Positions 1-64,000 of a stretch of DNA of 64,000 nucleotides are shown here, one piece after another. The translations under genes were made by a program, and so were the position numbers. This DNA comes from Chloroflexi bacterium HGW-Chloroflexi-2. Its GTDB lineage: Bacteria > Chloroflexota > Anaerolineae > Anaerolineales > Anaerolineaceae. The notes under the pieces were generated by a model. That model had not been told where the DNA came from and did no database searches. It worked only from the letters and a program-made list of their open reading frames with translations. Positions within the stretch are counted from its first letter, which is position 1. The number at the start of each line of letters is the position of its first letter. The stretch covers positions 1 to 64,000 of the forward strand of contig PHBY01000013.1 of NCBI GenBank assembly GCA_002840735.1, given 5' to 3'.

Positions 1-14
1 TACCCTTTTCAACC

Positions 15-131
15 TATCCATGGATTCAAATCCATGGATATTCATTTTCAAACCGAATGAATTCGGTTAATCCTCCTAACCATTTTCAAATGGTTTTTTG
101 TTTTTCTATCCTATGAATTGATTCATAGGAT
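15..131. repeat. Cluster of four different short-loop palindromes
   Basis: Four perfect inverted repeats follow one another, each with a 2-base loop: 15-40 (12-base arms, TATCCATGGATT), 51-68 (8-base arms, AACCGAAT), 78-95 (8-base arms, AACCATTT) and 108-131 (11-base arms, ATCCTATGAAT). The third is followed by TTTTTT and could act as a rightward terminator. The arms differ in sequence, so this is not one repeated unit. The cluster may continue left of the window. Function unknown. Confidence 0.75.
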
Positions 132-134
132 TCC

Positions 135-225
135 TTCATTGGATACCTTCATAGGATACCTCCATTGGATACCTTCATTGGATACCTTCATTGGATACCT
201 TCATTGGATACCTTCATAGGTTACC
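135..225. repeat. 13-bp tandem repeat, seven copies
   Basis: Seven head-to-tail copies of a 13-base unit, consensus TTCATTGGATACC, fill exactly 91 bases. The second and last copies carry ATAGG instead of ATTGG and the third begins TCC. The array starts just after the fourth palindrome, whose right arm (ATTCATAGGAT) resembles the unit, so it may have grown from that arm. Bases 226-449 downstream show no gene I can support. Confidence 0.85.
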
Positions 226-449
226 ATCCAAAGTCATCTTCTTCCTTTCACTCCCTCTCTTCACATCATCACAACCAATCCCAGAAATCGGGGTTATAAC
301 TTACATCCTATTAAATTTGGCGGTAGACACCAATCATAAATCCTTACTGGTAGGTGTTATCGCTTGTCACGACGAATGTATCCATTCCCACTTCCTTCTT
401 AATAGTCAGCAATAGGCAGAAGTGGATAATGCTATGATTAGAGGTAAAT

Positions 450-1912
450 GTGGATTTTTTGAAGAATATTAAGCTTATTCAAGGTGGAATGGGGGTTTAT
501 GTTTCAAACTGGCGGTTGGCGAAAGCCGTTGCGATGGAGAAGCCGGGGATTACCGCTGGCACTGTCTCTGGCACAGGGCTGGATTGGGTGTTTGTTCGCC
601 TTCTGCAATTGGGTGATCCGGGTGGGCATGTGCGCCGGGCGTTCAAAGCCTTTGATGATAAGTTCCTTACAGGCATTGGAAAAAAGATCCTGGATCGGTA
701 TTTTATTGATGGTGGGAAAGCACCAGCCAGTCATTTTAAAAATCCTCCGCAGCAACTTGTACGCGCTTTGGATGGCAGTGATGTGATCCCAATGTCTTCC
801 CGACCGGAGGAACCAGTCCCACTTGTACTGGACAAAGACAACATTGAACTTCTGATTGCCACAGGTTTTGCTGAAGTCTGGTTGGCAAAAGAAGGTCATC
901 GAGGCAATATTTTTATTAACTTCTTAAAAAAAGTGGAATTGCCTCTGGTCTACACCATGTACGGAGCAATGCTGGCCAATGTGGATGGGGTCATCATCGG
1001 CGCCGGAAACCCGGATGGTTTAGCAGCGATCTGTTCCCAATTGGTTAATCATGAATTGGTTAGAATTGATATTCAGGTACACACAAACCTCTTCATCGAC
1101 CAGCCATTTTGGCCATTGCTTCTCTACAAGGACTGGTACAAATTTTAGCTGAAAGCTTAAGCGAGCCTCCCGATGGCTTTATTATTGAACATCATACAGC
1201 CGGTGGGCATAATGCCGGACCCCAGGGACCTATGAAGTTGGATGAACTGGGTCAGCCGATTTACAGCGAATTAGACGAACCGGATCTGCAGGCGATCCGG
1301 GGAATTGGTATACCCTTCTGGTTAGCCGGTGGTTATGGAAACCACGAAAAAATTCAGTTGGCGCTGAGCCATGGGGCTACCGGAGTTCAGGTAGGGTCTG
1401 TTTTTGCCCTGGCGGAGGAATCCGGCATGAAACCGGCTTATCGCACAGCCATCCTGAATGAGATTAAAAAAGGCACAGATGATGATGCATTGGTTCGGAC
1501 TACCCTTTTCTCGCCCACAGGTTTCCCGTTCAAAGTTGCTCAATTGGATGGCACATTAGCTGATGATACGGTTTATCAAACCAGAACCAGGTTATGCGAT
1601 ATTGGACTGTTACAACAACGCGGTTTGAGCAAGCCAGATGAAAATGGGAAACGCAGGTTGTTCCATCGTTGCTCGGCTGCGCCGGTTGAGAGTTTCGTGA
1701 AAAAACGCGGTTTACCGCACAACACAGAATCCCGCCGTTGTCTCTGTAATGGTTTGATGTCCACGGTGGGATTAGGACAGATTAAAAATCAGGTGGAAGA
1801 ACCAGCGATTGTTACACTTGGAAATCACCTGGATAGTATCCGGCGACTCTCGCACCAAGGACAACATCCATATTGGGTTAGTGATGTTGTGCAGGATTTG
1901 TTAGGGGATTGA
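450..1912 (+). pseudogene. Nitronate monooxygenase-like flavoprotein, frameshifted
   Basis: Two overlapping reading frames (450 to 1148 and about 1090 to 1912) together make one protein of about 480 residues. The first half starts with a GTG behind AGAGG and has IQGGMGV near residue 10, the FMN-site signature of nitronate monooxygenase/2-nitropropane dioxygenase-like TIM barrels. The second half continues in another frame with RPAILAI, then TAGGHN and GIPFWLAGGYG, which the family has in this order. One base is gained or lost between about 1085 and 1103. The protein would oxidise a small nitro or related substrate with FMN; the true substrate is unknown. It could be a real pseudogene or a sequencing error. 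The downstream glycosyltransferase begins 31 bases later. Confidence 0.8.
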
Positions 1913-1943
1913 GGAAAAATCTCATCTATAATTAACCCATCCC

Positions 1944-3476
1944 ATGAAAAAACTCGCTCGCCTGCTGCCCCTGTTTTTCTTCCTGCTGGCATTCAGCGCA
2001 CGCATGCTTCCCGGCCCGCGCACGATCGATGATTCATACATCACATTCCGTTATGCCCGCAACATTTTAGCAGGCGCAGGATTTGTCTACAATCCCGGCG
2101 AGGCAGTATTAGGCACCACCACCCCACTTTACACCCTGGTTATGGTGGTGATGGGAGCGGTTAGCGGCGGTACACATGCGCCTTTCCCGGAATTGGCCTT
2201 GCTGGTCAATGCACTGGCAGATGGACTGACCGCTGTTCTGCTTTACCTGTTGGGCAAACACTTTAAGCAAACCCTGGCTGGAATCGGTGCTGCCCTGGCC
2301 TGGAGTGTCGCGTCTCACAGTGTCACCTTCGCCATTGGTGGCCTCGAAACCAGCCTGGTGGTGCTGCTACTGGTTGGAACGTCCTATTACTACCTGACCA
2401 ATCGTGTCACCCTGGCAGCTTTTCTGGGTAGTCTGGCTTTGCTCACCCGACCGGATACAATTTTGCTGGTGGGATTAATCGCGCTGGATCATTTCATCCG
2501 GGTATTGAAGAAACAGCAAAAACTGTACTGGTATGACGTGGTCGCTCTCTTACTGCTTCCTTTAATATGGTATGGTTTTGCCACCTGGCAATTCGGATCC
2601 CCCATCCCGCATTCCGTTCAGGCTAAATTGGGAGCTTATCGACTATCCCCGGAGGAAGGACTGATCCGACTGCTGCAACATTACAGCACACCCTTCATGG
2701 CAGACAGGTGGTTTGGGGCTGCTTTTGCGGTGGGATCAGGTCTGCTTATGTATCCATTCCTTTATCTGGTTGGTGCGCGATCATTTTTCAAGCAAGATTC
2801 CCGCAGCCTGGTGATCATGCTCTACCCCTGGTTATATTTGCTGGTATTCGCGATTGCCAACCCACTGATTTTTCGCTGGTATTTAACTCCTCCATTACCA
2901 TTTCTTTTTATCGGAATTCTGGCCGGTGTACAGGTATTCTTTACATCTATCTTTGAATTTCCAAAATTTCACTTACCAAGATTTATTCGGATGACTCTCC
3001 TGGTTCTATTGGTAGCAATCCTTCCTTTTGTGAGCCTGTTATGGAACTGGACATTGCACCCAGATCACGGGCCAGATCGTCCTGCACCCGGGATGGCGTG
3101 GTTCGAACTGGAACTCCTCTATCAAAAAGCTGCACAAATCGTACAACCATTCCTGACAGCGGATACCACACTGGCTGCCGGGGATGTAGGTGTGCTTGGA
3201 TATTTCACCCAGGCGAGAATTCTGGATACGGTGGGTCTCAACTCTCCTGAAGCCCTGTCCTATTATCCTCTGGATGAAAAGTACTATGTCACCAATTATG
3301 CCGTTTCGCCAGACCTGATCATCGATCAGCAGCCTGAACTGGTAGTTCTGATGGAAGTGTACGGCAGACTGGGATTATTCCAGGATCCGCGTTTTATCGA
3401 ACAATATGACCTGTTAGCACTCATCCCCAGCGATATTTATGGTAGCGAGGGTATGCTGATTTTCATCCGCAAGTAA
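1944..3476 (+). CDS. GT-C type membrane glycosyltransferase-like protein
   Basis: A 510-residue protein with about ten hydrophobic segments. Near the N-terminus, after the first membrane segment, it has DDSYITFRYARN and then GEAVLGTTTPLYTL. The paired acidic residues in the first external loop are the usual catalytic/metal site of GT-C enzymes such as PMT and ArnT, which use lipid-linked sugars outside the membrane. A hydrophilic C-terminal part (about residues 385-510) follows the last membrane segment. The acceptor and sugar cannot be told from sequence. The start is the ATG whose product begins with a positively charged membrane anchor (KKLARLLPLFFFLL). It points toward the next gene, ending 7 bases from its stop. 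Confidence 0.75.
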   Translation: MKKLARLLPLFFFLLAFSARMLPGPRTIDDSYITFRYARNILAGAGFVYNPGEAVLGTTTPLYTLVMVVMGAVSGGTHAPFPELALLVNALADGLTAVLLYLLGKHFKQTLAGIGAALAWSVASHSVTFAIGGLETSLVVLLLVGTSYYYLTNRVTLAAFLGSLALLTRPDTILLVGLIALDHFIRVLKKQQKLYWYDVVALLLLPLIWYGFATWQFGSPIPHSVQAKLGAYRLSPEEGLIRLLQHYSTPFMADRWFGAAFAVGSGLLMYPFLYLVGARSFFKQDSRSLVIMLYPWLYLLVFAIANPLIFRWYLTPPLPFLFIGILAGVQVFFTSIFEFPKFHLPRFIRMTLLVLLVAILPFVSLLWNWTLHPDHGPDRPAPGMAWFELELLYQKAAQIVQPFLTADTTLAAGDVGVLGYFTQARILDTVGLNSPEALSYYPLDEKYYVTNYAVSPDLIIDQQPELVVLMEVYGRLGLFQDPRFIEQYDLLALIPSDIYGSEGMLIFIRK

Positions 3477-3482
3477 CACGGA

Positions 3483-3704
3483 TTATTCAAATAACATTGA
3501 AAGAATGATGATGATGGTGGTGGAAATGGAAGCCAGGAAAATGGGGATCAACACCCAGAAGACCACCACCTGCAAAGGATCCTCTTCATTCTGTTTGCTC
3601 CAATGTTTTTTGCGATGATCAATGAACTGCAGCTCCTGAAAATAGGTCTCTGCATATGGATCTGGTTGGTTATCATTCTGTTTCTTTTTCCCAATGTCGA
3701 ACAA
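3483..3704 (-). CDS. Small membrane protein, unknown function
   Basis: A 73-residue protein with a charged N-terminal half (many Lys, Gln, Asp) and a single hydrophobic segment at about residues 47-70, so a tail-anchored topology is likely. The TTG start at 3704 is chosen because AAAGGA lies five bases upstream. It is convergent with the glycosyltransferase. I do not recognise a family. Confidence 0.5.
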   Translation of the reverse strand: MFDIGKKKQNDNQPDPYAETYFQELQFIDHRKKHWSKQNEEDPLQVVVFWVLIPIFLASISTTIIIILSMLFE

Positions 3705-3781
3705 GGTGAATCCTTTGTGATTGATATCTCCTATTTATTGTAGCGCATGTTTTTTAAAATAGAAATATGGGGTGGCATTTC

Positions 3782-5464
3782 TTACTTCCCATTAATTTCC
3801 TTCAAATAGCGTTCCCGGTTGGCATACCTTGAATTCTTCCCACTGGATGTTTTCACCATCCAGCCTGGATTTACCAGATAGACATGCCGTAATGCAATCG
3901 CTGAGCCGCGTGTCACCACGGCACGGATCTGATCACTGATGCGCTGGCGTTCTGCTTCATCCTGGGTATCAACTTCCGCCACCAGGATCACATCTTCGGT
4001 GCCTTTTTCCTCATCGAAGATACCAAACACGCTGACCCGGCCGGGATGGACGCCATCCACTTCCATGGCCAGTTGTTCAATGTCCATGGGATAGACATTC
4101 TTGCCACCCACGATGATCAAATCTTTTTTTCTGCCGGTGATGAATAACTCCTCCCCGACCTTGTAGCCATAATCGCCGGTCAGGAAATATCCATCCGGCA
4201 ATAACGTCTCTTTGGTCGCATCCGGGCGATGGTAATACTCATTCAACATGCAGTTGGATTGAACAGCCACCTCCCCCACCCGCCGGTCTTTAAGCGCATT
4301 GCCATTCAGATCAACAATTTTCACGCTCACATTGGGTACCGGCTTTCCACACGAAACCATTCTCACTGAAGCGTTGCTATTCGAGGCAGGTAAGGCAAAT
4401 TTCCGGGTTTGCAGGATTTCGCGGTTAATATCTTCAATGTATAAAGGTTCGCCAATTCTGGTTTGGGTGACTGCAAAGACATTCTCTGCCATGGCATAGC
4501 TGACGGCCAGCGCGTTTTCCGAGAAACCGTATGGACTGAATTTTTCCACGAAGATCTGATGCCCATCATCCCGCACCGGCTCCGAACAATTAATCACCGC
4601 CCGCCAGCTGGAAAGATCAACCCCTTTCATATGACGTTCACGGATTTTCTGAGCGCAGAAATAATAGGCAAAGTTTGGCAACCACACCAATGTGCCTTTG
4701 TATTGTGAAACAGCCTGAAAAAGTCGTTGCGGTGCCTTAACCCAATCAAATGGTGAGAGCAAAACCAGGTGAATCCCGGTCAGGATCGGCATGATGAACC
4801 CGGCAATCAGTCCCATGTCATGGTAAAGTGGCAACCAGGAGACCACCACATCCTGCGGGGAAAGTTCCAATGCAACTCCCAAGTTCTCGAGCTGATGAAA
4901 GACAGCCTGATGCGATAAAGCCACACCTTTTTGCAGTCCGGTGGTGCCGGATGAATGCTGCAAAAGGACAATGTCCTCAGGATCGCGCTGCAACCCTGCG
5001 AATTGGGTGAAATCCGGTACACCTGATGCTTCAATGCTGTCACTCAGGATCAAAGTGCGTACCGAATCGCCTGGTTTGAGTGCCGGGCGAACTTCTGTTT
5101 CAAAGTCGGGATAGGTGACAATGGCGGCCGGCTGGGTGACAGAAATGAGCGCTTCCAGATCATGGCGGTATCGTTCGGGTAGTAGCTTTTCGGTCAGATA
5201 AGGCATGATCGCAGGAATGGCTCCATGAAATACCGCTCCCCAAAAGGCGAACACCAGATCCACGCCATGCTGCAGGATCAGAATCACAACCTCGCCAGGT
5301 TGAATACCCTGTTGCGCTAAGGTTTGGGCATACCCGTTAGCGCCTTCCAGCAAATCTTTATAGGTGATGGGACGATCGGGAAATCCAGCCTGTTGTAAGG
5401 TGATGATCACCTGGTCTGGTTTGGACTGATAAGCGGATTGAAGCACTTCGGAAAAAGTTGCCAA
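3782..5464 (-). CDS. Acyl-AMP ligase / AMP-dependent synthetase
   Basis: A 560-residue adenylate-forming enzyme. The P-loop-like core SSGTTGLQKGV lies near residue 175, followed by WLPLYHDMGLI and, in the C-terminal part, LTGDYGYK and GRKKDLIIVGGKN, all standard motifs of the ANL superfamily. The WLPLYHDMGLI stretch is most like fatty-acyl-AMP ligases (FadD32 type), which load acyl-adenylates onto carrier proteins instead of CoA. The acyl carrier protein gene ends 8 bases upstream, which fits such a loading pair. A TTG start is used, with AGGAG six bases before it. No polyketide synthase is nearby, so the final acceptor of the acyl group is unknown. An ordinary acyl-CoA ligase cannot be excluded. 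Confidence 0.85.
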   Translation of the reverse strand: MATFSEVLQSAYQSKPDQVIITLQQAGFPDRPITYKDLLEGANGYAQTLAQQGIQPGEVVILILQHGVDLVFAFWGAVFHGAIPAIMPYLTEKLLPERYRHDLEALISVTQPAAIVTYPDFETEVRPALKPGDSVRTLILSDSIEASGVPDFTQFAGLQRDPEDIVLLQHSSGTTGLQKGVALSHQAVFHQLENLGVALELSPQDVVVSWLPLYHDMGLIAGFIMPILTGIHLVLLSPFDWVKAPQRLFQAVSQYKGTLVWLPNFAYYFCAQKIRERHMKGVDLSSWRAVINCSEPVRDDGHQIFVEKFSPYGFSENALAVSYAMAENVFAVTQTRIGEPLYIEDINREILQTRKFALPASNSNASVRMVSCGKPVPNVSVKIVDLNGNALKDRRVGEVAVQSNCMLNEYYHRPDATKETLLPDGYFLTGDYGYKVGEELFITGRKKDLIIVGGKNVYPMDIEQLAMEVDGVHPGRVSVFGIFDEEKGTEDVILVAEVDTQDEAERQRISDQIRAVVTRGSAIALRHVYLVNPGWMVKTSSGKNSRYANRERYLKEINGK

Positions 5465-5472
5465 TTTTTCTC

Positions 5473-5718
5473 CTACTGTTTCGACTGGATCAATGCAGCC
5501 AGTTGCTCGAGGGTGTCAAAGCTATCCGGGTTCAATTCGGTGTCATCCACCACCACACCAAATTCGTCTTCGACCAACAATGCAAGATCAACCAGGCTGA
5601 AGGAATCGATCAGACCGCTGGAAATTAAAGCTTCATCCGCTTGGATGGTGCGATTGGGTTCTTTCAGGATAATTTGAGCAATTTTCTGTGCAAGTATAGT
5701 GATCATTGCCTGTGACAT
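5473..5718 (-). CDS. Acyl carrier protein
   Basis: An 81-residue, acidic, helical protein with the motif GLIDSFSLVDL. Ser39 in the D-S-F context is the expected 4'-phosphopantetheine attachment site. It is the first gene of a two-gene leftward unit with the acyl-AMP ligase, 8 bases apart, so it is probably the acceptor of the activated acyl group. Its start has AGGAGG-like sequence just upstream (CTCCAGGAG on the opposite strand). It is distinct from a housekeeping AcpP because the usual DSLD motif is replaced by DSFS. Confidence 0.85.
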   Translation of the reverse strand: MSQAMITILAQKIAQIILKEPNRTIQADEALISSGLIDSFSLVDLALLVEDEFGVVVDDTELNPDSFDTLEQLAALIQSKQ

Positions 5719-5793
5719 GTAACCTCCAGGAGATTAGGATGTGATGATTTTATCAGATTATTGGGATACGTTTCAATTAATCATCGAGGCCGT

Positions 5794-5823
5794 TTGACAG
5801 ATAAACCTAAGTTAAGCGATAAT
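5794..5823 (+). promoter_or_regulatory. Candidate sigma70-type promoter of the BTAD regulator
   Basis: TTGACA at 5794-5799 and GATAAT at 5818-5823 with an 18-base spacer, 40 bases before the regulator's start codon. Match to consensus is good, but no experiment supports it. Confidence 0.4.
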
Positions 5824-5862
5824 TTATAAGCTCCGACTTTCATCAAACAAGAACTAAAAACC

Positions 5863-8800
5863 ATGGTTTCTTTGCAAATATATTTACTCGGTAATTTTCA
5901 AATCTTATTTAATCATCACAAAATCCTTAGTGATCTTTGGCAGAGTCGACAGCTACGAACGATCCTAAAAATTTTAATAATTCAACGCGGTAAACCAGTC
6001 CCTGCCAGTCAGATCATCGAGAAAATTTGGCCTGATAAAGATCCTGAGCAGTCCGCTCAGCATCTTTATGTTCGCATCAGTCAGATCAGAAAGCTTTTGA
6101 AAAATTTCGGTTTTCAGGATTGCATTCAAACAGTTGCTGGTGGTTATATTTTTCAATGTGAACCTTTTCTAGAAGAGAATGAAGAGCATTCCATCTGGAT
6201 TGATGTTGTCGAGTTTGAACGAATGGCAGACCAGGGACGTGAACAGCTGGAAAAAAAGGAGTTTAATCAGTCAATCACACGCTTTAAAAAGGCTCTCAAT
6301 CTTTATAGAGCCGATTTTCTGATCGAAGATTTGTATGAAGATTGGTCAATCACAGAACGCGAACGCTTACGTGATCGGCACTTGATGGTGCTGACAGAGA
6401 TGGCAGAAGCCTATGCCCAAACAGGCCGTTATCGGCATGCCATTGACGTCAGTCAAAAGGTATTATCAGTCGACCCTTGTCGAGAATCGACTTTTGTTCA
6501 ACTGATGCTCTACTATTACCACCTGGGAGAGCGCTCTAAATCTCTGGATGTTTTTGAAAGATGTAAAACAGTATTATCTGAAGAAATGGATGTAAATCCA
6601 GATACCTACACCGAAGAACTGGCTCAAAAAATCCGCGCAGGTGATTTAGGCGAGAATAATGGGAATGGAAAGTATCCCCCATCCGTGTATACCGGAAGGT
6701 TATTTGAAGTCCCTTATTCATTAAGTGAAACACCTTTCATTGGCAGGAAATTGGAGTATTCCTGGTTGGTTCAACAATTGCAAAATCCCTACCCAACCAT
6801 TGTTTGGGTCAAAGGCGAATCTGGTGTTGGAAAAACTCGTCTGCTGGAAGAATTTATCCATCAAATTGATGAAAGGAAAATAAAGGTCGTAAAAATCTAT
6901 GCTCGTACGATTGAAAATAGCCCGTATGCGATCTGGATAGCTCTCCTGAAAAAGTATTCACATGCCCTCGACTCACTTAGTTTACCGCCCGAAACCCGCA
7001 CAATCATCGATGCTTTACTCACAGGAGACAGTAAAGAATCGAGTTTATTTACCAATCCTGCAATTAATTCCACCAACCAGCAGTTCCAAAATACGATTGA
7101 GACTGTCTTTCAACTAATGCTTCCTCATGGATCAATCATCTGGATTGATGATATTCATTTAGCAGATCCTGCGTCTTTATCATTATTGAAGATTTTGGAG
7201 AAAAATTTTTTTATCCTGATCTCAAGTATGAGCGAGGAAGAACATGAATCCCCTCACTTTGAAGATTTCCTGATCAACCAATCTAAATCAATAACTACAT
7301 TAACATTACAGCGCTGGCAAATCTCACAAGTAGCGAGCTTTATTGAAAATCTCAGCGGCAATGCCATGCCAACATTAAGTGAGAGTTTGTTTTCCATTAC
7401 CGGCGGTAATCCTTTATTTTTAATTAACACCTTACAACACTTATTCGAAGAAGGTATTCTCTATGTTAACCCTCAAGGAGATTGGCAACAAACCCAGCCG
7501 ATCCTTCTTCAAAATGTACAAACACTCAAAAATTTAATCCCTATCCGATTGAACAAGAACACAAAAGACGAACAAAGATTATTGGATGTGATCGCGGTAG
7601 CCGGTGGGGAATGCGATTATGAGATTTTGCAGGATGTGCTCGAAATTCAGGAATCGAGACTTATTGATTTGACCGATCGCCTGATTCAACGTGGTCTTCT
7701 GATTGAGCCAAGGAAAATTGGTGAAGCCGAATTAACATTTTCACACTTTATCTATAAAGATGTTATCTATCAGTCTTTGCCAAAACCACGCTTAAAACGT
7801 TTCCACAAACGTATTGGCGATGCGATGGTGCAGGGCGGACGTAGTAGCGGACAATATGCCGAGATCTTGGCTAATCATTTTGCATCAGGTGGCGACTATG
7901 GAAAAGCAGCCCGATATTCTTTAGCTGCTGGGGAATATTTACGGAATTTGTATGCACCTCAACAAGCCATTCCCTATTACGAAAATGCCATTCAATGGTT
8001 CTCAGAGGAAAACAATCCTGACACAATCGCACAATCCCGGTTTGGCTTAGCTGAAGCGCTCCGCCTGACGGGAGAAAGTACCCGCGCCATAGAGAGTTAT
8101 CAATTGGCTCTTCCATTGCTGAAAGGTGAGATCAAGCAAGCAGCCATTTACCAAATCTTTCAATTACAGGTTCTTAAGGGTAATCCGCTTTCCACCTACC
8201 AGGAGATTGCAGATAAGGCCGAACACTCAATTTCAGAAGAAGGCATATCCTGGGCATTGCCATTATTGTTCTGGTCGCATAGCTTTGTTTTCCTATTGAT
8301 GGGCGATTACAATAAAACCCGGCTCTATCATGCGAAAGGTTGGCGAATCGCACGCCAATTATATGCTTCTGGTAATATTCCACCAACATGGGTTTACAAT
8401 CGTGCCCTGACGTTAATGATGCGAGCGCATAATCAATGGGGTAATTACCAAACAAGCATCCACTTTTCCCAAAAAAATCTTGCTCTGCTACCTTCCAGCA
8501 CGCAGGATGTAAATACCAGGGCAGTTATCGATGCTTCCCTCGCTGAATCGTATTACAACCTGGGTGATTATAAGCAGGCAACAGATTATTTCCATCAATC
8601 TTACAAGCTAGCAAATAAAGCGGGTGATCTCCGGCTGCAGGGAGAAATTCTCATTGGGTTGGGATGGCTAACCTTTGAAATTGGAGATTTTACTGAGACC
8701 CAGACCAATGCTAAAAAAGTATTGAATTTGGTAGAAAGAAAACCTGATATTCTGAGACACAGTCAGGCAAAATTCTTACTTGCAAAAACTGCATTAATAC

Positions 8801-9297
8801 AAAACAAGTTGACATCCGAATATAAAGCTCTTGAAAATATTTTATTAATCGCTCGTTTTCAAGGTGCAGATCCTTATACCGCGCAGTGCTTAATCATTCT
8901 AGCAGAAATTTATTTGAATATCGGACAGCCAGAACAGGCAGAGATTTTTGCCCGGGAGGCAAAAGAAATTGCCGAAAGGTGTGGCTCAAAAAGGGTGCTC
9001 TGTACATCCCTACGCTCTCTTGGGCAAGCCAGGCTGCAGCAAGGAGATCTCCAGAATGGTCTCTTATGGATTGATAAATCTGTGTTTCTGGCGGATCAAA
9101 TTCAGGTACCTTTCGAAAAAGGCTTATCGCTACGAGCCCGTGCTGAATGTCAGGACGATCTAAAGAAGTCTCTTCAAGATGCCCAACAGGCTTTGAAAAT
9201 GTTTGAAAAGATTGGATCAGAATTTGAAGCTCTTCAAACACATACCCTCTTAACAAAACTGAATTTGAAAAACACAGGGGATCAATCCATTGCCTGA
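5863..9297 (+). CDS. BTAD-family regulator with AAA ATPase and TPR domains
   Basis: A 1144-residue protein. Residues 1-95 look like a winged helix of the OmpR/SARP type (SQIRKLLKNFG). Residues about 118-250 form a BTAD domain (ERERLRDRHLMVLTEMAEAY, then SVDPCRES). An AAA/STAND ATPase follows, with Walker A GESGVGKT at 318-325 and Walker B IIWIDDIHLAD near 427. The C-terminal 500 residues are helical TPR-like repeats. Such proteins are large transcription activators in actinobacteria and Chloroflexota. The target is unknown; the MFS gene overlaps its 3' end and is a likely target or partner. TGTAAG direct repeats spaced 11 bases at 13.2-13.3 kb have the layout this DNA-binding fold uses. Confidence 0.85.
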   Translation: MVSLQIYLLGNFQILFNHHKILSDLWQSRQLRTILKILIIQRGKPVPASQIIEKIWPDKDPEQSAQHLYVRISQIRKLLKNFGFQDCIQTVAGGYIFQCEPFLEENEEHSIWIDVVEFERMADQGREQLEKKEFNQSITRFKKALNLYRADFLIEDLYEDWSITERERLRDRHLMVLTEMAEAYAQTGRYRHAIDVSQKVLSVDPCRESTFVQLMLYYYHLGERSKSLDVFERCKTVLSEEMDVNPDTYTEELAQKIRAGDLGENNGNGKYPPSVYTGRLFEVPYSLSETPFIGRKLEYSWLVQQLQNPYPTIVWVKGESGVGKTRLLEEFIHQIDERKIKVVKIYARTIENSPYAIWIALLKKYSHALDSLSLPPETRTIIDALLTGDSKESSLFTNPAINSTNQQFQNTIETVFQLMLPHGSIIWIDDIHLADPASLSLLKILEKNFFILISSMSEEEHESPHFEDFLINQSKSITTLTLQRWQISQVASFIENLSGNAMPTLSESLFSITGGNPLFLINTLQHLFEEGILYVNPQGDWQQTQPILLQNVQTLKNLIPIRLNKNTKDEQRLLDVIAVAGGECDYEILQDVLEIQESRLIDLTDRLIQRGLLIEPRKIGEAELTFSHFIYKDVIYQSLPKPRLKRFHKRIGDAMVQGGRSSGQYAEILANHFASGGDYGKAARYSLAAGEYLRNLYAPQQAIPYYENAIQWFSEENNPDTIAQSRFGLAEALRLTGESTRAIESYQLALPLLKGEIKQAAIYQIFQLQVLKGNPLSTYQEIADKAEHSISEEGISWALPLLFWSHSFVFLLMGDYNKTRLYHAKGWRIARQLYASGNIPPTWVYNRALTLMMRAHNQWGNYQTSIHFSQKNLALLPSSTQDVNTRAVIDASLAESYYNLGDYKQATDYFHQSYKLANKAGDLRLQGEILIGLGWLTFEIGDFTETQTNAKKVLNLVERKPDILRHSQAKFLLAKTALIQNKLTSEYKALENILLIARFQGADPYTAQCLIILAEIYLNIGQPEQAEIFAREAKEIAERCGSKRVLCTSLRSLGQARLQQGDLQNGLLWIDKSVFLADQIQVPFEKGLSLRARAECQDDLKKSLQDAQQALKMFEKIGSEFEALQTHTLLTKLNLKNTGDQSIA

Positions 9298-10537
9298 TAA
9301 TGAGCAAGATAGTAAAGTGCAAGTTGGTAAGCATACTATTCTGGCGCTCGTCCTTTTTTCTTTCCTCAATCTGATTAACCAAATTGATCGCAGAGCTTTG
9401 GTCACTATCTTTCCATTACTTAAACTGGAATGGGGGTTGAGTGATGCACAACTCGGTTTGGCTGTATCGTTGTTCACAATAGGCCGAACACTGAGCAGTT
9501 TACCAGCAGGCTGGTTAGCGGATCGCAAAGGTATTTTCCTGGTTTTACGCCCGATGGTTCTTCTCTGGTCGCTCCTGACAATTGCTTCAGGATGGGCTGG
9601 TCGTTTCTTCACGTTTATTGCCTTACGAATGGGTGTCGGCCTTATGGATGGTGCCAATGGTCCCCTGGACCTGGCATACCTGGGTCGGGTTAGCCCCAAA
9701 AACAGACGTGGTACCTTCCTTGCGATTTACTCGATTGCTTTGTATCTGGGTTCCGGGTTAGGTGTAATTTATGCCGGTGCAGTTGGTGAGCGCTTTGGCT
9801 GGCGTTGGGTTTTCATTATTCCGGGTATATTAGGTCTTTTGGCAACCATCGGGTTATTTTTACTCCCAAGAGATCCGCAGATGAAGACAGAAGTTGAAAC
9901 ATCTTCCGAAGAAAAGTTTCACAGCTCAGGTTTTTATTGGCTTATCCAACAACCATTACCAGGCATCTTTGTGGGCGGAGCATTAGGCGTATTTGCATCG
10001 ACTGCATTGGTCTCCTGGTTACCCACCTACCTGACTCGCCAATACAGCTTAAGCCTGATGCAAGCCGGGTTAATCACTGGGGGTATCATCATCCCAGCCA
10101 GTATGGTAGGTACATTAATGGGTGGTTTTCTGAGTGATCGCTTCGGAAAAAGGTACCCAAAACTTCGCTTTCAAATCTCGGCAGCTGGTTTGGGACTGGC
10201 TATGGTATTTGGGTTGGCAGGTTTATGGAGCACCAGTATGGCTGGAACCATTAGTTTTTTCCTTCTTACTGCAATCAGTTTCACGCTTCCCGTCAGCCCC
10301 TTACTCGTACTTGTTCAAGAATCAGTTCACAAGCAAGAATTGGCAACCGCACAGGCTGCTTTCGGGATAACGACCCAACTTCTAGGGGCAGCACCTGCTA
10401 CAGGATTGGTCGGCCTACTCTCTGACCAGCTTGGACTTCAAATGGCGTTGGTGCTTCCTTTTGTGGCTGTTGGTCTGGGGGCTATTGTGATCGCTCTTAC
10501 CGGCAATGTTAAACAAGGGACCGAAAGAAAATTGTAA
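9290..10537 (+). CDS. Major facilitator superfamily transporter
   Basis: A 415-residue protein with about twelve membrane segments. The loop motif between segments 2 and 3 is seen (GWLADRKG, an MFS signature) and recurs in the second half as GGFLSDRFGKRYP. The N-terminal LINQIDRRALVTIFPLL resembles organic-anion and sugar-phosphate type MFS carriers. The substrate is unknown. A TTG start at 9290 overlaps the regulator gene by 8 bases, so the two are translationally coupled and probably co-regulated. Its stop codon lies inside the degenerate TGTAAG leader element at 10533. Confidence 0.85.
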   Translation: MPDNEQDSKVQVGKHTILALVLFSFLNLINQIDRRALVTIFPLLKLEWGLSDAQLGLAVSLFTIGRTLSSLPAGWLADRKGIFLVLRPMVLLWSLLTIASGWAGRFFTFIALRMGVGLMDGANGPLDLAYLGRVSPKNRRGTFLAIYSIALYLGSGLGVIYAGAVGERFGWRWVFIIPGILGLLATIGLFLLPRDPQMKTEVETSSEEKFHSSGFYWLIQQPLPGIFVGGALGVFASTALVSWLPTYLTRQYSLSLMQAGLITGGIIIPASMVGTLMGGFLSDRFGKRYPKLRFQISAAGLGLAMVFGLAGLWSTSMAGTISFFLLTAISFTLPVSPLLVLVQESVHKQELATAQAAFGITTQLLGAAPATGLVGLLSDQLGLQMALVLPFVAVGLGAIVIALTGNVKQGTERKL

Positions 10538-10567
10538 GGATGATCCTGTAATCTGTTAGCAGAAAGG
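10533..10567 (+). promoter_or_regulatory. Leader element, second copy of the one at 13308-13346
   Basis: TGTAAGG at 10533 and TGTAATC at 10547 are 14 bases apart and are followed by CTGTTAGCAGAAAGG. The same arrangement (TGTAAGG, 14 bases, TGTAAAC, then CTGTTGGCAGAAAGG) precedes the intact small gene at 13361. The element overlaps the MFS stop codon. The upstream 11-base-spaced partner seen at 13297 is absent here, so this copy is probably impaired. Confidence 0.5.
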
Positions 10568-10596
10568 AAAGCTCCCGCTGTTTTGGCCTGGATACG

Positions 10597-10796
10597 ATGC
10601 AATCTCCTCTGGAACGAAAAACCATCATCTTTGTTGTGCGCGTCTGGCAGGAGGATCTGAGGTATCAAGATTCTGCTGTATGTGGTGAGATTGAAAATGT
10701 CACCAGTCAGAAAAAGCGTTATTTTTGACGATCCAGGAACTACAAAAAATTATTCAAGATGAAGGTCTGCAGGATTTGCATCAGGAGCAACAATAA
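10597..10796 (+). pseudogene. Frameshifted paralogue of the 66-residue small protein
   Basis: The first 43 codons (ATG at 10597 to TGA at 10726) read MQSPLERKTIIFVVRVW and match the start of the small protein at 13361 (MPTPLQRETLIFIVRVW) and its KKRYF/KQYF segment. After one base shift the frame continues with LTIQELQKIIQDEG to a stop at 10794, matching the C-terminal half of the paralogue. The gene is therefore broken by one base near 10722. It is preceded by a copy of the same leader. Bases 10797-10930 hold no gene I can support. Confidence 0.7.
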
Positions 10797-10930
10797 ATTA
10801 AGGTCCGTGGTAATAGTCTCGGAGTCATCTTAAAAAAATGAGACAAAGGGGTAACTGGAATAAGGTAAAGCTCGTACTTATAACCTCATTCCAACTACCC
10901 GCCTCAAATAACCCAACTTACCCTCTACCT

Positions 10931-13024
10931 TTACTTTACAATCAAAGGAAGATAGATAAAGAATGGAGCCTCCAGAGTGATATCAATCTCTGTGAATGAG
11001 TTTCCACCTGAGATTTCGATAACATCAGGCGCACCATACCATGCATGCGGTTCATCTGGATCAGGTGGTCCATCACCAGACTCATTTTCATCCAGCCATG
11101 CACCAACATAATAAGAACCATCAGGTAGATCATCGAAGCGATAATCATCACCACAGGATATATGAACTGTGTCAACCGGGGCTGTTGTTGGGACTATATG
11201 TAAATCCACAAAGAGTTCGTATGGTGACCCACTCAGGCTACCTACACAACTGACAGTCCCGCTGATTGAACCAAGAGCGGTAGAAGAGGGTATCTTTAAT
11301 AACAATGCGGTTGGTCCATATTCCAATATCCATTCAAGATCACCAGACAAGGAGGGAAGATTTTCCGTATCAAATTCCCCTGAGCGTGATGCATAGGTCA
11401 TGATCGTAAAATTTTGGTCTGCTGCAGGTGTAAAATCAGGAATCAAACTGACATCGAGGGTTCCGCCAAAAGTCACCGCCCCTGTCACTGCAAGTTGATC
11501 ATAGCCAGAGCCCGGGGTCGTCCCGCCCAATTCTATCGCCAAGGTACCGGAAGAATCCTGGGTGTAATCGCCATCCACTGTAATGATCCCAGGTGACGCA
11601 CCTGGGCTGACGGTGCCGGCATTCTCCAGATTGCTATCGAGTGTGCCCGAACCGATCAGGCTGTCACCAGTATCCAGAATGAGGGTATCACCTGGATCCA
11701 GAATGCCCCCGCCAAGGTTAATGGTCGTATTTTCACCATTATCCATCCCCTGTTGAAAAACCAGGCTGCCAGCATTGACCAGGACAATTCCATCGTTGGT
11801 AAAAGGTACATTCATCGTGGTGGTTGTACTGGCAGTATTCTTGTAGAAATTTCCATTATTAATGAATGATTCGGATGCCCCAGCACTCATGGTAGTGTTG
11901 GCATTGGCATTAAATGTTCCATTATTTTCAATTACAGCGTTATTGAGAAGGGTTAAATTACGGTTATTCCAATTTGCCACGGCATTGTTGACCAGATTGT
12001 GACCATCAAGGGTAAAATCATTCTGGGAGTAAGAAGATATTCCCATAGTAAAAACTGTCCCGGTATTAATTGTCGTTCTACCAGTGGCACCACTCAATTT
12101 TCCTGACCTCCAGTCAAATTTGTTGTTGACCGTCAAGTCACCCAGGACTTTAAGTTCTCCCCCATATTCTAAAGACAACTTTTCCATTGTGTAGTTATAC
12201 GTCTGTGCTTCCAGGGTCAATTTGCTTAAATTATTTATATTCGTCGTTTCTGCCATTCTTATTACATTGGCACCTGTCTTGAAATTGACGGCAACGGTTC
12301 CCGCTGAAGGATGCACGGAAAGATAACTAGCAGATACAGGTGGAGAATAACTCCCTTCAATATTTATTGTTCCTTGATGGGCAAACAACTGGGTAACACG
12401 GATATCTGACTCGCTATTGAAATTATAAGTTTGTCCTGCTACATCACCACCAAGAAACAGGTACTTGCCTTGGAAGGTTCCGGTGTGGTTCCCACCACGG
12501 AGTAATACAACACCACCATCATTAGTTCCACTTTCATCGAAAATTAGTTCACCACTATTATTAAAAGTAGAATAGAAAATTAATTTATCAGCACCTATCT
12601 TTGAGATGGTACCAAAGTTGTTAACCACACCACTGCCAGTGCCAGCATTGTAGTTAATGAATATTGGTGAATCAGCAGCATTTGCAATGAGTGATCCGTT
12701 TATTGTCCAGAGCGCTGCATTCACACCTGAACCCTTCATAATGGTCAATGTAGCACCCGAATCAATGGTGATGGAAGCCACAGTAATACTTGACATTATT
12801 GGAATAGTTGGACTATTCGTCGTAGCAGCTGGGATAACCACATTATCGGAAACCCCTGGGACACAAAAGTCAGTCCAGTTTGACGGGTTGGTCCAATCAA
12901 TGGAAACAGATCCATTCCATGTGCAGGTTGCCGCCTGTACATTCTCCGTCAATCCTCCTGTCAGACCAAGACAAATCACCAATACAACCATGCCCTGGAA
13001 AATTTTCCTGAGTTTTCCTTTCAT
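10931..13024 (-). CDS. Large secreted beta-helix-like repeat protein
   Basis: A 697-residue exported protein. The start at 13024 is preferred over upstream ones because a GGAGG-like site lies before it and the product then begins with a clean signal peptide (KGKLRKIF, hydrophobic core, cleavage near VQA-ATC). The mature part starts with ATCTWNGSVSIDWTNPSNW, then contains many short Asn/Gly/Thr-rich repeats resembling the passenger of autotransporter-type beta-helix proteins, including GTVSPGASPGIITVDGDY. A final SdrD-like or carboxypeptidase-like domain with GDGPPDPDEPHAWYG follows, and the protein ends FFIYLPLIVK. No beta-barrel is present. Surface adhesion or sheath structure is plausible; the function is not known. 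A decayed paralogue lies at 13583. Confidence 0.75.
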   Translation of the reverse strand: MKGKLRKIFQGMVVLVICLGLTGGLTENVQAATCTWNGSVSIDWTNPSNWTDFCVPGVSDNVVIPAATTNSPTIPIMSSITVASITIDSGATLTIMKGSGVNAALWTINGSLIANAADSPIFINYNAGTGSGVVNNFGTISKIGADKLIFYSTFNNSGELIFDESGTNDGGVVLLRGGNHTGTFQGKYLFLGGDVAGQTYNFNSESDIRVTQLFAHQGTINIEGSYSPPVSASYLSVHPSAGTVAVNFKTGANVIRMAETTNINNLSKLTLEAQTYNYTMEKLSLEYGGELKVLGDLTVNNKFDWRSGKLSGATGRTTINTGTVFTMGISSYSQNDFTLDGHNLVNNAVANWNNRNLTLLNNAVIENNGTFNANANTTMSAGASESFINNGNFYKNTASTTTTMNVPFTNDGIVLVNAGSLVFQQGMDNGENTTINLGGGILDPGDTLILDTGDSLIGSGTLDSNLENAGTVSPGASPGIITVDGDYTQDSSGTLAIELGGTTPGSGYDQLAVTGAVTFGGTLDVSLIPDFTPAADQNFTIMTYASRSGEFDTENLPSLSGDLEWILEYGPTALLLKIPSSTALGSISGTVSCVGSLSGSPYELFVDLHIVPTTAPVDTVHISCGDDYRFDDLPDGSYYVGAWLDENESGDGPPDPDEPHAWYGAPDVIEISGGNSFTEIDITLEAPFFIYLPLIVK

Positions 13025-13137
13025 AACAACATCCTCCATTTCTGATTTGGTAACAAGGTTGACAGGGCTCCCCCTCTGCCCTTTGCCTGGTCCCTCCTGA
13101 ATTATCTTTCCCTTTGTCTGCCTATTGCCCATAAAAA

Positions 13138-13169
13138 AAGCTCTTGACAGATCATCTTGTCAAGAGCTT
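13138..13169 (-). terminator. Terminator-like hairpin in the leader of the 10931-13024 gene
   Basis: Arms of 12 bases (13138-13149 and 13158-13169, AAGCTCTTGACA) enclose an 8-base loop. On the minus strand the stem is followed by a run of seven T, the form of an intrinsic terminator for leftward transcription. It lies between the TGTAAG repeats and the start codon, 110 bases before the coding sequence, so it could be an attenuator or could insulate the gene. Confidence 0.65.
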
Positions 13170-13179
13170 AGCATACGTA

Positions 13180-13197
13180 CCTTACAATTTTCTTACA
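13180..13197 (-). promoter_or_regulatory. Direct heptamer repeat, leftward operator
   Basis: On the minus strand TGTAAGA (13197-13191) and TGTAAGG (13186-13180) are spaced 11 bases start to start. TATGCT follows 4 bases later and may be the -10 box. Two heptamers with 11-base spacing are the usual site of OmpR/SARP-type winged-helix activators. The link to the BTAD protein at 5863 is inference. Confidence 0.5.
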
Positions 13198-13296
13198 ATC
13201 ATTTAGAAACCCCGCTGATTTTTCCATATCTGGCATTTGGATTTGGGGGATTCATTTTGTTACTAACTACCAGGCGAGTAAACGATACCCAATAAT

Positions 13297-13328
13297 TGTA
13301 AGATTTCTGTAAGGGTGAATTTGTAAAC
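13297..13328 (+). promoter_or_regulatory. Direct heptamer repeats, rightward operator
   Basis: TGTAAGA (13297), TGTAAGG (13308) and TGTAAAC (13322) lie in direct orientation with spacings of 11 and 14 bases. They mirror the inverted pair at 13180-13197, so each divergent gene has its own copy. The block from 13308 on recurs at 10533. Confidence 0.55.
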
Positions 13329-13360
13329 TGTTGGCAGAAAGGTCAGCAAACGGTTTATAA

Positions 13361-13561
13361 ATGCCTACCCCCCTGCAAAGAGAAACGCTCATTTTTATTG
13401 TCCGTGTGTGGAAGGAATATTTGAAGTCGCCCCAACCACAGATGCGTGGCGAGGTTGAGGTGGTGAATTCGAAGGAGAAGCAATATTTTGCTGACCTGGA
13501 TGAGCTTGAGAATTTATTAAAGCGGAATTGTTATACGGACGGGGAAATCCCTGAAAAGTAA
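13361..13561 (+). CDS. Small conserved protein, unknown function
   Basis: A 66-residue soluble protein: FIVRVWKEYL near residue 12, then RGEVEVVNSKEKQYF and a short acidic helix (DLDELENLLKR). Small proteins of this pattern (an FVVRxW strand, RGxxxxV, and a DLDEL helix) are scattered in Chloroflexota; I know no function. AGAAAGG lies 21 bases before the ATG. It is 21 bases upstream of the broken secreted protein gene and is preceded by the TGTAAG repeats. The broken paralogue at 10597 shows that the pair was duplicated. Confidence 0.65.
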   Translation: MPTPLQRETLIFIVRVWKEYLKSPQPQMRGEVEVVNSKEKQYFADLDELENLLKRNCYTDGEIPEK

Positions 13562-13582
13562 TTATTTTAAAGGAGATGTGAA

Positions 13583-14190
13583 ATGAAGGTCAGATTGATA
13601 TTGCGGTTATTATTTATTGTTAGTTTTAGTCTTGGTTTGGGACAGCCAGCTATGGATGTGCAGGCGGCGACATGTACATGGACAGGTACTGTGAGTACAG
13701 ATTGGAATACGATTGGAAACTGGTCGGGATGTATAAATTTGGGGGATGGGTCTTTAAATCCCGGCGAAACTCTGGCCCTTGAGGCAGGTGCCCTTTTGGT
13801 TGGTTCAGGTACATTATCCAGTAACCTGGTCAATGGTGGTACCGTTAGCCCAGGCGCATCGCCAGGCATCATCACAGTTGATGGAAACTACACACAGGAA
13901 TCCGGTGGTATCCTTGAGATCGAACTGGGAGGAGACCAGGCTGGTTCAGGTGTGGTGAAACATATACCTTTGAAAATGTCCCGGATGGTACATACTTCAT
14001 CAATGCATTCCTGGATGTGAATGACTCAGGAGATGGTCCCCCTGACCCGGATGAACCAGTCAGTTGGTATGTCGATCAAAATGGTGATCCCAAAGCAGTT
14101 GTGATCTCGGGTGGTAATACAGTTTCAGATGTGGATATCACCCTCGAAGACAGCACGTTCAAGATATTTCTACCATTAATTCTGAAATAA
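13583..14190 (+). pseudogene. Decayed short copy of the large secreted protein
   Basis: The start has AAAGGAGATG upstream and gives a signal peptide and ATCTWTGTVSTDWNTIGNW, matching the mature N-terminus of the protein at 10931-13024. About 400 residues of repeats are then missing, the text resumes at LNPGETLALEAG and GTVSPGASPGIITVDGNY, and a second gap with a frame change near 13955 leads to the last domain (GETYTFENVPDGTYF, GDGPPDPDEPVSWY) and the same ending KIFLPLILK at 14190. In the first frame translation stops at 14018. Two deletions, one of them frame-breaking, best explain this. The pre-duplication gene was probably full length. Confidence 0.7.
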
Positions 14191-14230
14191 GGAGAATTCG
14201 AACCGAGGGGTATCTGAATTCTTAGTCTCG

Positions 14231-14265
14231 AAAAAGCCTTGGTGGTGAAATTACCAGGGCTTTTT
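14231..14265. terminator. Bidirectional intrinsic terminator
   Basis: AAAAAGCCTTGGT (14231-14243) pairs with ACCAGGGCTTTTT (14253-14265) across a 9-base loop, with T runs on both strands. It separates the rightward pseudogene from the leftward exopolysaccharide operon and serves both. Confidence 0.85.
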
Positions 14266-14278
14266 CATTTTTAATCAA

Positions 14279-15202
14279 CTATCGCAGATCGGTGACGGTG
14301 GTGATAAAGCGTTGCATATCGAAGTAGCTTTTGATCTCGCGCCGGCTGAGGAAGAAGATACGCTCCTCCTCATGAATGGTGAAACTGCCATTCCCCGCAC
14401 CGGAGGAGTAGCCGCAATCTTTGACGGCTTGAATAGAAGCTTCATCTTTGGCAGCATACGGGTATGCAAAGCTATCAAAGGGCAGATCGTATTTCTCGAT
14501 CATACGCGCTCGTGAGGCACAGACTTCAACTTCCATATTTTTGCTGGAAGGCAGGTAGGCATGCGTGGCGGAGTGATTGCCAAACTCCCAACCGGCTGTA
14601 GATAGTTCTTCAATGATTGCATCTGAGATGTAGCCATGATCATTTATGGCATTCTCGATCAAATACATGGTGGCGGTATAGCTGGCTTCCTGCAGGATCG
14701 GATAGGCGTTCTGATAGACATCCAGGTAGCCATCGTCGAAGGTCACAATGATCGGTTTATGTGGTAAGTATTTGCCGTATCGAATCGCTTCCACCAGGTC
14801 AGTAATCGTAATGGTCTGATACCCCTCATCTTTCAGCCATTGCACCTGTCGTTTGAACTGATCGACAGAAACTACATATTCGGAATCCGTTGAATAGGGT
14901 TTCACATGGTGATACATCAGAACCGGCGCCAGTACTGGTCCCGGACCCGTGAATGTCAGGTTGGGATCCGGTGTGAGAGTAGGTGTAGGAGACGGAACAG
15001 GTGTGGAAGGTGTGAATGGGGTCTGGGTAAGCGTCGGGATCAGGGTTGGTGATGGCGTAATCGTCGCTGAAGGGAAAACAGTCACAACCTCACCCCCCAA
15101 CCCTCCATTCCCCAATTTTGAATCTGCAGCTACATTCACCGGCACACAACCGGCAGTCAGTATCAGCAGGCAACATAGCAATCCCCAGCACAATTTTCTC
15201 AT
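14279..15202 (-). CDS. Polysaccharide deacetylase lipoprotein
   Basis: A 307-residue protein of the NodB-like carbohydrate esterase 4 family, which removes N- or O-acetyl groups from polysaccharide with a metal. The metal and base motifs TFDDGYLDV and HSATHAYL are present, as is PVLMYHHV before them. The start at 15202 is chosen because it overlaps the previous stop (ATGA) and gives a lipoprotein signal ending LTAGC. A linker of about 50 residues rich in Thr, Pro and Ser separates the lipid anchor from the enzyme. It is the last gene of the leftward operon with the acyltransferase and SGNH proteins, so it may trim the same polymer that these genes acetylate. Confidence 0.85.
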   Translation of the reverse strand: MRKLCWGLLCCLLILTAGCVPVNVAADSKLGNGGLGGEVVTVFPSATITPSPTLIPTLTQTPFTPSTPVPSPTPTLTPDPNLTFTGPGPVLAPVLMYHHVKPYSTDSEYVVSVDQFKRQVQWLKDEGYQTITITDLVEAIRYGKYLPHKPIIVTFDDGYLDVYQNAYPILQEASYTATMYLIENAINDHGYISDAIIEELSTAGWEFGNHSATHAYLPSSKNMEVEVCASRARMIEKYDLPFDSFAYPYAAKDEASIQAVKDCGYSSGAGNGSFTIHEEERIFFLSRREIKSYFDMQRFITTVTDLR

Positions 15203-16227
15203 GGAGTTAGCAAACCCTTGCGGACCGCATCCAGCACCTGCAGGGCAGTCAGGTTGCGCTGTACCCAACCGCGTTTGAGCTGGATGGAACTGCTGAAATC
15301 GTTGATGCCATTCGTCAGATGAAAACCATCTTTTTGTAAACCGTGCGCCGGGATGGGTTGCACCGCCAGCCAGAAGTTCCACAGGGGGAGTTCATACTCA
15401 TATGCCAGATTGGCTATCGCGCGGTTGATCTCATGATCACCTTCCAGGTTGTCAGCCTTGGTAGCCAGCACCGGAACAGCCCCATGCTCAATGACCGTCT
15501 CCACAATCCTGCGCAGGTAAGTCTCATATTTGGAGACATCCCCGTTCCACCACTCTTCCATGCTGATCAGCACGATGGATGGCTTATGCAGGCGCAATTC
15601 ACATGCCAGCGGGGATTCGTTCTTCTCGCAGACTTCCTTATCGCTGAAGATCGGGTTGAAGACTGAAGCCACATTGAATCCGCCCTTGACCGATTTGCTC
15701 TCGCGTGACCAGGAGCCGGCGAAATAGTCGATGGTATCCTGAAGACCAGCGTATTGATCACCCAGGGTATACAGATCGGGATCATCATAAATCGCCAGGA
15801 AGTAGGTGGAGATGTTCTGGCAGTCACCCAGCTTGGAAAAATGGGTTGGATCGTTGCCCATTGCCAGTCCCTGCTGGTAGATCGCGCGAGCACGCTGGCT
15901 GATCGCGGTAGGGATGATCGGAAATTGCTGCCAGTCGTCCGGTCCCAATGTGGGACGTGAGGTGGGCTGGATGGTGGCAGCTGCTAGGTTTGCTTCCTTT
16001 GCAGATACCAGACCAACAGGCTTTTCCGCAGGAACTTGCGTATTTTCTGGTGTAGCTGTTTGATTATTGTCCAGTTCTGCCTGACTGACGGGTTGTTCCA
16101 ACGTGGCAGCACCTTGAGAATTGGGGGTAAGTGTGGGTGCAGTCTGGCAGGCGGTTATCATTATGGCAGCCACACAGAGGACAGAAATGAGTTTCCAACT
16201 GGTTTTTATAGAGATAAATCGATGCAT
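15199..16227 (-). CDS. SGNH-hydrolase-like lipoprotein
   Basis: A 342-residue protein with a lipoprotein signal (MITAC lipobox near residue 26). After a linker, SKLGDCQNISTYFL occupies the place of the GDS block, and KDGFHLTNG near the C-terminus fits the Asp-x-x-His block of SGNH/GDSL esterases. In the usual motif Ser is the nucleophile; here Cys follows GD, so a Cys nucleophile or a non-catalytic binding role is possible. PSIVLISMEEWWNGD resembles the central Asn block. It overlaps the deacetylase gene by 4 bases and lies 61 bases after the next SGNH gene. Confidence 0.65.
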   Translation of the reverse strand: MHRFISIKTSWKLISVLCVAAIMITACQTAPTLTPNSQGAATLEQPVSQAELDNNQTATPENTQVPAEKPVGLVSAKEANLAAATIQPTSRPTLGPDDWQQFPIIPTAISQRARAIYQQGLAMGNDPTHFSKLGDCQNISTYFLAIYDDPDLYTLGDQYAGLQDTIDYFAGSWSRESKSVKGGFNVASVFNPIFSDKEVCEKNESPLACELRLHKPSIVLISMEEWWNGDVSKYETYLRRIVETVIEHGAVPVLATKADNLEGDHEINRAIANLAYEYELPLWNFWLAVQPIPAHGLQKDGFHLTNGINDFSSSIQLKRGWVQRNLTALQVLDAVRKGLLTP

Positions 16228-16288
16228 GAATGAGTCTCTTCAGTAGTTTGGTTTATGTTGTTGTGACGATATTATAACAGTCCAATTA

Positions 16289-17389
16289 TTAAGGGCAAAG
16301 ACCATCCAGAATCTCAAGCTTGAGTTCCTCTGCAAATGTATGCTCGCCGTCCGGCGTGAGGTGGATGGCGGAGTTGGTGAATTCGTGTGGATCAATCCAG
16401 TCCCAGGCGTCGATATAGGGAATGGCGAGGTGCTGGGTGCGGATGGCAAGTTCTGTACGGTACTGGTCGTAAGCCCAACGTGGGTAGAAGAAGTTGTAGC
16501 GGATATCGCTATTCGCACCGGCGCTGATCATGATTGGTTCGTTGACAATCCAGAGCGGAACATCGCCAGCCAGATCGAGAGCAGCCGGGAGTGCCTGCCA
16601 GAGCAATTGCTCATTCGGCAGATTGGGTGGGGAGAATTCGTAGTAGTTCTCGTCAGGTTCCAGATCCCAGGCGGCCGGTTCGTAGTCCGTGTAGAGCTGA
16701 TCGACACCGGTAGCAGCCCACATGACGCCATAGACCTGCAGACGCAGCCAATCCGCCAGTGAACGGCGCTGACCCATGAGCGTGCGTGACCAGAAGTCCT
16801 CGGCCAGCGGGGTGACCTCGAGCGGCAGGTTGTAGCGTTCGACGAGTGGCTGGATACGTCCCGGATTGTTGAGCGCCAGCGGGGATGCAAGTTGCTTCTC
16901 GAGTGGGAAGGCTTCCAGGGTGGTGAGCCAGACGATCAGATCGGGCTGATAGCGCATAGCTCGCTCCAGGACCATTAGATCCTTGGTGAGCGAGATGGTC
17001 GGATAGCCAAGGTTGTAGAATTTCACCGGTACGCCCTGGCAGCTCAATCCCGCTGCGTTCAGACGCCCGGCTAAAGTCTCCTCCGGTTTCAGCAAAGTGC
17101 CCCAGACAGAGGAATCCCCCAGCAGGAAGACCCGCAATTCGTCTTCGCTCCCGCTACGCGCTGAGACCGCGTGCGATGAGAACATGGCGTCCAGATCGTA
17201 CAGGCTGAAGTTGTAGGCTTGCTGCGGCGCTTCACCGAATGGGAAACGTTGCCGGCCAGGGACCAGATGGTTGTAGAGCGAGAGCTGATCTTTGCCCGGG
17301 GTGCGAGGAAGAAAGGCCAGCAGCAGGTTAAAAATGACGAAAAGCAGCAGGGTTTTGAGGAGAACATTGCGGTAGAAACGGGTATCCAT
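16289..17389 (-). CDS. Membrane-anchored SGNH/AlgX-like acyl-transfer protein
   Basis: A 366-residue protein with one N-terminal membrane segment (about residues 10-28) and an external domain. FLLGDSSVWG near residue 90 carries the nucleophile serine block, YNLGYPTIS the oxyanion glycine block and IHLTPDGEHTF near the end the Asp-x-x-His pair. Proteins with this layout partner MBOAT enzymes in polysaccharide O-acetylation (AlgJ/AlgX, PatB, DltD type). It lies 13 bases after the MBOAT gene. GGAAC precedes the ATG. The acetylated polymer is not known. Confidence 0.8.
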   Translation of the reverse strand: MDTRFYRNVLLKTLLLFVIFNLLLAFLPRTPGKDQLSLYNHLVPGRQRFPFGEAPQQAYNFSLYDLDAMFSSHAVSARSGSEDELRVFLLGDSSVWGTLLKPEETLAGRLNAAGLSCQGVPVKFYNLGYPTISLTKDLMVLERAMRYQPDLIVWLTTLEAFPLEKQLASPLALNNPGRIQPLVERYNLPLEVTPLAEDFWSRTLMGQRRSLADWLRLQVYGVMWAATGVDQLYTDYEPAAWDLEPDENYYEFSPPNLPNEQLLWQALPAALDLAGDVPLWIVNEPIMISAGANSDIRYNFFYPRWAYDQYRTELAIRTQHLAIPYIDAWDWIDPHEFTNSAIHLTPDGEHTFAEELKLEILDGLCP

Positions 17390-17402
17390 GCGGTTCCTTC
17401 CT

Positions 17403-18845
17403 TTAACATCCTATCCCGAACAGACGGGCAAACACCTGCAGGGAGGACGAAACCTGTGGCAGGGCAAACCAGACCCATCCCAGCGCGACAAAGTTAAATG
17501 TGACCAGCACGTTCAGCACGTTCATAGCCTGCTGCAGTCGCGGACGATCCCCCCAGCGAGCCATGCGTGGTTTTACCCAATCGGAGTAGCGATTGTGGAC
17601 AAAAAGTCCCAGCCCATGCCAGACGCCCCACAGCACGAAGTTCCAGGTGATGCCGTGCCAGAGACCGATCAGCAGCATGGTGCTGAGCTGGGTGATCAGG
17701 ATGATCCAGGTGGGAGAGAGCTGGCGATAACGGGTACGCAGGGAGCGGGTGAAGGGGTTGAAGAAGTAAGCACGGAACCACTGCGTGAGGGTCATGTGCC
17801 AGTTGTTCCAGAATTGAGTCAGGTTGGGCTTGAGGTAAGGGCGGTTGAAGTTCTCGGGTAAGCGGATACCGAGCAGCCTGCCCAGGCCGATGGCGATATC
17901 GGTGTAACCGGCGAAGTCGAAGTAGATCTGAAAGGCGTAGGCATACACCAGAATCCAGCCCCAGCCGTTGGATTGAACCTGCGCGGCGTTCTGGGAGTTG
18001 AGCGCGACCAGCGCCAGGGTATCGGCGACGGCATATTTCTTGAAGAGCCCGAGGAGGATGCGGTAGAATGCGTCCGCAAAGCTGCTCAGGTCACGGGTGA
18101 CGGGTTGCAGCAGATCTTTCGTGAAACGCTGGACTTTATCGATCGGCCCGGCGCTGATGGCGGGGAAGAAGATGACGTAGTTGACGTACGCCTGCAGGCT
18201 GACATCCCCCAGCCGACCGGCCTGACGATCACGCAGGGTGTGGATCAGACGGAAGGCGACGTAGGAGAAGCCCAGCCAGCGGATATCCAACGCAGAGGCA
18301 TTGGCAGTGGACTGCCCAACCCAGCCACGCACTGTCCCGCTCAACCACAAAGTCAGATCCGGCAGTTTGAGGAAGATGAACACCAGCAACAAAGCCAGAA
18401 TACCAACGCCCTGCCAGCGCGCCGTGGACTTACCCAACCAGCCCAGCAGAAATGCCAGCACGGCCAGGATGCCCAATCCCACCAGCACCTGCAGTGTTTG
18501 CGGGGGACGATTGGCAGTCAGGACGCCATCCCAACCCAGATGGCGCGTGAGGGCAACCAGCAGGATCAGCAGAAAGAGGAAAGCAGTTGTGACGAGCGTC
18601 TGCTTTGATCGCACCTGCTCTTTCTCAGCGGTCAGCAGCCAGGAGCAGAGGGTGATAGCCAGGGTGAGCACCGGCAGCCAGAAATCCAGAAAGCGGATGG
18701 GCATGGCGGGTTGCAGCCAGAAGATGGCCAGCACCGAGAGCCCCAGCAGTATCCAGCCGCGCAGGGCTGCCCCCCAACGAGAGGAGAGCACCAGGCGGGT
18801 GAGGACAGCGACCAGGGTAAGCAGCAGAACGTCCGCGACGCTCAA
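17403..18845 (-). CDS. MBOAT-family membrane O-acyltransferase
   Basis: A 480-residue protein with about twelve membrane segments. It has AYAFQIYFDFAGYTDIAIG, FWNNWHMTLTQWFR and LWHGITWNFVLWG, the motifs of AlgI/DltB-type acyltransferases. The invariant His of LWHG and the Asn/His of FWNNWHM are present. These enzymes pass acyl groups across the membrane to an external acceptor. A TTG start directly follows the TGA of the small gene, so the two are coupled. GC content here is higher than in the neighbouring 19-23 kb. Confidence 0.9.
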   Translation of the reverse strand: MSVADVLLLTLVAVLTRLVLSSRWGAALRGWILLGLSVLAIFWLQPAMPIRFLDFWLPVLTLAITLCSWLLTAEKEQVRSKQTLVTTAFLFLLILLVALTRHLGWDGVLTANRPPQTLQVLVGLGILAVLAFLLGWLGKSTARWQGVGILALLLVFIFLKLPDLTLWLSGTVRGWVGQSTANASALDIRWLGFSYVAFRLIHTLRDRQAGRLGDVSLQAYVNYVIFFPAISAGPIDKVQRFTKDLLQPVTRDLSSFADAFYRILLGLFKKYAVADTLALVALNSQNAAQVQSNGWGWILVYAYAFQIYFDFAGYTDIAIGLGRLLGIRLPENFNRPYLKPNLTQFWNNWHMTLTQWFRAYFFNPFTRSLRTRYRQLSPTWIILITQLSTMLLIGLWHGITWNFVLWGVWHGLGLFVHNRYSDWVKPRMARWGDRPRLQQAMNVLNVLVTFNFVALGWVWFALPQVSSSLQVFARLFGIGC

Positions 18846-18983
18846 TCAGAACCCCTGATAGATCCAGAGTGGCGCAGAATCGGCCGTCAGGATGATGAGC
18901 AGCACGATGATCAGGAACAGGGCCAGCGCCCAGCGATTTTCACGCGTCCACAGCCGGCGCCATAGCTCTAACGGTAGCCGCAA
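18846..18983 (-). CDS. Small membrane protein coupled to the acyltransferase
   Basis: A 45-residue protein beginning with a TTG at 18983: a basic start (RLPLELWRRLWTRENRW), one hydrophobic segment (ALALFLIIVLLIILT) and the end APLWIYQGF. It overlaps the lipoprotein gene by 16 bases and its TGA abuts the TTG start of the acyltransferase. Proteins of this size and pattern (WRRLWTR, one membrane helix, WIYQGF end) occur next to MBOAT/SGNH genes; the function is unknown. A subunit of the acyltransferase complex is plausible. Confidence 0.6.
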   Translation of the reverse strand: MRLPLELWRRLWTRENRWALALFLIIVLLIILTADSAPLWIYQGF

Positions 18984-19357
18984 ACCAGCCACTCCCCGCC
19001 TTGCTGCACCAGCTCATACTCGCGCGTGGACAGGTCGATCTCCATCGCCTCGCCATCGTAACTGGTGAGGAAGTGCCCACTGCAGGTGACCAGGGCAGTG
19101 TCGCCATCCGTGCCGGATTGGGTGCACTGCATATCGACCAGCGAAACCTCGACGCCCTGGAATGAATCCAGCTCGAGCCAGGCATCCTCTTCCCACTCGG
19201 CGCAGGAAAGGGTACTGATTTTGGTAAGATCGGCTTCGACAATGGCATTCAGGTAAGCTTCGACAGCCTGTTCGGGTTGGGTGTTGCGGGTGGAACAGGC
19301 AGTGAGGATTATCAGAAACAATAAGCCACCTACCAACAATTTTGAGATTTTTGACAT
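18968..19357 (-). CDS. Small lipoprotein, NTF2-like
   Basis: A 129-residue protein with lipobox LTAC near residue 20. The mature part starts PEQAVEAYLNAIVEADLTKI and ends EYELVQQGGEWLVCGYR, the start and finish of a small NTF2-like/DUF4878 fold. No catalytic motif is evident. It is the first gene of the leftward acetylation operon. GGAGG lies 6 bases before the ATG. Confidence 0.7.
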   Translation of the reverse strand: MSKISKLLVGGLLFLIILTACSTRNTQPEQAVEAYLNAIVEADLTKISTLSCAEWEEDAWLELDSFQGVEVSLVDMQCTQSGTDGDTALVTCSGHFLTSYDGEAMEIDLSTREYELVQQGGEWLVCGYR

Positions 19358-19669
19358 GATATCCTCCGGGCTGTTTTCGATTTGGGAATTAAGTATTATT
19401 GGATTATATCCCGTGGTAATGCTTGTCGCAAGTAGGGAGGTAGGGGTAATAGCTTGTCCTTACCCCGATCCCCGGACCTATCCTTAACCCGATCCGGGGC
19501 AGAGTCGAGCCTCAGCCCCTACGGTTACATCCGGCCACAGGACTAGTCAAGGGTTCTTTCCAGGCTAACCTGTGGTTTGTACCCTTTCCAGGTACAAGTT
19601 GCTGGTTGTAGATACCGCTCGCTTTGCACGAGTTCATCGTTGCTCATACCCGAAGGGCATCACCCGCAT
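19358..19669. other. Intergenic region without a gene
   Basis: I find no supportable gene in 312 bases. It is GC-rich between 19430 and 19540, with several short direct repeats of CCCGATCC. The promoter of the leftward operon should be within the first 60 bases (TATAATCC-like on the minus strand near 19400). Confidence 0.5.
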
Positions 19670-19927
19670 TTAATCTTTTTTCCTAACTTCACGGATTTCT
19701 TTTACCATATCAACCACATCGTCTATATCCTTCAGTCCAAGTTTTTCAGCTTCCCCATCATAGGCTTCCTGGACTTCTCGGATTGCTAGGAGTACCGGAT
19801 TGATGAGTATGTATTGACCATTTCTTTCAATAAAGGCTACCTTGTCACCGTCTTTCAATTTTAAAGCCCGTCGAATGCTGATCGGTAGGGTTATTTGCCC
19901 TTTGCTGGTTATTTTTGCTAGTTCCAT
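19670..19927 (-). CDS. AbrB/SpoVT-type DNA-binding protein, likely antitoxin
   Basis: An 85-residue protein whose first 45 residues (AKITSKGQITLPISIRRALKLKDGDKVAFIE) are a swapped-hairpin AbrB/MazE fold. Residues 50-85 form a charged helix typical of antitoxins that bind PIN or MazF toxins. No toxin gene follows; the region downstream is empty. It may be an orphan antitoxin or a plain regulator. Gaps and AT bases upstream fit a promoter at about 19960. Confidence 0.8.
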   Translation of the reverse strand: MELAKITSKGQITLPISIRRALKLKDGDKVAFIERNGQYILINPVLLAIREVQEAYDGEAEKLGLKDIDDVVDMVKEIREVRKKD

Positions 19928-20057
19928 CTCAATCTCCTTGAATACAAGGTTTTCATTGTATTCCTTACCTTATTATAGCAGGATAAAGAGAAGTTTTCAA
20001 GTCGCTGGTTCAAGGCCCAAACTCTAAGACTGATACCCGAAATGTTCGACATAGCTG

Positions 20058-20861
20058 ATGGCACACAGCTGGTCTCAGATAATTTATATTTTTATTATTT
20101 CTACAATAATACTTATCAAAATCATCTCATTTTACTTCCCTCCTTCCACCAGCATGCGTGCTGTAATTCATGATGGTCTGGATTACCTGAACGACCAAAT
20201 CCATCCCAAATTAGGGCTGCTGCGCGAATCCCCGGAGGTAGCACCCAACAGGTACTGGTTAACCAACGACAATGCTCTGGCTGGTTATACCTTCTCTCAA
20301 TTCGGTTATAAAGATACCCGCAGAATGATCCTCCGGAACCTTGATGATTATGGAGATTTTGAGAATAATTATATTGAGGTGGTAATGGGGCATGTAGTTG
20401 ATATGCCACCCAGGATTCCAGAAGCAGTTCTTATCACTAAGATTGGCGATGCGGAGATTTGGACTGAAAAACACGAGTCCGATAGCAGGTATGAGGACTG
20501 GCAGGAGTATGCCAATCTGGGTTTTATGATGGTGTTGAATTCTGTTAATCAGGACAATGTAGACCTGGCACGAGAACAAGTTTTGACCACGAGGCAGATG
20601 TTTGACGAAAAAGGTTTCAAGGATAAGGCTTTCAATGGTTCATACGAGACCTACAAGCTGGCATTGGCTATTTATGCAGCCAGTAAATGTAAGGTTGAAT
20701 TACAGGATGGAGAGAAAATTCTCGAAATCTTACTTGAAATGCAGGATAAAAATGGTGGTTTCCATACGCATTATGATGAAAATTTGAATCCTATGGGGGA
20801 TACCAACACGGAAACAACATCTTTTGCGCTGCTGGCTATACATACATTGGTTTATCGATAA
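20058..20861 (+). CDS. Alpha/alpha-toroid (terpene-cyclase/prenyltransferase-like) protein
   Basis: A 267-residue protein with one N-terminal hydrophobic helix (about residues 8-27). The remaining part has alternating helices and the repeat KNGGFHTHYDENLNPMGDTNTETTSFALLAI, which is the QW/toroid-like pattern of (alpha/alpha)6 barrels (terpene cyclases, pectate-lyase-like and prenyltransferase beta). No DDxD motif is present, so cyclase activity is not supported. It may be an inactive or binding member. The N-terminal hydrophobic stretch may also be the wrong start, with MRAVIHDGL as the alternative. Confidence 0.5.
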   Translation: MAHSWSQIIYIFIISTIILIKIISFYFPPSTSMRAVIHDGLDYLNDQIHPKLGLLRESPEVAPNRYWLTNDNALAGYTFSQFGYKDTRRMILRNLDDYGDFENNYIEVVMGHVVDMPPRIPEAVLITKIGDAEIWTEKHESDSRYEDWQEYANLGFMMVLNSVNQDNVDLAREQVLTTRQMFDEKGFKDKAFNGSYETYKLALAIYAASKCKVELQDGEKILEILLEMQDKNGGFHTHYDENLNPMGDTNTETTSFALLAIHTLVYR

Positions 20862-20946
20862 GCGGGGTCATTTTTGGTCGTACCAGAAAGGCATGATTTG
20901 ACCCGTGATTCGGGCTTAATCCGATTTGGGGTATACACAAGCCATC

Positions 20947-21036
20947 GGGCAGGGACAAGGCACTGGGCAGGCACAAGGCACTGGGCAGGCACGAGGCACT
21001 GGGCAGGCACGAGGCACTGGGCAGGCACAAGGCACT
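20947..21036. repeat. 18-bp tandem repeat, five copies
   Basis: Five copies of GGGCAGGCACAAGGCACT with single changes (first copy GGGA, third and fourth CGAGG). They lie just downstream of the CpXC gene stop. The unit's length is a multiple of 3, and open frames on both strands are a by-product. Confidence 0.85.
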
Positions 21037-21040
21037 GCCC

Positions 21041-21712
21041 CTACTCCACCTCCGGGGGGAGGTATTTCACACAGTGGGGTTCGCCGTTGATGAGGATGGT
21101 TTTTTCCTCGAAGATGAGAAACTTTACCATTTTCTTGATTTCTTCGACGCTGAATACGCTGGTTGTAATCGCAGCGGTGTTTTCGATGGCCGTATTCAAC
21201 ACTGGATTGGCAAATGCTTCTGCAAAAGTGCTGTAGTCCTTCAAGTCATCTTCAAATTCGTAGTCAGAAATAACCAGATAAAATTTCTTATCAAAAAAGT
21301 AGATCGAGTGACGCTCGGGTCCATAATCCATTTCAAATTCGATGGTGTAGATTTCTTTTCCTTTGGCAAGGATTTCCTGCTTGAGTTGGCGGATTTCATC
21401 GTACACAATCAGAAATTTACCTGATTCTGGCAGGTGGCAGGCATGCGCTTCCAGAATCTCGTCCAAATCTCGCTGGTAAAGCTCACATACCTGTTCGCTG
21501 CTGATCCCCTGGATTTTATAGCGTAGATCAGTGGCTTCCATATGCCAATCCTGCTCTTCATTTGGACAGTAAAAAAGATCATGCAAAACATCAATATCTT
21601 GCATGCCTTCCACATGAAAAGTGGGTCCCATCTGATTGCGCTCGACAATGTTTAGGGTGCCACAAACCGGGCAATAAATTTCTTTGAAAGTGTTGGGTTT
21701 GAATTTTGGCAT
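21041..21712 (-). CDS. CpXC-domain protein
   Basis: A 223-residue cytoplasmic protein. After the start, EIYCPVCGTLNIVERN gives the CPxC motif and LFYCPNEEQDW is the second cysteine site with the usual last Cys missing. HD lies between, as in the CpXC family (zinc-binding in the first 60 residues, unknown function). Start at 21712 is preferred over 21730 because GGGAGG lies 7 bases before it. The C-terminal part (about 110-223) is acidic with no motif I recognise. It is alone in its transcription unit. Confidence 0.7.
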   Translation of the reverse strand: MPKFKPNTFKEIYCPVCGTLNIVERNQMGPTFHVEGMQDIDVLHDLFYCPNEEQDWHMEATDLRYKIQGISSEQVCELYQRDLDEILEAHACHLPESGKFLIVYDEIRQLKQEILAKGKEIYTIEFEMDYGPERHSIYFFDKKFYLVISDYEFEDDLKDYSTFAEAFANPVLNTAIENTAAITTSVFSVEEIKKMVKFLIFEEKTILINGEPHCVKYLPPEVE

Positions 21713-21812
21713 GAAAATACCTCCCGACATAGCGTTGAATGGCTATGATAACATGATTATAGCAATCAGATTGGGAATGGGGTTTGGTTATCATGCTGGC
21801 CGTCAACGAATG

Positions 21813-21974
21813 TTAATCGAATAGACGAATATTTTCCAGAATAATTTCGATGATGAGGAAGACATATATACCCGATCTACCACTTTTCTGTGGATTCTGT
21901 TCGATGTACACCGCATTCCGTTTAAATTCCAGCTTGTCCCTGATGATCTTCGTAAAAATTGCAGTGTCATATAG
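21813..21974 (-). pseudogene. C-terminal remnant of an unrecognised gene
   Basis: An open frame of 53 codons without a start reads YDTAIFTKIIRDKLEF, then KRNAVYIEQNPQKSGR and IIEIILENIRLFD before the stop. Its amino-acid mix looks protein-like, unlike the flanking frames. Just upstream, in a different frame, another 110-codon minus-strand frame (21967-22299) may be part of the same broken gene. No family recognised. Confidence 0.3.
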
Positions 21975-22424
21975 TTAATCCTGGTGTATTTAGTAGTTTG
22001 TTGATTTTGTGAGATGTGATGGATTTAAAGTTCTGAACGATTTCGGAGATAAAACCTGTTTCGCTGGCCAGGCGTCTGGGTAAAGCATTCGATCCGTGAT
22101 TTATAGTTTTATTTTGATCAGTAGAATGATTATGTTTTAGAATTTTTTGATAAAGCCAAAAATCGAATGCTTTACCCTTACCCGTGCCGGCCACTCCATC
22201 TGAGATCAACACTATCCGATTCCTTCGGATATGGATTGGCATGATCACCAAGGCATCCATGAGTATGTTACTGAAATTTTTTTGAGGTCTGTTAGCCATT
22301 CTTCATTCGTGAATTCATGTTTATATATCACCCTGTGGATTCGCGGACGGCAACGCGAGGCTCCTATTTTGCTAGCCAAATCATTTATGTTTCCATGTAT
22401 AAGTCCTTCGCTTCAGGAAAGCAA

Positions 22425-22597
22425 AATCATAGTCCATCATGTAATCACAAAAATCAAAGTTCGGGGTTTATCCCAGGAGTTGCATCCGTTCGAATTGGAA
22501 ACGGGCGGGTCTTGAACCATGCCAAAACGAGTAGACGGCGAGGGTGGCGGGATGAAATCATAGTCCGTCATGTAATCATCAAAAATCAAAGTTCGGG
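22425..22597. repeat. Pair of 41-base direct repeats
   Basis: The block 22425-22465 (starts AATCATAGTCC, ends AAAGTTCGGG) recurs at 22556-22597 with two changes and one insertion, 131 bases apart. Function unknown. Confidence 0.75.
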
Positions 22598-22703
22598 CTT
22601 TTTATGAAAAGGTGCAATGCTCCGGAGGTAAGGATAGTAACCGAAGGGTGTGATACGGGTAGCTGACCATACACTACGAGTCGACAAGCGATGAATGCTG
22701 GGC

Positions 22704-22759
22704 GAAGCATCGGATATCGGGATTTTTGGGTAGTAGCCGGGTCTTATATCCGATGCTTC
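22704..22759. repeat. Inverted repeat with 14-base arms
   Basis: GAAGCATCGGATAT (22704-22717) and its exact complement at 22746-22759 flank a 28-base loop. No T run follows, so termination is unlikely. Confidence 0.6.
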
Positions 22760-22917
22760 TCCCCTACGGCCGGGCAACAATCCCGTTTGGGCACGAGTCC
22801 AACCTGTAAAACCTGTCATCAAACACGGCAAATCAACAATCCTCACCTGCAAATTTATTCAGGAAATCAAAAACCAGGGAATCCTGTAAATCCCGGTTCG
22901 GACTTTTTTTAACCCAA

Positions 22918-22975
22918 GGTGCAACGCACCTGAGGGAAGAATGGTGGGGATCCCATCCCTAAGTGCATCGCACCG
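22918..22975 (-). repeat. Hairpin repeat unit, single copy
   Basis: On the minus strand the unit reads GGTGCGATGCACTTAGGGATG at one end and GTGCGTTGCACC at the other, the same ends as in the arrays near 33 kb, 48 kb, 58 kb and 60 kb. It is shorter than the others (about 58 bases). Confidence 0.7.
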
Positions 22976-23051
22976 GGGATAATTGACGGCAGAGCTTGGA
23001 CCACGCCACTACGAGCCACGAGCTACTAGCTACCAGCTACCAGCTAACCCC

Positions 23052-24860
23052 CTACCCCCTGAACGTCGCTTCTTCGACGTAGGCCAGGCTCTGGTGACGG
23101 AAGTAGGTGTTGTATAATTCGGCGTAGTGGCCTGCGGACTGCATCAGGCTATTATGGTTGCCCTCTTCGATGATACTGCCCTCGCGCATGACGATGATGC
23201 GGTCGGCGGATTTGACGGTCGATAATCTATGCGCAATGAGAATCGAGGTGGTTTTCTCCAGAATCAGGTTCAAGGCTTGCTGTATCTGCCATTCGGTGAA
23301 CGGGTCAATGCTGGCCGTGGCTTCATCCAGGATGAAGATGGCTGGCTGCTGCACCAGCACACGCATCAGCGAGACCAGCTGGCGCTGCCCCATCGAAAGC
23401 CGCGCTCCGCGTTCTCCCACCTCGGTATTCAGCCCATCCGGCAGTGTCTCCAGCCACTCGCCATTCCCAATCTGGCGTGATAGGCGCTCCACCTCGGCCG
23501 GGTTGGCCTGCGCGCAGGTATAGCAGATATTATCCAGCACTGTACCGGAGAACAGGAAAGGCGATTGCGAGACGATCCCCAATTTGCGCCGGTAGCTGTT
23601 CAGGTTGAAAGAGCGGATGTCCATGCCATCGATCAGGATCTTGCCGCTCTGGAACTCGTAAAAACGTGCAATCAGCTTGGCGATGGAGGACTTCCCTGCG
23701 CCAGTATGCCCCACCAGGGCGACGGTTTCCCCGGGTTGGATATGCAGGTTGAAATCTTTCAGCACCGGTTCTGTATCTTTATAGTGGAAATTCAAATTGC
23801 AGAACTCAATCTCACCCCGCAGTACCGGTACGTCGCGATCATCCGTCTGCACCACGTTGGGATCGGCATCTATCAGCGCAAACACACGTTCCGCTGAGGA
23901 AAGGCCATTCTGCACATTCGTCCAGAAAGATGCCAGGCTCATCACCGGAAACATGAAACGCTCCAGGCTGAGGATGAACAGATACCAGGAACCGGCGGTC
24001 ACTATCCCCTGTGAAGTAGTCAGGCCGCCGGTGTACACCATCACGGCTGTAGCCATGCCGCCAATCGTGTTCAACGTTGGGAAAACGATCGAGAGTACCA
24101 GTCCGCGGTTAATATTGACTTTGTAAGAGACCTGATTGGCTTTATCGAAGATCTTGAAAATGCTGGCTTCCTGGCGGAAATTCTTGGCCACCGCAATCCC
24201 GCTGACAGTTTCTTTGATGGTGGCATTCACATCCGCCATGGCGCGCATGCCCTCGCGGGTGACCTTACGAGCCAGTTTGCGATACAGAATGGTGAGCCCA
24301 AAGATGACCGGCACCAATGCCATGGCTATCAAGCTCAACCGCCAATCGATGCTGAAGAGCACCACCGCCAGAATCAACGACTCTACCAGCTGGGAGGCTA
24401 CATCCGTCACCAGCGACACCAGCTCGCCAAATGCCAATGTATCGGATGTGATACGGGATGCGATCCGCCCGGAAGAATATTGATCGTAAAACGAGAGATC
24501 ATGTTCAGTGGAGGCTTCAAAGGCATCGGTTGCCAGACTCACCAGCAAATCGGCAATCACGCGCACCATCAAACGCCGGCGGATGTAATTCATCAGCCAG
24601 CTCAACACACTCACACCCAGAATGGCGACCGCAATGGCATAAATACGCTCCACCAGCGGGTCGCTGCCTAAGAGGTCCAATCCACGCGAAACAATGATCG
24701 GTTGCACCGCGTCACTACCCGAAACCATCAAAGTGGCGATGACCACAATGATCATGCGCTTCACAAACGGGCGGAAATAGGTCAGGATCCGAGCTGCCAG
24801 CTGGCGGTCGGTATATTTGCGATCATATTTCTCTGCGTTCAAGCCTGAAAAAAAGCCCAT
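23052..24860 (-). CDS. ABC exporter, canonical half of a likely heterodimer
   Basis: A 602-residue fusion of a six-helix membrane domain (about residues 35-330) and a nucleotide-binding domain. It has Walker A GHTGAGKSS, the signature LSMGQRQL and Walker B IFILDEATASID with the catalytic Glu. The partner gene ends 44 bases upstream and lacks that Glu, so the two are expected to pair as a drug or lipid exporter like TM287/288 or LmrCD. The signature has Met in place of the usual Gly (LSGGQ). Substrate unknown. Confidence 0.9.
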   Translation of the reverse strand: MGFFSGLNAEKYDRKYTDRQLAARILTYFRPFVKRMIIVVIATLMVSGSDAVQPIIVSRGLDLLGSDPLVERIYAIAVAILGVSVLSWLMNYIRRRLMVRVIADLLVSLATDAFEASTEHDLSFYDQYSSGRIASRITSDTLAFGELVSLVTDVASQLVESLILAVVLFSIDWRLSLIAMALVPVIFGLTILYRKLARKVTREGMRAMADVNATIKETVSGIAVAKNFRQEASIFKIFDKANQVSYKVNINRGLVLSIVFPTLNTIGGMATAVMVYTGGLTTSQGIVTAGSWYLFILSLERFMFPVMSLASFWTNVQNGLSSAERVFALIDADPNVVQTDDRDVPVLRGEIEFCNLNFHYKDTEPVLKDFNLHIQPGETVALVGHTGAGKSSIAKLIARFYEFQSGKILIDGMDIRSFNLNSYRRKLGIVSQSPFLFSGTVLDNICYTCAQANPAEVERLSRQIGNGEWLETLPDGLNTEVGERGARLSMGQRQLVSLMRVLVQQPAIFILDEATASIDPFTEWQIQQALNLILEKTTSILIAHRLSTVKSADRIIVMREGSIIEEGNHNSLMQSAGHYAELYNTYFRHQSLAYVEEATFRG

Positions 24861-24904
24861 GGGTTAACCCGGTTCACAACCAATCTGCGCGAACCTGCAC
24901 TCCT

Positions 24905-26686
24905 TTATTCACTGAATATCCTCCGGTACGCTTCAGAGGTTTTCATCAAATCATCATGACTGCCCGCAGCCACCAGCTTGCCACCGCGCAATACCAGAAT
25001 CTGATCCGCCCAGCGAATCTGCGAGAGGCGGTGCGTGATGATGAAGGTCGTGCGCCCTTTGGCAGCGGCGTAAATAGCGCGTTGAATCTTATCCTCAGTC
25101 TCCGAGTCGATGGCGCTGGTCGAATCATCCAGAATCAGGATGTGCGGGTTGGTCAGAAAAGCGCGAGCCAAAGCCAGGCGTTGGCGTTGCCCCCCCGAGA
25201 GGGTTACCCCGCGCTCGCCGATCACGGTCTGGTAACCTTCGGCGAAGCCCTCAATGAACTCATGCGCCTGCGCATTTTTGGCTGCCTGTATGATCTCCTC
25301 AGTGCTGGCATCGGGTTTACCAAAGGCGATATTCTGCGCGATGGTCTGCGAGAACAGGAAGATATCCTGCTCAATGATCGAGATTTGCTGGCGCAGCACC
25401 TCCAGGTCCCATTCGCGCACGTCCATGCCATCCACCAGCACCTGTCCTTTTGAGACGTCATAGGTGCGGTTGATCAGGCGTACCAGTGAAGTCTTGCCTG
25501 AACCTGTCTGACCCACGATCGCCACAGTCTGGCCTGGTTTAACGCTGAAATCAATCTGTTCCAGCACCGGATCATGCTCATCATAGGCAAAAGTCACATT
25601 CTTAAAGATAACCTCGCCCCGCATAAGACCACCATGACCGCCTTCATTTTGATCCAGGTCGGTGGTGCGGTTGATCAGTTCCAGAATACGACGCGCCCCG
25701 GCCATACCCAATGCAATCCTCGAATAAGCCCACATTGAGGAAAACACCGGAAAACCGAGCATGGAGAGAATACCAAAGTAAGAGACCACATCTCCCACGT
25801 TGATGGCACCCTGGCGGTAGAGCAGCATGGCGTGCAGTAATCCCGCAGCAATGGCAAATCCAAGCAGCAAGAGGGGCAGGAAGCGCGCTTCCACATCGCC
25901 CTGGCGCACCATCTTGTTGCGATAATTATTGACGTTCTTCCCGAAGCGTAGCACTTCCTGGCTTTCCTGCGCGCTGCCCTTCACAATCTCGATGCCATCC
26001 AGGGCTTCTGCCAGACGCGTATTCAGCTGACCGAATGCCAGGCGCACCTGCATGGTGATGGGGTTCAGTGTCGACAGATAATGCCATAGAGACAGCGCAT
26101 ACAGCACGGTGAAAATAGCCGGTGTCAGGAGCAGATCGGGATGATAGCGGGAGGAAAGCAGCAACGGCATGATCAGGAAATTGAGCGAGCCAATCACCAC
26201 ATTCCAGCCTGGGCTGAACATATAGTTTACCTCGCGCACGTCATTGGTGGCGCGCGCCATGGTATCCCCCACCGGTTGCAGGTTGTGGAAAGTCATGCTC
26301 TTGCCGAGCAGGTTGGTGTAAAGCTCGTAACGCACCTCGCGTTCAATGCGTTGAGCGGTGAACTCAAAACCATAGTTACGCGCCAGTTGCAGCAACCCAC
26401 GTACCAGTTGCGAGCCAGCCATCAACAATGCCAGCTGCCCCAGGCGCTTCAGGTCTACATCCCCTGAAAGCACCATGTTGAAGGCCTGCCCGGTCAGTAT
26501 AGGCACCACAGCCATCATGGCCGCATTCCCAAATGCGCCGATGAAGGCGATCAGGATAAATAACCACTGACGAATGGCATGGGACCAGACCCAACGCAAA
26601 GGACTGCGCTTATCAGTGGCATAGTGCTCGGGGATACGAAATTCAGCTGATGCTCGCACATTGTAAGTATAATTCCAAAATGACAA
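24905..26686 (-). CDS. ABC exporter, partner with degenerate site
   Basis: A 593-residue exporter half with N-terminal membrane domain, Walker A GQTGSGKTS, signature LSGGQRQR and Walker B ILILDDSTSAID. Asp replaces the catalytic Glu, the mark of the degenerate ATP site in heterodimeric exporters. It starts at a TTG and precedes the canonical partner. CorA is divergent with 72 bases between them. Confidence 0.9.
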   Translation of the reverse strand: MSFWNYTYNVRASAEFRIPEHYATDKRSPLRWVWSHAIRQWLFILIAFIGAFGNAAMMAVVPILTGQAFNMVLSGDVDLKRLGQLALLMAGSQLVRGLLQLARNYGFEFTAQRIEREVRYELYTNLLGKSMTFHNLQPVGDTMARATNDVREVNYMFSPGWNVVIGSLNFLIMPLLLSSRYHPDLLLTPAIFTVLYALSLWHYLSTLNPITMQVRLAFGQLNTRLAEALDGIEIVKGSAQESQEVLRFGKNVNNYRNKMVRQGDVEARFLPLLLLGFAIAAGLLHAMLLYRQGAINVGDVVSYFGILSMLGFPVFSSMWAYSRIALGMAGARRILELINRTTDLDQNEGGHGGLMRGEVIFKNVTFAYDEHDPVLEQIDFSVKPGQTVAIVGQTGSGKTSLVRLINRTYDVSKGQVLVDGMDVREWDLEVLRQQISIIEQDIFLFSQTIAQNIAFGKPDASTEEIIQAAKNAQAHEFIEGFAEGYQTVIGERGVTLSGGQRQRLALARAFLTNPHILILDDSTSAIDSETEDKIQRAIYAAAKGRTTFIITHRLSQIRWADQILVLRGGKLVAAGSHDDLMKTSEAYRRIFSE

Positions 26687-26758
26687 ATGTAAAGACAGGC
26701 GCTACAATAAAGTGACATACAGATGGAATTTTTCTGACAGAAGGAATGGATAAATCAG

Positions 26759-27742
26759 ATGATCAATTCTATTTATTTTCTGAACGGAGTTACCAAAACT
26801 GACCTGACTCAGGATGAGATCAAGGAGGTTTTGCAGCGCAATCAGGGTGTGCTGTGGGTTGATCTGGTGCAAACGCCCTATACGGAGGCTGAGCAAGTCC
26901 TGCTGGAGTTGTTCGGTTTCCATCCGCTGGCGGTTTCGGATGCGTTGGATGAGATGCATGTCCCACGCGTGGATGACTGGGGTGATTATCTATATCTAGT
27001 GTTACACGACATCAAGTTTGATCCTGCCCAGGAAGAGGTTTTTCAAACCAATGAGCTGGATATTTTCCTCGGAAAACATTTTCTGGTCACCTACCAGAAC
27101 AATGCCATTCCGGTGGTCGAAAAAGTACGACGGCTCATTGAGCGGGATGCGCGCTTCCTGCAGCGTGGGGCAGATCACCTTTTCTACAAACTGGCCGATG
27201 ATCTTGTTGGAGAGACTTTACCAGTGGTTGACCAGATGGATGACGCTATTGATACCATTGAGGACCAATTGTTCAATGGCAGCAATCAACAACTGCTGGA
27301 ACAGATCTTCACCCTGAAACGTTCATTGTTACATCTAAGACGGATCCTGATGCCACAGCGAGAGGTCTTCAACAAGCTGGCGCGGGGCGATGACCATGTT
27401 ATCGACAAACAGGAGCGCGTCTTTTTCCGTGATATCTATGATCACATGGTACGGCTGTATGATATCTCCGAAAGCCTGCGCGATCTGATCAGTGGTGCGT
27501 TGGAAACCTACCTCTCGGTGATCAACAACCGCATGAACGATGTTATGAAGACACTGACCATCATTACCACCCTCTTCATGCCGATCTCCTTCCTGACCGG
27601 CTTCTTCGGGATGAACTTCTTCGCCGCCGATCCGCCATTTACCGGTTGGACATCGCAACCGGTGCTGGTGGTTCTGCTATGTATCTTCGTGCTGATGCCG
27701 GTGAGTATGTTCGTCTGGATGCGCAGCCGCAAGTGGATGTAG
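26759..27742 (+). CDS. corA: CorA-type magnesium/divalent-cation channel
   Basis: A 327-residue protein with an N-terminal cytoplasmic domain, a long helix (about 150-260) and two membrane helices at the C-terminus. The selectivity motif GMN is present in FFGMNFF near residue 290, at the end of the first helix. It transports Mg2+ or Co2+. The ORF ends SMFVWMRSRKWM, the usual basic tail. It is followed after 24 bases by the editing protein. Confidence 0.9.
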   Translation: MINSIYFLNGVTKTDLTQDEIKEVLQRNQGVLWVDLVQTPYTEAEQVLLELFGFHPLAVSDALDEMHVPRVDDWGDYLYLVLHDIKFDPAQEEVFQTNELDIFLGKHFLVTYQNNAIPVVEKVRRLIERDARFLQRGADHLFYKLADDLVGETLPVVDQMDDAIDTIEDQLFNGSNQQLLEQIFTLKRSLLHLRRILMPQREVFNKLARGDDHVIDKQERVFFRDIYDHMVRLYDISESLRDLISGALETYLSVINNRMNDVMKTLTIITTLFMPISFLTGFFGMNFFAADPPFTGWTSQPVLVVLLCIFVLMPVSMFVWMRSRKWM

Positions 27743-27766
27743 ACACTGGAATTCCAGGAGAACGCA

Positions 27767-28240
27767 ATGAAATTATCGAAGAACGCAGAAAAAATACAGG
27801 CAGCCCTGGCAGCATTTGGACTGGATCTGGAGGTGGTGGAGTTTCCCGAATCCACGCGCACTGCTCAGGAAGCTGCTGATGCCATCGGATGCTCGGTGGA
27901 GCAGATCGTGAAATCGCTGGTGTTTCAACGCATACCAAGCCGGCAACCGTTGATGATCGCGGCCAGTGGTGGCAATCGTGTGAACGAAAAACGCATCAAG
28001 GAATTGCTGGGTGAGAAAATTGTGCGGGCTGATGCTGAGTTTGTGAAAGAAGTGACCGGGTACCCGATCGGTGGTGTCCCTCCCCTGGCACATACCCAAC
28101 CAATCGAAACCTTCATCGATGAGGATTTGTTGAAATATGAAGAAATCTGGGCTGCGGCCGGCACGCCGAACGCTGTCTTTCGTCTAAGTCCGCAGGAATT
28201 GGCACTGATCACCAGGGGGAAGGTCGAAAAGATTACATAA
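27767..28240 (+). CDS. YbaK/EbsC-type aminoacyl-tRNA editing protein
   Basis: A 157-residue protein of the YbaK/ProX family, which deacylates mischarged tRNA such as Cys-tRNA(Pro). It has the family's AADAIGCSVEQIVKSLVF, GGNRVNEKRIKELLG and TGYPIGGVPPLAH (the GxxPP active-site loop). The conserved Lys of IVKS is present. AGGAG lies about 9 bases before the ATG. The preceding CorA is probably co-transcribed but functionally unrelated. Confidence 0.85.
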   Translation: MKLSKNAEKIQAALAAFGLDLEVVEFPESTRTAQEAADAIGCSVEQIVKSLVFQRIPSRQPLMIAASGGNRVNEKRIKELLGEKIVRADAEFVKEVTGYPIGGVPPLAHTQPIETFIDEDLLKYEEIWAAAGTPNAVFRLSPQELALITRGKVEKIT

Positions 28241-28299
28241 TCTTCAAGCAATCCCTTGCCACTCAGATCAATTTTTTTCGGATATCATGAACACATCAC

Positions 28300-29013
28300 T
28301 CATTCAGTTAGCAATAATGCTTTTGAATCAGTAGCCTTCAGGTATAAAGCATAGCCAAAATACATCAGGGGAAAAATCAGGGAAATAATTGCAATCGATG
28401 AACTGGGATTCCATACCAGGATGATTAAAAATATAAAATACACGATTGACAGGCTTTTTGTCAGCCTGATTTTTCCAGGGGTGCTGAATGAGACAAATTT
28501 GAACGGAACAAAAATCATAATCGCCAGAATTACCAGAATAATGCCATTGATGAACACTGGCCATTGGAATGTAAATAAATACAAAGCCACCAGGTTCCAG
28601 AAATTCGGAAACCCGGTAAAGTATCCATCGTCCGTTTTAGCTTCTGATTGACAAAAACCATACACCGAAGCTAGCAATACCAGCGGAATGACGAAAATCC
28701 AGGCTGCGGTTATCAGCTCAAATCGCCAGATAAAGAAGACCGGTAAAAAGGCATAATTGAGGTAGTCGGTGATGTCATCCAGTTTGCGGCCATCAAATCC
28801 AGGCGTCCAGTGTTTGATGTTGAATTTTCTTGCCAGGGTACCATCGGTCGCATCGACCACCAAAGCAACTCCCAGCCAGAAAAAAGCAAGTTTAGGATCA
28901 TTTTTGATCATGGCATTCAAGGCCAGAAATCCACATATCAAACCAAGGCCGGTGTACAGGTGAACCAGCCAGGCGCGTGCCAAATTCCAATTCATTTGCA
29001 TTAAATAATTCAT
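28300..29013 (-). CDS. pcs: CDP-alcohol phosphatidyltransferase, phosphatidylcholine-synthase-like
   Basis: A 237-residue integral membrane protein with eight hydrophobic stretches. The catalytic motif DATDGTLARKFN followed by GFDGRKLDDITDYLNY is the CDP-OH-P signature (D-x2-DG-x2-AR, G-x3-D-x3-D), and the GFDGRKLDD form is typical of Pcs, which joins choline to CDP-diacylglycerol. The assignment to Pcs rests on this motif and length. It is convergent with the editing protein. Confidence 0.75.
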   Translation of the reverse strand: MNYLMQMNWNLARAWLVHLYTGLGLICGFLALNAMIKNDPKLAFFWLGVALVVDATDGTLARKFNIKHWTPGFDGRKLDDITDYLNYAFLPVFFIWRFELITAAWIFVIPLVLLASVYGFCQSEAKTDDGYFTGFPNFWNLVALYLFTFQWPVFINGIILVILAIMIFVPFKFVSFSTPGKIRLTKSLSIVYFIFLIILVWNPSSSIAIISLIFPLMYFGYALYLKATDSKALLLTE

Positions 29014-29314
29014 AAATCAACTTTCAATGCAGGGATTTTCGAGAAAAACTTTTATATAACAAAATCCGGATGCTTGATTTTACCAAATTCAACGCATTTA
29101 TGTTCACTCATTTTTAATTTAATTAACAGGGGTAACCGACAAATTAACCCGACAGCCAAGACACAAAACATCAAAGCTATACAATACGCCCAAAACACTT
29201 GTATTTTACGCGTATATGCTCTATATTAAGAAAGGTTCAGGCGTGAAGTCTGATAATTATTTCCAGATCAAGATCTGGAAAACAATAAATCCCAATTTAA
29301 GAAGGAGATATTCC
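29014..29314. other. AT-rich intergenic region
   Basis: I see no gene. It contains the upstream regions of the leftward lipid enzyme and the rightward zinc-ribbon gene. Confidence 0.4.
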
Positions 29315-29464
29315 ATGGATTTTGAAGGTTATTGCGTTAAGTGTCGTGCAAAGGTTCAGGTAAAAGCTGGAACCGTAAAAGTATCTGAAAATGGGCGTAA
29401 AATGGTACAGGGTGTCTGCCCTACATGTGGCACCAAGGTAACCCGATTCTTACCCAACAAATAA
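29315..29464 (+). CDS. Small zinc-ribbon protein (DUF5679-like)
   Basis: A 49-residue protein starting at an ATG with GAAGGAG 8 bases upstream. GYCVKCRAK and GVCPTCGTK form two CxxC pairs separated by about 25 residues, a zinc ribbon. Single-domain proteins of this type (DUF5679) are often found in Chloroflexota and actinobacteria; a nucleic acid or protein binding role is likely. A perfect terminator follows. Confidence 0.75.
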   Translation: MDFEGYCVKCRAKVQVKAGTVKVSENGRKMVQGVCPTCGTKVTRFLPNK

Positions 29465-29485
29465 TCGTATTTCTGTATAAAAACT

Positions 29486-29530
29486 ACCAACAAGGTGATT
29501 TTGAAATTCATTCAAAATCACCTTGTTGGT
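29486..29530. terminator. Bidirectional terminator with 20-base arms
   Basis: Perfect complementary arms at 29486-29505 (ACCAACAAGGTGATTTTGAA) and 29511-29530 enclose a 5-base loop ATTCA. The hairpin lies between convergent genes. There is no long T run on either strand. Confidence 0.75.
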
Positions 29531-29534
29531 TAAG

Positions 29535-30986
29535 TTATTCAAGTACCGTTGTAAAATTACTCTGAATTCTGCCACCCAGTGGGGTAGAGTAACTTGTGCA
29601 TTCCGGCAAGGCAATTATCTGGTTACCGGCAAACATGGTGTAGAGAATTCCTTTTCTTAAATTTTCAAGAGGATGGATGATCACCCAATCATTATGGTAC
29701 ACAACGGAGCGAATTTCGAGATAAGCATTTACTTCCGTTCCATTGCGGCAGGAATTTGAGCTGGGGCTTACCTTCTGACAGATCACGATATGACTGGTAT
29801 TGCCATAGGTTAAAGTGGATGCATCCATCGATTGATTAAAGACGATAACAGGAATGACATCCAGCGGTATATTTACACTCCCATCCGAAGGCCACATGTA
29901 TTTCAATAAATCGCCGCCGGTATTTATGTTACAGGTAGATATCGTTGCTGTTGGGGTTGGTGTAAGCGTAAAGGTAGAAGTTAAAGTAGGGATGGGGGTC
30001 AATGTAGATGTGAATGTGAAGGTTGGGGTTACACTGCTGGTCAAAGTTGGTGTGAAAGTCTGCGTTGGCGTAAATGTCATGGTTGGTGTGAATGTAAAAG
30101 TGGGAGTAGGGCTGTTGGTCCATGTTGGCGTAAATGTGAATGTAGGGGGTAACGAAGGTGTGAATGTGGGTGTATGAGTTAAGCTTGGAGTCACGCTGCT
30201 GGTCCAGGTCGGTGTGAAAGTATGCGTTGGCGTAAACGTCAATGTTGGGGTAAAGGAAAAAGTCGCTGTGGGGCTATTGGTAGATGTCGCCGTAAATGTG
30301 AATGTTGGAGCCACGCTGCTGGTCCAGGTAGGGGAGCCCGTAAATGTTGGTGTCCAGGTCGAGGTATTGGTCACCGAAGGAGTCAGGGTGAAGGTAGATG
30401 AAGTTCCCGGTCCCTGGGTTCGGGTGCTGGTACCAGTGACAGGGATCAAAGTATTCGTCGCTGATTGGGTGAATGTGGCAGTTTTGGTCGCGGTAAGTGT
30501 ATTTGTGCTGGTTGTTGTGGTAGAAGGACTGACCGTCAACGTATTGGTTGGTAAATTTAGATTCCCTGTTTCGGTTGGTGTGGGAAGATTGTTAACAACC
30601 TCTTCATTTGTCTCCGGGCGATTTGTGGCCTCGGGAACAGGTTGCTGGAGTTGTTCTTCAACCAAAGAGATCCGCTCTTCCAGGGAAACTTCATTTTCGG
30701 AATTAACGTTTGCGTCTCTCAGGACTTCTTTTACAATGGCTAATTCCACCCCAGGGAAAGCAAATTGTTCAACACCGTCTCGGTAATTGGCTTCTTCAAC
30801 TGCCTGAACCACAACCGGAATTTGGAAGAATTGTTCCTCATTTGGCGCAACAAAAGTTGTTACTGTACCAACTACCACACTGCTAATGATGATAAAGCTT
30901 AATATCAATGAGCTAATCCAATACAGATTATGAAGCAGTATCCCAGATGTGATTTTTTCGAAGAATAATTTCATTAATTCATCCAA
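29535..30986 (-). CDS. Thr/Pro-rich cell-surface protein with SbsA Ig-like end
   Basis: A 483-residue protein: one membrane segment near residues 15-45, an acidic stretch (about 50-115), then a region of about 200 residues (130-350) made of TPT, TFTPT and TWT repeats, and a C-terminal domain (about 360-483) with [20 protein letters not shown], which is an SbsA-type Ig-like domain (Big_5). The long Thr/Pro region is likely an extended, possibly O-glycosylated stalk. It starts with MDELMKLFF, 12 bases after the HD-GYP gene, so the two are probably co-transcribed. Confidence 0.75.
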
Positions 30987-30998
30987 TTTTGATTGTGT

Positions 30999-32714
30999 TT
31001 ATTCACTTACCAACTTTAAAAATCTTTCTGCGATTTCAGGATCAAAATGGGATCCAATTTCACTTCGAATCGTATTGACGGCTTCATCTTTCGTCATTGC
31101 CGATCGATAGGGGCGGTCGGTGGTGATCGCATCCCAGGCATCCACAAGGGCGAATATACGCGCCTCAATCGGTATCTCCTCACCCTTCAGACCCTGCGGA
31201 TACCCACTACCATCCCAATGTTCATGGTGACAATATGGAATGTTCAGAGCAGGTTTTAAGAACTCGATGTCCTTTAGCATCTCGCAGGCATAAACAGGGT
31301 GCTGTTGCATAATCCGCTGTTCCTCTTCGGTGAGAGCATGCGGTTTGTTCAAAATCATATCGGGAATTCCCATTTTTCCGATGTCATGGAGCAAGGCACC
31401 ACGGCGGATATGGTCCATTTTCGATTCTTCGATTCCCAATTCTCTGGCAGCTTTGAGCATTAATTCCAGGACGCGGTCGGTATGACCTTTGGTTTCTTCA
31501 TTGCGGTACTCCAATGCTTTAGACCAACCCTCCAGGGTACTATCATAGGAAACCAGAATCTGGTTTTTCGATTCGCGCATGCTGATAATCATTTGATTGA
31601 AATTCTCGGTTAGCAAAGCTAATTCGTCCTTGCTGACAGACTTGACATTGACATTCAGATCTCCGGCTTTAACTTTCTTGGAAGCATCCACCAGCTGCAT
31701 AATAGGATGGGTGATCAGGATGGAAAGATTGACCCCAAACATAATGACCAGCAACAACAATAAGCCTGTCATGATGGTGATTTGTAAACGAGTGACCCTG
31801 GTGGTGCTGACAAGAAATGACTCGCCTAATGCCACCCCCATGACACCTAAATTGGTCTCACCGCGGACTTTCCAGGATGTCAACAATTCCCGGTAACCGA
31901 TATTGCGAACATTCATATCCCGGCTGCTACTGGAACGAATGAAGCTGGCATTGGTCTGGTTGAGAACGACGTTGCGAACTTCCTGATTCGCCAATTCCAA
32001 GGGTGAAGTAAATGTACTCGCCAGGATTTTTCCCTCAAAATCATACAGGGTGATTTGAGCCAATGTTTCTTCCCGCAGCTGACTCACCAGAGATGAAATA
32101 GGCGTGCCAACCAGAATGACACCAGCAAATTCATTATTATCTGAATAAACCGGACCTGCGACATAAAAATAATCACGGCCATCGTTCTTTACATAGCCGG
32201 CATATTTATCTCCGCGAGCATCCGCCTGTTGTAAGAGAGCGTTCTGAACAAATGCTTGCTCTGAAAAAATATCCCCACCACCGCTGCTGAAATCATAATT
32301 TTCAATATTTTCACCCGTACGATGATTTACCGACAATATCCGTTTCCCATTGATATCCAGGAATTCGACTGCCTCGGTCTGGTTATTCAGAATGATGCCA
32401 AAGGTTAAAGATCGCAAATTTTCGGGATTTTTCTCAGCCAGTGCATCCGGAACGCCTGTGCTGTAAGCTAACAGACGCAATACTTTCAGCATCTGATTTT
32501 CTTCTTCGACCATTCTGGTGGTCGCGAGACTGCTGGATTCAATCAATTGATTGGTAAAGCGTTCTTCGACAGTATCAAAGACGACCTGGGTAACCACATA
32601 AGCTGCTCCGAACAATAAAATAATCGAGAGAAAAAGATAAGGTATGGTTACTTTCTCTCGAATATTGAGGGGCAGCTTATTGAAAGCTTTTGAAAATGTC
32701 TCTGTAAGGTTCAT
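30999..32714 (-). CDS. HD-GYP domain c-di-GMP phosphodiesterase with sensor
   Basis: A 571-residue membrane protein. The N-terminal segment spans the membrane, followed by a periplasmic sensor (double-Cache-like, about 50-285), a second membrane helix, HAMP and an HD-GYP domain. The latter has LLHDIGKMGIPD (HD), HHEHWDGSGYP (GYP) and ALVDAWDAITTDRPYR. HD-GYP proteins hydrolyse cyclic di-GMP. It is likely to influence the surface protein encoded next to it or motility; that is inference. No GGDEF domain is in the window. Confidence 0.88.
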   Translation of the reverse strand: MNLTETFSKAFNKLPLNIREKVTIPYLFLSIILLFGAAYVVTQVVFDTVEERFTNQLIESSSLATTRMVEEENQMLKVLRLLAYSTGVPDALAEKNPENLRSLTFGIILNNQTEAVEFLDINGKRILSVNHRTGENIENYDFSSGGGDIFSEQAFVQNALLQQADARGDKYAGYVKNDGRDYFYVAGPVYSDNNEFAGVILVGTPISSLVSQLREETLAQITLYDFEGKILASTFTSPLELANQEVRNVVLNQTNASFIRSSSSRDMNVRNIGYRELLTSWKVRGETNLGVMGVALGESFLVSTTRVTRLQITIMTGLLLLLVIMFGVNLSILITHPIMQLVDASKKVKAGDLNVNVKSVSKDELALLTENFNQMIISMRESKNQILVSYDSTLEGWSKALEYRNEETKGHTDRVLELMLKAARELGIEESKMDHIRRGALLHDIGKMGIPDMILNKPHALTEEEQRIMQQHPVYACEMLKDIEFLKPALNIPYCHHEHWDGSGYPQGLKGEEIPIEARIFALVDAWDAITTDRPYRSAMTKDEAVNTIRSEIGSHFDPEIAERFLKLVSE

Positions 32715-32802
32715 ATAAACGACCTTTTTGCATGAGTTGATATGAACCTAAAGTTGCAAGTTTGTTACCAGTTAACAAATTTGTAAGGTTTGGTGGGGTT
32801 AA

Positions 32803-33490
32803 GGTGCGATGCACTTAGCGAGAAGAAATCACCACCGAATGGACACTTTTCATCATCAATCCAGAATCCAAAAGTGCGTTGCACCTTTCTGGTGGGGAGT
32901 TAAGAACAGGTGCATCGCACTTCTGGTCTTGTGGTAAATAGGAACCGCTTCCAGGATGTTTGTGTTTTGGTGCATCTCTAAGTGTACCCAAAAGGGCAGA
33001 CGACAACGCACCAGGTTGGGGTTAAGGTGCGATGCACTTAGGGACGGGGAAGATACCTGGAATAAACTTATGACGAGTGATCCTCCAGAAACCAAAAGTG
33101 CGTTGCACATCTGGTGGGGAGTTAAGAACAGGTGCATCGCACTTCTGGTCTTGTGGTAAATAGGAACCTCTTCCAGGATGTTTGTGTTTTGGTGCATCCC
33201 TAAGTGTACCCAAAAGGGCAGACGACAACGCACCAGGTTGGGGTTAAGGTGCGATGCACTTAGGGAGAAGAAGTCTACATAGCATGGATTCTTTTCATCA
33301 TCAATCCAGAATCCAAAAGTGCGTTGCACATCTGAGAAGAAATCACCACCGAATGGACACTTTTCATCATGAATCCAGAATCCAAAAGTGCGTTGCACCT
33401 GGTGTAGATGTAAATGCACTTAGCGAGAAGAAGTCTACATAGCATGGATACTTTTCATCATGAATCCAGAATCCAAAAGTGCGTTGCACC
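32803..33490. repeat. Hairpin repeat array 1, alternating units
   Basis: Units of two kinds alternate. Type A reads GGTGCGATGCACTTAG to CCAAAAGTGCGTTGCACC in about 83 bases (32803, 33026, 33248). Type B is in opposite orientation and reads GGTGCATCGCACTTCTGG to AACGCACC in about 104 bases (32909, 33131). The last two units before 33490 have damaged left ends. Each type B copy here holds the longer arm with ACCCAAAAGGG. The array ends against the IS110 element. Confidence 0.85.
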
Positions 33491-33519
33491 TTGTATACAG
33501 TATAAGTAATTCCGGGTAG

Positions 33520-33780
33520 ATCCGGATATAGATGGAGCGGGAGGTTATTGCACCATACCGGATTGAAAAATCACGGCTGGGTCGAGACTACCTCCCGCAA
33601 CTTTCTCCCATAAGGGCTTACCTCGCACGATTCCCCTAAACCGATGTGGACTACTCCAGCAACCGGGGTAGGGCGCTCCACGCGGTCGTGAGGGCTAATT
33701 GCCACAAGGATGCCATCAGAGAAACATTGTGGGATACCCGCTCCAATTGGATTGTAACCAAATATTGAAAGGAGTTCAAC
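33520..33780 (+). ncRNA. Candidate bridge (seek) RNA region of the IS110 element
   Basis: IS110 elements encode, in the non-coding end, a structured RNA with loops that pair with donor and target DNA. The left end here can fold: GCGGGAGGT (33537-33545) pairs with ACCTCCCGC (33590-33598) with a 44-base loop between. The loop begins with TTGCACC (33549-33555), the same seven bases as the end of the repeat unit just left of the element (33484-33490). The rest (33605-33735) is GC-rich with further possible stems. Confidence 0.5.
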
Positions 33781-35103
33781 TTGGAAACCTACCAAAGGAT
33801 AAAAGTCGGTATCGATGTTGGCAGGAGCAAAGTAGACTTCGTAATTCTTCATCCAGATGGACATCGCCTTGAGAAAAACAGTTCATTCAATAATTCTCCA
33901 GAGGGAATCGAACAGGCAAAACAATTACTCATAAGGATTATGGAGAAACATGATTTCTCAGGAGTTGACATTGCCGCCGAAGCTACAAGCTTCTACTGGC
34001 TACCCTTATTTATCCAACTACAACAAGATACTGAATTAGCTCATTATGCACCTCGTCTGACATTACTCAATGCTGCGTGGGTAAAATGGTATAAAAAAGG
34101 TTTTCCACCAGATCACAAATCGGATCAGGTGGACCCTTTTTATATAGCAGATCGATTGCGTACTATGGTCAACCATACATGGTGGTATTATGATGCTCAT
34201 TGGCTAAACTTACGTTTTTATACCCGGTTGCGTTTTCACCTCAGCCAAAGTCTTATGCGAGAAAAAAACCACTACCACCTCTTTTTGTTTCTCGGTCATA
34301 GCGCTTATAGCCAAAAGAGAACAAAACCGTTTACCGACACGTTTAGCCGTATCAATGAAGTACTACTGCATTCCCCAGGTCTTTTGGACCATTTACAAGA
34401 TCTTGAAGTCGATGACCTGGCTGTCCAACTATATGAATTAGCTGGACACAGGCTAAATGATCCTATGCAATCGGCTAAGAAATTTCATCACGCCCTTCAA
34501 GAAAGCTTTACTCCACCAAAAGAGATTGAACCAGCGATTCAAACGGCTCTGGATTCTTTGATCACAGTTATTCGGCATTTGGAAGGTCAAATTAAAATTG
34601 TTGAGAACCATATCGCTGAAGTTGTGGAAAATGATTATCCTGAGGTAAGCTGGCTTCGCTCTATTCCCGGCATTGGTGCCATATTTGCTAGCAGTATTGC
34701 AGCTGAGATTGGCGATTTGCACCGTTTCTCTGATCGTTTACGCTGGGACAATAAAAGGAATTGTTATCGTCGACGAAGTGCTCGTGAAGTCGAAGATGCA
34801 GTTGCTAAATTTGCTGGTTTGTGGTGGCCAAAAAATGATTCTGGTGATTTTTCTGCGGAAGAAACACCTTTGTCAAAACGAGGAAATGCATACCTGAGAT
34901 ATTTCATTCTTCAAGCTGCGGATCGCATGCGCCTGTATATCCCCAGCTATTCTGCTTACTATTCTAAAAAATATATTCAAGCCACGAAACACAATCATAA
35001 ACGTGCGTTGGTGTTAACTGGCCGAAAGGCTGTAGGTCTCATTGTGGGGTTGCTCCATCATCATGAGTTCTACCGGCCTGAGGAGGTTTCTCCTCGAACT
35101 TAG
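33781..35103 (+). CDS. IS110-family transposase (DEDD recombinase)
   Basis: A 440-residue protein. The N-terminal part has VGIDVGRSKVDFV (first Asp), IAAEATSFYWLPL (Glu) and SDQVDPFYIADRL (two Asp), the DEDD RuvC-like active site. The C-terminal part has LRSIPGIGAIFASSIAAEIGD and LSKRGNAYLRYFI, the Tnp20 domain with its serine. TTG start at 33781 with AAAGGAG upstream. The frame is intact, so the element may be active. Orthodox IS110 lengths are 300-420 residues, so it is a little long. Confidence 0.9.
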   Translation: METYQRIKVGIDVGRSKVDFVILHPDGHRLEKNSSFNNSPEGIEQAKQLLIRIMEKHDFSGVDIAAEATSFYWLPLFIQLQQDTELAHYAPRLTLLNAAWVKWYKKGFPPDHKSDQVDPFYIADRLRTMVNHTWWYYDAHWLNLRFYTRLRFHLSQSLMREKNHYHLFLFLGHSAYSQKRTKPFTDTFSRINEVLLHSPGLLDHLQDLEVDDLAVQLYELAGHRLNDPMQSAKKFHHALQESFTPPKEIEPAIQTALDSLITVIRHLEGQIKIVENHIAEVVENDYPEVSWLRSIPGIGAIFASSIAAEIGDLHRFSDRLRWDNKRNCYRRRSAREVEDAVAKFAGLWWPKNDSGDFSAEETPLSKRGNAYLRYFILQAADRMRLYIPSYSAYYSKKYIQATKHNHKRALVLTGRKAVGLIVGLLHHHEFYRPEEVSPRT

Positions 35104-35265
35104 TACTACAACTTCATATGTGAGTGCCTTGGCTCATTAGTGGTACTATTCCAATCGCTTTTGTAAAGCCTTGGATTGATTCAATGCGTCTTTTTTTCGA
35201 ACCATTTGGGTAATTATTTGGTACTTGACTTATACCGCACTCTCTCTGGTGGGGAGTTAAGAACA

Positions 35266-35571
35266 GGTGCATCGCACTTCTGGTCTTGTGGTAAATCGGA
35301 TCCTCTTCCAGGATGTTTGTGTTTTGGTGCATCCTTAAGTGTACCCAAAAGGGCAGACGACAACGCACCAGGTTGGGGTTAAGGTGCGATGCACTTAGAG
35401 GTGAGGAGATACCTGGAATAAACTTATGACGAGTGATCCTCCAGAAATCAAAAGTGCGTTGCACATCTGGTGGGGAGTTAAGAACAGGTGCATCGCACTT
35501 CTGGTCTTGTGGTAAATAGGAACCTCTTCCAGGATGTTTGTGCTTTGGTGCATCCCTAAGTGCAACGCACC
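35266..35571. repeat. Hairpin repeat array 2, right of the IS element
   Basis: Three units: type B 35266-35369 with the expanded arm, type A 35383-35464, type B 35487-35571 (85 bases, simple arm). The flanking CTGGTGGGGAGTTAAGAAC also precedes type B units in array 1, so arrays 1 and 2 were one array before insertion. Confidence 0.85.
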
Positions 35572-35629
35572 AAAACACACCCCTGATCTATGAATATTAA
35601 CAAAAGGTTGTATAACCCTGATATTCGTG

Positions 35630-35657
35630 TTGACTCAGAAACTTGTGGTTCTATAAT
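35630..35657 (+). promoter_or_regulatory. Sigma70-type promoter of the subtilase gene
   Basis: TTGACT (35630-35635) and TATAAT (35652-35657) with a 16-base spacer lie about 115 bases before the start codon. Confidence 0.5.
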
Positions 35658-35773
35658 TTCAATACATAAATATGATGCCAGAGGTCACATTGATGTGGAT
35701 TTCATGGAATAAAGGTTTGATATCTCCGTATTGGAAAATCAGACCTTAAAAATCTTTTTGGAGGTTATAAAAA

Positions 35774-37138
35774 ATGAAAAAAATGTTGTTCAGTATGTTA
35801 TTAGTCGTTGCATTGGTACTGGGGAGTACAACGACAGCGATTGCTGCACCGGATAAAATGATCGGTGTGAATGTGGTGCTCAATACAGACATCACAGATG
35901 CCATTCTGACCGAACTGGGTAAGCATGGAAAAGTGCGGGATTTGATTCCAGCAATTGATGCCGTCACCATGCAGGTGCGGGAAAGCAACCTGGCAGCTAT
36001 TCGGGCTTTACCATTTGTGGCAACCGCCAACCCGGATGCGGCAAGGAATGGCGCACCGGTAGATCTTGTAAGCGCGAACGATTTCAGCGATGGTATGAAT
36101 ACCTGGGATCTGGATGCAGTAAATGTGACAGATTTTGGATCTACCAATCGTCAGGTAGCTTATGATGGTGCCGGAGTGTATGTGGCGGTTTTGGATACCG
36201 GTCTGGTGGACACCTGGCGTATGTATTTCCCGCAAGAACGTATCGCCTCAAAATATGCCATTGCATTTGGTGGTGGCGGTGGTGAGATGGGGTTTGTGTC
36301 ATCGCAACCGAACAAATGGGAACATGATCAGAACAGCCACGGGACTCATGTCACCAGCACTATTTTAGGATTTCAATATGGTACAACAAAGGTCAACGGT
36401 GTTGCCCCAATGGCAACTGTCATTCCAGTGAAGGTCCTTAACCAGAATGGGTCCGGTTGGTCTTCGGTGGTTGCCCGTGGCATTACGTACGTTGCAGAAT
36501 TAAAAGAAGGACCGTTGGCTGATCATCCGGTCGTGATCAATATGTCTTTGGGTGGATCAGCACTGGATGTGGTAGAAAAAGCAGCGATTGACCACGCAAT
36601 TTCTGTTGGTGTCATAATCGTAGCTTCCGCTGGAAATGAAGGGATGTCCGGAATGGGTTATCCTGGAGCTTACGAGCCAGTTATCTCTGTTGCTGCCTCT
36701 GGTTGGGTTGGTGAATGGACTGCTGGAGGTTGGTGGCGGACATTAGATGTCGCGGATCCTACTGATCCTGATCATTTCTATATTACTGATTTTTCAAGTC
36801 GAGAACTTGCTGGGCAGGATCTGGATGTTGCAGCACCTGGATCATGGATCGTTGGCCCATATAAGATCAACAGTGGAAATCGTGCCAGTTATTACTATTT
36901 AGGTGGAACCTCTATGGCTTCCCCGCATGTAGCTGGTATTGTGGCATTGATGGCGCAAAAGAATCCTGGACTCTCCGCATTTGAAGTGGAGACGATCCTT
37001 GAAACTTCAGCCATTCCGCTACCAGCTGGTTCCCGAAACGTTGTCAGTCCATATGGTTTAGTTACAATCAGCTGGGGAGACGATGCCACTGGCGCTGGTC
37101 TGGCAACCGCTGACGCTGCGCTGGCTGCTACGCCGTAA
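35774..37138 (+). CDS. Secreted subtilisin-like serine protease (S8)
   Basis: A 454-residue preproprotein. Residues 1-24 are a signal peptide ending TAIAA. An inhibitor-I9-like propeptide follows (KMIGVNVVLNTDITDAILTELG). The catalytic triad is seen: Asp141 in VAVLDTGLVD, His189 in NSHGTHVTS and Ser380 in GGTSMASPHVAG, with the oxyanion Asn in SAGNEGMSG. It is probably secreted and self-processed. A transcription terminator follows 25 bases after the stop. TTGGAGG is 10 bases before the start. Confidence 0.93.
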   Translation: MKKMLFSMLLVVALVLGSTTTAIAAPDKMIGVNVVLNTDITDAILTELGKHGKVRDLIPAIDAVTMQVRESNLAAIRALPFVATANPDAARNGAPVDLVSANDFSDGMNTWDLDAVNVTDFGSTNRQVAYDGAGVYVAVLDTGLVDTWRMYFPQERIASKYAIAFGGGGGEMGFVSSQPNKWEHDQNSHGTHVTSTILGFQYGTTKVNGVAPMATVIPVKVLNQNGSGWSSVVARGITYVAELKEGPLADHPVVINMSLGGSALDVVEKAAIDHAISVGVIIVASAGNEGMSGMGYPGAYEPVISVAASGWVGEWTAGGWWRTLDVADPTDPDHFYITDFSSRELAGQDLDVAAPGSWIVGPYKINSGNRASYYYLGGTSMASPHVAGIVALMAQKNPGLSAFEVETILETSAIPLPAGSRNVVSPYGLVTISWGDDATGAGLATADAALAATP

Positions 37139-37162
37139 CTTTCAAACCAATTTGTATTTTTT

Positions 37163-37196
37163 AGCCCCTGAGATGCGTTTTCCAGGGGCTTTTTTA
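37163..37196 (+). terminator. Intrinsic terminator
   Basis: AGCCCCTG (37163-37170) pairs with CAGGGGCT (37183-37190), followed by six T. It ends the subtilase transcript. Confidence 0.85.
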
Positions 37197-37384
37197 TGTC
37201 TGACCACACAATTCCTTTTCATCCATACCAGGTGGCATCATTTTCGATATTCCAGAGTCTATAATTCATTATGACAAAATAAATTATTGAAATCCAACCT
37301 TTAACTCAGTTTGACTAAGTATAATTAGGCAATTATGCATTCTGAAAAAGATGGGTAAACACTAAACTATATTGGGAAAATAAA

Positions 37385-37867
37385 ATGATCAGAAATATAG
37401 AATCCAAAGACATTCAACGCGTATGCGATATTTATAACCATTACGTTCTTACCACCAACTCCTCCTTCGAAATCGATCCCATCCCGGTGGAGGAGATGGA
37501 GAGCAGAGTAGCGGAGTTCACCCGTGTGTTTCCCTATCTGGTGTATGAGGAAGGTGGAGAGGTGCTGGGATTCTGTTATGCCTCCAAATGGCGACCACGC
37601 CCTGCCTATCGCTACACAGCAGAAGTCACCATTTACCTGGATAAAGAACATCTTGGTAAGGGGATCGGCAAGCAGCTCTACCAGGAACTCTTTGCTCGTC
37701 TAAAAGATCAGGGGATGCATTCTCTTATTGCCGCCATCGCGCTCCCCAACGAAAAAAGCCAGGCGTTACATGAAAGTTTTGGTTTCAAGCAAGTTGCTCA
37801 CTTCAAAGATATGGGGTATAAACTCGATCAATGGATTGATGTGGGTTACTGGCAAAAAATTTTGTAA
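37385..37867 (+). CDS. GNAT acetyltransferase, phosphinothricin-acetyltransferase-like
   Basis: A 160-residue enzyme. IYNHYVLTTNSSFE near the start and AEVTIYLDKEHLGKGIGKQLY are typical of the Pat/Bar group; GKGIGKQLY is the acetyl-CoA loop. It probably acetylates an amine of a small compound such as an amino acid analogue. The native substrate is not known. It has no nearby partner. Confidence 0.85.
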   Translation: MIRNIESKDIQRVCDIYNHYVLTTNSSFEIDPIPVEEMESRVAEFTRVFPYLVYEEGGEVLGFCYASKWRPRPAYRYTAEVTIYLDKEHLGKGIGKQLYQELFARLKDQGMHSLIAAIALPNEKSQALHESFGFKQVAHFKDMGYKLDQWIDVGYWQKIL

Positions 37868-37923
37868 AGAATATTTTGTCATCTCAATTTGTCACTTTTT
37901 TCGATTAGTTACGACTTAGATAG

Positions 37924-38085
37924 AGCTCAAAATTAGTTAACGCTGGCAGGATCTATGATCTATACGTAAAGGAGATCAATGGCAGAAAGGACAATTATCG
38001 AATAAAAAACCTGCTGCAACAAACAGTGGCTAAGAACTATTCAAAATCAGATATCGATTGGATCGTTGAAAAAATAAATTATTAA
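37924..38085 (+). pseudogene. C-terminal remnant, unrecognised
   Basis: A 53-codon frame without a start, preceded by a stop at 37921, reads AGRIYDLYVKEINGRKDNYR then KNLLQQTVAKNYSKSDIDW and IVEKINY to the stop at 38083. It overlaps the end of the leftward ATPase gene by 4 bases. It seems to be the tail of a lost gene. Confidence 0.3.
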
Positions 38086-39362
38086 TTTTTTAAACATCCA
38101 ATGGGGACAACTAACACTCCGTTTTTTTGTTTTATGGCAAAACCATTTCCAGTAAGTACCAACAAAAAAGAAGGGGGTTGCATTTTCTCTTCATCTACTT
38201 TTTCTTTTAGTTTCAAAAGATTTTCAGAGGCAATTCCGATTTGTTTTTGACCAAGTTTTATCTCGACTGCTCCCCAACGACCATCATTAAGCGCAACGAT
38301 TGCATCTACTTCCAATTCGGTTTTATCTCGAAAGTGATAGACGTAACCACCAATACTCTGAGAATAAATTCGCAGATCTCGTATACATAATGATTCGAAC
38401 AGCAGTCCAAAGGTATTAAAATCTTTGAGCAATCCTTCAGGATTTGTTCCTAAAGCAGCGACAGCAATTGATGGGTCAACGAAATGTCGTTTCGGAGAAG
38501 TCCTTATCGCTGTTTTCGATCGCAAAGCAGGTTCCCATGCAGGTTGATCCTCCATGACAAAGAGTCTTTCAAGCGCATTTATATAGGAACGTATTGTTAA
38601 AGTGGATAGACTCTCGTCCCCACCTTTTATGTCATTTCGAATAGTTTCTAAAGAAGCAGTACTGGTGATATTTCGAGCAATAGATTTTAAAAATGCCCGA
38701 ACTCTGGAAGGATCTCTACTCACTCCATCGACCTCAGAAATGTCCGTTTCAATAACAGCTTCCAAATACTGATTAGATTGTGCCAATGCTATTTTATTAG
38801 AAACGCCAATAGCTGCTGGCCATCCTCCTCTTGCGGTGACAAATGCTAATTCTTCAATATCCATATTTGTTTTCCCAAATGGTTGCTCCCCATTAAATAA
38901 TTCAGTTAATGATACCTGTCCGGTAGACTCTCCAGACTCAAACAGGCTCATTGGACGCATTAACATTCTTGTAATACGTCCAGTTCCTGAATGCTTAACT
39001 TCGTGATCTAATGGAAGAGTTGATCCTGTTAAAATGAATTGCCCAGTGTCAGCACGATTATCGACGGCATATCGGACAGCATCCCATAAAACAGGCGCCA
39101 TTTGCCATTCATCCAATAACCTCGGTGTTTCTCCTTCTAGTAATAATGATGGTTTTACTTCAGCGGTGCGCAAATAATTAAATGTTTGGTCAGGGTCCTG
39201 CATCATAAGTGCACTTTTTGATTGTTGTTTTGCTGTCCAGGTCTTTCCACACCATTTTGGTCCTCTAATCCATACAGCTCCGGATGTTTCTAATTTTTCC
39301 TTTAGAATCATATCAGCAATTCGAGGTATATATTTTCGCCCCATAATTGGTATCTCCATCAT
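38082..39362 (-). CDS. AAA ATPase with DUF4143
   Basis: A 426-residue protein. An AAA_14 core has PKWCGKTWTAKQQ (Walker A) and RLLDEWQMAP (Walker B), with FILTGSTLP as sensor 1; the C-terminal half is a DUF4143 domain ending with the PD-(D/E)XK-like ELEVDAIVALNDGRWGAVEIKLG. Such proteins are abundant in genomes with many mobile elements; their role is not established. The Walker A is unusual in lacking the second Gly. Confidence 0.85.
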   Translation of the reverse strand: MMEIPIMGRKYIPRIADMILKEKLETSGAVWIRGPKWCGKTWTAKQQSKSALMMQDPDQTFNYLRTAEVKPSLLLEGETPRLLDEWQMAPVLWDAVRYAVDNRADTGQFILTGSTLPLDHEVKHSGTGRITRMLMRPMSLFESGESTGQVSLTELFNGEQPFGKTNMDIEELAFVTARGGWPAAIGVSNKIALAQSNQYLEAVIETDISEVDGVSRDPSRVRAFLKSIARNITSTASLETIRNDIKGGDESLSTLTIRSYINALERLFVMEDQPAWEPALRSKTAIRTSPKRHFVDPSIAVAALGTNPEGLLKDFNTFGLLFESLCIRDLRIYSQSIGGYVYHFRDKTELEVDAIVALNDGRWGAVEIKLGQKQIGIASENLLKLKEKVDEEKMQPPSFLLVLTGNGFAIKQKNGVLVVPIGCLKN

Positions 39363-39399
39363 TAATAAGTTTTACAATATTACACCTATTTTATCACAA

Positions 39400-39483
39400 T
39401 TATATGATTTGGACGGTTTTTGTTATATGATTTGGACGTATTTTATTATATGATTTGGACTGTTTTTGTTATAAGATTTGGAC
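39400..39483. repeat. Four 23-bp iterons
   Basis: TTATATGATTTGGAC occurs at 39400, 39423, 39446 and (as TTATAAGATTTGGAC) 39469, exactly 23 bases apart. The same word occurs twice, 23 bases apart, at 50652 and 50675 before the sigma factor gene. Two helical turns of spacing suggests a protein binding site. Confidence 0.8.
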
Positions 39484-39634
39484 ATAATTTATAATAGTTT
39501 TTGATATCGCGATGATTGAATTCGATATTGATCGTGTTTTTGATAAAGTTATATGTCAATGTTAATTGGAGTCAAAACTCGATTCTGATCGAAAATAAGG
39601 TTGATACTTCGAATCATAATCAATCTCATTAAAA

Positions 39635-39708
39635 GTGTTATAAAACCTCTCATTAATGGAACAGTTAATTGAATGTGGTCAAAATCTAAATAAATAGAGT
39701 CAAATTTG
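39635..39708 (+). promoter_or_regulatory. 74-bp conserved block before the permease operon
   Basis: The block 39635-39708 aligns without gaps with 50930-51003: GTGTTATAAAACCTC at the start, GGAACAGTTAA in the middle, GAGTCAAATTTG at the end. In the second copy the ATG of the sigma gene is part of it; here the equivalent codon is ATA. GGAACA could be an ECF-type -35. The permease start is 320 bases further on. Confidence 0.6.
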
Positions 39709-40027
39709 AAAAGACACACCCCTCTTTTTATTATGCGACGCTCGATACTTCTTGAACGGCAATTCAAAATTTGCTATACTTTTAATCAGGATGGATACTT
39801 AAAGAAACTTAAGATCGGGATAACATGGAAATCATAAATATCCGGAACAAGTTGGTTTTATATAACCAATAATTTATAAAAATTACCAAATTCCTTTATC
39901 AACTTTTATAAATAAATTGAAATCCTTATCGGTACAACTGGAGAGTCCTTTAGCCCTTCGTACAGTTTTATCTTTCCACGGGAATTATTGCTCAAAAAGA
40001 TTTAGTTTCATTTGGAAAATGATCAAA

Positions 40028-43000
40028 ATGTCTAAACCAAACGTTTTTCTAAAATCCACTATCCGTCAACCAATATTTTTAATTTTTCTATTTCTATTAA
40101 TTGGTCTAATTTCCTTCGCATTTGTCTCCAAAGTCACAGAGTACCTGGTTGTCCAGCGAGAAACAAAAAGATTAGGTGGTTATTACCGTTCTATCGGCAG
40201 CCTGCGAAATATATCCGATCCTTATGGCGATATCACTGAAGGTGCAGAAATCATCGAAGAAAGTCCTTATCTGGCTTATGCAGACTACCGTCGGGAAATA
40301 TCGGCAGTTATGAATGACATATACAATTCCGACATTGATGCACTGGGTTCAGAAACCTATGGGCCACATCGAGAGTTATTTAAGACCCTTACCAATAATA
40401 ACTTCTGGTTCTATGGCACATTGGATTCAAAAAAAGAGATGATAAAAAGCCTTGATTATAACCAGCCTTCAGCAGGCTATTCACTCACATTTTCTGTGGA
40501 TCAGGTGGCTGCCGGTTACCCGGAGCACATCGAGGAAGGACAGGAAATAACTTTATTGTTCCTGCTGGATGAATATCCCACGTCTTCTCCATTAATTGAG
40601 GAGTTTGAACCTGGTCAAAGCTATTTAATTCGCGGGTTCTTAGATGCTTATTTCACGCCCAATCCTACCTGGACAAATGCAGATTCCAGCCTAATTTTAA
40701 AGCCATTGGATGGAGAAGATACCTGGTTTTTACCAGTACTGGACCAGTCAGAAATTGATCTGAATAAACCAGTGTTAGAAGAAATTAAAAATGAGATCGA
40801 GATAGACCAACAGCAACAACATTCTCTGTTGGTCCAAGCAACTGTAGATATGAGTGCCATGCCCAATGCGCAGGAAGTCTCTCAGTTTCTTCACCTGGTA
40901 TCTGGCAGGTGGTTAAACCATGAAGACGAATTAAATGCCAGTAAGGTCATGGTAGTGAAGAACTCATTTGCCCAACTACGGGATATTCAAATCGGGGATA
41001 CGATATCATTAATTTTCCGGGATTTACAATCCAATTTCCTAAAAGGATATATTTATAGTGAATACGACCGCCAGAATTGGCGGGATTATCCAACGTATCC
41101 GGATACATTCGAAGTCGTTGGAATTTTTGAATCCAGGGTGGGAATTGAGCCTAACCTCGTATTTATTCCTCAATCTACAATACCCGTCGAAATTGGAATA
41201 ATAGAAGATGAAGTGTATCCGATGAATTACAGCTTTGTGCTGAAATCTTCCAAAGACCAGGATGCTTTTATTAATGAAACCCAAGCCAGGCTGGCTGAAG
41301 CAGGTATCGAAGTATCCTTCGTTGAAAATAAAGGCAAGAACTTCTGGGCTGGGGTTGATCCATTGCGACAGGCAGCCATAGCCAATTTGCCGGTGTATGG
41401 ACTGGTTTTACTTTTATCCTTTCTATTGGTGGTTTTCCTTTATCTGCTGCAACGCAGACGTGATTATGCCATTCTGCGTGCATTAGGCGTTACCCAAAGA
41501 AGTGCCAACCGCCAATTATTGATACCTTTACTGTTGATAGGGTTCTTATCCATTTTGGTGGGTAGTGTTTCAGCCTGGAAATTTGCGCTTAACAAAGCAG
41601 CCGAATCGCTATCAACATTACCACTGCCTTCGGGAGTTGCACCTTCGGCAACTTTACCTCCCGGGATACTTATGGGTTTAGGTTCGGGAATATTCATTTT
41701 ACTACTGGTTCTCACAGGGACTGGCATTGGATTGATCGCCAGAAGAAGTGTATTTGAGCTTTTACAGGGTAAAAATGCACCCAAAGTCAAGACACAAGCT
41801 GCCCATCAGAACGAACAAGACGAAACTATGTTACCACCTCCAACTGCAATAAAAATACAAACCCCGCTTTTCGCCCAAAAGACACCCTCATCAGATTTTG
41901 CCTGGATAAAGCCGGCTGAAAATATGGTGTCCAGACCAAAAAATAATAGCACTGTAATAAGATTGATGTTGCGCTGGACCGGACGGTCCGGGTTGAAATC
42001 TGTTCTGACAATTGCGGTAGCGGCAAGTTTTATCCTCGCGATCGGATGGCTGCGCTGGATGATTGATCGCAATCAAGCAGAAGTAAATCGGCTATACAAC
42101 ACTACGGTTGTACAGGCTGAAATCTTGTACAAAAACCCGGATGTTTCAACCTCACTCGGTTACGGTGTATTTGGAATAGATGTGGTTGAAGGAGTACAAC
42201 GTAGTGGCTTTGTGGAAAGTGCATACATAGAAGCTATTGCCCAGCGAACACGGATAAGCGGAATTAACGGGGAAAACGAAAGTTACCAGGCTGATATTGC
42301 ATTGAGAGGAATAAATCAGGCCGATACATTCTTTAAAATCAAGCTTCAAGGTGCAGCAGTGGAATATGCAGACGGATGGGATGGAAATTTATTCACCAAA
42401 ACCTGGACAGCGGAAGAGCTTCAAGCTTCAAAAATCCCAGCTGTTTTTCCAAAGGATTTTACCGAGCAATTTAACCTCATGTTGGGTGATACAGTTGTCC
42501 TTACTGATGAATATAATGTTTCTTATTCCTATCTTGTCGTCGGTAAATACTCTGAAGTGTACGTTCGTTCCGGCGATAATCCGATCATACTACCCTTATC
42601 GGCTTTGGAAGTGATGGAAGGAGAGAGATTGCTTTATCAGGTGGCTCGGTTCTCTTTGTTCCCATCCAAGAATAGGAATTTGGAAACATTTCGTACCAGG
42701 ATGGATTTGTTGCTTGCTAACCACAACCAAAGAGGATTGCCATTGAAAATGGTATATTGGGATGAAGAACTACGCTCAGTTGTCCAGCCACTGGAAAAAA
42801 GCCTGTCTTTACTGCAAGTGTTATACCCGGTGACCGTGATTGTGGCAGTGCTGATCGGGTTAGGGCTGAACCTGTTGCTGGTAATGCAATCAGCAAGAGA
42901 TGCTGCCATTCTTCGGGTTCTCGGTGTATCCGCCGGTCGGGTGCGTGGAATGTACACAATACAGCAATTATTGCTTTCATTGTTTGGTGTTTTTATGGGT

Positions 43001-43165
43001 TTGGCTGGTGTAGCAATCCTACGTAGTCAACCGGCAGCGTTACTAGAAAAGCAACTCATTTTCGGGGTTCTATTATTTCTTGGAGGTGCTTTGTTCGGTG
43101 CTTTGCTTGGGGTATATCTGACCACTAACAAGAACCCATTGGCGTTGTTACAGGTTAAGGAATAA
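40028..43165 (+). CDS. FtsX-type ABC transporter permease, first copy
   Basis: A 1045-residue protein with two FtsX domains: membrane segments near the N-terminus, a large external domain, three membrane helices near residues 460-600, then a second set of the same layout ending RSQPAALLEKQL and a membrane pair. It forms an exporter or mechanotransmission pump of the MacB type with the following ATPase. The start at 40028 is inferred from the same MSKPNVFLKST start in the second copy. The two copies share architecture but are much diverged. The ATPase starts 10 bases after its stop. Confidence 0.85.
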   Translation: MSKPNVFLKSTIRQPIFLIFLFLLIGLISFAFVSKVTEYLVVQRETKRLGGYYRSIGSLRNISDPYGDITEGAEIIEESPYLAYADYRREISAVMNDIYNSDIDALGSETYGPHRELFKTLTNNNFWFYGTLDSKKEMIKSLDYNQPSAGYSLTFSVDQVAAGYPEHIEEGQEITLLFLLDEYPTSSPLIEEFEPGQSYLIRGFLDAYFTPNPTWTNADSSLILKPLDGEDTWFLPVLDQSEIDLNKPVLEEIKNEIEIDQQQQHSLLVQATVDMSAMPNAQEVSQFLHLVSGRWLNHEDELNASKVMVVKNSFAQLRDIQIGDTISLIFRDLQSNFLKGYIYSEYDRQNWRDYPTYPDTFEVVGIFESRVGIEPNLVFIPQSTIPVEIGIIEDEVYPMNYSFVLKSSKDQDAFINETQARLAEAGIEVSFVENKGKNFWAGVDPLRQAAIANLPVYGLVLLLSFLLVVFLYLLQRRRDYAILRALGVTQRSANRQLLIPLLLIGFLSILVGSVSAWKFALNKAAESLSTLPLPSGVAPSATLPPGILMGLGSGIFILLLVLTGTGIGLIARRSVFELLQGKNAPKVKTQAAHQNEQDETMLPPPTAIKIQTPLFAQKTPSSDFAWIKPAENMVSRPKNNSTVIRLMLRWTGRSGLKSVLTIAVAASFILAIGWLRWMIDRNQAEVNRLYNTTVVQAEILYKNPDVSTSLGYGVFGIDVVEGVQRSGFVESAYIEAIAQRTRISGINGENESYQADIALRGINQADTFFKIKLQGAAVEYADGWDGNLFTKTWTAEELQASKIPAVFPKDFTEQFNLMLGDTVVLTDEYNVSYSYLVVGKYSEVYVRSGDNPIILPLSALEVMEGERLLYQVARFSLFPSKNRNLETFRTRMDLLLANHNQRGLPLKMVYWDEELRSVVQPLEKSLSLLQVLYPVTVIVAVLIGLGLNLLLVMQSARDAAILRVLGVSAGRVRGMYTIQQLLLSLFGVFMGLAGVAILRSQPAALLEKQLIFGVLLFLGGALFGALLGVYLTTNKNPLALLQVKE

Positions 43166-43175
43166 GGAGGAGAAC

Positions 43176-43841
43176 ATGTCTACATTAAAACTGGAAGAAG
43201 TCAGTTACCAATATAAGAACGGTGACCGAAAAGTGGTAAACAATGTGTCCTGCATGTTTGGTAGTGGAAAGGTCAGCGCGGTTGTTGGCCCTTCCGGCAG
43301 TGGGAAGACCACCCTGCTCTCCCTGATGGCCGGGTTGGACCAACCCACAGAAGGAAGAATCCTCCTGGATGGCGAAGACCTTGCCAACATGGACCTGGAC
43401 CAATACCGTCGTGAACGGGTAGCCATGGTTTTTCAGGCCTTTCACCTGTTTCCACTATTGACAGTGCTGGAGAATGTCTGTTTCCCGATGGAATTGAATG
43501 GTATCTCCAAAAAGGATGCAATCGCGAAAGCAAAAGAGCTGCTGAAATCCGTTGGAATCGGGGCTGAAAAGCACAGACGTTATCCATCCAACCTGTCCGG
43601 TGGCGAGCAGCAGCGCGTGGCCATCGCGCGTGCCCTGACGAGCGGTGCCAGGGTGATCCTGGCCGATGAACCGACCGGCAACCTTGACAAAGCCAATGGA
43701 GAAAACGTGATCGAGATCCTACGGCAGCTGGCGCACCAGCAGCGTTATTGTGTGGTGGTGGTCACCCATAACCTGGAAATTGCCGAGCGATCGGATAAGG
43801 TTTGGAGCATGTCGGATGGGGTTTTGGTGGAAACAACGTGA
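43176..43841 (+). CDS. ABC transporter ATPase, first copy
   Basis: A 221-residue MacB/LolD-class ATPase: Walker [12 protein letters not shown], signature [15 protein letters not shown], Walker [13 protein letters not shown]. It starts after AAGGAGGAGAAC. It is nearly identical to the ATPase at 47070, with most differences in the last third, so the duplication is recent or homogenised by gene conversion. Confidence 0.93.
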
Positions 43842-43903
43842 TTGGGTGGTTCAGAATATGAAATGCAAATCTGGTAATATAAAAAAATGGGAAAATGATC
43901 TAA

Positions 43904-46900
43904 ATGTCTAAACCCAATGTTTTTCTGAAATCTACTTTCCGTCAACCAATCCGGTCGTTTTTATTACTGGTTCTATTTGGTTTAATTACCTTTGGTTTTA
44001 TCACCAAAGCGGTCCAATTTGTTTTGATCCAGCGTGAAACGGGAGTCCTGGGCAGTTATTACCGCTCGATCGGTACCCTCGAGAATATTGAAGATCCAGT
44101 CCTGGGGGATATTTCCGTCGGGGTTGACCTGATCAGTACCAGCCCTTATTTTGCGTATGGAGACCGACGTGAGATCGTTTCCGGGGTCATGTCGCAATTT
44201 TATGTTCCAAATAATAGAATTTCCAACAATGCGTGGTTTATCACAACTTATCCTGAAGAACAATGGCCGAACGTCCATATGACCGATATGTGGTTCATCG
44301 GCGAGTTAACCCTGAAAGAAGAGGCTGTGACCGAGAGTGGAAAATCGCTGGGGTATTACCTGGATTTTCACATCGATACCCTGTTTGCCGGCCATCCGGA
44401 CTATATCACTGAAGGCAGGACGATCAAGTATGAATTTATCTCCGAAGATTATCCGGATTCCATTCCGTTCATCGATGAAATGGTCGTCGGTCAAAGATAT
44501 TTTATCCGCGGCTGGGAAAATGTTTTGGGAAAGACGTTAAATATTACAGACAATTGGTTTAAAATCAAGCCACTGGATGATAAGCAGCTCTGGTACATCC
44601 AATTGGGGGACGGAGAAAGCATCGATCTCAGTGACCCAGCCCTGGCATCAATCAAGAACCAGATCGATATTCTAAACGAGAACCTGCACACGCAATGGAT
44701 TTATACCACCGCGGATATGAGCGCCATGCCGCAGCTGCAGGAATCCGCCCGGGTTTTTTACCTGCTTGAAGGCCGCTGGCTCAACCACCAGGACCATCTT
44801 GATGTGAATAGGGTCATTGTTATACCCGAAGGATTAGCCAGGCTGAATGATCTGCAATTGGATGATGAAATGGAATTTACTTTCCGGTCATTAACCGATA
44901 CCTATTACGGGCGTATTCGGGATGGGGTGGATGCGGAAAATTGGAGGAGCTACCCCACCTACCAGGATATTCTTACCATCGTCGGGATTTATGCCAGTAC
45001 AAGTGGCAATGCCGGGATCGCCTACATACCCGCGAATAGTCTGCGTCCCGGTTTTACCTCAACCATGCAGGATCAGTTCAAATATGAAAACAATTACAAT
45101 TTTGTGCTTAACTCTTCAGACTATCAGAGTGAGTTTGTGGATGCATTCAAAGAACCTCTCCAGGAGATAGGTATTCGCCTGACAATGCTGGAAAATAACG
45201 GGGAAGCCTACTGGGCTTCGGTAACCCCCATCCGCCGGTCTCTATCATCAGACCTGCTGGTTTTCGGTGTGTTAATGGTCGTGGCGTTTATGCTGGCGGT
45301 TTTTCTGTATCAGATGCAACACAAACGCGAATATGCCATCTTGCGAGCATTGGGGATCCCCTCCCGGCAGGCCAACCACCAGTTTGTCCTGCCCCTGTTG
45401 CTGCTGGGTGGGATTGGGATCATCGCCGGTGGGATTCCCTCCTGGACCTATGCCCTGGATAAAGCTGCTGAAACCCTGTCCACCCTCGCGACGCCGAGTG
45501 GGGTCACCCCTTCGGCTGAACTCAGTATTCTCACCCTGGTTGGTTTATGTGCTGGCGCAACCCTCCTTCTGGCATTATTTTCCTGGTTGGGAGCCGTTTC
45601 TCTGGCCGGCAAACCGGTCTTCGAACTGCTCCAGGGGAATGTTGCCAAACAGTCAGACCGGCAAAAACAAACCAAAACCGGAGAACCCACACAACCCTTA
45701 CCGGAAATCCATGCAGACGAGGTCAGTGAGCGTGATGGCGAAGCCATCCCACAGACAATCCTGACAGCAGCTACGCTTGACATGGAAGGCAAACAAAAAT
45801 ACACACCTTCCTCCCTGGGGCAGTATGTACTGCATCATATGCTGCGTTCTCCGCTGAAGTCCTTGTTGACACTGGTTATTGCCCTTGGTTTTGTGCTCGC
45901 CGCCGGTTGGATCCGGCAAACCATGGAAAACAGCCGTTTGGAAGTGGACCACCTCTATGACTCCTCCGAAGTGGAAGCTAATCTTTTAAAGACCAGTTCG
46001 ACAACCAGGGAGATTACCAATATGGGGGATGGTGTCATATACCGCAAAACCATCGATGACGTTTTAGCCAGCGACTTCGTGAAACGCAGCATGTTGGAAG
46101 CTGATACAACCTGGTTCAGAATGAAAAAAGAAGGTTCTTCACGTGAAATTGATCCTGAGAACCACTTTCGCGTCTACGCCTTTGACAACCCGGAAACTTT
46201 CTATGCAGGGCTGGAAAACCCGGACTCTCTGAAGTTTGTAGCAGGTTGGGATATGGATCGCTTTGCAAAAACTTGGACGCAAGAAGAAATCCAAAGCGAA
46301 GCCTTCCCTGCCATTTTTCCGATAACCCTACTTGAGCAATTTGACCTCAACCTGGGCGAGATGGTTGAGATCACCGGTTTGGGTTATTCCTACAACTGCC
46401 TCATCGTTGGGAAATATACCGGCGGGTTGGAGACAACCAATGCAATTATCAAAGCTAATTTGCTCAACACCAAAGGAGGAGCATATATCCTGACCCCGCT
46501 TTCGGTATTGGAATCTTTGGAAGGCAGCCGACTGACATACACCGTGGCGCAATTTGTTCTTGACCCAGCCAGGAACAGGGAGCTATCTCAATTCAAAGCC
46601 GAAATGGAAGAAGTATTGAGCCTTTACGACGGTGAAATCCGGTTGGTGGTTTGGGATGAGGAATTGAGGATCGTGGTCGCCCAATTGGAGAAGAACATCT
46701 CCTTGCTGGAGGTGCTCTATCCGGTGGTGATTGGTGTTTCAGTGCTGGTTGGCGCTGGGTTGTGCTTTCTTATGCTCCTGCTAGCTACGAAGGAAGCTGC
46801 CATCCTGCGCATTCTCGGGACCACCCGCAGATCCGTTCGACTGGTATTGTTCAGTGAACCGGTGATCCTTTCGATGATCGGTGTCATCATCAGCCTGGTG

Positions 46901-47059
46901 ATCACTTCCCTTTTGTGGACGACAACCGGCAAGGTCTCAATTGGATCATTATTGACCAGCACGGGTCTGTATCTGCTGGGGGCTTTGATCGGGTCGATCT
47001 CCGGTGCCATCATGGTCACCAATAAAAAGCCATTGGAACTGTTACAGGTTAAGGAATAA
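43904..47059 (+). CDS. FtsX-type ABC transporter permease, second copy
   Basis: A 1051-residue protein of the same layout as the first permease; MSKPNVFLKSTFRQP at the start, FtsX helices near 455-590 and at the end, with YRSIGTLENIED matching YRSIGSLRNISD of the first copy. Identity is clearly lower than between the ATPases. The GC content is higher in this copy. GGAAAATGATCTAA precedes both starts. Confidence 0.85.
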   Translation: MSKPNVFLKSTFRQPIRSFLLLVLFGLITFGFITKAVQFVLIQRETGVLGSYYRSIGTLENIEDPVLGDISVGVDLISTSPYFAYGDRREIVSGVMSQFYVPNNRISNNAWFITTYPEEQWPNVHMTDMWFIGELTLKEEAVTESGKSLGYYLDFHIDTLFAGHPDYITEGRTIKYEFISEDYPDSIPFIDEMVVGQRYFIRGWENVLGKTLNITDNWFKIKPLDDKQLWYIQLGDGESIDLSDPALASIKNQIDILNENLHTQWIYTTADMSAMPQLQESARVFYLLEGRWLNHQDHLDVNRVIVIPEGLARLNDLQLDDEMEFTFRSLTDTYYGRIRDGVDAENWRSYPTYQDILTIVGIYASTSGNAGIAYIPANSLRPGFTSTMQDQFKYENNYNFVLNSSDYQSEFVDAFKEPLQEIGIRLTMLENNGEAYWASVTPIRRSLSSDLLVFGVLMVVAFMLAVFLYQMQHKREYAILRALGIPSRQANHQFVLPLLLLGGIGIIAGGIPSWTYALDKAAETLSTLATPSGVTPSAELSILTLVGLCAGATLLLALFSWLGAVSLAGKPVFELLQGNVAKQSDRQKQTKTGEPTQPLPEIHADEVSERDGEAIPQTILTAATLDMEGKQKYTPSSLGQYVLHHMLRSPLKSLLTLVIALGFVLAAGWIRQTMENSRLEVDHLYDSSEVEANLLKTSSTTREITNMGDGVIYRKTIDDVLASDFVKRSMLEADTTWFRMKKEGSSREIDPENHFRVYAFDNPETFYAGLENPDSLKFVAGWDMDRFAKTWTQEEIQSEAFPAIFPITLLEQFDLNLGEMVEITGLGYSYNCLIVGKYTGGLETTNAIIKANLLNTKGGAYILTPLSVLESLEGSRLTYTVAQFVLDPARNRELSQFKAEMEEVLSLYDGEIRLVVWDEELRIVVAQLEKNISLLEVLYPVVIGVSVLVGAGLCFLMLLLATKEAAILRILGTTRRSVRLVLFSEPVILSMIGVIISLVITSLLWTTTGKVSIGSLLTSTGLYLLGALIGSISGAIMVTNKKPLELLQVKE

Positions 47060-47069
47060 GGAGGAGAAC

Positions 47070-47747
47070 ATGTCAACATTAAAACTGGATGGGGTTAGTT
47101 ACCAATATAAAAATGGTGACCGGAAAGTGGTAAACAATGTGTCCTGCATATTTGGCAGCGGAAAGGTAAGCGCGGTGGTTGGACCTTCTGGCAGCGGTAA
47201 GACGACCCTTCTCTCTCTGATGGCCGGCTTGGATCAACCCACAGAAGGAAGAATCCTCCTGGATGGAGATGACCTTGCCAATATGGATCTGGATCAATAC
47301 CGCCGTGAACGGGTAGCTATGGTTTTTCAGGCGTTTCACCTTTTTCCCCTGCTGACCATGCTCGAGAATGTCTGTTTCCCGATGGAGTTGAATGGCATAT
47401 CAAATTCTGATGCGAAGGCAAAAGCAAAAGAACTGCTCGCTTCCGTGGGAATCGAAGCCGAAAAGCACAAACGCTATCCAGCAAACCTATCCGGTGGGGA
47501 GCAGCAACGCGTTGCCATCGCGCGTGCCCTGGCAAGTGGTGCACGCATAATCCTGGCAGACGAACCCACCGGCAACCTGGACAAAGCCAATGGAGAAAAC
47601 GTGATCGAGATACTGCAGCAGTTGGCTCACCAGCAACGCTACTGTGTTGTGGTAGTCACCCACAATCTGGAAATCGCCGAGCGCTCGGACAAGGTTTGGA
47701 GCATGTCGGATGGTGTGTTGGTGGAACAGGTCGCTCAACCTGCGTAA
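47070..47747 (+). CDS. ABC transporter ATPase, second copy
   Basis: A 225-residue ATPase with the same motifs as the first ([38 protein letters not shown]). The start is set at 47070, just after AAGGAGGAGAAC, although an open frame extends further up into the permease gene. It closes the tandem unit. Confidence 0.93.
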
Positions 47748-47750
47748 ATA

Positions 47751-47957
47751 TTATTCAAGATCAACAATTTCAAAGACTCTTTGAAGTCGGGTGGTAGCTG
47801 GATCATAGCCATAAACAATCTGCCTCATCACCTCGATTGCTTCCATTCGTTCTTGAGGTGTTTTTGAATGCCAATACGCTACCTCATCGCTCTCTTCGTG
47901 AAGAGAAGATATTGTTATGGTTTTTTTATCTAATTTGGGTAATTTCTTGTTTTTCAT
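47751..47957 (-). CDS. Small partner protein of the nucleotidyltransferase
   Basis: A 68-residue protein with SLHEESDEVAYWHSKTPQER and MRQIVYGYDPATTRLQRVFEIV. This pattern (KTPxER, MRQxxYGYDPxTxRLQR) occurs as a small gene next to nucleotidyltransferase genes in many phyla. The nucleotidyltransferase lies upstream by 40 bases. A toxin-antitoxin role is possible but not shown. Confidence 0.65.
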   Translation of the reverse strand: MKNKKLPKLDKKTITISSLHEESDEVAYWHSKTPQERMEAIEVMRQIVYGYDPATTRLQRVFEIVDLE

Positions 47958-47997
47958 TTCTTAATTATATAACACCTCAGTGTTAATAAAGAGCTAT

Positions 47998-48399
47998 TCA
48001 CAGCGCAATCCCGTCCTGGTCAATCGCATCGCGTAGCGAGGCTTTACAGGTCTCAGCATCTATCAGATCAACTTTGAATTCTGCACTTAACCCGGTAATC
48101 GCAGCGACAGCGGCATAAAATCGATCGGCAGGCACCCCAAAAACTGCCAGGTCAATGTCGGACCATAAAGTGAAGTTTCCTGGGATCGCCAGAGAACCGA
48201 ACAACATCACTTTCTTTGCATCAAACTCTTTACGCAACAATTCTGCCGCCTGTCGGGCTACCCGCAAAGCTTGTTTACGCCGACGCTCCAGCTGAGAATG
48301 AGTGGCAGACTGGCGCTGGAGAATCGCTTGGATAGGCTGATACTTCTTCCATTCTTCAGGTGGTAAATCCAGGGCTGTCCGGTGAATCAAATCTGTCAT
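47998..48399 (-). CDS. Nucleotidyltransferase-domain protein
   Basis: A 133-residue protein. A long helix (about 25-60) precedes VMLFGSLAIPGNFTLWSDIDLAVFG, the GS-x-D-x-D motif of Pol-beta-type nucleotidyltransferases; the third acid is in KVDLIDAE. The domain is of the MNT/MenT class. It is upstream of the small gene that may be its antitoxin or partner. Confidence 0.8.
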   Translation of the reverse strand: MTDLIHRTALDLPPEEWKKYQPIQAILQRQSATHSQLERRRKQALRVARQAAELLRKEFDAKKVMLFGSLAIPGNFTLWSDIDLAVFGVPADRFYAAVAAITGLSAEFKVDLIDAETCKASLRDAIDQDGIAL

Positions 48400-48539
48400 G
48401 CTTATATTATAGCAAACAATCCTGCTCTTACCCTGCCCTCTTTGTTGACTGCTAATTTATCCTGAACAAAAAAGTTTCAACCGATCCTTACAGCAGAGGC
48501 TTTCTATCACAATTTCAGAAGTGCGCTGCACAAGCTGTT

Positions 48540-48960
48540 GGTGCGTTGACGTCTGCCCTTTGGGTACACTTAGGAATTTACAACTACCATCCATTTTGGT
48601 AGAAGAGATTGTTTAACACGAATCCAGAAGTGCGATGCACCTGAAGCTGTTGGTGCGTTGCACTTAGGGATTTATAACTACCATCTATCTTGGTAGAAGA
48701 GATTTTTTAACACGAATCCAAAAGTGCGATGCACCTGAAGCTGTTGGTGCGTTGCACTTAGGGATTTATAACTACCATCTATCTTGGTAGAAGAGATTGT
48801 TTAACACGAATCCAAAAGTGCGATGCACCTGAACTAAAGCCAACAACTATGATCTAGAGTGCAATGCACTTTTGGTATCTTGATTCTCATTCTTAAAACC
48901 CTATTCAATGTAGACTTCTTATCCCTAAGTGTACCCAAAGGGCATCTGCGACAACGCACC
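48540..48960. repeat. Hairpin repeat array 3
   Basis: Three type B units in direct orientation with GGTGCGTTGCACTTAGG at the left and CCA(A/G)AAGTGCGATGCACC at the right, starting at 48540, 48652 and 48747, the last two spaced 95 bases. The first has an insert inside its left arm (GTGCGTTG to CACTTAGG). A fourth, diverged unit runs about 48860-48960 in opposite orientation. A partial GTGCGCTGCAC lies at 48521. Confidence 0.8.
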
Positions 48961-49064
48961 TTTTTTCCAAGTATTCTAGATTTTCTTCATGACAGGAGAT
49001 AAAAAACAAAAAACTTTATTCTTTTAATATAGCAATAATATATAAAATATGATATTATCTATAT

Positions 49065-49865
49065 ATGAAAAGAATTTCATTAACCAACACCGACATTGAA
49101 ATTTTAGAACAAGCCATCATTAATTTTGGTTCTGTGGTTACGTTTCAACAACTTATTTCTTTATTTGAGGAAGATGTTGAATATGCAAGGATTCGCATTA
49201 GTAAGCTGGTCAATCAAGGCTGGCTCACAAGGATAAAAAATGGTGTCTATGTTATTTCAGAATTTTCCTCGCGAGGTTCGCTATCGATTTCTCATCTTGC
49301 CATTGTCAATCACCTTGTTGAAGATTCATACATTTCGTTTGAAAATGCTTTGCAACACCATGGATTGTTTGATCAGTATTTATCATCTGTCAGCACAATT
49401 TCGTTGGCACAAAAGGTTTCCAGGACAATTGATGGGATTTCCTATCACTTCATTCGAACGAAATCGGATTATTTTTACGGTTGGGAAATTCATGAAATTG
49501 ATCACCAGAATGTAAAAATCGCCACAGTTGAAAAAGCATTGATTGACCTCATTCAATTCCATCGCACACGTTATTCGGCTGACCTTGTTCTTGAGAAATT
49601 AGTAGAATATAGAGGGGAAGTTGATTTTGAAAAATTAATTGCGTTTTTACAAAAAGCAAATTTAACCACGCAGCGAATATTCGGATTTTTATTGGATCTG
49701 GCACACATCAACAGCGAACCCTTATACAATTTACTCCGGAATTCCCAGAGCATATCCAATCTTTCCAGGTCAGAAAGCAAGATTTATAATCATAAATGGA
49801 AGCTATATTATGACGAATACTTCAACCAATACACCAAAGAAGAAACTAACACGACAACAGCTTGA
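49065..49865 (+). CDS. AbiEi-type antitoxin
   Basis: A 266-residue protein. The first 80 residues form a winged helix (FGSVVTFQQLISLF, RISKLVNQGWLTRIKNGVYV), followed by the AbiEi C-terminal domain. In type IV toxin-antitoxin systems this protein represses its own promoter and counteracts the nucleotidyltransferase toxin. It overlaps the toxin gene by 56 bases, unusually long, so translation is coupled. AT-rich upstream with TATATAAAATATGATATTATCT. Confidence 0.8.
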   Translation: MKRISLTNTDIEILEQAIINFGSVVTFQQLISLFEEDVEYARIRISKLVNQGWLTRIKNGVYVISEFSSRGSLSISHLAIVNHLVEDSYISFENALQHHGLFDQYLSSVSTISLAQKVSRTIDGISYHFIRTKSDYFYGWEIHEIDHQNVKIATVEKALIDLIQFHRTRYSADLVLEKLVEYRGEVDFEKLIAFLQKANLTTQRIFGFLLDLAHINSEPLYNLLRNSQSISNLSRSESKIYNHKWKLYYDEYFNQYTKEETNTTTA

Positions 49866-50595
49866 ACTCATCAATCGAAGAAGCTTGAAGTATCGACTTG
49901 ATATTGCACAAAAAGATTACTTCCTCGCATTGGTCCTTGAACTTATCTATGACTCTCCCTTGAAAAATAAATTAATTTTCAAGGGTGGCACTGCTTTACA
50001 TCACTGCTATCTGTCACAAAAAAGGTTCTCAGAAGATATTGATTTCACTTCGCTGGACAACGAAATTTCATTTGAAGAGGTTAAGGAAGTAATTGAGGAA
50101 GATGGTACTTTTGTTGTTGATAAAGTGTTCGAATCGAACTACACAATCAAAATTGAACGGTTAAAGTACGAAGGACTTTTAGGGCAAAACGGAAGTATCA
50201 AGATTGAAATTGATCGTCACCAAAATGTTGTCCTTCCCGGTAGAGAAATCCAATACAAAAATGTTTGGAACGTTCCTGTATCTCCAATTCTGATGGATGG
50301 AAGAGAAATTCTTGCAGAAAAACTTCGAGCAATCTCCCAAAGGGCGAGATATCGAGATTTTTACGATCTCTATTTCCTTTTGGTTGAACTGAAATTTGAT
50401 TTGAATTTTTCGATTGAATTGCTAAAACAAAAAGAAATTCGTAAACCTATTCTCAGTAAAAACATAATCAACAACTGGCAAATTGCCCGAGAAGAAAAAG
50501 AAAAGGATTTACATACGATCTTTGTTTCAGAATCTGTTGAAGATGAGGTTATTCAAGAGATCTTGGAAAATATTCAATTTGAAGATATTCAGTAA
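49810..50595 (+). CDS. AbiEii-type nucleotidyltransferase toxin
   Basis: A 261-residue protein. FKGGTALHHCYLSQKRFSEDIDFT is the conserved GGTAL and S-E-D-I-D-F nucleotidyltransferase motif of AbiEii/AbiGii. KLRAISQRARYRDFYDLYFL near the end is the second typical block. The family modifies RNA (tRNA in MenT-like members) and gives phage resistance. Function here is by family only. Confidence 0.85.
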   Translation: MTNTSTNTPKKKLTRQQLELINRRSLKYRLDIAQKDYFLALVLELIYDSPLKNKLIFKGGTALHHCYLSQKRFSEDIDFTSLDNEISFEEVKEVIEEDGTFVVDKVFESNYTIKIERLKYEGLLGQNGSIKIEIDRHQNVVLPGREIQYKNVWNVPVSPILMDGREILAEKLRAISQRARYRDFYDLYFLLVELKFDLNFSIELLKQKEIRKPILSKNIINNWQIAREEKEKDLHTIFVSESVEDEVIQEILENIQFEDIQ

Positions 50596-50651
50596 AAGTT
50601 AGTGATTGTTATCTTCCTGAGTCGCTTTTATCAATAAATAAACCTGTGCGA

Positions 50652-50689
50652 TTATACGATTCGGACGTGTTTTGTTATACAATTCGGAC
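50652..50689. repeat. Two 23-bp iterons before the sigma gene
   Basis: TTATACGATTCGGAC at 50652 and TTATACAATTCGGAC at 50675, the same spacing as at 39400-39483. They differ from those by T to C at two positions. The region 50690-50929 carries no gene. Confidence 0.75.
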
Positions 50690-50929
50690 GAATGTTAATT
50701 TCCGTTTTAGCCAGAAGTTATAATTATTTTATACATTGTGGTGATTCTATTTTTCTTCGATCACGTTTATGTTTCTCGACATATGTTGTTAAAGTAACGG
50801 GATTTTTCTCAAAGTAAGTTGAACACAATACCCAATCTCAATCAAGAAGCGCAATTCGTGAATATCATGACCTTTGGTCATTCGTGATTCTATTCGTGGA
50901 TGGCTCTTCAGGTTCATTTCCAACCAATA

Positions 50930-51003
50930 GTGTTATAAAACCTCACCTTTAAGGAACAGTTAAATGAATGCATTCAAATCCAACATGAATGGAGTCAAAT
51001 TTG
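50930..51003 (+). promoter_or_regulatory. 74-bp conserved block before the sigma factor gene
   Basis: GTGTTATAAAACCTC (50930), GGAACAGTTAAATGAATG (50954) and the start codon region ATGGAGTCAAATTTG align with 39635-39708. GGAAC as -35 would suggest self-activation by the ECF factor; if so the leader would be very short. Confidence 0.6.
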
Positions 51004-51618
51004 ATTGAACAACAGAACCAAAACATACAGAAGGACGATGTTGAAACGCTTGAATTCAGCAGTGATGACGCCATCATTCAGGCTACCCGTGAGGATAAAA
51101 CCAAATTTGTGCATCTTTACCACCGTTATGTGAAGGATGTATACCGCTATGCTTTCTCTCATCTGAATCATCCAACTGAAGCGGAGGATATCACCTCGCA
51201 AACATTTCTGATCGCTCTGCAAAACTTTGATCAGTATCGGGGTGACGGGTGCTTCGGCGCTTATCTGACCGGTATTGCCAGGCGGTTAATTGCCAGATCC
51301 TTCCGGCACTCTCAAGATGAATGGGGAAATGAAGCTGATCTCATGGTAGAAACGAAAGCCATTTCAGAGGAGGAGATCTCTCAAAAAATGACTCTCGAAC
51401 AGGTGATCAACGAGCTTACAACCATTCCGGACAGCAGGGCAGAGGCGATCCGCTTACATTATTTTGCCGGATTACAGATGAAGGAAGTGGCCCAGGTGAT
51501 GCGCAAGAGCGAGATGGCGATTCGGATGCTGGTTCATCGTGGAATTGTTGATTTGAAGAAAAGATTGGTAAATGGAAATGAACCACAGGGTGAGAAAAAT
51601 GAAACAAATCATGAATAA
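50989..51618 (+). CDS. ECF-type RNA polymerase sigma factor
   Basis: A 209-residue factor. Region 2 has YHRYVKDVYRYAFSHLNHPTEAEDITSQTF, region 4 has LTTIPDSRAEAIRLHYFAGLQMKEVAQVM, and the helix-turn-helix is MKEVAQVMRKSEMAIRML. It is followed by an overlapping anti-sigma-like gene. It may regulate itself through the 74-base block. Start ATG at 50989. Confidence 0.88.
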   Translation: MESNLIEQQNQNIQKDDVETLEFSSDDAIIQATREDKTKFVHLYHRYVKDVYRYAFSHLNHPTEAEDITSQTFLIALQNFDQYRGDGCFGAYLTGIARRLIARSFRHSQDEWGNEADLMVETKAISEEEISQKMTLEQVINELTTIPDSRAEAIRLHYFAGLQMKEVAQVMRKSEMAIRMLVHRGIVDLKKRLVNGNEPQGEKNETNHE

Positions 51619-53092
51619 ATTATTCAAAAGAAACTTAACGATCAATGAAGATCAGGTGGAACTTGATCCCACCTTCGATCTTGATCTCAGAACGATGGTT
51701 GCTGCTGTCATCCCGGGGGAAAGCTTCGAGAAGCAACTGGAAACACAAATTCTGGAAATGGCTGCAGCCAAAAATAAAAACAATGCCCATGGGTCAACTC
51801 AAAAACAGGCTGGCTGGTTTTCATTGAACACGCCATTAAAGAAATTCTCAATGGTGGGATTAACGATTGTGTTGATTATTGCCGTCAGTCTGTTGGTCAG
51901 TCCCTCCTTGCGAGTGATGGCGGAAAATATATTCAGCTTCTGGAAAAAGGTCGATAATCAACAGGTTATCACACCATTTCCGAAAGTGCCTGCAATTGAT
52001 CCGGAAGAGATACCTGCCATTGTGGAATCATTACAGGAGGAGATCAAAAGCACCCAACAGGCAACGGTGGCCAACGCTGAGGAAGAATACATCCTCAAAT
52101 TACCCACTTTATTACCGGAAGGTCATCGCATTTTAGTCGTGGATAGGGATCCTAGGGGCAATGCAATTTTGGACCTTTCTGGAGGACGTGTCCGGATGAC
52201 CATAACGATTCGACCCGCAAATGAAATGCAAGGAAAAATTCTTGGTCCTGAGGACAAGGTAGAAAAGGTTACCATCGGTGACATAACCTATGAGTACGTG
52301 CGTGGGGGATGGGGAATTGGCAATTCATTTTCCAGCCTGATGGACTCTGACGCAGTTAAAGACCTCTCATGGATTGATGATTATGATGGTATTCATAAAT
52401 TAAGCTGGTTTGATGGAAACATGAATTACTACATGTTAGTTGCTGGAAGTAGTTCTCCGGGTACTGATTTGTATCTTGGTAAGAACGACCTGGTCAAGAT
52501 CGCTTCAAGTTTTCATCCCCTGGAAAATGGAAAGCGACCACCTTTGGATTTCTTTGAACCTGATCATGGCATAGATGAAAAACCCTTTGAGTACATAAAA
52601 GACATTTCTGTTTTAGAAGAATTGGTCAGGTTTAATATACCAGAAGCAACGGTTCTACCTGGAAATTTTAGCTTCAAAAACGGTATGCCCGTGTTTACAG
52701 GAAATCACGTCATAATGTATTACTCTTGCACAGACGATGCTGTAAGTTCAGAGGTAATGAAGGAATTTGAGTTTGAATTTACAATTGGTCGTTACACCGA
52801 GTCAGGTCTGGCAAAGGAATTTGAAATGTTTGGTGGGTATGAAGTTGGTGAAGATGCCATTATTGAAACAGTTTTGATAAATGATATGGAAATCCAATAT
52901 GTGAGAGGGGGGTGGACTTACAAAGCTGGAGAAAGAACATGGGATAATAATAAAAAACAATTCATAATGGTTTGGTATCAAGATGGTCTCTTGTACTTCT
53001 TGCATAATCCCAATGTTTTTCAGTCTGATGATCAGGGTTTCTGTGCACTATCCAAAGAAGATCTGATCAAGTTTGTGGAAGGATTGCAATAG
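51599..53092 (+). CDS. Anti-sigma-like membrane protein with DUF4367
   Basis: A 497-residue protein; the start at 51599 follows AGGGTGAG and overlaps the sigma gene by 20 bases. The N-terminal 80 residues are cytoplasmic, a membrane helix lies at about 83-105 (FSMVGLTIVLIIAVSLLVS), and the rest is external with two DUF4367 repeats (YILKLPTLLPEG then VTIGDITYEYVRGGWGIG; a second with MEIQYVRGGWTYK). DUF4367 proteins commonly partner ECF factors. Without a classic zinc-binding anti-sigma motif, its anti-sigma role is inferred from gene order. Confidence 0.75.
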   Translation: MKQIMNKLFKRNLTINEDQVELDPTFDLDLRTMVAAVIPGESFEKQLETQILEMAAAKNKNNAHGSTQKQAGWFSLNTPLKKFSMVGLTIVLIIAVSLLVSPSLRVMAENIFSFWKKVDNQQVITPFPKVPAIDPEEIPAIVESLQEEIKSTQQATVANAEEEYILKLPTLLPEGHRILVVDRDPRGNAILDLSGGRVRMTITIRPANEMQGKILGPEDKVEKVTIGDITYEYVRGGWGIGNSFSSLMDSDAVKDLSWIDDYDGIHKLSWFDGNMNYYMLVAGSSSPGTDLYLGKNDLVKIASSFHPLENGKRPPLDFFEPDHGIDEKPFEYIKDISVLEELVRFNIPEATVLPGNFSFKNGMPVFTGNHVIMYYSCTDDAVSSEVMKEFEFEFTIGRYTESGLAKEFEMFGGYEVGEDAIIETVLINDMEIQYVRGGWTYKAGERTWDNNKKQFIMVWYQDGLLYFLHNPNVFQSDDQGFCALSKEDLIKFVEGLQ

Positions 53093-53105
53093 GATGAAAA
53101 CCAGG

Positions 53106-53123
53106 GCAGATTCATGAATCTGC
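53106..53123 (+). terminator. Palindrome, possible terminator
   Basis: GCAGATTCATGAATCTGC is a perfect 18-base palindrome 14 bases after the anti-sigma stop, followed by TCTGCTTTTC. A weak T run. Confidence 0.5.
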
Positions 53124-53154
53124 TCTGCTTTTCTTAAAGAACATTTTGCCAAAG

Positions 53155-53198
53155 ATTGGGCATCGTGAAAGGTGAAAAAACGAATGCCCAATTCTTTT
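53155..53198 (+). terminator. Intrinsic terminator
   Basis: ATTGGGCAT (53155-53163) pairs with ATGCCCAAT (53184-53192) over a 20-base loop and is followed by TCTTTTTC. Confidence 0.65.
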
Positions 53199-53242
53199 TC
53201 TTCTTAAGGTCACTTTGATTGATTTGTAAATATGTATCATAC

Positions 53243-53378
53243 CTTATTATCATTTATTCCATACTTCGGTAATAAGGCAACACTCTTATTATCATTTTCT
53301 TGTGAAATCGGTAATAAGGCAATACCCTTATTATCACTTTTATGGGAATTCAGTAATACGACTTATTCCTTATTATCA
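53243..53378. repeat. 42-bp tandem array of palindromic elements
   Basis: CTTATTATCA occurs at 53243, 53285, 53327 and 53369 and GTAATAAGGC at 53269, 53311 and (as GTAATACGAC) 53353, all with 42-base spacing. Each 42-base unit thus holds an imperfect inverted repeat CCTTATTATC to GGTAATAAGG. AT-rich spacers differ between copies. Confidence 0.85.
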
Positions 53379-53414
53379 TTTTTTTGGTTTCAACGCTGAG
53401 AGGTTAATTCCCAG

Positions 53415-53519
53415 GTACAATGCACTTTTGGTTTCCTGATTCACAGTCGCAATTTCCCGTTCGATGTAGACTCATTCTCTCCAAGTGCACCCGAAAGGGC
53501 GTCTTCGACAATGCACCAA
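53415..53519 (-). repeat. Diverged hairpin repeat unit
   Basis: One unit bounded by GTACAATGCACTTTTGG and CGACAATGCACC, with an expanded arm holding CACCCGAAAGGGCG. Both triplets read ATT on the minus strand, so this copy does not follow the GAT/GTT rule seen elsewhere. Confidence 0.65.
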
Positions 53520-53561
53520 AGATCTGATAATTTTTTCCCTTTCAACTTTCACCTTTAGACT

Positions 53562-53924
53562 TTAACCTAACCCAACCATCCACACACCCAACAACACCAG
53601 CCCCACGGGTGTAATACGGTGCAGCAAACGCAATAATTTATAGTCCAGTTTGTCCAGGCTCATCAAAGCCCCACTGGCAAACAGGATGATCATCATGATT
53701 GCAATCAAGACTACCTGCAAGATCCATTCAGGCTGAACTTCTCCTGATTTGAACCAGTTGCTGAACTGCAACCCAACCAACACAACTGCCGCAAGTGCTA
53801 TCAGTTTATGGATATTAAACACAACCTGATGATATGGTTTACCCAAACAGCTCAACCAAAACCCAAAGATGACTGTTAAAACAAATGCCACACCGGGGTA
53901 TAGGATTAAACTTAATGAATACAT
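53562..53924 (-). CDS. Four-helix membrane protein, unknown
   Basis: A 120-residue protein with four hydrophobic segments (about 7-27, 40-60, 68-90, 98-118). Conserved-looking His residues (HKLIAL, RLLHRITPVGLV) are within or near helices, so a heme or cytochrome-b-like fold is possible, but no clear motif is present. It is 77 bases upstream of the aldo/keto reductase and may be co-transcribed. Confidence 0.55.
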   Translation of the reverse strand: MYSLSLILYPGVAFVLTVIFGFWLSCLGKPYHQVVFNIHKLIALAAVVLVGLQFSNWFKSGEVQPEWILQVVLIAIMMIILFASGALMSLDKLDYKLLRLLHRITPVGLVLLGVWMVGLG

Positions 53925-54001
53925 TCGCTAACACTTTCTACCAATGGAATAGATTACTTGTTTTTTCTTTCAACTTTCAACTTTAAACTTTTTGCTCACT
54001 T

Positions 54002-54985
54002 TTACCAATAATGATGGACAGATTCCCGTATTCGGGTGGTGTAAATCTGTTCGATCTGCTCCATTACCTCCTGAGAGATAGCTGGCAGATCTGCGGCAGC
54101 GGTATTATCCAGAGCCTGTTTGGGGTTCTTTGCGCCGGGAATGGTACAGCTGACAACTGCATGCATCAGAATCCAGCGCAGGGCAAACTGCGGCATGCTC
54201 CAGCCCTCCGGCACCAGTGGACGCAGTTGATCCACCACCTGTAGTCCTATCTCGAAGTCCACGCCGGCAAAGGTCTCGCCACGATCGAATGATTCGCCGT
54301 GACGGTTGAAGGCGCGGTGATCATCGGCTTCAAAGGTGGTGGTCGGCTTCATCTTGCCGGTCAATAATCCGCTTGCTAGGGGAACACGCACAATCACACC
54401 GATCTGCTTGCGCACGGCTTCCTTAAAGAATAGCTCCGCCGGGCGTTGCCGGAAGATGTTGAAGATGATCTGTACCGTTTTGACATTAGGGAATTCAATC
54501 GCCTTCAAAGCTTCCTCCACTTTTTCCACCGACACGCCATAATGCCGCAGTTTGCCAGCCTGTACCAGATCATCCAGCACCCCGAAGGTCTCCGGCATGT
54601 AATAGACCTCGGTGGGTGGGCAATGCAGCTGTAGCAAGTCGATGGCTTCAGTGTCCAGATTCTTCAGGCTGCGTTCGACGAAAGCGGTCAAATTCTCGCG
54701 GTTATAGCCACCAGCAACATGCGGATCCAATCTGCGACCAGCTTTGGTGGCTACATGAATTTTTTCTTTGCGCTCCTTTAATACCTCGGCTACCAGCCTT
54801 TCGGAATGTCCATCTCCATACACATCGGCAGTGTCGATGAAATTGACACCGCAGTCAATCGCTTTATGCAATGCCGCCAGCGATTCTTTATCATCCACAC
54901 TCCCCCATGAACCCCCAATCGCCCAGGCTCCAAATGACACCGTCGAAATCTGCCAGCCAGTTCTTCCTAATGCTCGATATTGCAT
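54002..54985 (-). CDS. Aldo/keto reductase
   Basis: A 327-residue NADPH-dependent oxidoreductase. The catalytic tetrad is visible: Asp and Tyr in FIDTADVYGDG, Lys in HVATKAGRR and His in LLQLHCPP. The C-terminal NADP site ends IPGAKNPKQALDN. Substrates of the family are aldehydes and ketones; the actual one is unknown. It is separated by 49 bases from the glycosyltransferase upstream. Confidence 0.9.
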   Translation of the reverse strand: MQYRALGRTGWQISTVSFGAWAIGGSWGSVDDKESLAALHKAIDCGVNFIDTADVYGDGHSERLVAEVLKERKEKIHVATKAGRRLDPHVAGGYNRENLTAFVERSLKNLDTEAIDLLQLHCPPTEVYYMPETFGVLDDLVQAGKLRHYGVSVEKVEEALKAIEFPNVKTVQIIFNIFRQRPAELFFKEAVRKQIGVIVRVPLASGLLTGKMKPTTTFEADDHRAFNRHGESFDRGETFAGVDFEIGLQVVDQLRPLVPEGWSMPQFALRWILMHAVVSCTIPGAKNPKQALDNTAAADLPAISQEVMEQIEQIYTTRIRESVHHYW

Positions 54986-55034
54986 GCTAAACCTCCCAAG
55001 TTCTTCTCCCCTTGATTAATAACCGATTCTTCCT

Positions 55035-56258
55035 TTAATTATAGCGAATTCCCCTGATCACTTCTTCAATCATCGAGACAGCCGTCTTAACGCCATCGGG
55101 TTGGCTGCTTATGGTTCTACCCAACTCGGCTGCTTTTTTGATCATTTCTTGAGACCTCATCTGTAGGATTGCTTCAGTCATATTGCTTACCGATAATTTA
55201 TCACGTGCAATCGGTTGGGGTCCCACACCTAAAGCCGCTACTTTCTGTCCCCAGATGAACTGGTCGATGATATGAGGTATCACCAGCGCGGGAATCCCGG
55301 CTTTGAATCCAGCCGCTGTGGTACCAAAACCGCCATGGTGAACCAGTGCACTGGCACGTCCTAACAGCCAGTCATGTGGGATGGGGCCAGCATGGAAAAC
55401 CGTCTCCGGGATACTCAATTGTTTCATCGGTTCATCCCAGCCCTGTATGATGGCGCGCACACCTGCGTTCTGAACGGCTGCAAGTGTGATGGTGGAAGCT
55501 TCCAGGGCATCCTCGCCACTGATTGCCATGGCTCCCAGACTTACCACAACGGGAGCTTCACCGGCATCCAGAAAAGCTAGTAAATCCTGAGGAGGTGTCC
55601 AATTTTGCGGTGCCGGGGTATACCAGAAACCGGTCACGCGATGACGCGTCTCCCATAAGGGATTGGGAGGTATGATGGCTGGACTGATGGGAATCAAGTT
55701 CAGTCGTGTGGATGTAATGCCGTTGGGTCCCATTTTGGGTACGCCCACTTTTTTGCGGATCTTATCCAATGGGCGGGTCATCATCATGCCCATCCCGGCG
55801 CCAGCAACCTTCATCACCATCTTTTTGACCAATGAATCCTGCGGGTCATTGGCGGGTATAGCTTCCGGCATCAATGTCACGCTCACGGTGGGGATGCCCA
55901 GTTGATCAGCTTCAATACTACCAGCAGCGGTATGGGAGACAATCACCAGATCCACGTCCTGACACAAAGCACGCAGATCTGGATGTGCCTGCTCCAGCAT
56001 GGAAAAAGAAAACTTCATCACGCGCATGAACCCAATCATCCAATGTGGAGATTTTCCACGAATGATGGCCGTTTCATGGGCGATATCAATATCCGGACCG
56101 ATGGATGCAAAATTGACCCCGTACGATTCGACCAATGTTCGCATGCAGGGATGGGATGCCAGGGTAACTGCATGACCTGATCTCTGCAATCCCAGTGATA
56201 AGGCGATGTAAGGCTGCACATCCCCGCGGGTGCCGATGGTGGGAATAACAATGTTCAT
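55035..56258 (-). CDS. Glycosyltransferase family 1 (sterol/UGT-like)
   Basis: A 407-residue GT-B enzyme. MNIVIPTIGTRGDVQPYIALSLGL is the N-terminal motif of sterol 3-beta-glucosyltransferases and related UGTs, and VHHGGFGTTAAGFKAGIPALVIPHIIDQFIWG is the C-terminal nucleotide-sugar binding motif. It glycosylates a lipid or small molecule with a UDP-sugar. Substrate unknown. It is divergent from the secreted dehydrogenase. Confidence 0.88.
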   Translation of the reverse strand: MNIVIPTIGTRGDVQPYIALSLGLQRSGHAVTLASHPCMRTLVESYGVNFASIGPDIDIAHETAIIRGKSPHWMIGFMRVMKFSFSMLEQAHPDLRALCQDVDLVIVSHTAAGSIEADQLGIPTVSVTLMPEAIPANDPQDSLVKKMVMKVAGAGMGMMMTRPLDKIRKKVGVPKMGPNGITSTRLNLIPISPAIIPPNPLWETRHRVTGFWYTPAPQNWTPPQDLLAFLDAGEAPVVVSLGAMAISGEDALEASTITLAAVQNAGVRAIIQGWDEPMKQLSIPETVFHAGPIPHDWLLGRASALVHHGGFGTTAAGFKAGIPALVIPHIIDQFIWGQKVAALGVGPQPIARDKLSVSNMTEAILQMRSQEMIKKAAELGRTISSQPDGVKTAVSMIEEVIRGIRYN

Positions 56259-56420
56259 AGGTGTGATGCTCCTTTATTGATGTTGATGAAAAGATTCAGA
56301 ATTGGAAGAATAGGACGATTAATGATTGATTTTACACGAAATCCCCTTCCGATATTTTTATTAATCTTCAGATGTCTTAAATGTATAAACAATCTTCTTG
56401 AACAAGGAAATATATGAGAT

Positions 56421-57710
56421 ATGATATTGAATATGATAAAAAAGATGATCATTCTCATATTCACTATGTTTTTACTTTCTGTCGGAGTGGCTCATTTGCC
56501 TGCCCAGGCACAGCAAGCCCCAACAGATTCGATTGTTTTTCTACCATTGATCTCAAAAGGCATCCCTCTACCCCCTGCTGATGCTGCCAGTCAACGAATC
56601 CAATTGCCAGCCGGTTTTCACATCCGTATTTTTGCCGATAACCTGGGTGGCAAACCACGTTTCATGACGATTGGTCCGGATGGACACCTTTATCTCACCC
56701 TGATGAGCGCCGGTCAGGTGGTACGATTACCGGATCGCAACCAGGATGGTTTGGCGGATGGGGTTGAAGTGATTGCCAGTGGGATCGATCGTCCACATGG
56801 ATTGGAATTCTACGATGGGTATCTCTACATTGCTTCAGGAGACAGGGTGCAACGCATGCAGGGTCCCAATCAAAACGGTAATTTTTCCGCTTTGCAGTTG
56901 GTGACCGATAATATCCCCCCACCCATCGGGCACAGCTCGCGCACTGTTCATTTTGGATCAGATGGTAAGATGTATGTCAGCGCCGGTTCCAGCTGTAATG
57001 TCTGCGAGGAAACTGATCTTCGCCCTGCCACGATCATGCGCTTCAACCCGGATGGATCGATCCCGGCCGATAATCCCTTTGCCAATGATCCCGATATTCG
57101 CAAGCGACCCGTTTATGCCTGGGGATTGCGTAACAGTGTCGATTTTCTGTGGTCTCCCTTAGGTCAATTGTGGGCCAACCACAACGGCAGCGACGGATTG
57201 GGTGACGACCTGCCACCGGAAGAAATTGTCATCCCGGTGCAAATGAACAAATCGCATGGCTGGCCTTATTGTTATACGCCTGGTGTTGGTGTGGTGAATG
57301 CAAACGAGATTCGCGATGATCTTCTTGCGCTACCTTCTGGCTTCACCTGTGAGGATGCCATCCCAGCCATCTTCACCGCCCCTGCTCATTCTGCCCCCCT
57401 GGGGATGGAGATTGCCTCTGGCAACAATTTTCCAGCTGAGTTCAGTGATGATCTCTATGTCGCCTATCATGGTTCCTGGAATACAACAAATGTTAATATT
57501 CGCGATTGTAAAGTAGAACGTGTGATCCTGGAAAATGGTCTTCCAACCGGCAGCGAAACCTTTGCAACCGGTTGGCGCGAAGATGGCAAAACATGTGGCG
57601 ATCCTTCCACCTACGGCCGCCCGGCGGATGTGATTTTTGGGGTGATTGGCGAGATGTTTATTTCGGATGATGCCGGGGGCAGGGTGTATCGGGTGGTGTA
57701 TGGTAAGTAG
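56421..57710 (+). CDS. Secreted PQQ-type sorbosone/glucose dehydrogenase-like protein
   Basis: A 429-residue exported beta-propeller. A signal peptide (about 1-31) is followed by DSIVFLPLISKGIPLPP and then six-bladed YliI/GdhB-like repeats (HLYLTLMSAGQVVRL, GKMYVSAGSS, WGLRNSVDFLW, KSHGWPYCY). PQQ would be bound in the centre. Sugar oxidation is likely but unproven. The FLPLI stretch, normally at a C-terminus in related secreted proteins, is near the N-terminus here. An alternative start lies 15 bases downstream. Confidence 0.82.
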   Translation: MILNMIKKMIILIFTMFLLSVGVAHLPAQAQQAPTDSIVFLPLISKGIPLPPADAASQRIQLPAGFHIRIFADNLGGKPRFMTIGPDGHLYLTLMSAGQVVRLPDRNQDGLADGVEVIASGIDRPHGLEFYDGYLYIASGDRVQRMQGPNQNGNFSALQLVTDNIPPPIGHSSRTVHFGSDGKMYVSAGSSCNVCEETDLRPATIMRFNPDGSIPADNPFANDPDIRKRPVYAWGLRNSVDFLWSPLGQLWANHNGSDGLGDDLPPEEIVIPVQMNKSHGWPYCYTPGVGVVNANEIRDDLLALPSGFTCEDAIPAIFTAPAHSAPLGMEIASGNNFPAEFSDDLYVAYHGSWNTTNVNIRDCKVERVILENGLPTGSETFATGWREDGKTCGDPSTYGRPADVIFGVIGEMFISDDAGGRVYRVVYGK

Positions 57711-57747
57711 CTGAAAGACTAAAGACAAAAGCCGAAAGGGATAAAAC

Positions 57748-58190
57748 GGTGCGATGCACTTAGAGAGAAGAAGCCTACTTCGAATGGATCCTAACCATCA
57801 TGAATATAATACACAAAAGTGCGTTGCACCTTGTATACAACGATTTGAAACCAGGTGCATCGCACTTCTGGTCTTGTGTTAAATAGACACTTCATCCAGA
57901 TTGTTTGTATGTTGGTTCATCTCTAAGTGCAACGCACCAGTCCAGTCTCAAGGTGCGATGCACTTAGGGAGGAGAAGTATCCATCGAATGGACAAATTTC
58001 ATTATGAATCTGTAAACCAAAAGTGCGTTGCACCTTGCCTTAGAGACAGAGACTTGTGATCGGGTGCATCGCACTTCTGGTCTTAGGTTAACCTTGAACC
58101 CCTTCCAGAATGTTTGTTTGTTGGTTCATCCCTAAGTGCAACGCACCGAAAGATGTCTATTTGTTGGTTCATCTCTAAGTGCAACGCACC
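57748..58190. repeat. Hairpin repeat array 4
   Basis: Alternating units: type A at 57748-57830 and near 57955-58033, type B at about 57854-57939 and 58061-58147, followed by a half unit to 58190. Type A ends CAAAAGTGCGTTGCACC, type B starts GGTGCATCGCACTTCTGG. TTGTATACAA follows the first A unit, the same as left of the IS110 element. Confidence 0.85.
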
Positions 58191-58274
58191 AACAATCAGA
58201 ATTTCCCCTTTTTCTTTGTTATAATAAATTAGGAAATCATGATTACGGTAATTATTATTTCCTTAGGAGTCAAT

Positions 58275-59666
58275 ATGTTTGTCAATCGGGTTTCGGAATT
58301 AGCTTTATTAAATAACCTATTTCGTTCCGGCAAGGCTGAATTAATCGTCTTATCAGGTCGTCAACGTGTTGGAAAGACCGAATTTTTATCCAATTTCTGC
58401 AAAGACAAGAAATCAATATTCTTTCTTTGCGATTTGGGGTCTGAAATCTTAATGAGGACATCTCTATCCTTCAATATCAATCAGGTGCTGTTTGGAACTG
58501 ATCGGATACACGCAGTTTTTAATACATGGGAGGATGTTTTTCAGGCACTGGGGAAAGCTGCAGAAGGAGAGCGCCTGGTGGTCGTCTTGGACGAGTTTCC
58601 AAACCTTGTATCCGCTCACCCAGAGATTGTTCCCATCCTGCTAACAATGTGGAATCAGACACTACAGAATGCAAACCTTCTACTGATCCTTTCCGGATCT
58701 GAAATTGAAAGGATGCAGACGATCATTCCGCAGTTGAATATGGGTATGCCAGGTAACAGTATCCATCATTATTTTCTGGAACCATTGTCGTTCAAGCAAG
58801 CCCGGTTGTTTTTCCAAAATTATGAAGAGCAGGATCAGGTCAGGGCTTATGCAACGTACGGCGGGACTCCTGCATATTTATCTGTAATTGACCCGCAAAC
58901 TTCTTTACAAGAGAATATTCTTAACACAATCCTCAATCGTGAAACTTTTTTATATGATGAAGCGCGCTATGTTTTACAACAGGAAATCCGCGAACCTCGC
59001 CAATATTTTGCCATTCTACACGCAATTGCTACCGGAAAAACGCGATTGAATGAAATCAAACAGGCAACCGGGATGGATGGAGCGCATGTCTACTTGGACG
59101 CACTCCGTAACCTGCATTTAATAGAAAGGATCGTACCGGTCACCGAATCCCAACCGGACAAAAGCCGTAGAGGGTTATATAGAATCAAGGATCATTATCT
59201 GCGTTTCTGGTTTCGCTTCGTGCTGCCCAATCGCTCTCTCTTAGAACGCGCTGTTGGCCGGCTGGTATTGGAAACGCAAATTTTGCCGGAGATTGATCAT
59301 TTTTCCGCGCTAGCATTTGAAGAAATTTGCCACCAGTATTTCTGGGATATAGGCATTACTGGTAGATTACCTTTTTTTCCACAGTCAATTGGAAAGTGGT
59401 GGGATAACCAGAATAAAATTGACCTGGTCATTTTGGGTGATCAAATGGCTGAACTGGTCGATTGTAAATGGAGTAATCAAGCGCTTGGTTCAAACGATCT
59501 GATGGATCTTGAGCGCAAAGCGGAACTTGTGAGACCAGATCTCCCGAGGCATCAAATCCGCTTTGGGTTGTGTTCGCGATCTGGATTTACGCGTCAACTG
59601 GTTGAAATCGCGCATCAACGCAAAGATGTGGGCTTGTTTTCGTTACCTATGATTTTAAAAGGATGA
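58275..59666 (+). CDS. AAA ATPase with DUF234 (archaeal-type)
   Basis: A 463-residue protein, start at 58275 because AGGAG precedes it. MFVNRVSELALLNNLF is followed by LSGRQRVGKTEFL (Walker A) and VVVLDEFPNL (Walker B), then GGTPAYLSVI and a C-terminal DUF234 domain with EEICHQYFW and KIDLVILG, a PD-(D/E)XK-like fold (VDCKWSN). Such proteins are ATPase/nuclease-like and frequently lie in mobile gene neighbourhoods. Flanked on both sides by hairpin repeats. Confidence 0.85.
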   Translation: MFVNRVSELALLNNLFRSGKAELIVLSGRQRVGKTEFLSNFCKDKKSIFFLCDLGSEILMRTSLSFNINQVLFGTDRIHAVFNTWEDVFQALGKAAEGERLVVVLDEFPNLVSAHPEIVPILLTMWNQTLQNANLLLILSGSEIERMQTIIPQLNMGMPGNSIHHYFLEPLSFKQARLFFQNYEEQDQVRAYATYGGTPAYLSVIDPQTSLQENILNTILNRETFLYDEARYVLQQEIREPRQYFAILHAIATGKTRLNEIKQATGMDGAHVYLDALRNLHLIERIVPVTESQPDKSRRGLYRIKDHYLRFWFRFVLPNRSLLERAVGRLVLETQILPEIDHFSALAFEEICHQYFWDIGITGRLPFFPQSIGKWWDNQNKIDLVILGDQMAELVDCKWSNQALGSNDLMDLERKAELVRPDLPRHQIRFGLCSRSGFTRQLVEIAHQRKDVGLFSLPMILKG

Positions 59667-59689
59667 GCAGGATTCTGAAAGCAGATTTC

Positions 59690-59896
59690 TTACTTCTTCA
59701 ATTTACCTTTGACATATTTCTGTACCCAAAATTGCATATCAGGATTTTCTTCGACCAGCTTTGATATCAGAACAATCAGGTTTTCACGGTCCATTGGTTC
59801 TATTAAAGTAGGAATATCCTTCAGCTCGATGAATTTTTCTTCTTCAAACTGTCCGGGACTAACCGGATTACTTCTATTATCTAAGGTTTTTCCAAG
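59690..59896 (-). pseudogene. 3' remnant of a gene cut by hairpin repeats
   Basis: A 68-codon frame without a start codon at its beginning reads GKTLDNRSNPVSPGQFEEEK then FIELKDIPTLIEPMDREN and LIVLISKLVEENPDMQF, ending at a stop at 59690. The last part resembles the tail of proteins with SWIM zinc fingers (leucine-rich helix with PMDRENL). Its 5' end abuts TTGTATACAA and the first repeat of array 5, so the array seems to have replaced or invaded the gene. Confidence 0.45.
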
Positions 59897-59920
59897 CTAT
59901 AGCTGTATTGTATACAAGGT

Positions 59921-60557
59921 GCAACGCACTTTTGGATTCTGGATTGATGATGATAAGTGTCCATTCAATATAGACTTCTTCTCTCTAAGTGCATCGCACC
60001 TTAAGACCGGATTGGTGCGTTGCACTTAGTGGTGAACCAACATTCAACTTTTTTGGAAGAGGTGCCTATTTAACACCAGACCAGAAGTGCGATGCACTCT
60101 GATCTCAAGTCTCTCAGGCAAGGTGCAACGCACTTTTGGATTTTAGATTGATGATGATAAACGTCCATTCGATGGAGACTTCTTCTCTCTAAGTGCATCG
60201 CACCTTAAGACTGGATTGGTGCGTTGCCTTAGTGGTGAACCAACATACAAATAATCTGGAAGAGGTGCCTATTTAACACCAGACCAGAAGTGCGATGCAC
60301 CTGATCTCAAGTCTCTCAGGCAAGGTGCAACGCACTTTTGGATTTTAGATTGATGATGACAAACGTCCATTCAATATAGACTTCTTCTCTCTAAGTGCAT
60401 CGCACCTTAAGACCGGATTGGTGCGTTGCACTTAGGGGGGAACCAACATTCACAAGGTGCAACGCACTTTTGGTAGATTGTTAATGGGGAATTTGCTCCA
60501 GAATTAGGCGTTGTGGTTGTTCACCAAGTGCAACCCTTCGGGTCACAAGCAATGCAC
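59921..60557. repeat. Hairpin repeat array 5
   Basis: About six units alternating in orientation: type A (reverse) at 59921, 60122 and 60323, type B at 60014, 60216 (with a base lost in the arm) and a truncated one at 60418, each about 80-90 bases. The spacing between successive type A copies is 201 bases, so the A-B pair is itself repeated. The last unit carries an expanded arm with ACCCTTCGGGT. Bases 60575-60630 after it contain a run of short ATCAGC repeats. Confidence 0.85.
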
Positions 60558-60631
60558 CGACAATAAGGAAATTACCTATCAGCAATCAGCTATGAGCCAT
60601 CAGCTATCAGCAATCAGCTAATAGCTATCTC

Positions 60632-60660
60632 TTGACAATTACTTAACCTATCTATATAAT
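60632..60660 (+). promoter_or_regulatory. Consensus sigma70 promoter of the MarR operon
   Basis: TTGACA (60632-60637) and TATAAT (60655-60660) with a 17-base spacer, exactly the consensus. The start codon is 29 bases on. The MarR protein probably binds here. Confidence 0.7.
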
Positions 60661-60688
60661 TCAGCGATCTTAACTAATAAGAGGGCTT

Positions 60689-61135
60689 ATGTCACCACCT
60701 TTAGAAAAAACAATAAAAGACTGGATGAATCTCAACATGCGCAACTCGCTTGGCAATTTCATGCGATTTGCCAGGGAGAAAAATATCTCTCTTGCCCAAC
60801 TAAGCTCATTGATTCATCTTTCGCAGAATGAAGAATGCAATATTTCCGATTTGGGTACAGAATTCGGCGTGTCTATTGCTGCCGTCAGTCAATTATTGGA
60901 GAAGATGGTCCAACAGGGGTTGGTACACCGCAGTGAAGATCCGCAAGACCGCCGCAATAAAGTACTGGTGTTAACTGAAGATGGAAAAAAGATTGCCAAT
61001 GAAGGAATGAACGAACGTCATAAATGGTTGTCTAATTTGATCAAAATTCTTACAGAAGAAGAGCAGGATCAGGTAGACTCAGTATTGCGGTTACTAATTG
61101 ACAAAGCCGCTCAGATTGAAGAAGCAAAAACTTAA
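60689..61135 (+). CDS. MarR-family regulator
   Basis: A 148-residue winged-helix regulator with SDLGTEFGVSIAAVSQLLEKM as recognition helix region and VHRSEDPQDRRNKVLVLTEDG (the wing, D-x-R-D-R-R motif of MarR). It is followed by two ABC exporter genes and probably represses them, being released by a toxic ligand. The exporter starts 29 bases after its stop. Confidence 0.9.
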   Translation: MSPPLEKTIKDWMNLNMRNSLGNFMRFAREKNISLAQLSSLIHLSQNEECNISDLGTEFGVSIAAVSQLLEKMVQQGLVHRSEDPQDRRNKVLVLTEDGKKIANEGMNERHKWLSNLIKILTEEEQDQVDSVLRLLIDKAAQIEEAKT

Positions 61136-61164
61136 AAGAAAGCTAACTTAAAGAGAACACTGTA

Positions 61165-63405
61165 ATGCTTAAATTATTTCCCTATATCAAAAAATATTAT
61201 TTGATGATCCTGGCTGCGATTGTATTGCTTTTTGTGCAAGCCAATGTGGATCTAACCCTGCCGGATTACCTTTCACGCATCGTGAATATTGGAATTCAAC
61301 AGGGTGGCGTGGAGAGTGAAATTCCCTCTGCCATGCGAGCGAGTACCTTTGAACGCGTGCTGCTGTTCCTCTCCCCAGAAGAGACAGAAATTGTCACCGC
61401 TGCCTACCAGTTGGTGGAACCAACAGCCTCTGATTATGCACAATATCTGGAACAATATCCATTAGCAGCGGGACAGGTGCTGTATGTACTCCAGGTGCTT
61501 GATCAGAATCAATTGGAGACTCTCTCCCCTATTGTCAGCCGTGCTTTGATTACCGTCTCGTTTCTTGAGCAAGCGACTGCGAATCCTGAGAATGCTGCCG
61601 CCATGGCAGAGAATCTGGGATTTGATATCTCACAATTGCCAGCCGGGATGGACCTTTTCGCTGTGTTGGGTAATTTGCCAGCACAACAACGAACCCAAAT
61701 GCTATCAGGAATTCAGGATCAATTTGAAACCCTGGGTGAGAGTATGATCTCGCAAATGGGTATTGCAGCGGTCAAAACCGAATATGAAGCCATGGGTGTT
61801 AATACCGATTCCATGCAAACGGGCTACATTCTGCGCACAGGGGGCTGGATGTTGGTGTTGACTCTCATCTCGGTGATCGCGACCATAATGGTTGGTTTTC
61901 TCTCTGCCCGGGTTGCGGCAGGTGTTGCCCGCGATCTGCGCGATTCGGTATTTGTGCGCGTCACCAATTTTGCCAAAGCGGAGATAGAGAAGTTCTCAAC
62001 CGCTTCCCTGATCACACGATCCACCAATGATATTACCCAAATTCAGATGGTCACGATGATGATCATCCGCATGGTGTTTTTCGCACCGATCATGGGTATT
62101 GGCGGTATCATCCGGGCATTGGATAAGGCACCTTCCATGTGGTGGATTATTGCCGGAATGGTTGTGCTATTGATCGTTGTCGTCGCCATCGCTTTCACAA
62201 TCACCTTACCCAAATTTAAAATTATTCAGACCTTAATTGACAACCTGAACCGTGTGGTGCGGGAAAATCTTTCCGGAATGATGGTGGTACGTGCGTTCAA
62301 TCGCCAGGATTTTGAAGAAAAACGCTTCGATAAAGCCAATCTGGAACTGACCGGTAACATGCTGTTCGTCAGCCGTGTAATGGTGATCATAATGCCAATT
62401 ATGATGTTTTTAATGAGCTCAGTCTCCATTCTGGTTGTCTGGGTTGGTTCACACCAGGTTGCCCAGGCGCAAATCCAGGTCGGTGATATGATGGCTTTCA
62501 TTCAATACACCATGCAAATTTTCTTTGCATTTATGATGATGGCCATGATGTTCATTATGCTGCCAAGGGCTTCGGCCTCAGCTGAACGTATCGTTGAGGT
62601 ATTGGAAACCGAACCATCCATTCTTGATCAACCCGAGCCAAAACATTTTCCCGAGACTTTTCGTGGTGTGGTTGAATTTAGAAATGTTTCCTTTCATTAC
62701 CCGGATGCAGAGGAGGATATCCTGCATGATATTTCCTTCAAAGCTTGCCCGGGCGAGACGACTGCATTTATCGGCACAACCGGATCAGGAAAATCAACCA
62801 TTGTCAATCTGATACCACGCTTTTTTGATGTAACCAATGGTGCCATTCTGATCGATGGTGTTGATATTCGGGAAATATCCCAACATGAATTACGCTCGAA
62901 AATCGGGTATGTTCCACAACGCAGTAACCTTTTCACCGGAACCATCGAATCTAATCTTCGCTTGGGAAATGAAGAAGCTAGCCCCGAAGAACTTCGGGTG
63001 GCCATAGAAATTGCCCAGGCAACAGAGTTTATAAAAGAACGCGATGATGGCTTGCAAGCCGAAATTTCACAGGGCGGCACCAATGTCTCCGGTGGGCAAC
63101 GGCAACGACTTGCCATTGCGCGAGCGCTGGCTAAGAAAGCGCCTATCAATATTTTTGATGATAGTTTTTCTGCCCTGGATTACAAAACTGATGCTGCCTT
63201 ACGCAGGGCATTGCGAAAATATGTCGCAGATAGTGTTGTTTTCATTGTTTCTCAGCGAGTGGGCACCATCAAAAGCGCTGATCAGATTATTGTTATGGAT
63301 GAAGGGAGAATGGTAGGCAAAGGTCCCCACAAACAATTAATGGAGACCAATGAGGTCTATCGGGACATTGCCCTATCTCAATTAAGCCAGGAGGAATTAG
63401 CATGA
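61165..63405 (+). CDS. ABC exporter half with degenerate site and long external loop
   Basis: A 746-residue protein. Unlike usual 580-residue exporters it has a segment of about 180 residues between the first (about 10-30) and second membrane helix (about 225-245). The nucleotide-binding domain has Walker A GTTGSGKST, signature VSGGQRQR and Walker B INIFDDSFSALD, with Asp replacing the catalytic Glu. It overlaps the next exporter gene by 4 bases (ATGA). Together they would form a heterodimeric exporter. Confidence 0.9.
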   Translation: MLKLFPYIKKYYLMILAAIVLLFVQANVDLTLPDYLSRIVNIGIQQGGVESEIPSAMRASTFERVLLFLSPEETEIVTAAYQLVEPTASDYAQYLEQYPLAAGQVLYVLQVLDQNQLETLSPIVSRALITVSFLEQATANPENAAAMAENLGFDISQLPAGMDLFAVLGNLPAQQRTQMLSGIQDQFETLGESMISQMGIAAVKTEYEAMGVNTDSMQTGYILRTGGWMLVLTLISVIATIMVGFLSARVAAGVARDLRDSVFVRVTNFAKAEIEKFSTASLITRSTNDITQIQMVTMMIIRMVFFAPIMGIGGIIRALDKAPSMWWIIAGMVVLLIVVVAIAFTITLPKFKIIQTLIDNLNRVVRENLSGMMVVRAFNRQDFEEKRFDKANLELTGNMLFVSRVMVIIMPIMMFLMSSVSILVVWVGSHQVAQAQIQVGDMMAFIQYTMQIFFAFMMMAMMFIMLPRASASAERIVEVLETEPSILDQPEPKHFPETFRGVVEFRNVSFHYPDAEEDILHDISFKACPGETTAFIGTTGSGKSTIVNLIPRFFDVTNGAILIDGVDIREISQHELRSKIGYVPQRSNLFTGTIESNLRLGNEEASPEELRVAIEIAQATEFIKERDDGLQAEISQGGTNVSGGQRQRLAIARALAKKAPINIFDDSFSALDYKTDAALRRALRKYVADSVVFIVSQRVGTIKSADQIIVMDEGRMVGKGPHKQLMETNEVYRDIALSQLSQEELA

Positions 63406-64000
63406 GCACCACAAACAACAAAAATTCCATTCCCAACGGCAAAGATGACGAGACCCCGAATAAAACCAAAGCCCCACAACGGGGTCGTCATAGAGGTCCC
63501 TTCGGTGGGGGTCCAATGGCTATGATGAAAGGCGATACCGCCCGAGACTTCAAAGGCACCATGAAGAAATTAATTGCCTATCTGGGACCCCATAAACTGG
63601 TAACCGTCATCGTGATTATTCTTTCGATGGTTTCAACTGTCTTCACCATTTTTGGGCCGAAGATCCTGGGTAATGCGACCACCAAGCTCTTCGAAGGTGT
63701 GATCGAGCAGATCAGCGGCTCCGGACCTGGTATTGATTTCAATGCCATTGGTCAGATCCTGCTGACTGCATTGGGATTATATGTCCTGGCTGCAATTCTG
63801 TCCTATGTACAGGGCTGGATCATGGCTGGCGTTTCGGTGGATATCACCTATAATTTGCGTCGAAATATTGCCACCAAGATCAACCGCATGCCTTTGAAAT
63901 ATTTTGACGGCACCAATCATGGCGAAATCCTCTCCCGCATCACCAACGACGTGGATACCGTCAATCAGACACTCAGCCAGAGTCTCTCCCAGATCATCAC
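63402..64000 (+). CDS. ABC exporter, second half (partial)
   Basis: The first 199 codons are in the window. The N-terminus is Gly/Arg/Asn-rich (GKDDETPNKTKAPQRGRHRG) and is followed by a membrane domain (VTVIVIILSMVSTVFTIFGP and ILSYVQGWIMAG). Then MPLKYFDGTNHGEILSRITNDVDTV, the coupling-helix region of exporters. The nucleotide-binding domain is beyond the edge. It should supply the canonical catalytic Glu to pair with the preceding half. Confidence 0.85.
   Translation, partial: MSTTNNKNSIPNGKDDETPNKTKAPQRGRHRGPFGGGPMAMMKGDTARDFKGTMKKLIAYLGPHKLVTVIVIILSMVSTVFTIFGPKILGNATTKLFEGVIEQISGSGPGIDFNAIGQILLTALGLYVLAAILSYVQGWIMAGVSVDITYNLRRNIATKINRMPLKYFDGTNHGEILSRITNDVDTVNQTLSQSLSQII

Follow-up and report, generated by a model that had tools for sequence, protein, structure and literature searches.

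REPINs are doublets of REP sequences that form hairpins, with 71 bp between the GI 16-mers in the parts of the original description considered here (Bertels and Rainey 2011, PMC3116915). In the TIRtrons or TIRYTs a RAYT-like gene is instead flanked by repeats of a non-GTAG kind, and the sections used here of the paper describing them report that some of the TIRs are double-palindromic and that some form moderately abundant repeat families (Di Nocera et al. 2013, PMC3733652). Most TIRYTs belong to TnpA_REP subclass 2.1 (RAYT group 1), whose genes, according to the sections consulted of the classification of these proteins, have no REP-like sequences adjoining them (Quentin et al. 2018, PMC6006769). 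Among the literature matches listed, taken by their titles and the beginnings of their abstracts, we found no account of the repeat family described here, whose 83-base intergenic members look like small non-autonomous mobile elements. In our reading, to which we give a probability of roughly 85%, they are REPIN-like single-stranded DNA hairpin elements that are mobilised by a RAYT of their genus, carry no GTAG and have a loop of about 55 bases, their mobility being what we infer from the comparisons below.

The window, by which we mean the whole stretch of 64,000 nucleotides analysed, comes from the 4.1 Mb genome of Chloroflexi bacterium HGW-Chloroflexi-2 (G000). The pattern GTGCGWTGCAC, by which the arm words of the family, GTGCGATGCAC and GTGCGTTGCAC, were counted, occurs 42 times in the window against 0.05 expected and at most one in 100 shuffles, and 122 times in the genome, where the reversed pattern used as control occurs once; the hairpin repeat family proposed by the sequence-only reading is thus real. 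The words pair into units mostly of 83-85 bp (88 of 106 in a first set that included genome G002 and was drawn with arm criteria slightly different from those of the 137-unit set), and each unit consists of two inverted 14-base arms, GGTGCnnnGCACTT and AAGTGCnnnGCACC, with 70-72 bases from word to word and a variable interior of about 55 bases. With at most two arm mismatches the window holds 17 full units, namely nine with the triplet GAT in the left arm and GTT in the right (type A), seven with GTT on the left and GAT on the right (type B), and a single GTT/GTT unit at 33318 that overlaps its neighbour. The unit at 22.9 kb, which the earlier reading counted as intact, is an internal-deletion derivative. 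The units of the window are given below, where the strand is that of TTAG and the source is the unit scan unless stated otherwise.

22917..22974, minus strand: type A unit with internal deletion, about 58 bp, not intact
32803..32885, plus strand: type A unit (GAT/GTT), from the sequence and the unit scan, folded
32909..33012, minus strand: branched unit with a 19-nt insert in its GTT left arm; right arm GAT (script search)
33026..33109, plus strand: type A unit
33131..33234, minus strand: branched unit, GTT with insert, GAT (script search)
33248..33330, plus strand: type A unit
33318..33399, plus strand: chimeric GTT/GTT unit whose left arm is the preceding unit's right arm (unit sets, lineage clustering)
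33403..33490, plus strand: decayed left arm and intact GTT right arm (left boundary approximate, by eye)
35266..35369, minus strand: branched unit, GTT with insert, GAT (script search)
35383..35465, plus strand: type A unit
35487..35571, minus strand: type B unit (GTT/GAT), folded
48540..48641, plus strand: branched unit, GTT with insert, GAT (script search)
48652..48735, plus strand: type B unit, folded
48746..48829, plus strand: type B unit
48858..48960, minus strand: branched unit, GTT with insert, ATT (script search)
53414..53517, minus strand: branched unit, ATT with insert, ATT (script search)
57748..57830, plus strand: type A unit
57854..57938, minus strand: type B unit
57952..58034, plus strand: type A unit
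58063..58147, minus strand: type B unit
59918..60000, minus strand: type A unit
60014..60098, plus strand: type B unit
60122..60204, minus strand: type A unit
60218..60302, plus strand: type B unit with arm mismatches (end taken from the arm at 60288-60301/60302)
60324..60406, minus strand: type A unit
60456..60558, minus strand: interrupted left arm (ATT with insert), GTT right arm (by eye; missed by the branched-unit script)

In several arrays A units take turns with B units facing the other way, and the linkers between them measure 13 and about 21-30 bases, neighbours being tabulated only if less than 70 bp apart. Six units of the window are branched, that is, an insert of 18-21 nt stands at one fixed place inside the left arm and forms a small hairpin with the core CCCTTT(N)GGG. 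Ten such units were counted in G000 and one clear case in G006, by eye they belong to several interior lineages, and the form suggests an exchange of arms between units. Between two of the arrays lies an IS110 transposase gene (33781-35103, upstream region 33491-33780), whose protein is its own only match in the genome. Sequence like the upstream region is found at or near the right end (TTGTATAC) of units on contig C96 of G006 (78% over 118 nt) and, by eye, in G001 (C32:27300-27600). IS110 elements may use unit ends as targets; as a common right flank of units, the upstream region was matched by BLAST at only one place besides itself.

Repeated, extragenic and palindromic, and built as an inverted doublet with a spacer of fixed length that folds into a hairpin, the family shares the general properties of REPs and REPINs. 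As in the REPINs of PMC3116915, so far as the parts considered describe them, two inverted words stand at a fixed spacing (70-72 bases here, 71 bp there) around an interior that varies while keeping its length, and the units are intergenic, clustered and linked to a RAYT. They differ from those REPINs in that they have neither a GTAG-type tag nor coupling within the interior, in that the RAYT belongs to a divergent clade of which a close member is accompanied by a 3-base spacer, and in the inserts carried by some left arms. No tetranucleotide, GTAG or other, is conserved to the left of the arm in 126 units, which counts against a GTAG-type element and also against the RAYT reading, and because the tag is missing the units were not filed as GTAG REPs or REPINs. 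Among the matches listed, units with exact arms come from five of the genus's eight genomes, and the 139 further genomes of the family that were searched gave none.

The two strands of a unit are not equivalent. Folded as DNA, the TTAG strand gave an unbroken 14-bp stem and the complement a stem with a 3-base internal loop in all four units tried (three from the window and one from G007), which bears out the earlier claim that the full stem exists on one strand only. Indeed, G.T, pyrimidine-pyrimidine and purine-purine irregularities lie on the TTAG strand in one fixed sense in nearly all units. Among 76 units of the sampled stretches left after thinning at 88% similarity (the 11 units of G002, of 88-91 bp, being excluded from this and from the 126- and 123-row statistics), stem position 6 is G.T in 43 or A-T in 31 and position 8 is T.G in 38 or Watson-Crick in 36, so that each pairs in 74 of 76, and positions 15 and 16 are purine-purine in about 73 units each. 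DNA parameters favour the TTAG strand in 56 of the 76 units; the gap between the mean energies, -12.4 versus -11.1 kcal/mol, is however small and counts against the RAYT reading. With RNA parameters the same strand is favoured in only 42 of 76.

These observations also bear on the alternative that the units are structured regulatory RNAs, or mRNA or terminator hairpins at gene ends, and that the link to a RAYT is secondary. The stem is strong, the arrays at 32.8-33.5, 35.3-35.6, 48.5-49.0, 57.7-58.2 and 59.9-60.6 kb lie between ORFs matched by Pfam (small mechanical ORFs overlap the arrays), and at C16:71766 the convergent genes that enclose a unit in G000 and G006 have between them, in G001 and G007, no unit but a different short terminator-like hairpin (L233, L234), which the unit may have replaced. 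On the other hand, opposite-facing units alternate within an array, so that one transcript carries the TTAG strand of only some of them, and this, together with the RNA energies, makes RNA less likely than single-stranded DNA. Furthermore, the window matched no Rfam family at gathering thresholds, and the flanking genes are tandem, divergent or convergent at the few places examined. We therefore regard a primary function as RNA as improbable; the units may additionally act as terminators or mRNA ends. The sequence-only reading had proposed a selected RNA or single-stranded DNA structure, of which the second half, with a strand preference, stands and the first is less likely; single-stranded DNA is the more likely form of the units.

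The same reading held that, two diverged units apart, left and right triplets are opposite and explained this by compensatory change at a central A-U/U-A pair, GAT/GTT and GTT/GAT being related by double changes. As a rule the opposition holds among 62 units from sampled stretches of G000, of which 30 are GAT/GTT, 16 GTT/GAT, none GAT/GAT, one GTT/GTT and 15 other (three GTG/CTT, three ATT/ATT and nine further ones), and thus 46 opposite, with the qualification that the stretches were picked around GTGCGWTGCAC words and under-sample ATT/ATT. The units at 48.86 and 53.4 kb, which had been named as exceptions, do break the rule; both belong to the branched class and have ATT right arms. In favour of selected pairing, the 14 stem positions are paired in 1002 of 1064 cases, above all of 300 partner shuffles (mean 986.6, sd 3.2, maximum 995); at interior positions 15-24 left-right coupling is absent (266 of 760 paired against a shuffled mean of 285, 76 units), which counts against the RAYT reading. 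Compensation at the central pair itself is not supported. On the TTAG strand position 7 is T.T in 32 of the 76 non-redundant units, A-T in 21, T-A in 12, C.T in seven and something else in four, and the pair is broken in 41 of this genus-wide sample. ATT/ATT is likewise the commonest combination, among the matches listed, in G001 (12 of 20), G006 (9 of 29) and G007 (7 of 15), and in G002 GAT/GTT and GAC/GTT account for 4 of 11 each, the stretches from these other species being drawn from the matches listed.

The history of the interiors likewise speaks against double changes. When the interiors of 123 distinct units were clustered at 76% identity (a threshold chosen because 66% merged 122 of the 123), 50 lineages resulted, none of which contains both GAT/GTT and GTT/GAT, while ATT/ATT is found in 24, two of which also hold GAT/GTT. 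GTT/GTT, a possible intermediate, was met twice, namely at C54:29786 of G001 in a lineage with GTT/GAT, and in the chimera at 33318 in a lineage with GAT/GTT. Since T.T is frequent across the genus and no lineage holds both types, types A and B are better read as two independent one-step repairs of a tolerated T.T ancestor, and T.T pairs leave the duplex undistorted in the REP-related oligonucleotides treated in the part of PMC7709200 used here. The covariation reading of the central pair is accordingly mostly refuted, and we hold compensatory double changes there to be quite unlikely.

Compensatory change that is real is found in the outer arms of genome G005, which corresponds to HGW-Chloroflexi-10. 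Units with GGAGA arms number 19 in G005 and none in the other seven genomes of the genus; their outer stem has changed in both arms, from T-A to A-T and from C-G to A-T, with the GAT/GTT core unchanged, and of 15 distinct units in the fetched loci 14 are GAT/GTT and one is GCT/GTT. These units do not share the purine mismatches at positions 15-16. Because the recoded arms keep the long stem, what is conserved is not the palindrome within an arm, and we reject the notion that each arm acts as an independent palindromic mini hairpin, since the G005 arm GGAGAGATGCACTT is non-palindromic.

The reading as RAYT-mobilised REPIN-like elements rests foremost on what stands between the units in sister species. 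A RAYT gene flanked by such units is present in three of the eight genomes of the genus, all three in the same genus of Chloroflexota as G000: G007 (Anaerolineaceae MAG E6_concoct.bin.151), where it lies at C7:131901-132467 between two GAT/GTT units, G001 (HGW-Chloroflexi-3), where C51:88827-89411 and C19:96182-96766, the latter with one stop, lie mainly between ATT/ATT units, and G005, where C101:164876-165460 lies between units with the arms GGAGAGATGCACTT...AAGTGCGTTTCTCC, so that the recoded arms accompany a RAYT of their own. To judge by the arm words, the nearest full unit on the 5' side points the same way as the RAYT at all four loci, and its counterpart on the 3' side is in direct orientation in G005 and G007 and in inverted orientation at both G001 loci. 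At the G005 locus (L128:1900-2030) extra single arms GGAGAAACG... stand between full units, much like products of decay or recombination.

The protein has the HUH motif, the single Tyr in Y---NP and the fold of TnpA_REP. In 27 aligned relatives, hand-picked from 80, H60xH62 and Y120 are invariant and Pfam Y1_Tnp is matched throughout; the profile matches TnpA_REP 4er8 with an E-value of 5.1e-10, and the best PDB match of an AlphaFold model (mean pLDDT 88) is likewise 4er8, the TnpA_REP-REP hairpin complex (E 4.9e-9). NCBIfam NF047646 (REP transposase) gives 73-79 bits for three proteins of the genus, just below its cut-off of 80. Compared by description with the sections considered of PMC6006769, the genus RAYT resembles TnpA_REP subclass 2.1 as a Y1 HUH protein with the Y---NP motif and differs from it in that Pfam reports no C-terminal HTH domain. 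An HUH gene of RAYT type between repeats that bear no relation to GTAG REPs is also the mark of TIRtrons and TIRYTs, and those with double-palindromic TIRs are the nearest printed description that we found in the sections used of PMC3733652; the arrangement here differs in that the units around the RAYT are direct in G005 and G007 and inverted in G001, and those sections describe neither a series of hairpins across Chloroflexota nor a change of loop length.

In G000 itself units are present and a cognate RAYT was not found in the assembly; the same is true of G006, and both cases count against the RAYT reading. G002 has units and only more distant RAYTs (at most 42%), none with such arms alongside, so that, of the eight genomes, three combine units with the lack of this RAYT and two lack both; this too counts against the RAYT reading. 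The two Y1-type genes of G000 are an IS200-like gene at C34 and a RAYT at C23 (L055:1689-2237, minus strand; 190 bits with NF047646). The latter was rejected as the cognate enzyme, since it is flanked by repeats of another kind, GTAG-GGTGCATC...GATGCACC. It shares 29% identity with the genus RAYT over part of the protein and forms a GTAG REPtron with short GTAG-tagged hairpins, to which no link of the 83-bp units was seen. The earlier remark that no RAYT is nearby agrees with what was seen of the window, and the one RAYT of the assembly, at C23, is of another type, but sister species carry a RAYT between their units. Several contigs of G000 end at units, and a RAYT contig of about 0.8 kb may, as a guess, have been lost from the assembly.

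Movement of the units would then proceed as follows. The TTAG strand, when single-stranded, for example as replication template, would fold into the 14-bp stem, and the Y1 HUH RAYT would read this stem together with its irregularities, that is, the G.T wobbles of positions 6 and 8, at position 7 a Watson-Crick or pyrimidine pair, and the purine mismatches at 15-16, which could tell the TTAG strand from its complement. The enzyme would presumably bind in this strand-specific manner, cut beside the 3' foot at a conserved CT, where the arm ends ...CACC and a T follows, and move or copy the unit into another intergenic site, while arrays would come from tandem amplification of head-on dimers. The base 3' of the right arm is T in all 64 units of G001, G006 and G007, in 52 of 62 in G000 and in all 15 of G005, which places a CT at the 3' foot, and, according to the part consulted of PMC8266576, CT is where the TnpA_REP of E. 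coli cuts, on the 5' or the 3' side of the REP.

Orthologous sites differ between the species, as at C16:71766, and these differences are of presence and absence and not clean empty sites. The array at 59.9-60.4 kb has no counterpart array in G001, G006 or G007; by arm search with at most two mismatches G001 and G006 have one ATT/ATT unit there and G007 decayed remains. Around a unit at C24 orthology of the flanks was found on a single side. None of the compared sites showed a clean target junction or an excision, which counts against the RAYT reading. An origin as ordinary MITEs, moved by a double-strand cut-and-paste transposase that has the 14-base arms as its terminal inverted repeats, would suit the inverted ends, the intergenic position, the variable interior and the amplification of arrays in one species, but is very improbable in view of the Y1/HUH gene with such units on both sides, the strand asymmetry of the mismatches and the one aligned site, C16, where target duplication is not evident, though the junction is not clean. 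Integron attC sites were rejected, since the relatives have a RAYT and not an integrase between the units, and by eye no cassette ORFs lie between units.

Outside the genus, many RAYTs related to the one that we propose as mobilising the units have hairpins of their own alongside. A scan of named genomes with the RAYT alignment gave 426 relatives, of which the best 80 were kept; these are mostly from Chloroflexota, with some from Bacteroidota, Ignavibacteriota, Cyanobacteriota and others. Hairpins with 13-base arms, at least 11 Watson-Crick pairs and a loop of 3-70 were sought within 350 bp, with arms that agree at 10 or more places between the two sides of the RAYT. A hairpin common to both flanks was found at 58 of 74 loci (six of the 80 being too short) and in none of 248 control windows, which lie 1.8-2.6 kb away in the same loci and are not intergenic-matched; an earlier and looser test gave 71 of 80, a figure not used here. 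Outside the genus 54 of 70 loci were positive. The 16 of 74 loci at which the test was negative count against the RAYT reading. In 27 loci both loops are of at most 5 bases, and in 25 of the 58 loci one of the arms includes a perfect palindrome of 9 bases or more, against 5.7% of shuffled arms.

A closely related locus bears on the length of the loop. At L153 AAGGTGCAACGCACTT-TGG-AAGTGCGTTGCACC stands on both sides of the RAYT, that is, the same 14-base arms with a 3-base loop, and in a tree of 79 rows (76 of the 80 loci and three others, rooted for drawing only) this RAYT groups with the four sequences of the genus with support 100/97, the four separating at 99/72. Of the loci nearby, L149 and L155 have a 3-base loop in each flank, and in L154 one flank has a 3-base loop and the other a somewhat longer one; expansion of the loop in the genus is therefore the simpler direction. 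By parsimony on the RAYT tree, the genus would most simply have acquired its long loop from one of 3 bases, in its ancestor or close to it. Over the whole tree loop length, in three classes, takes 13 changes. The distant RAYT L220 (JAUWOY010000002.1) has long loops in both flanks, 67 and 68 with 13-base arms, perhaps by an independent expansion. We put forward tentatively, and at somewhat below even odds, that a RAYT lineage without GTAG and with its own, often double-palindromic, hairpins is widespread in Chloroflexota, and that in one genus a single REP whose loop had 3 bases turned into a REPIN as this loop grew to a nearly constant length of about 55 bases.

On the origin of REP and REPIN sequences and their recognition by RAYTs, the part of PMC8266576 considered here tests three proteobacterial REP/RAYT systems. 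The loci described above offer naturally matched pairs of GTAG-less RAYTs and hairpins, among which some stems have been recoded in a compensatory way and loop length ranges from 3 to about 55 bases, and such pairs let it be asked directly what a RAYT reads and which unit is mobile. They also correct a tempting claim of covariation, since opposite triplets can arise by two different one-step repairs of a T.T pair. If the loop-expansion reading is true, REPINs can arise by the opening of one hairpin and not by the joining of two REPs, and loop length would be an evolvable trait matched to the RAYT; the branched form, with a second hairpin in the arm, would be a further step.
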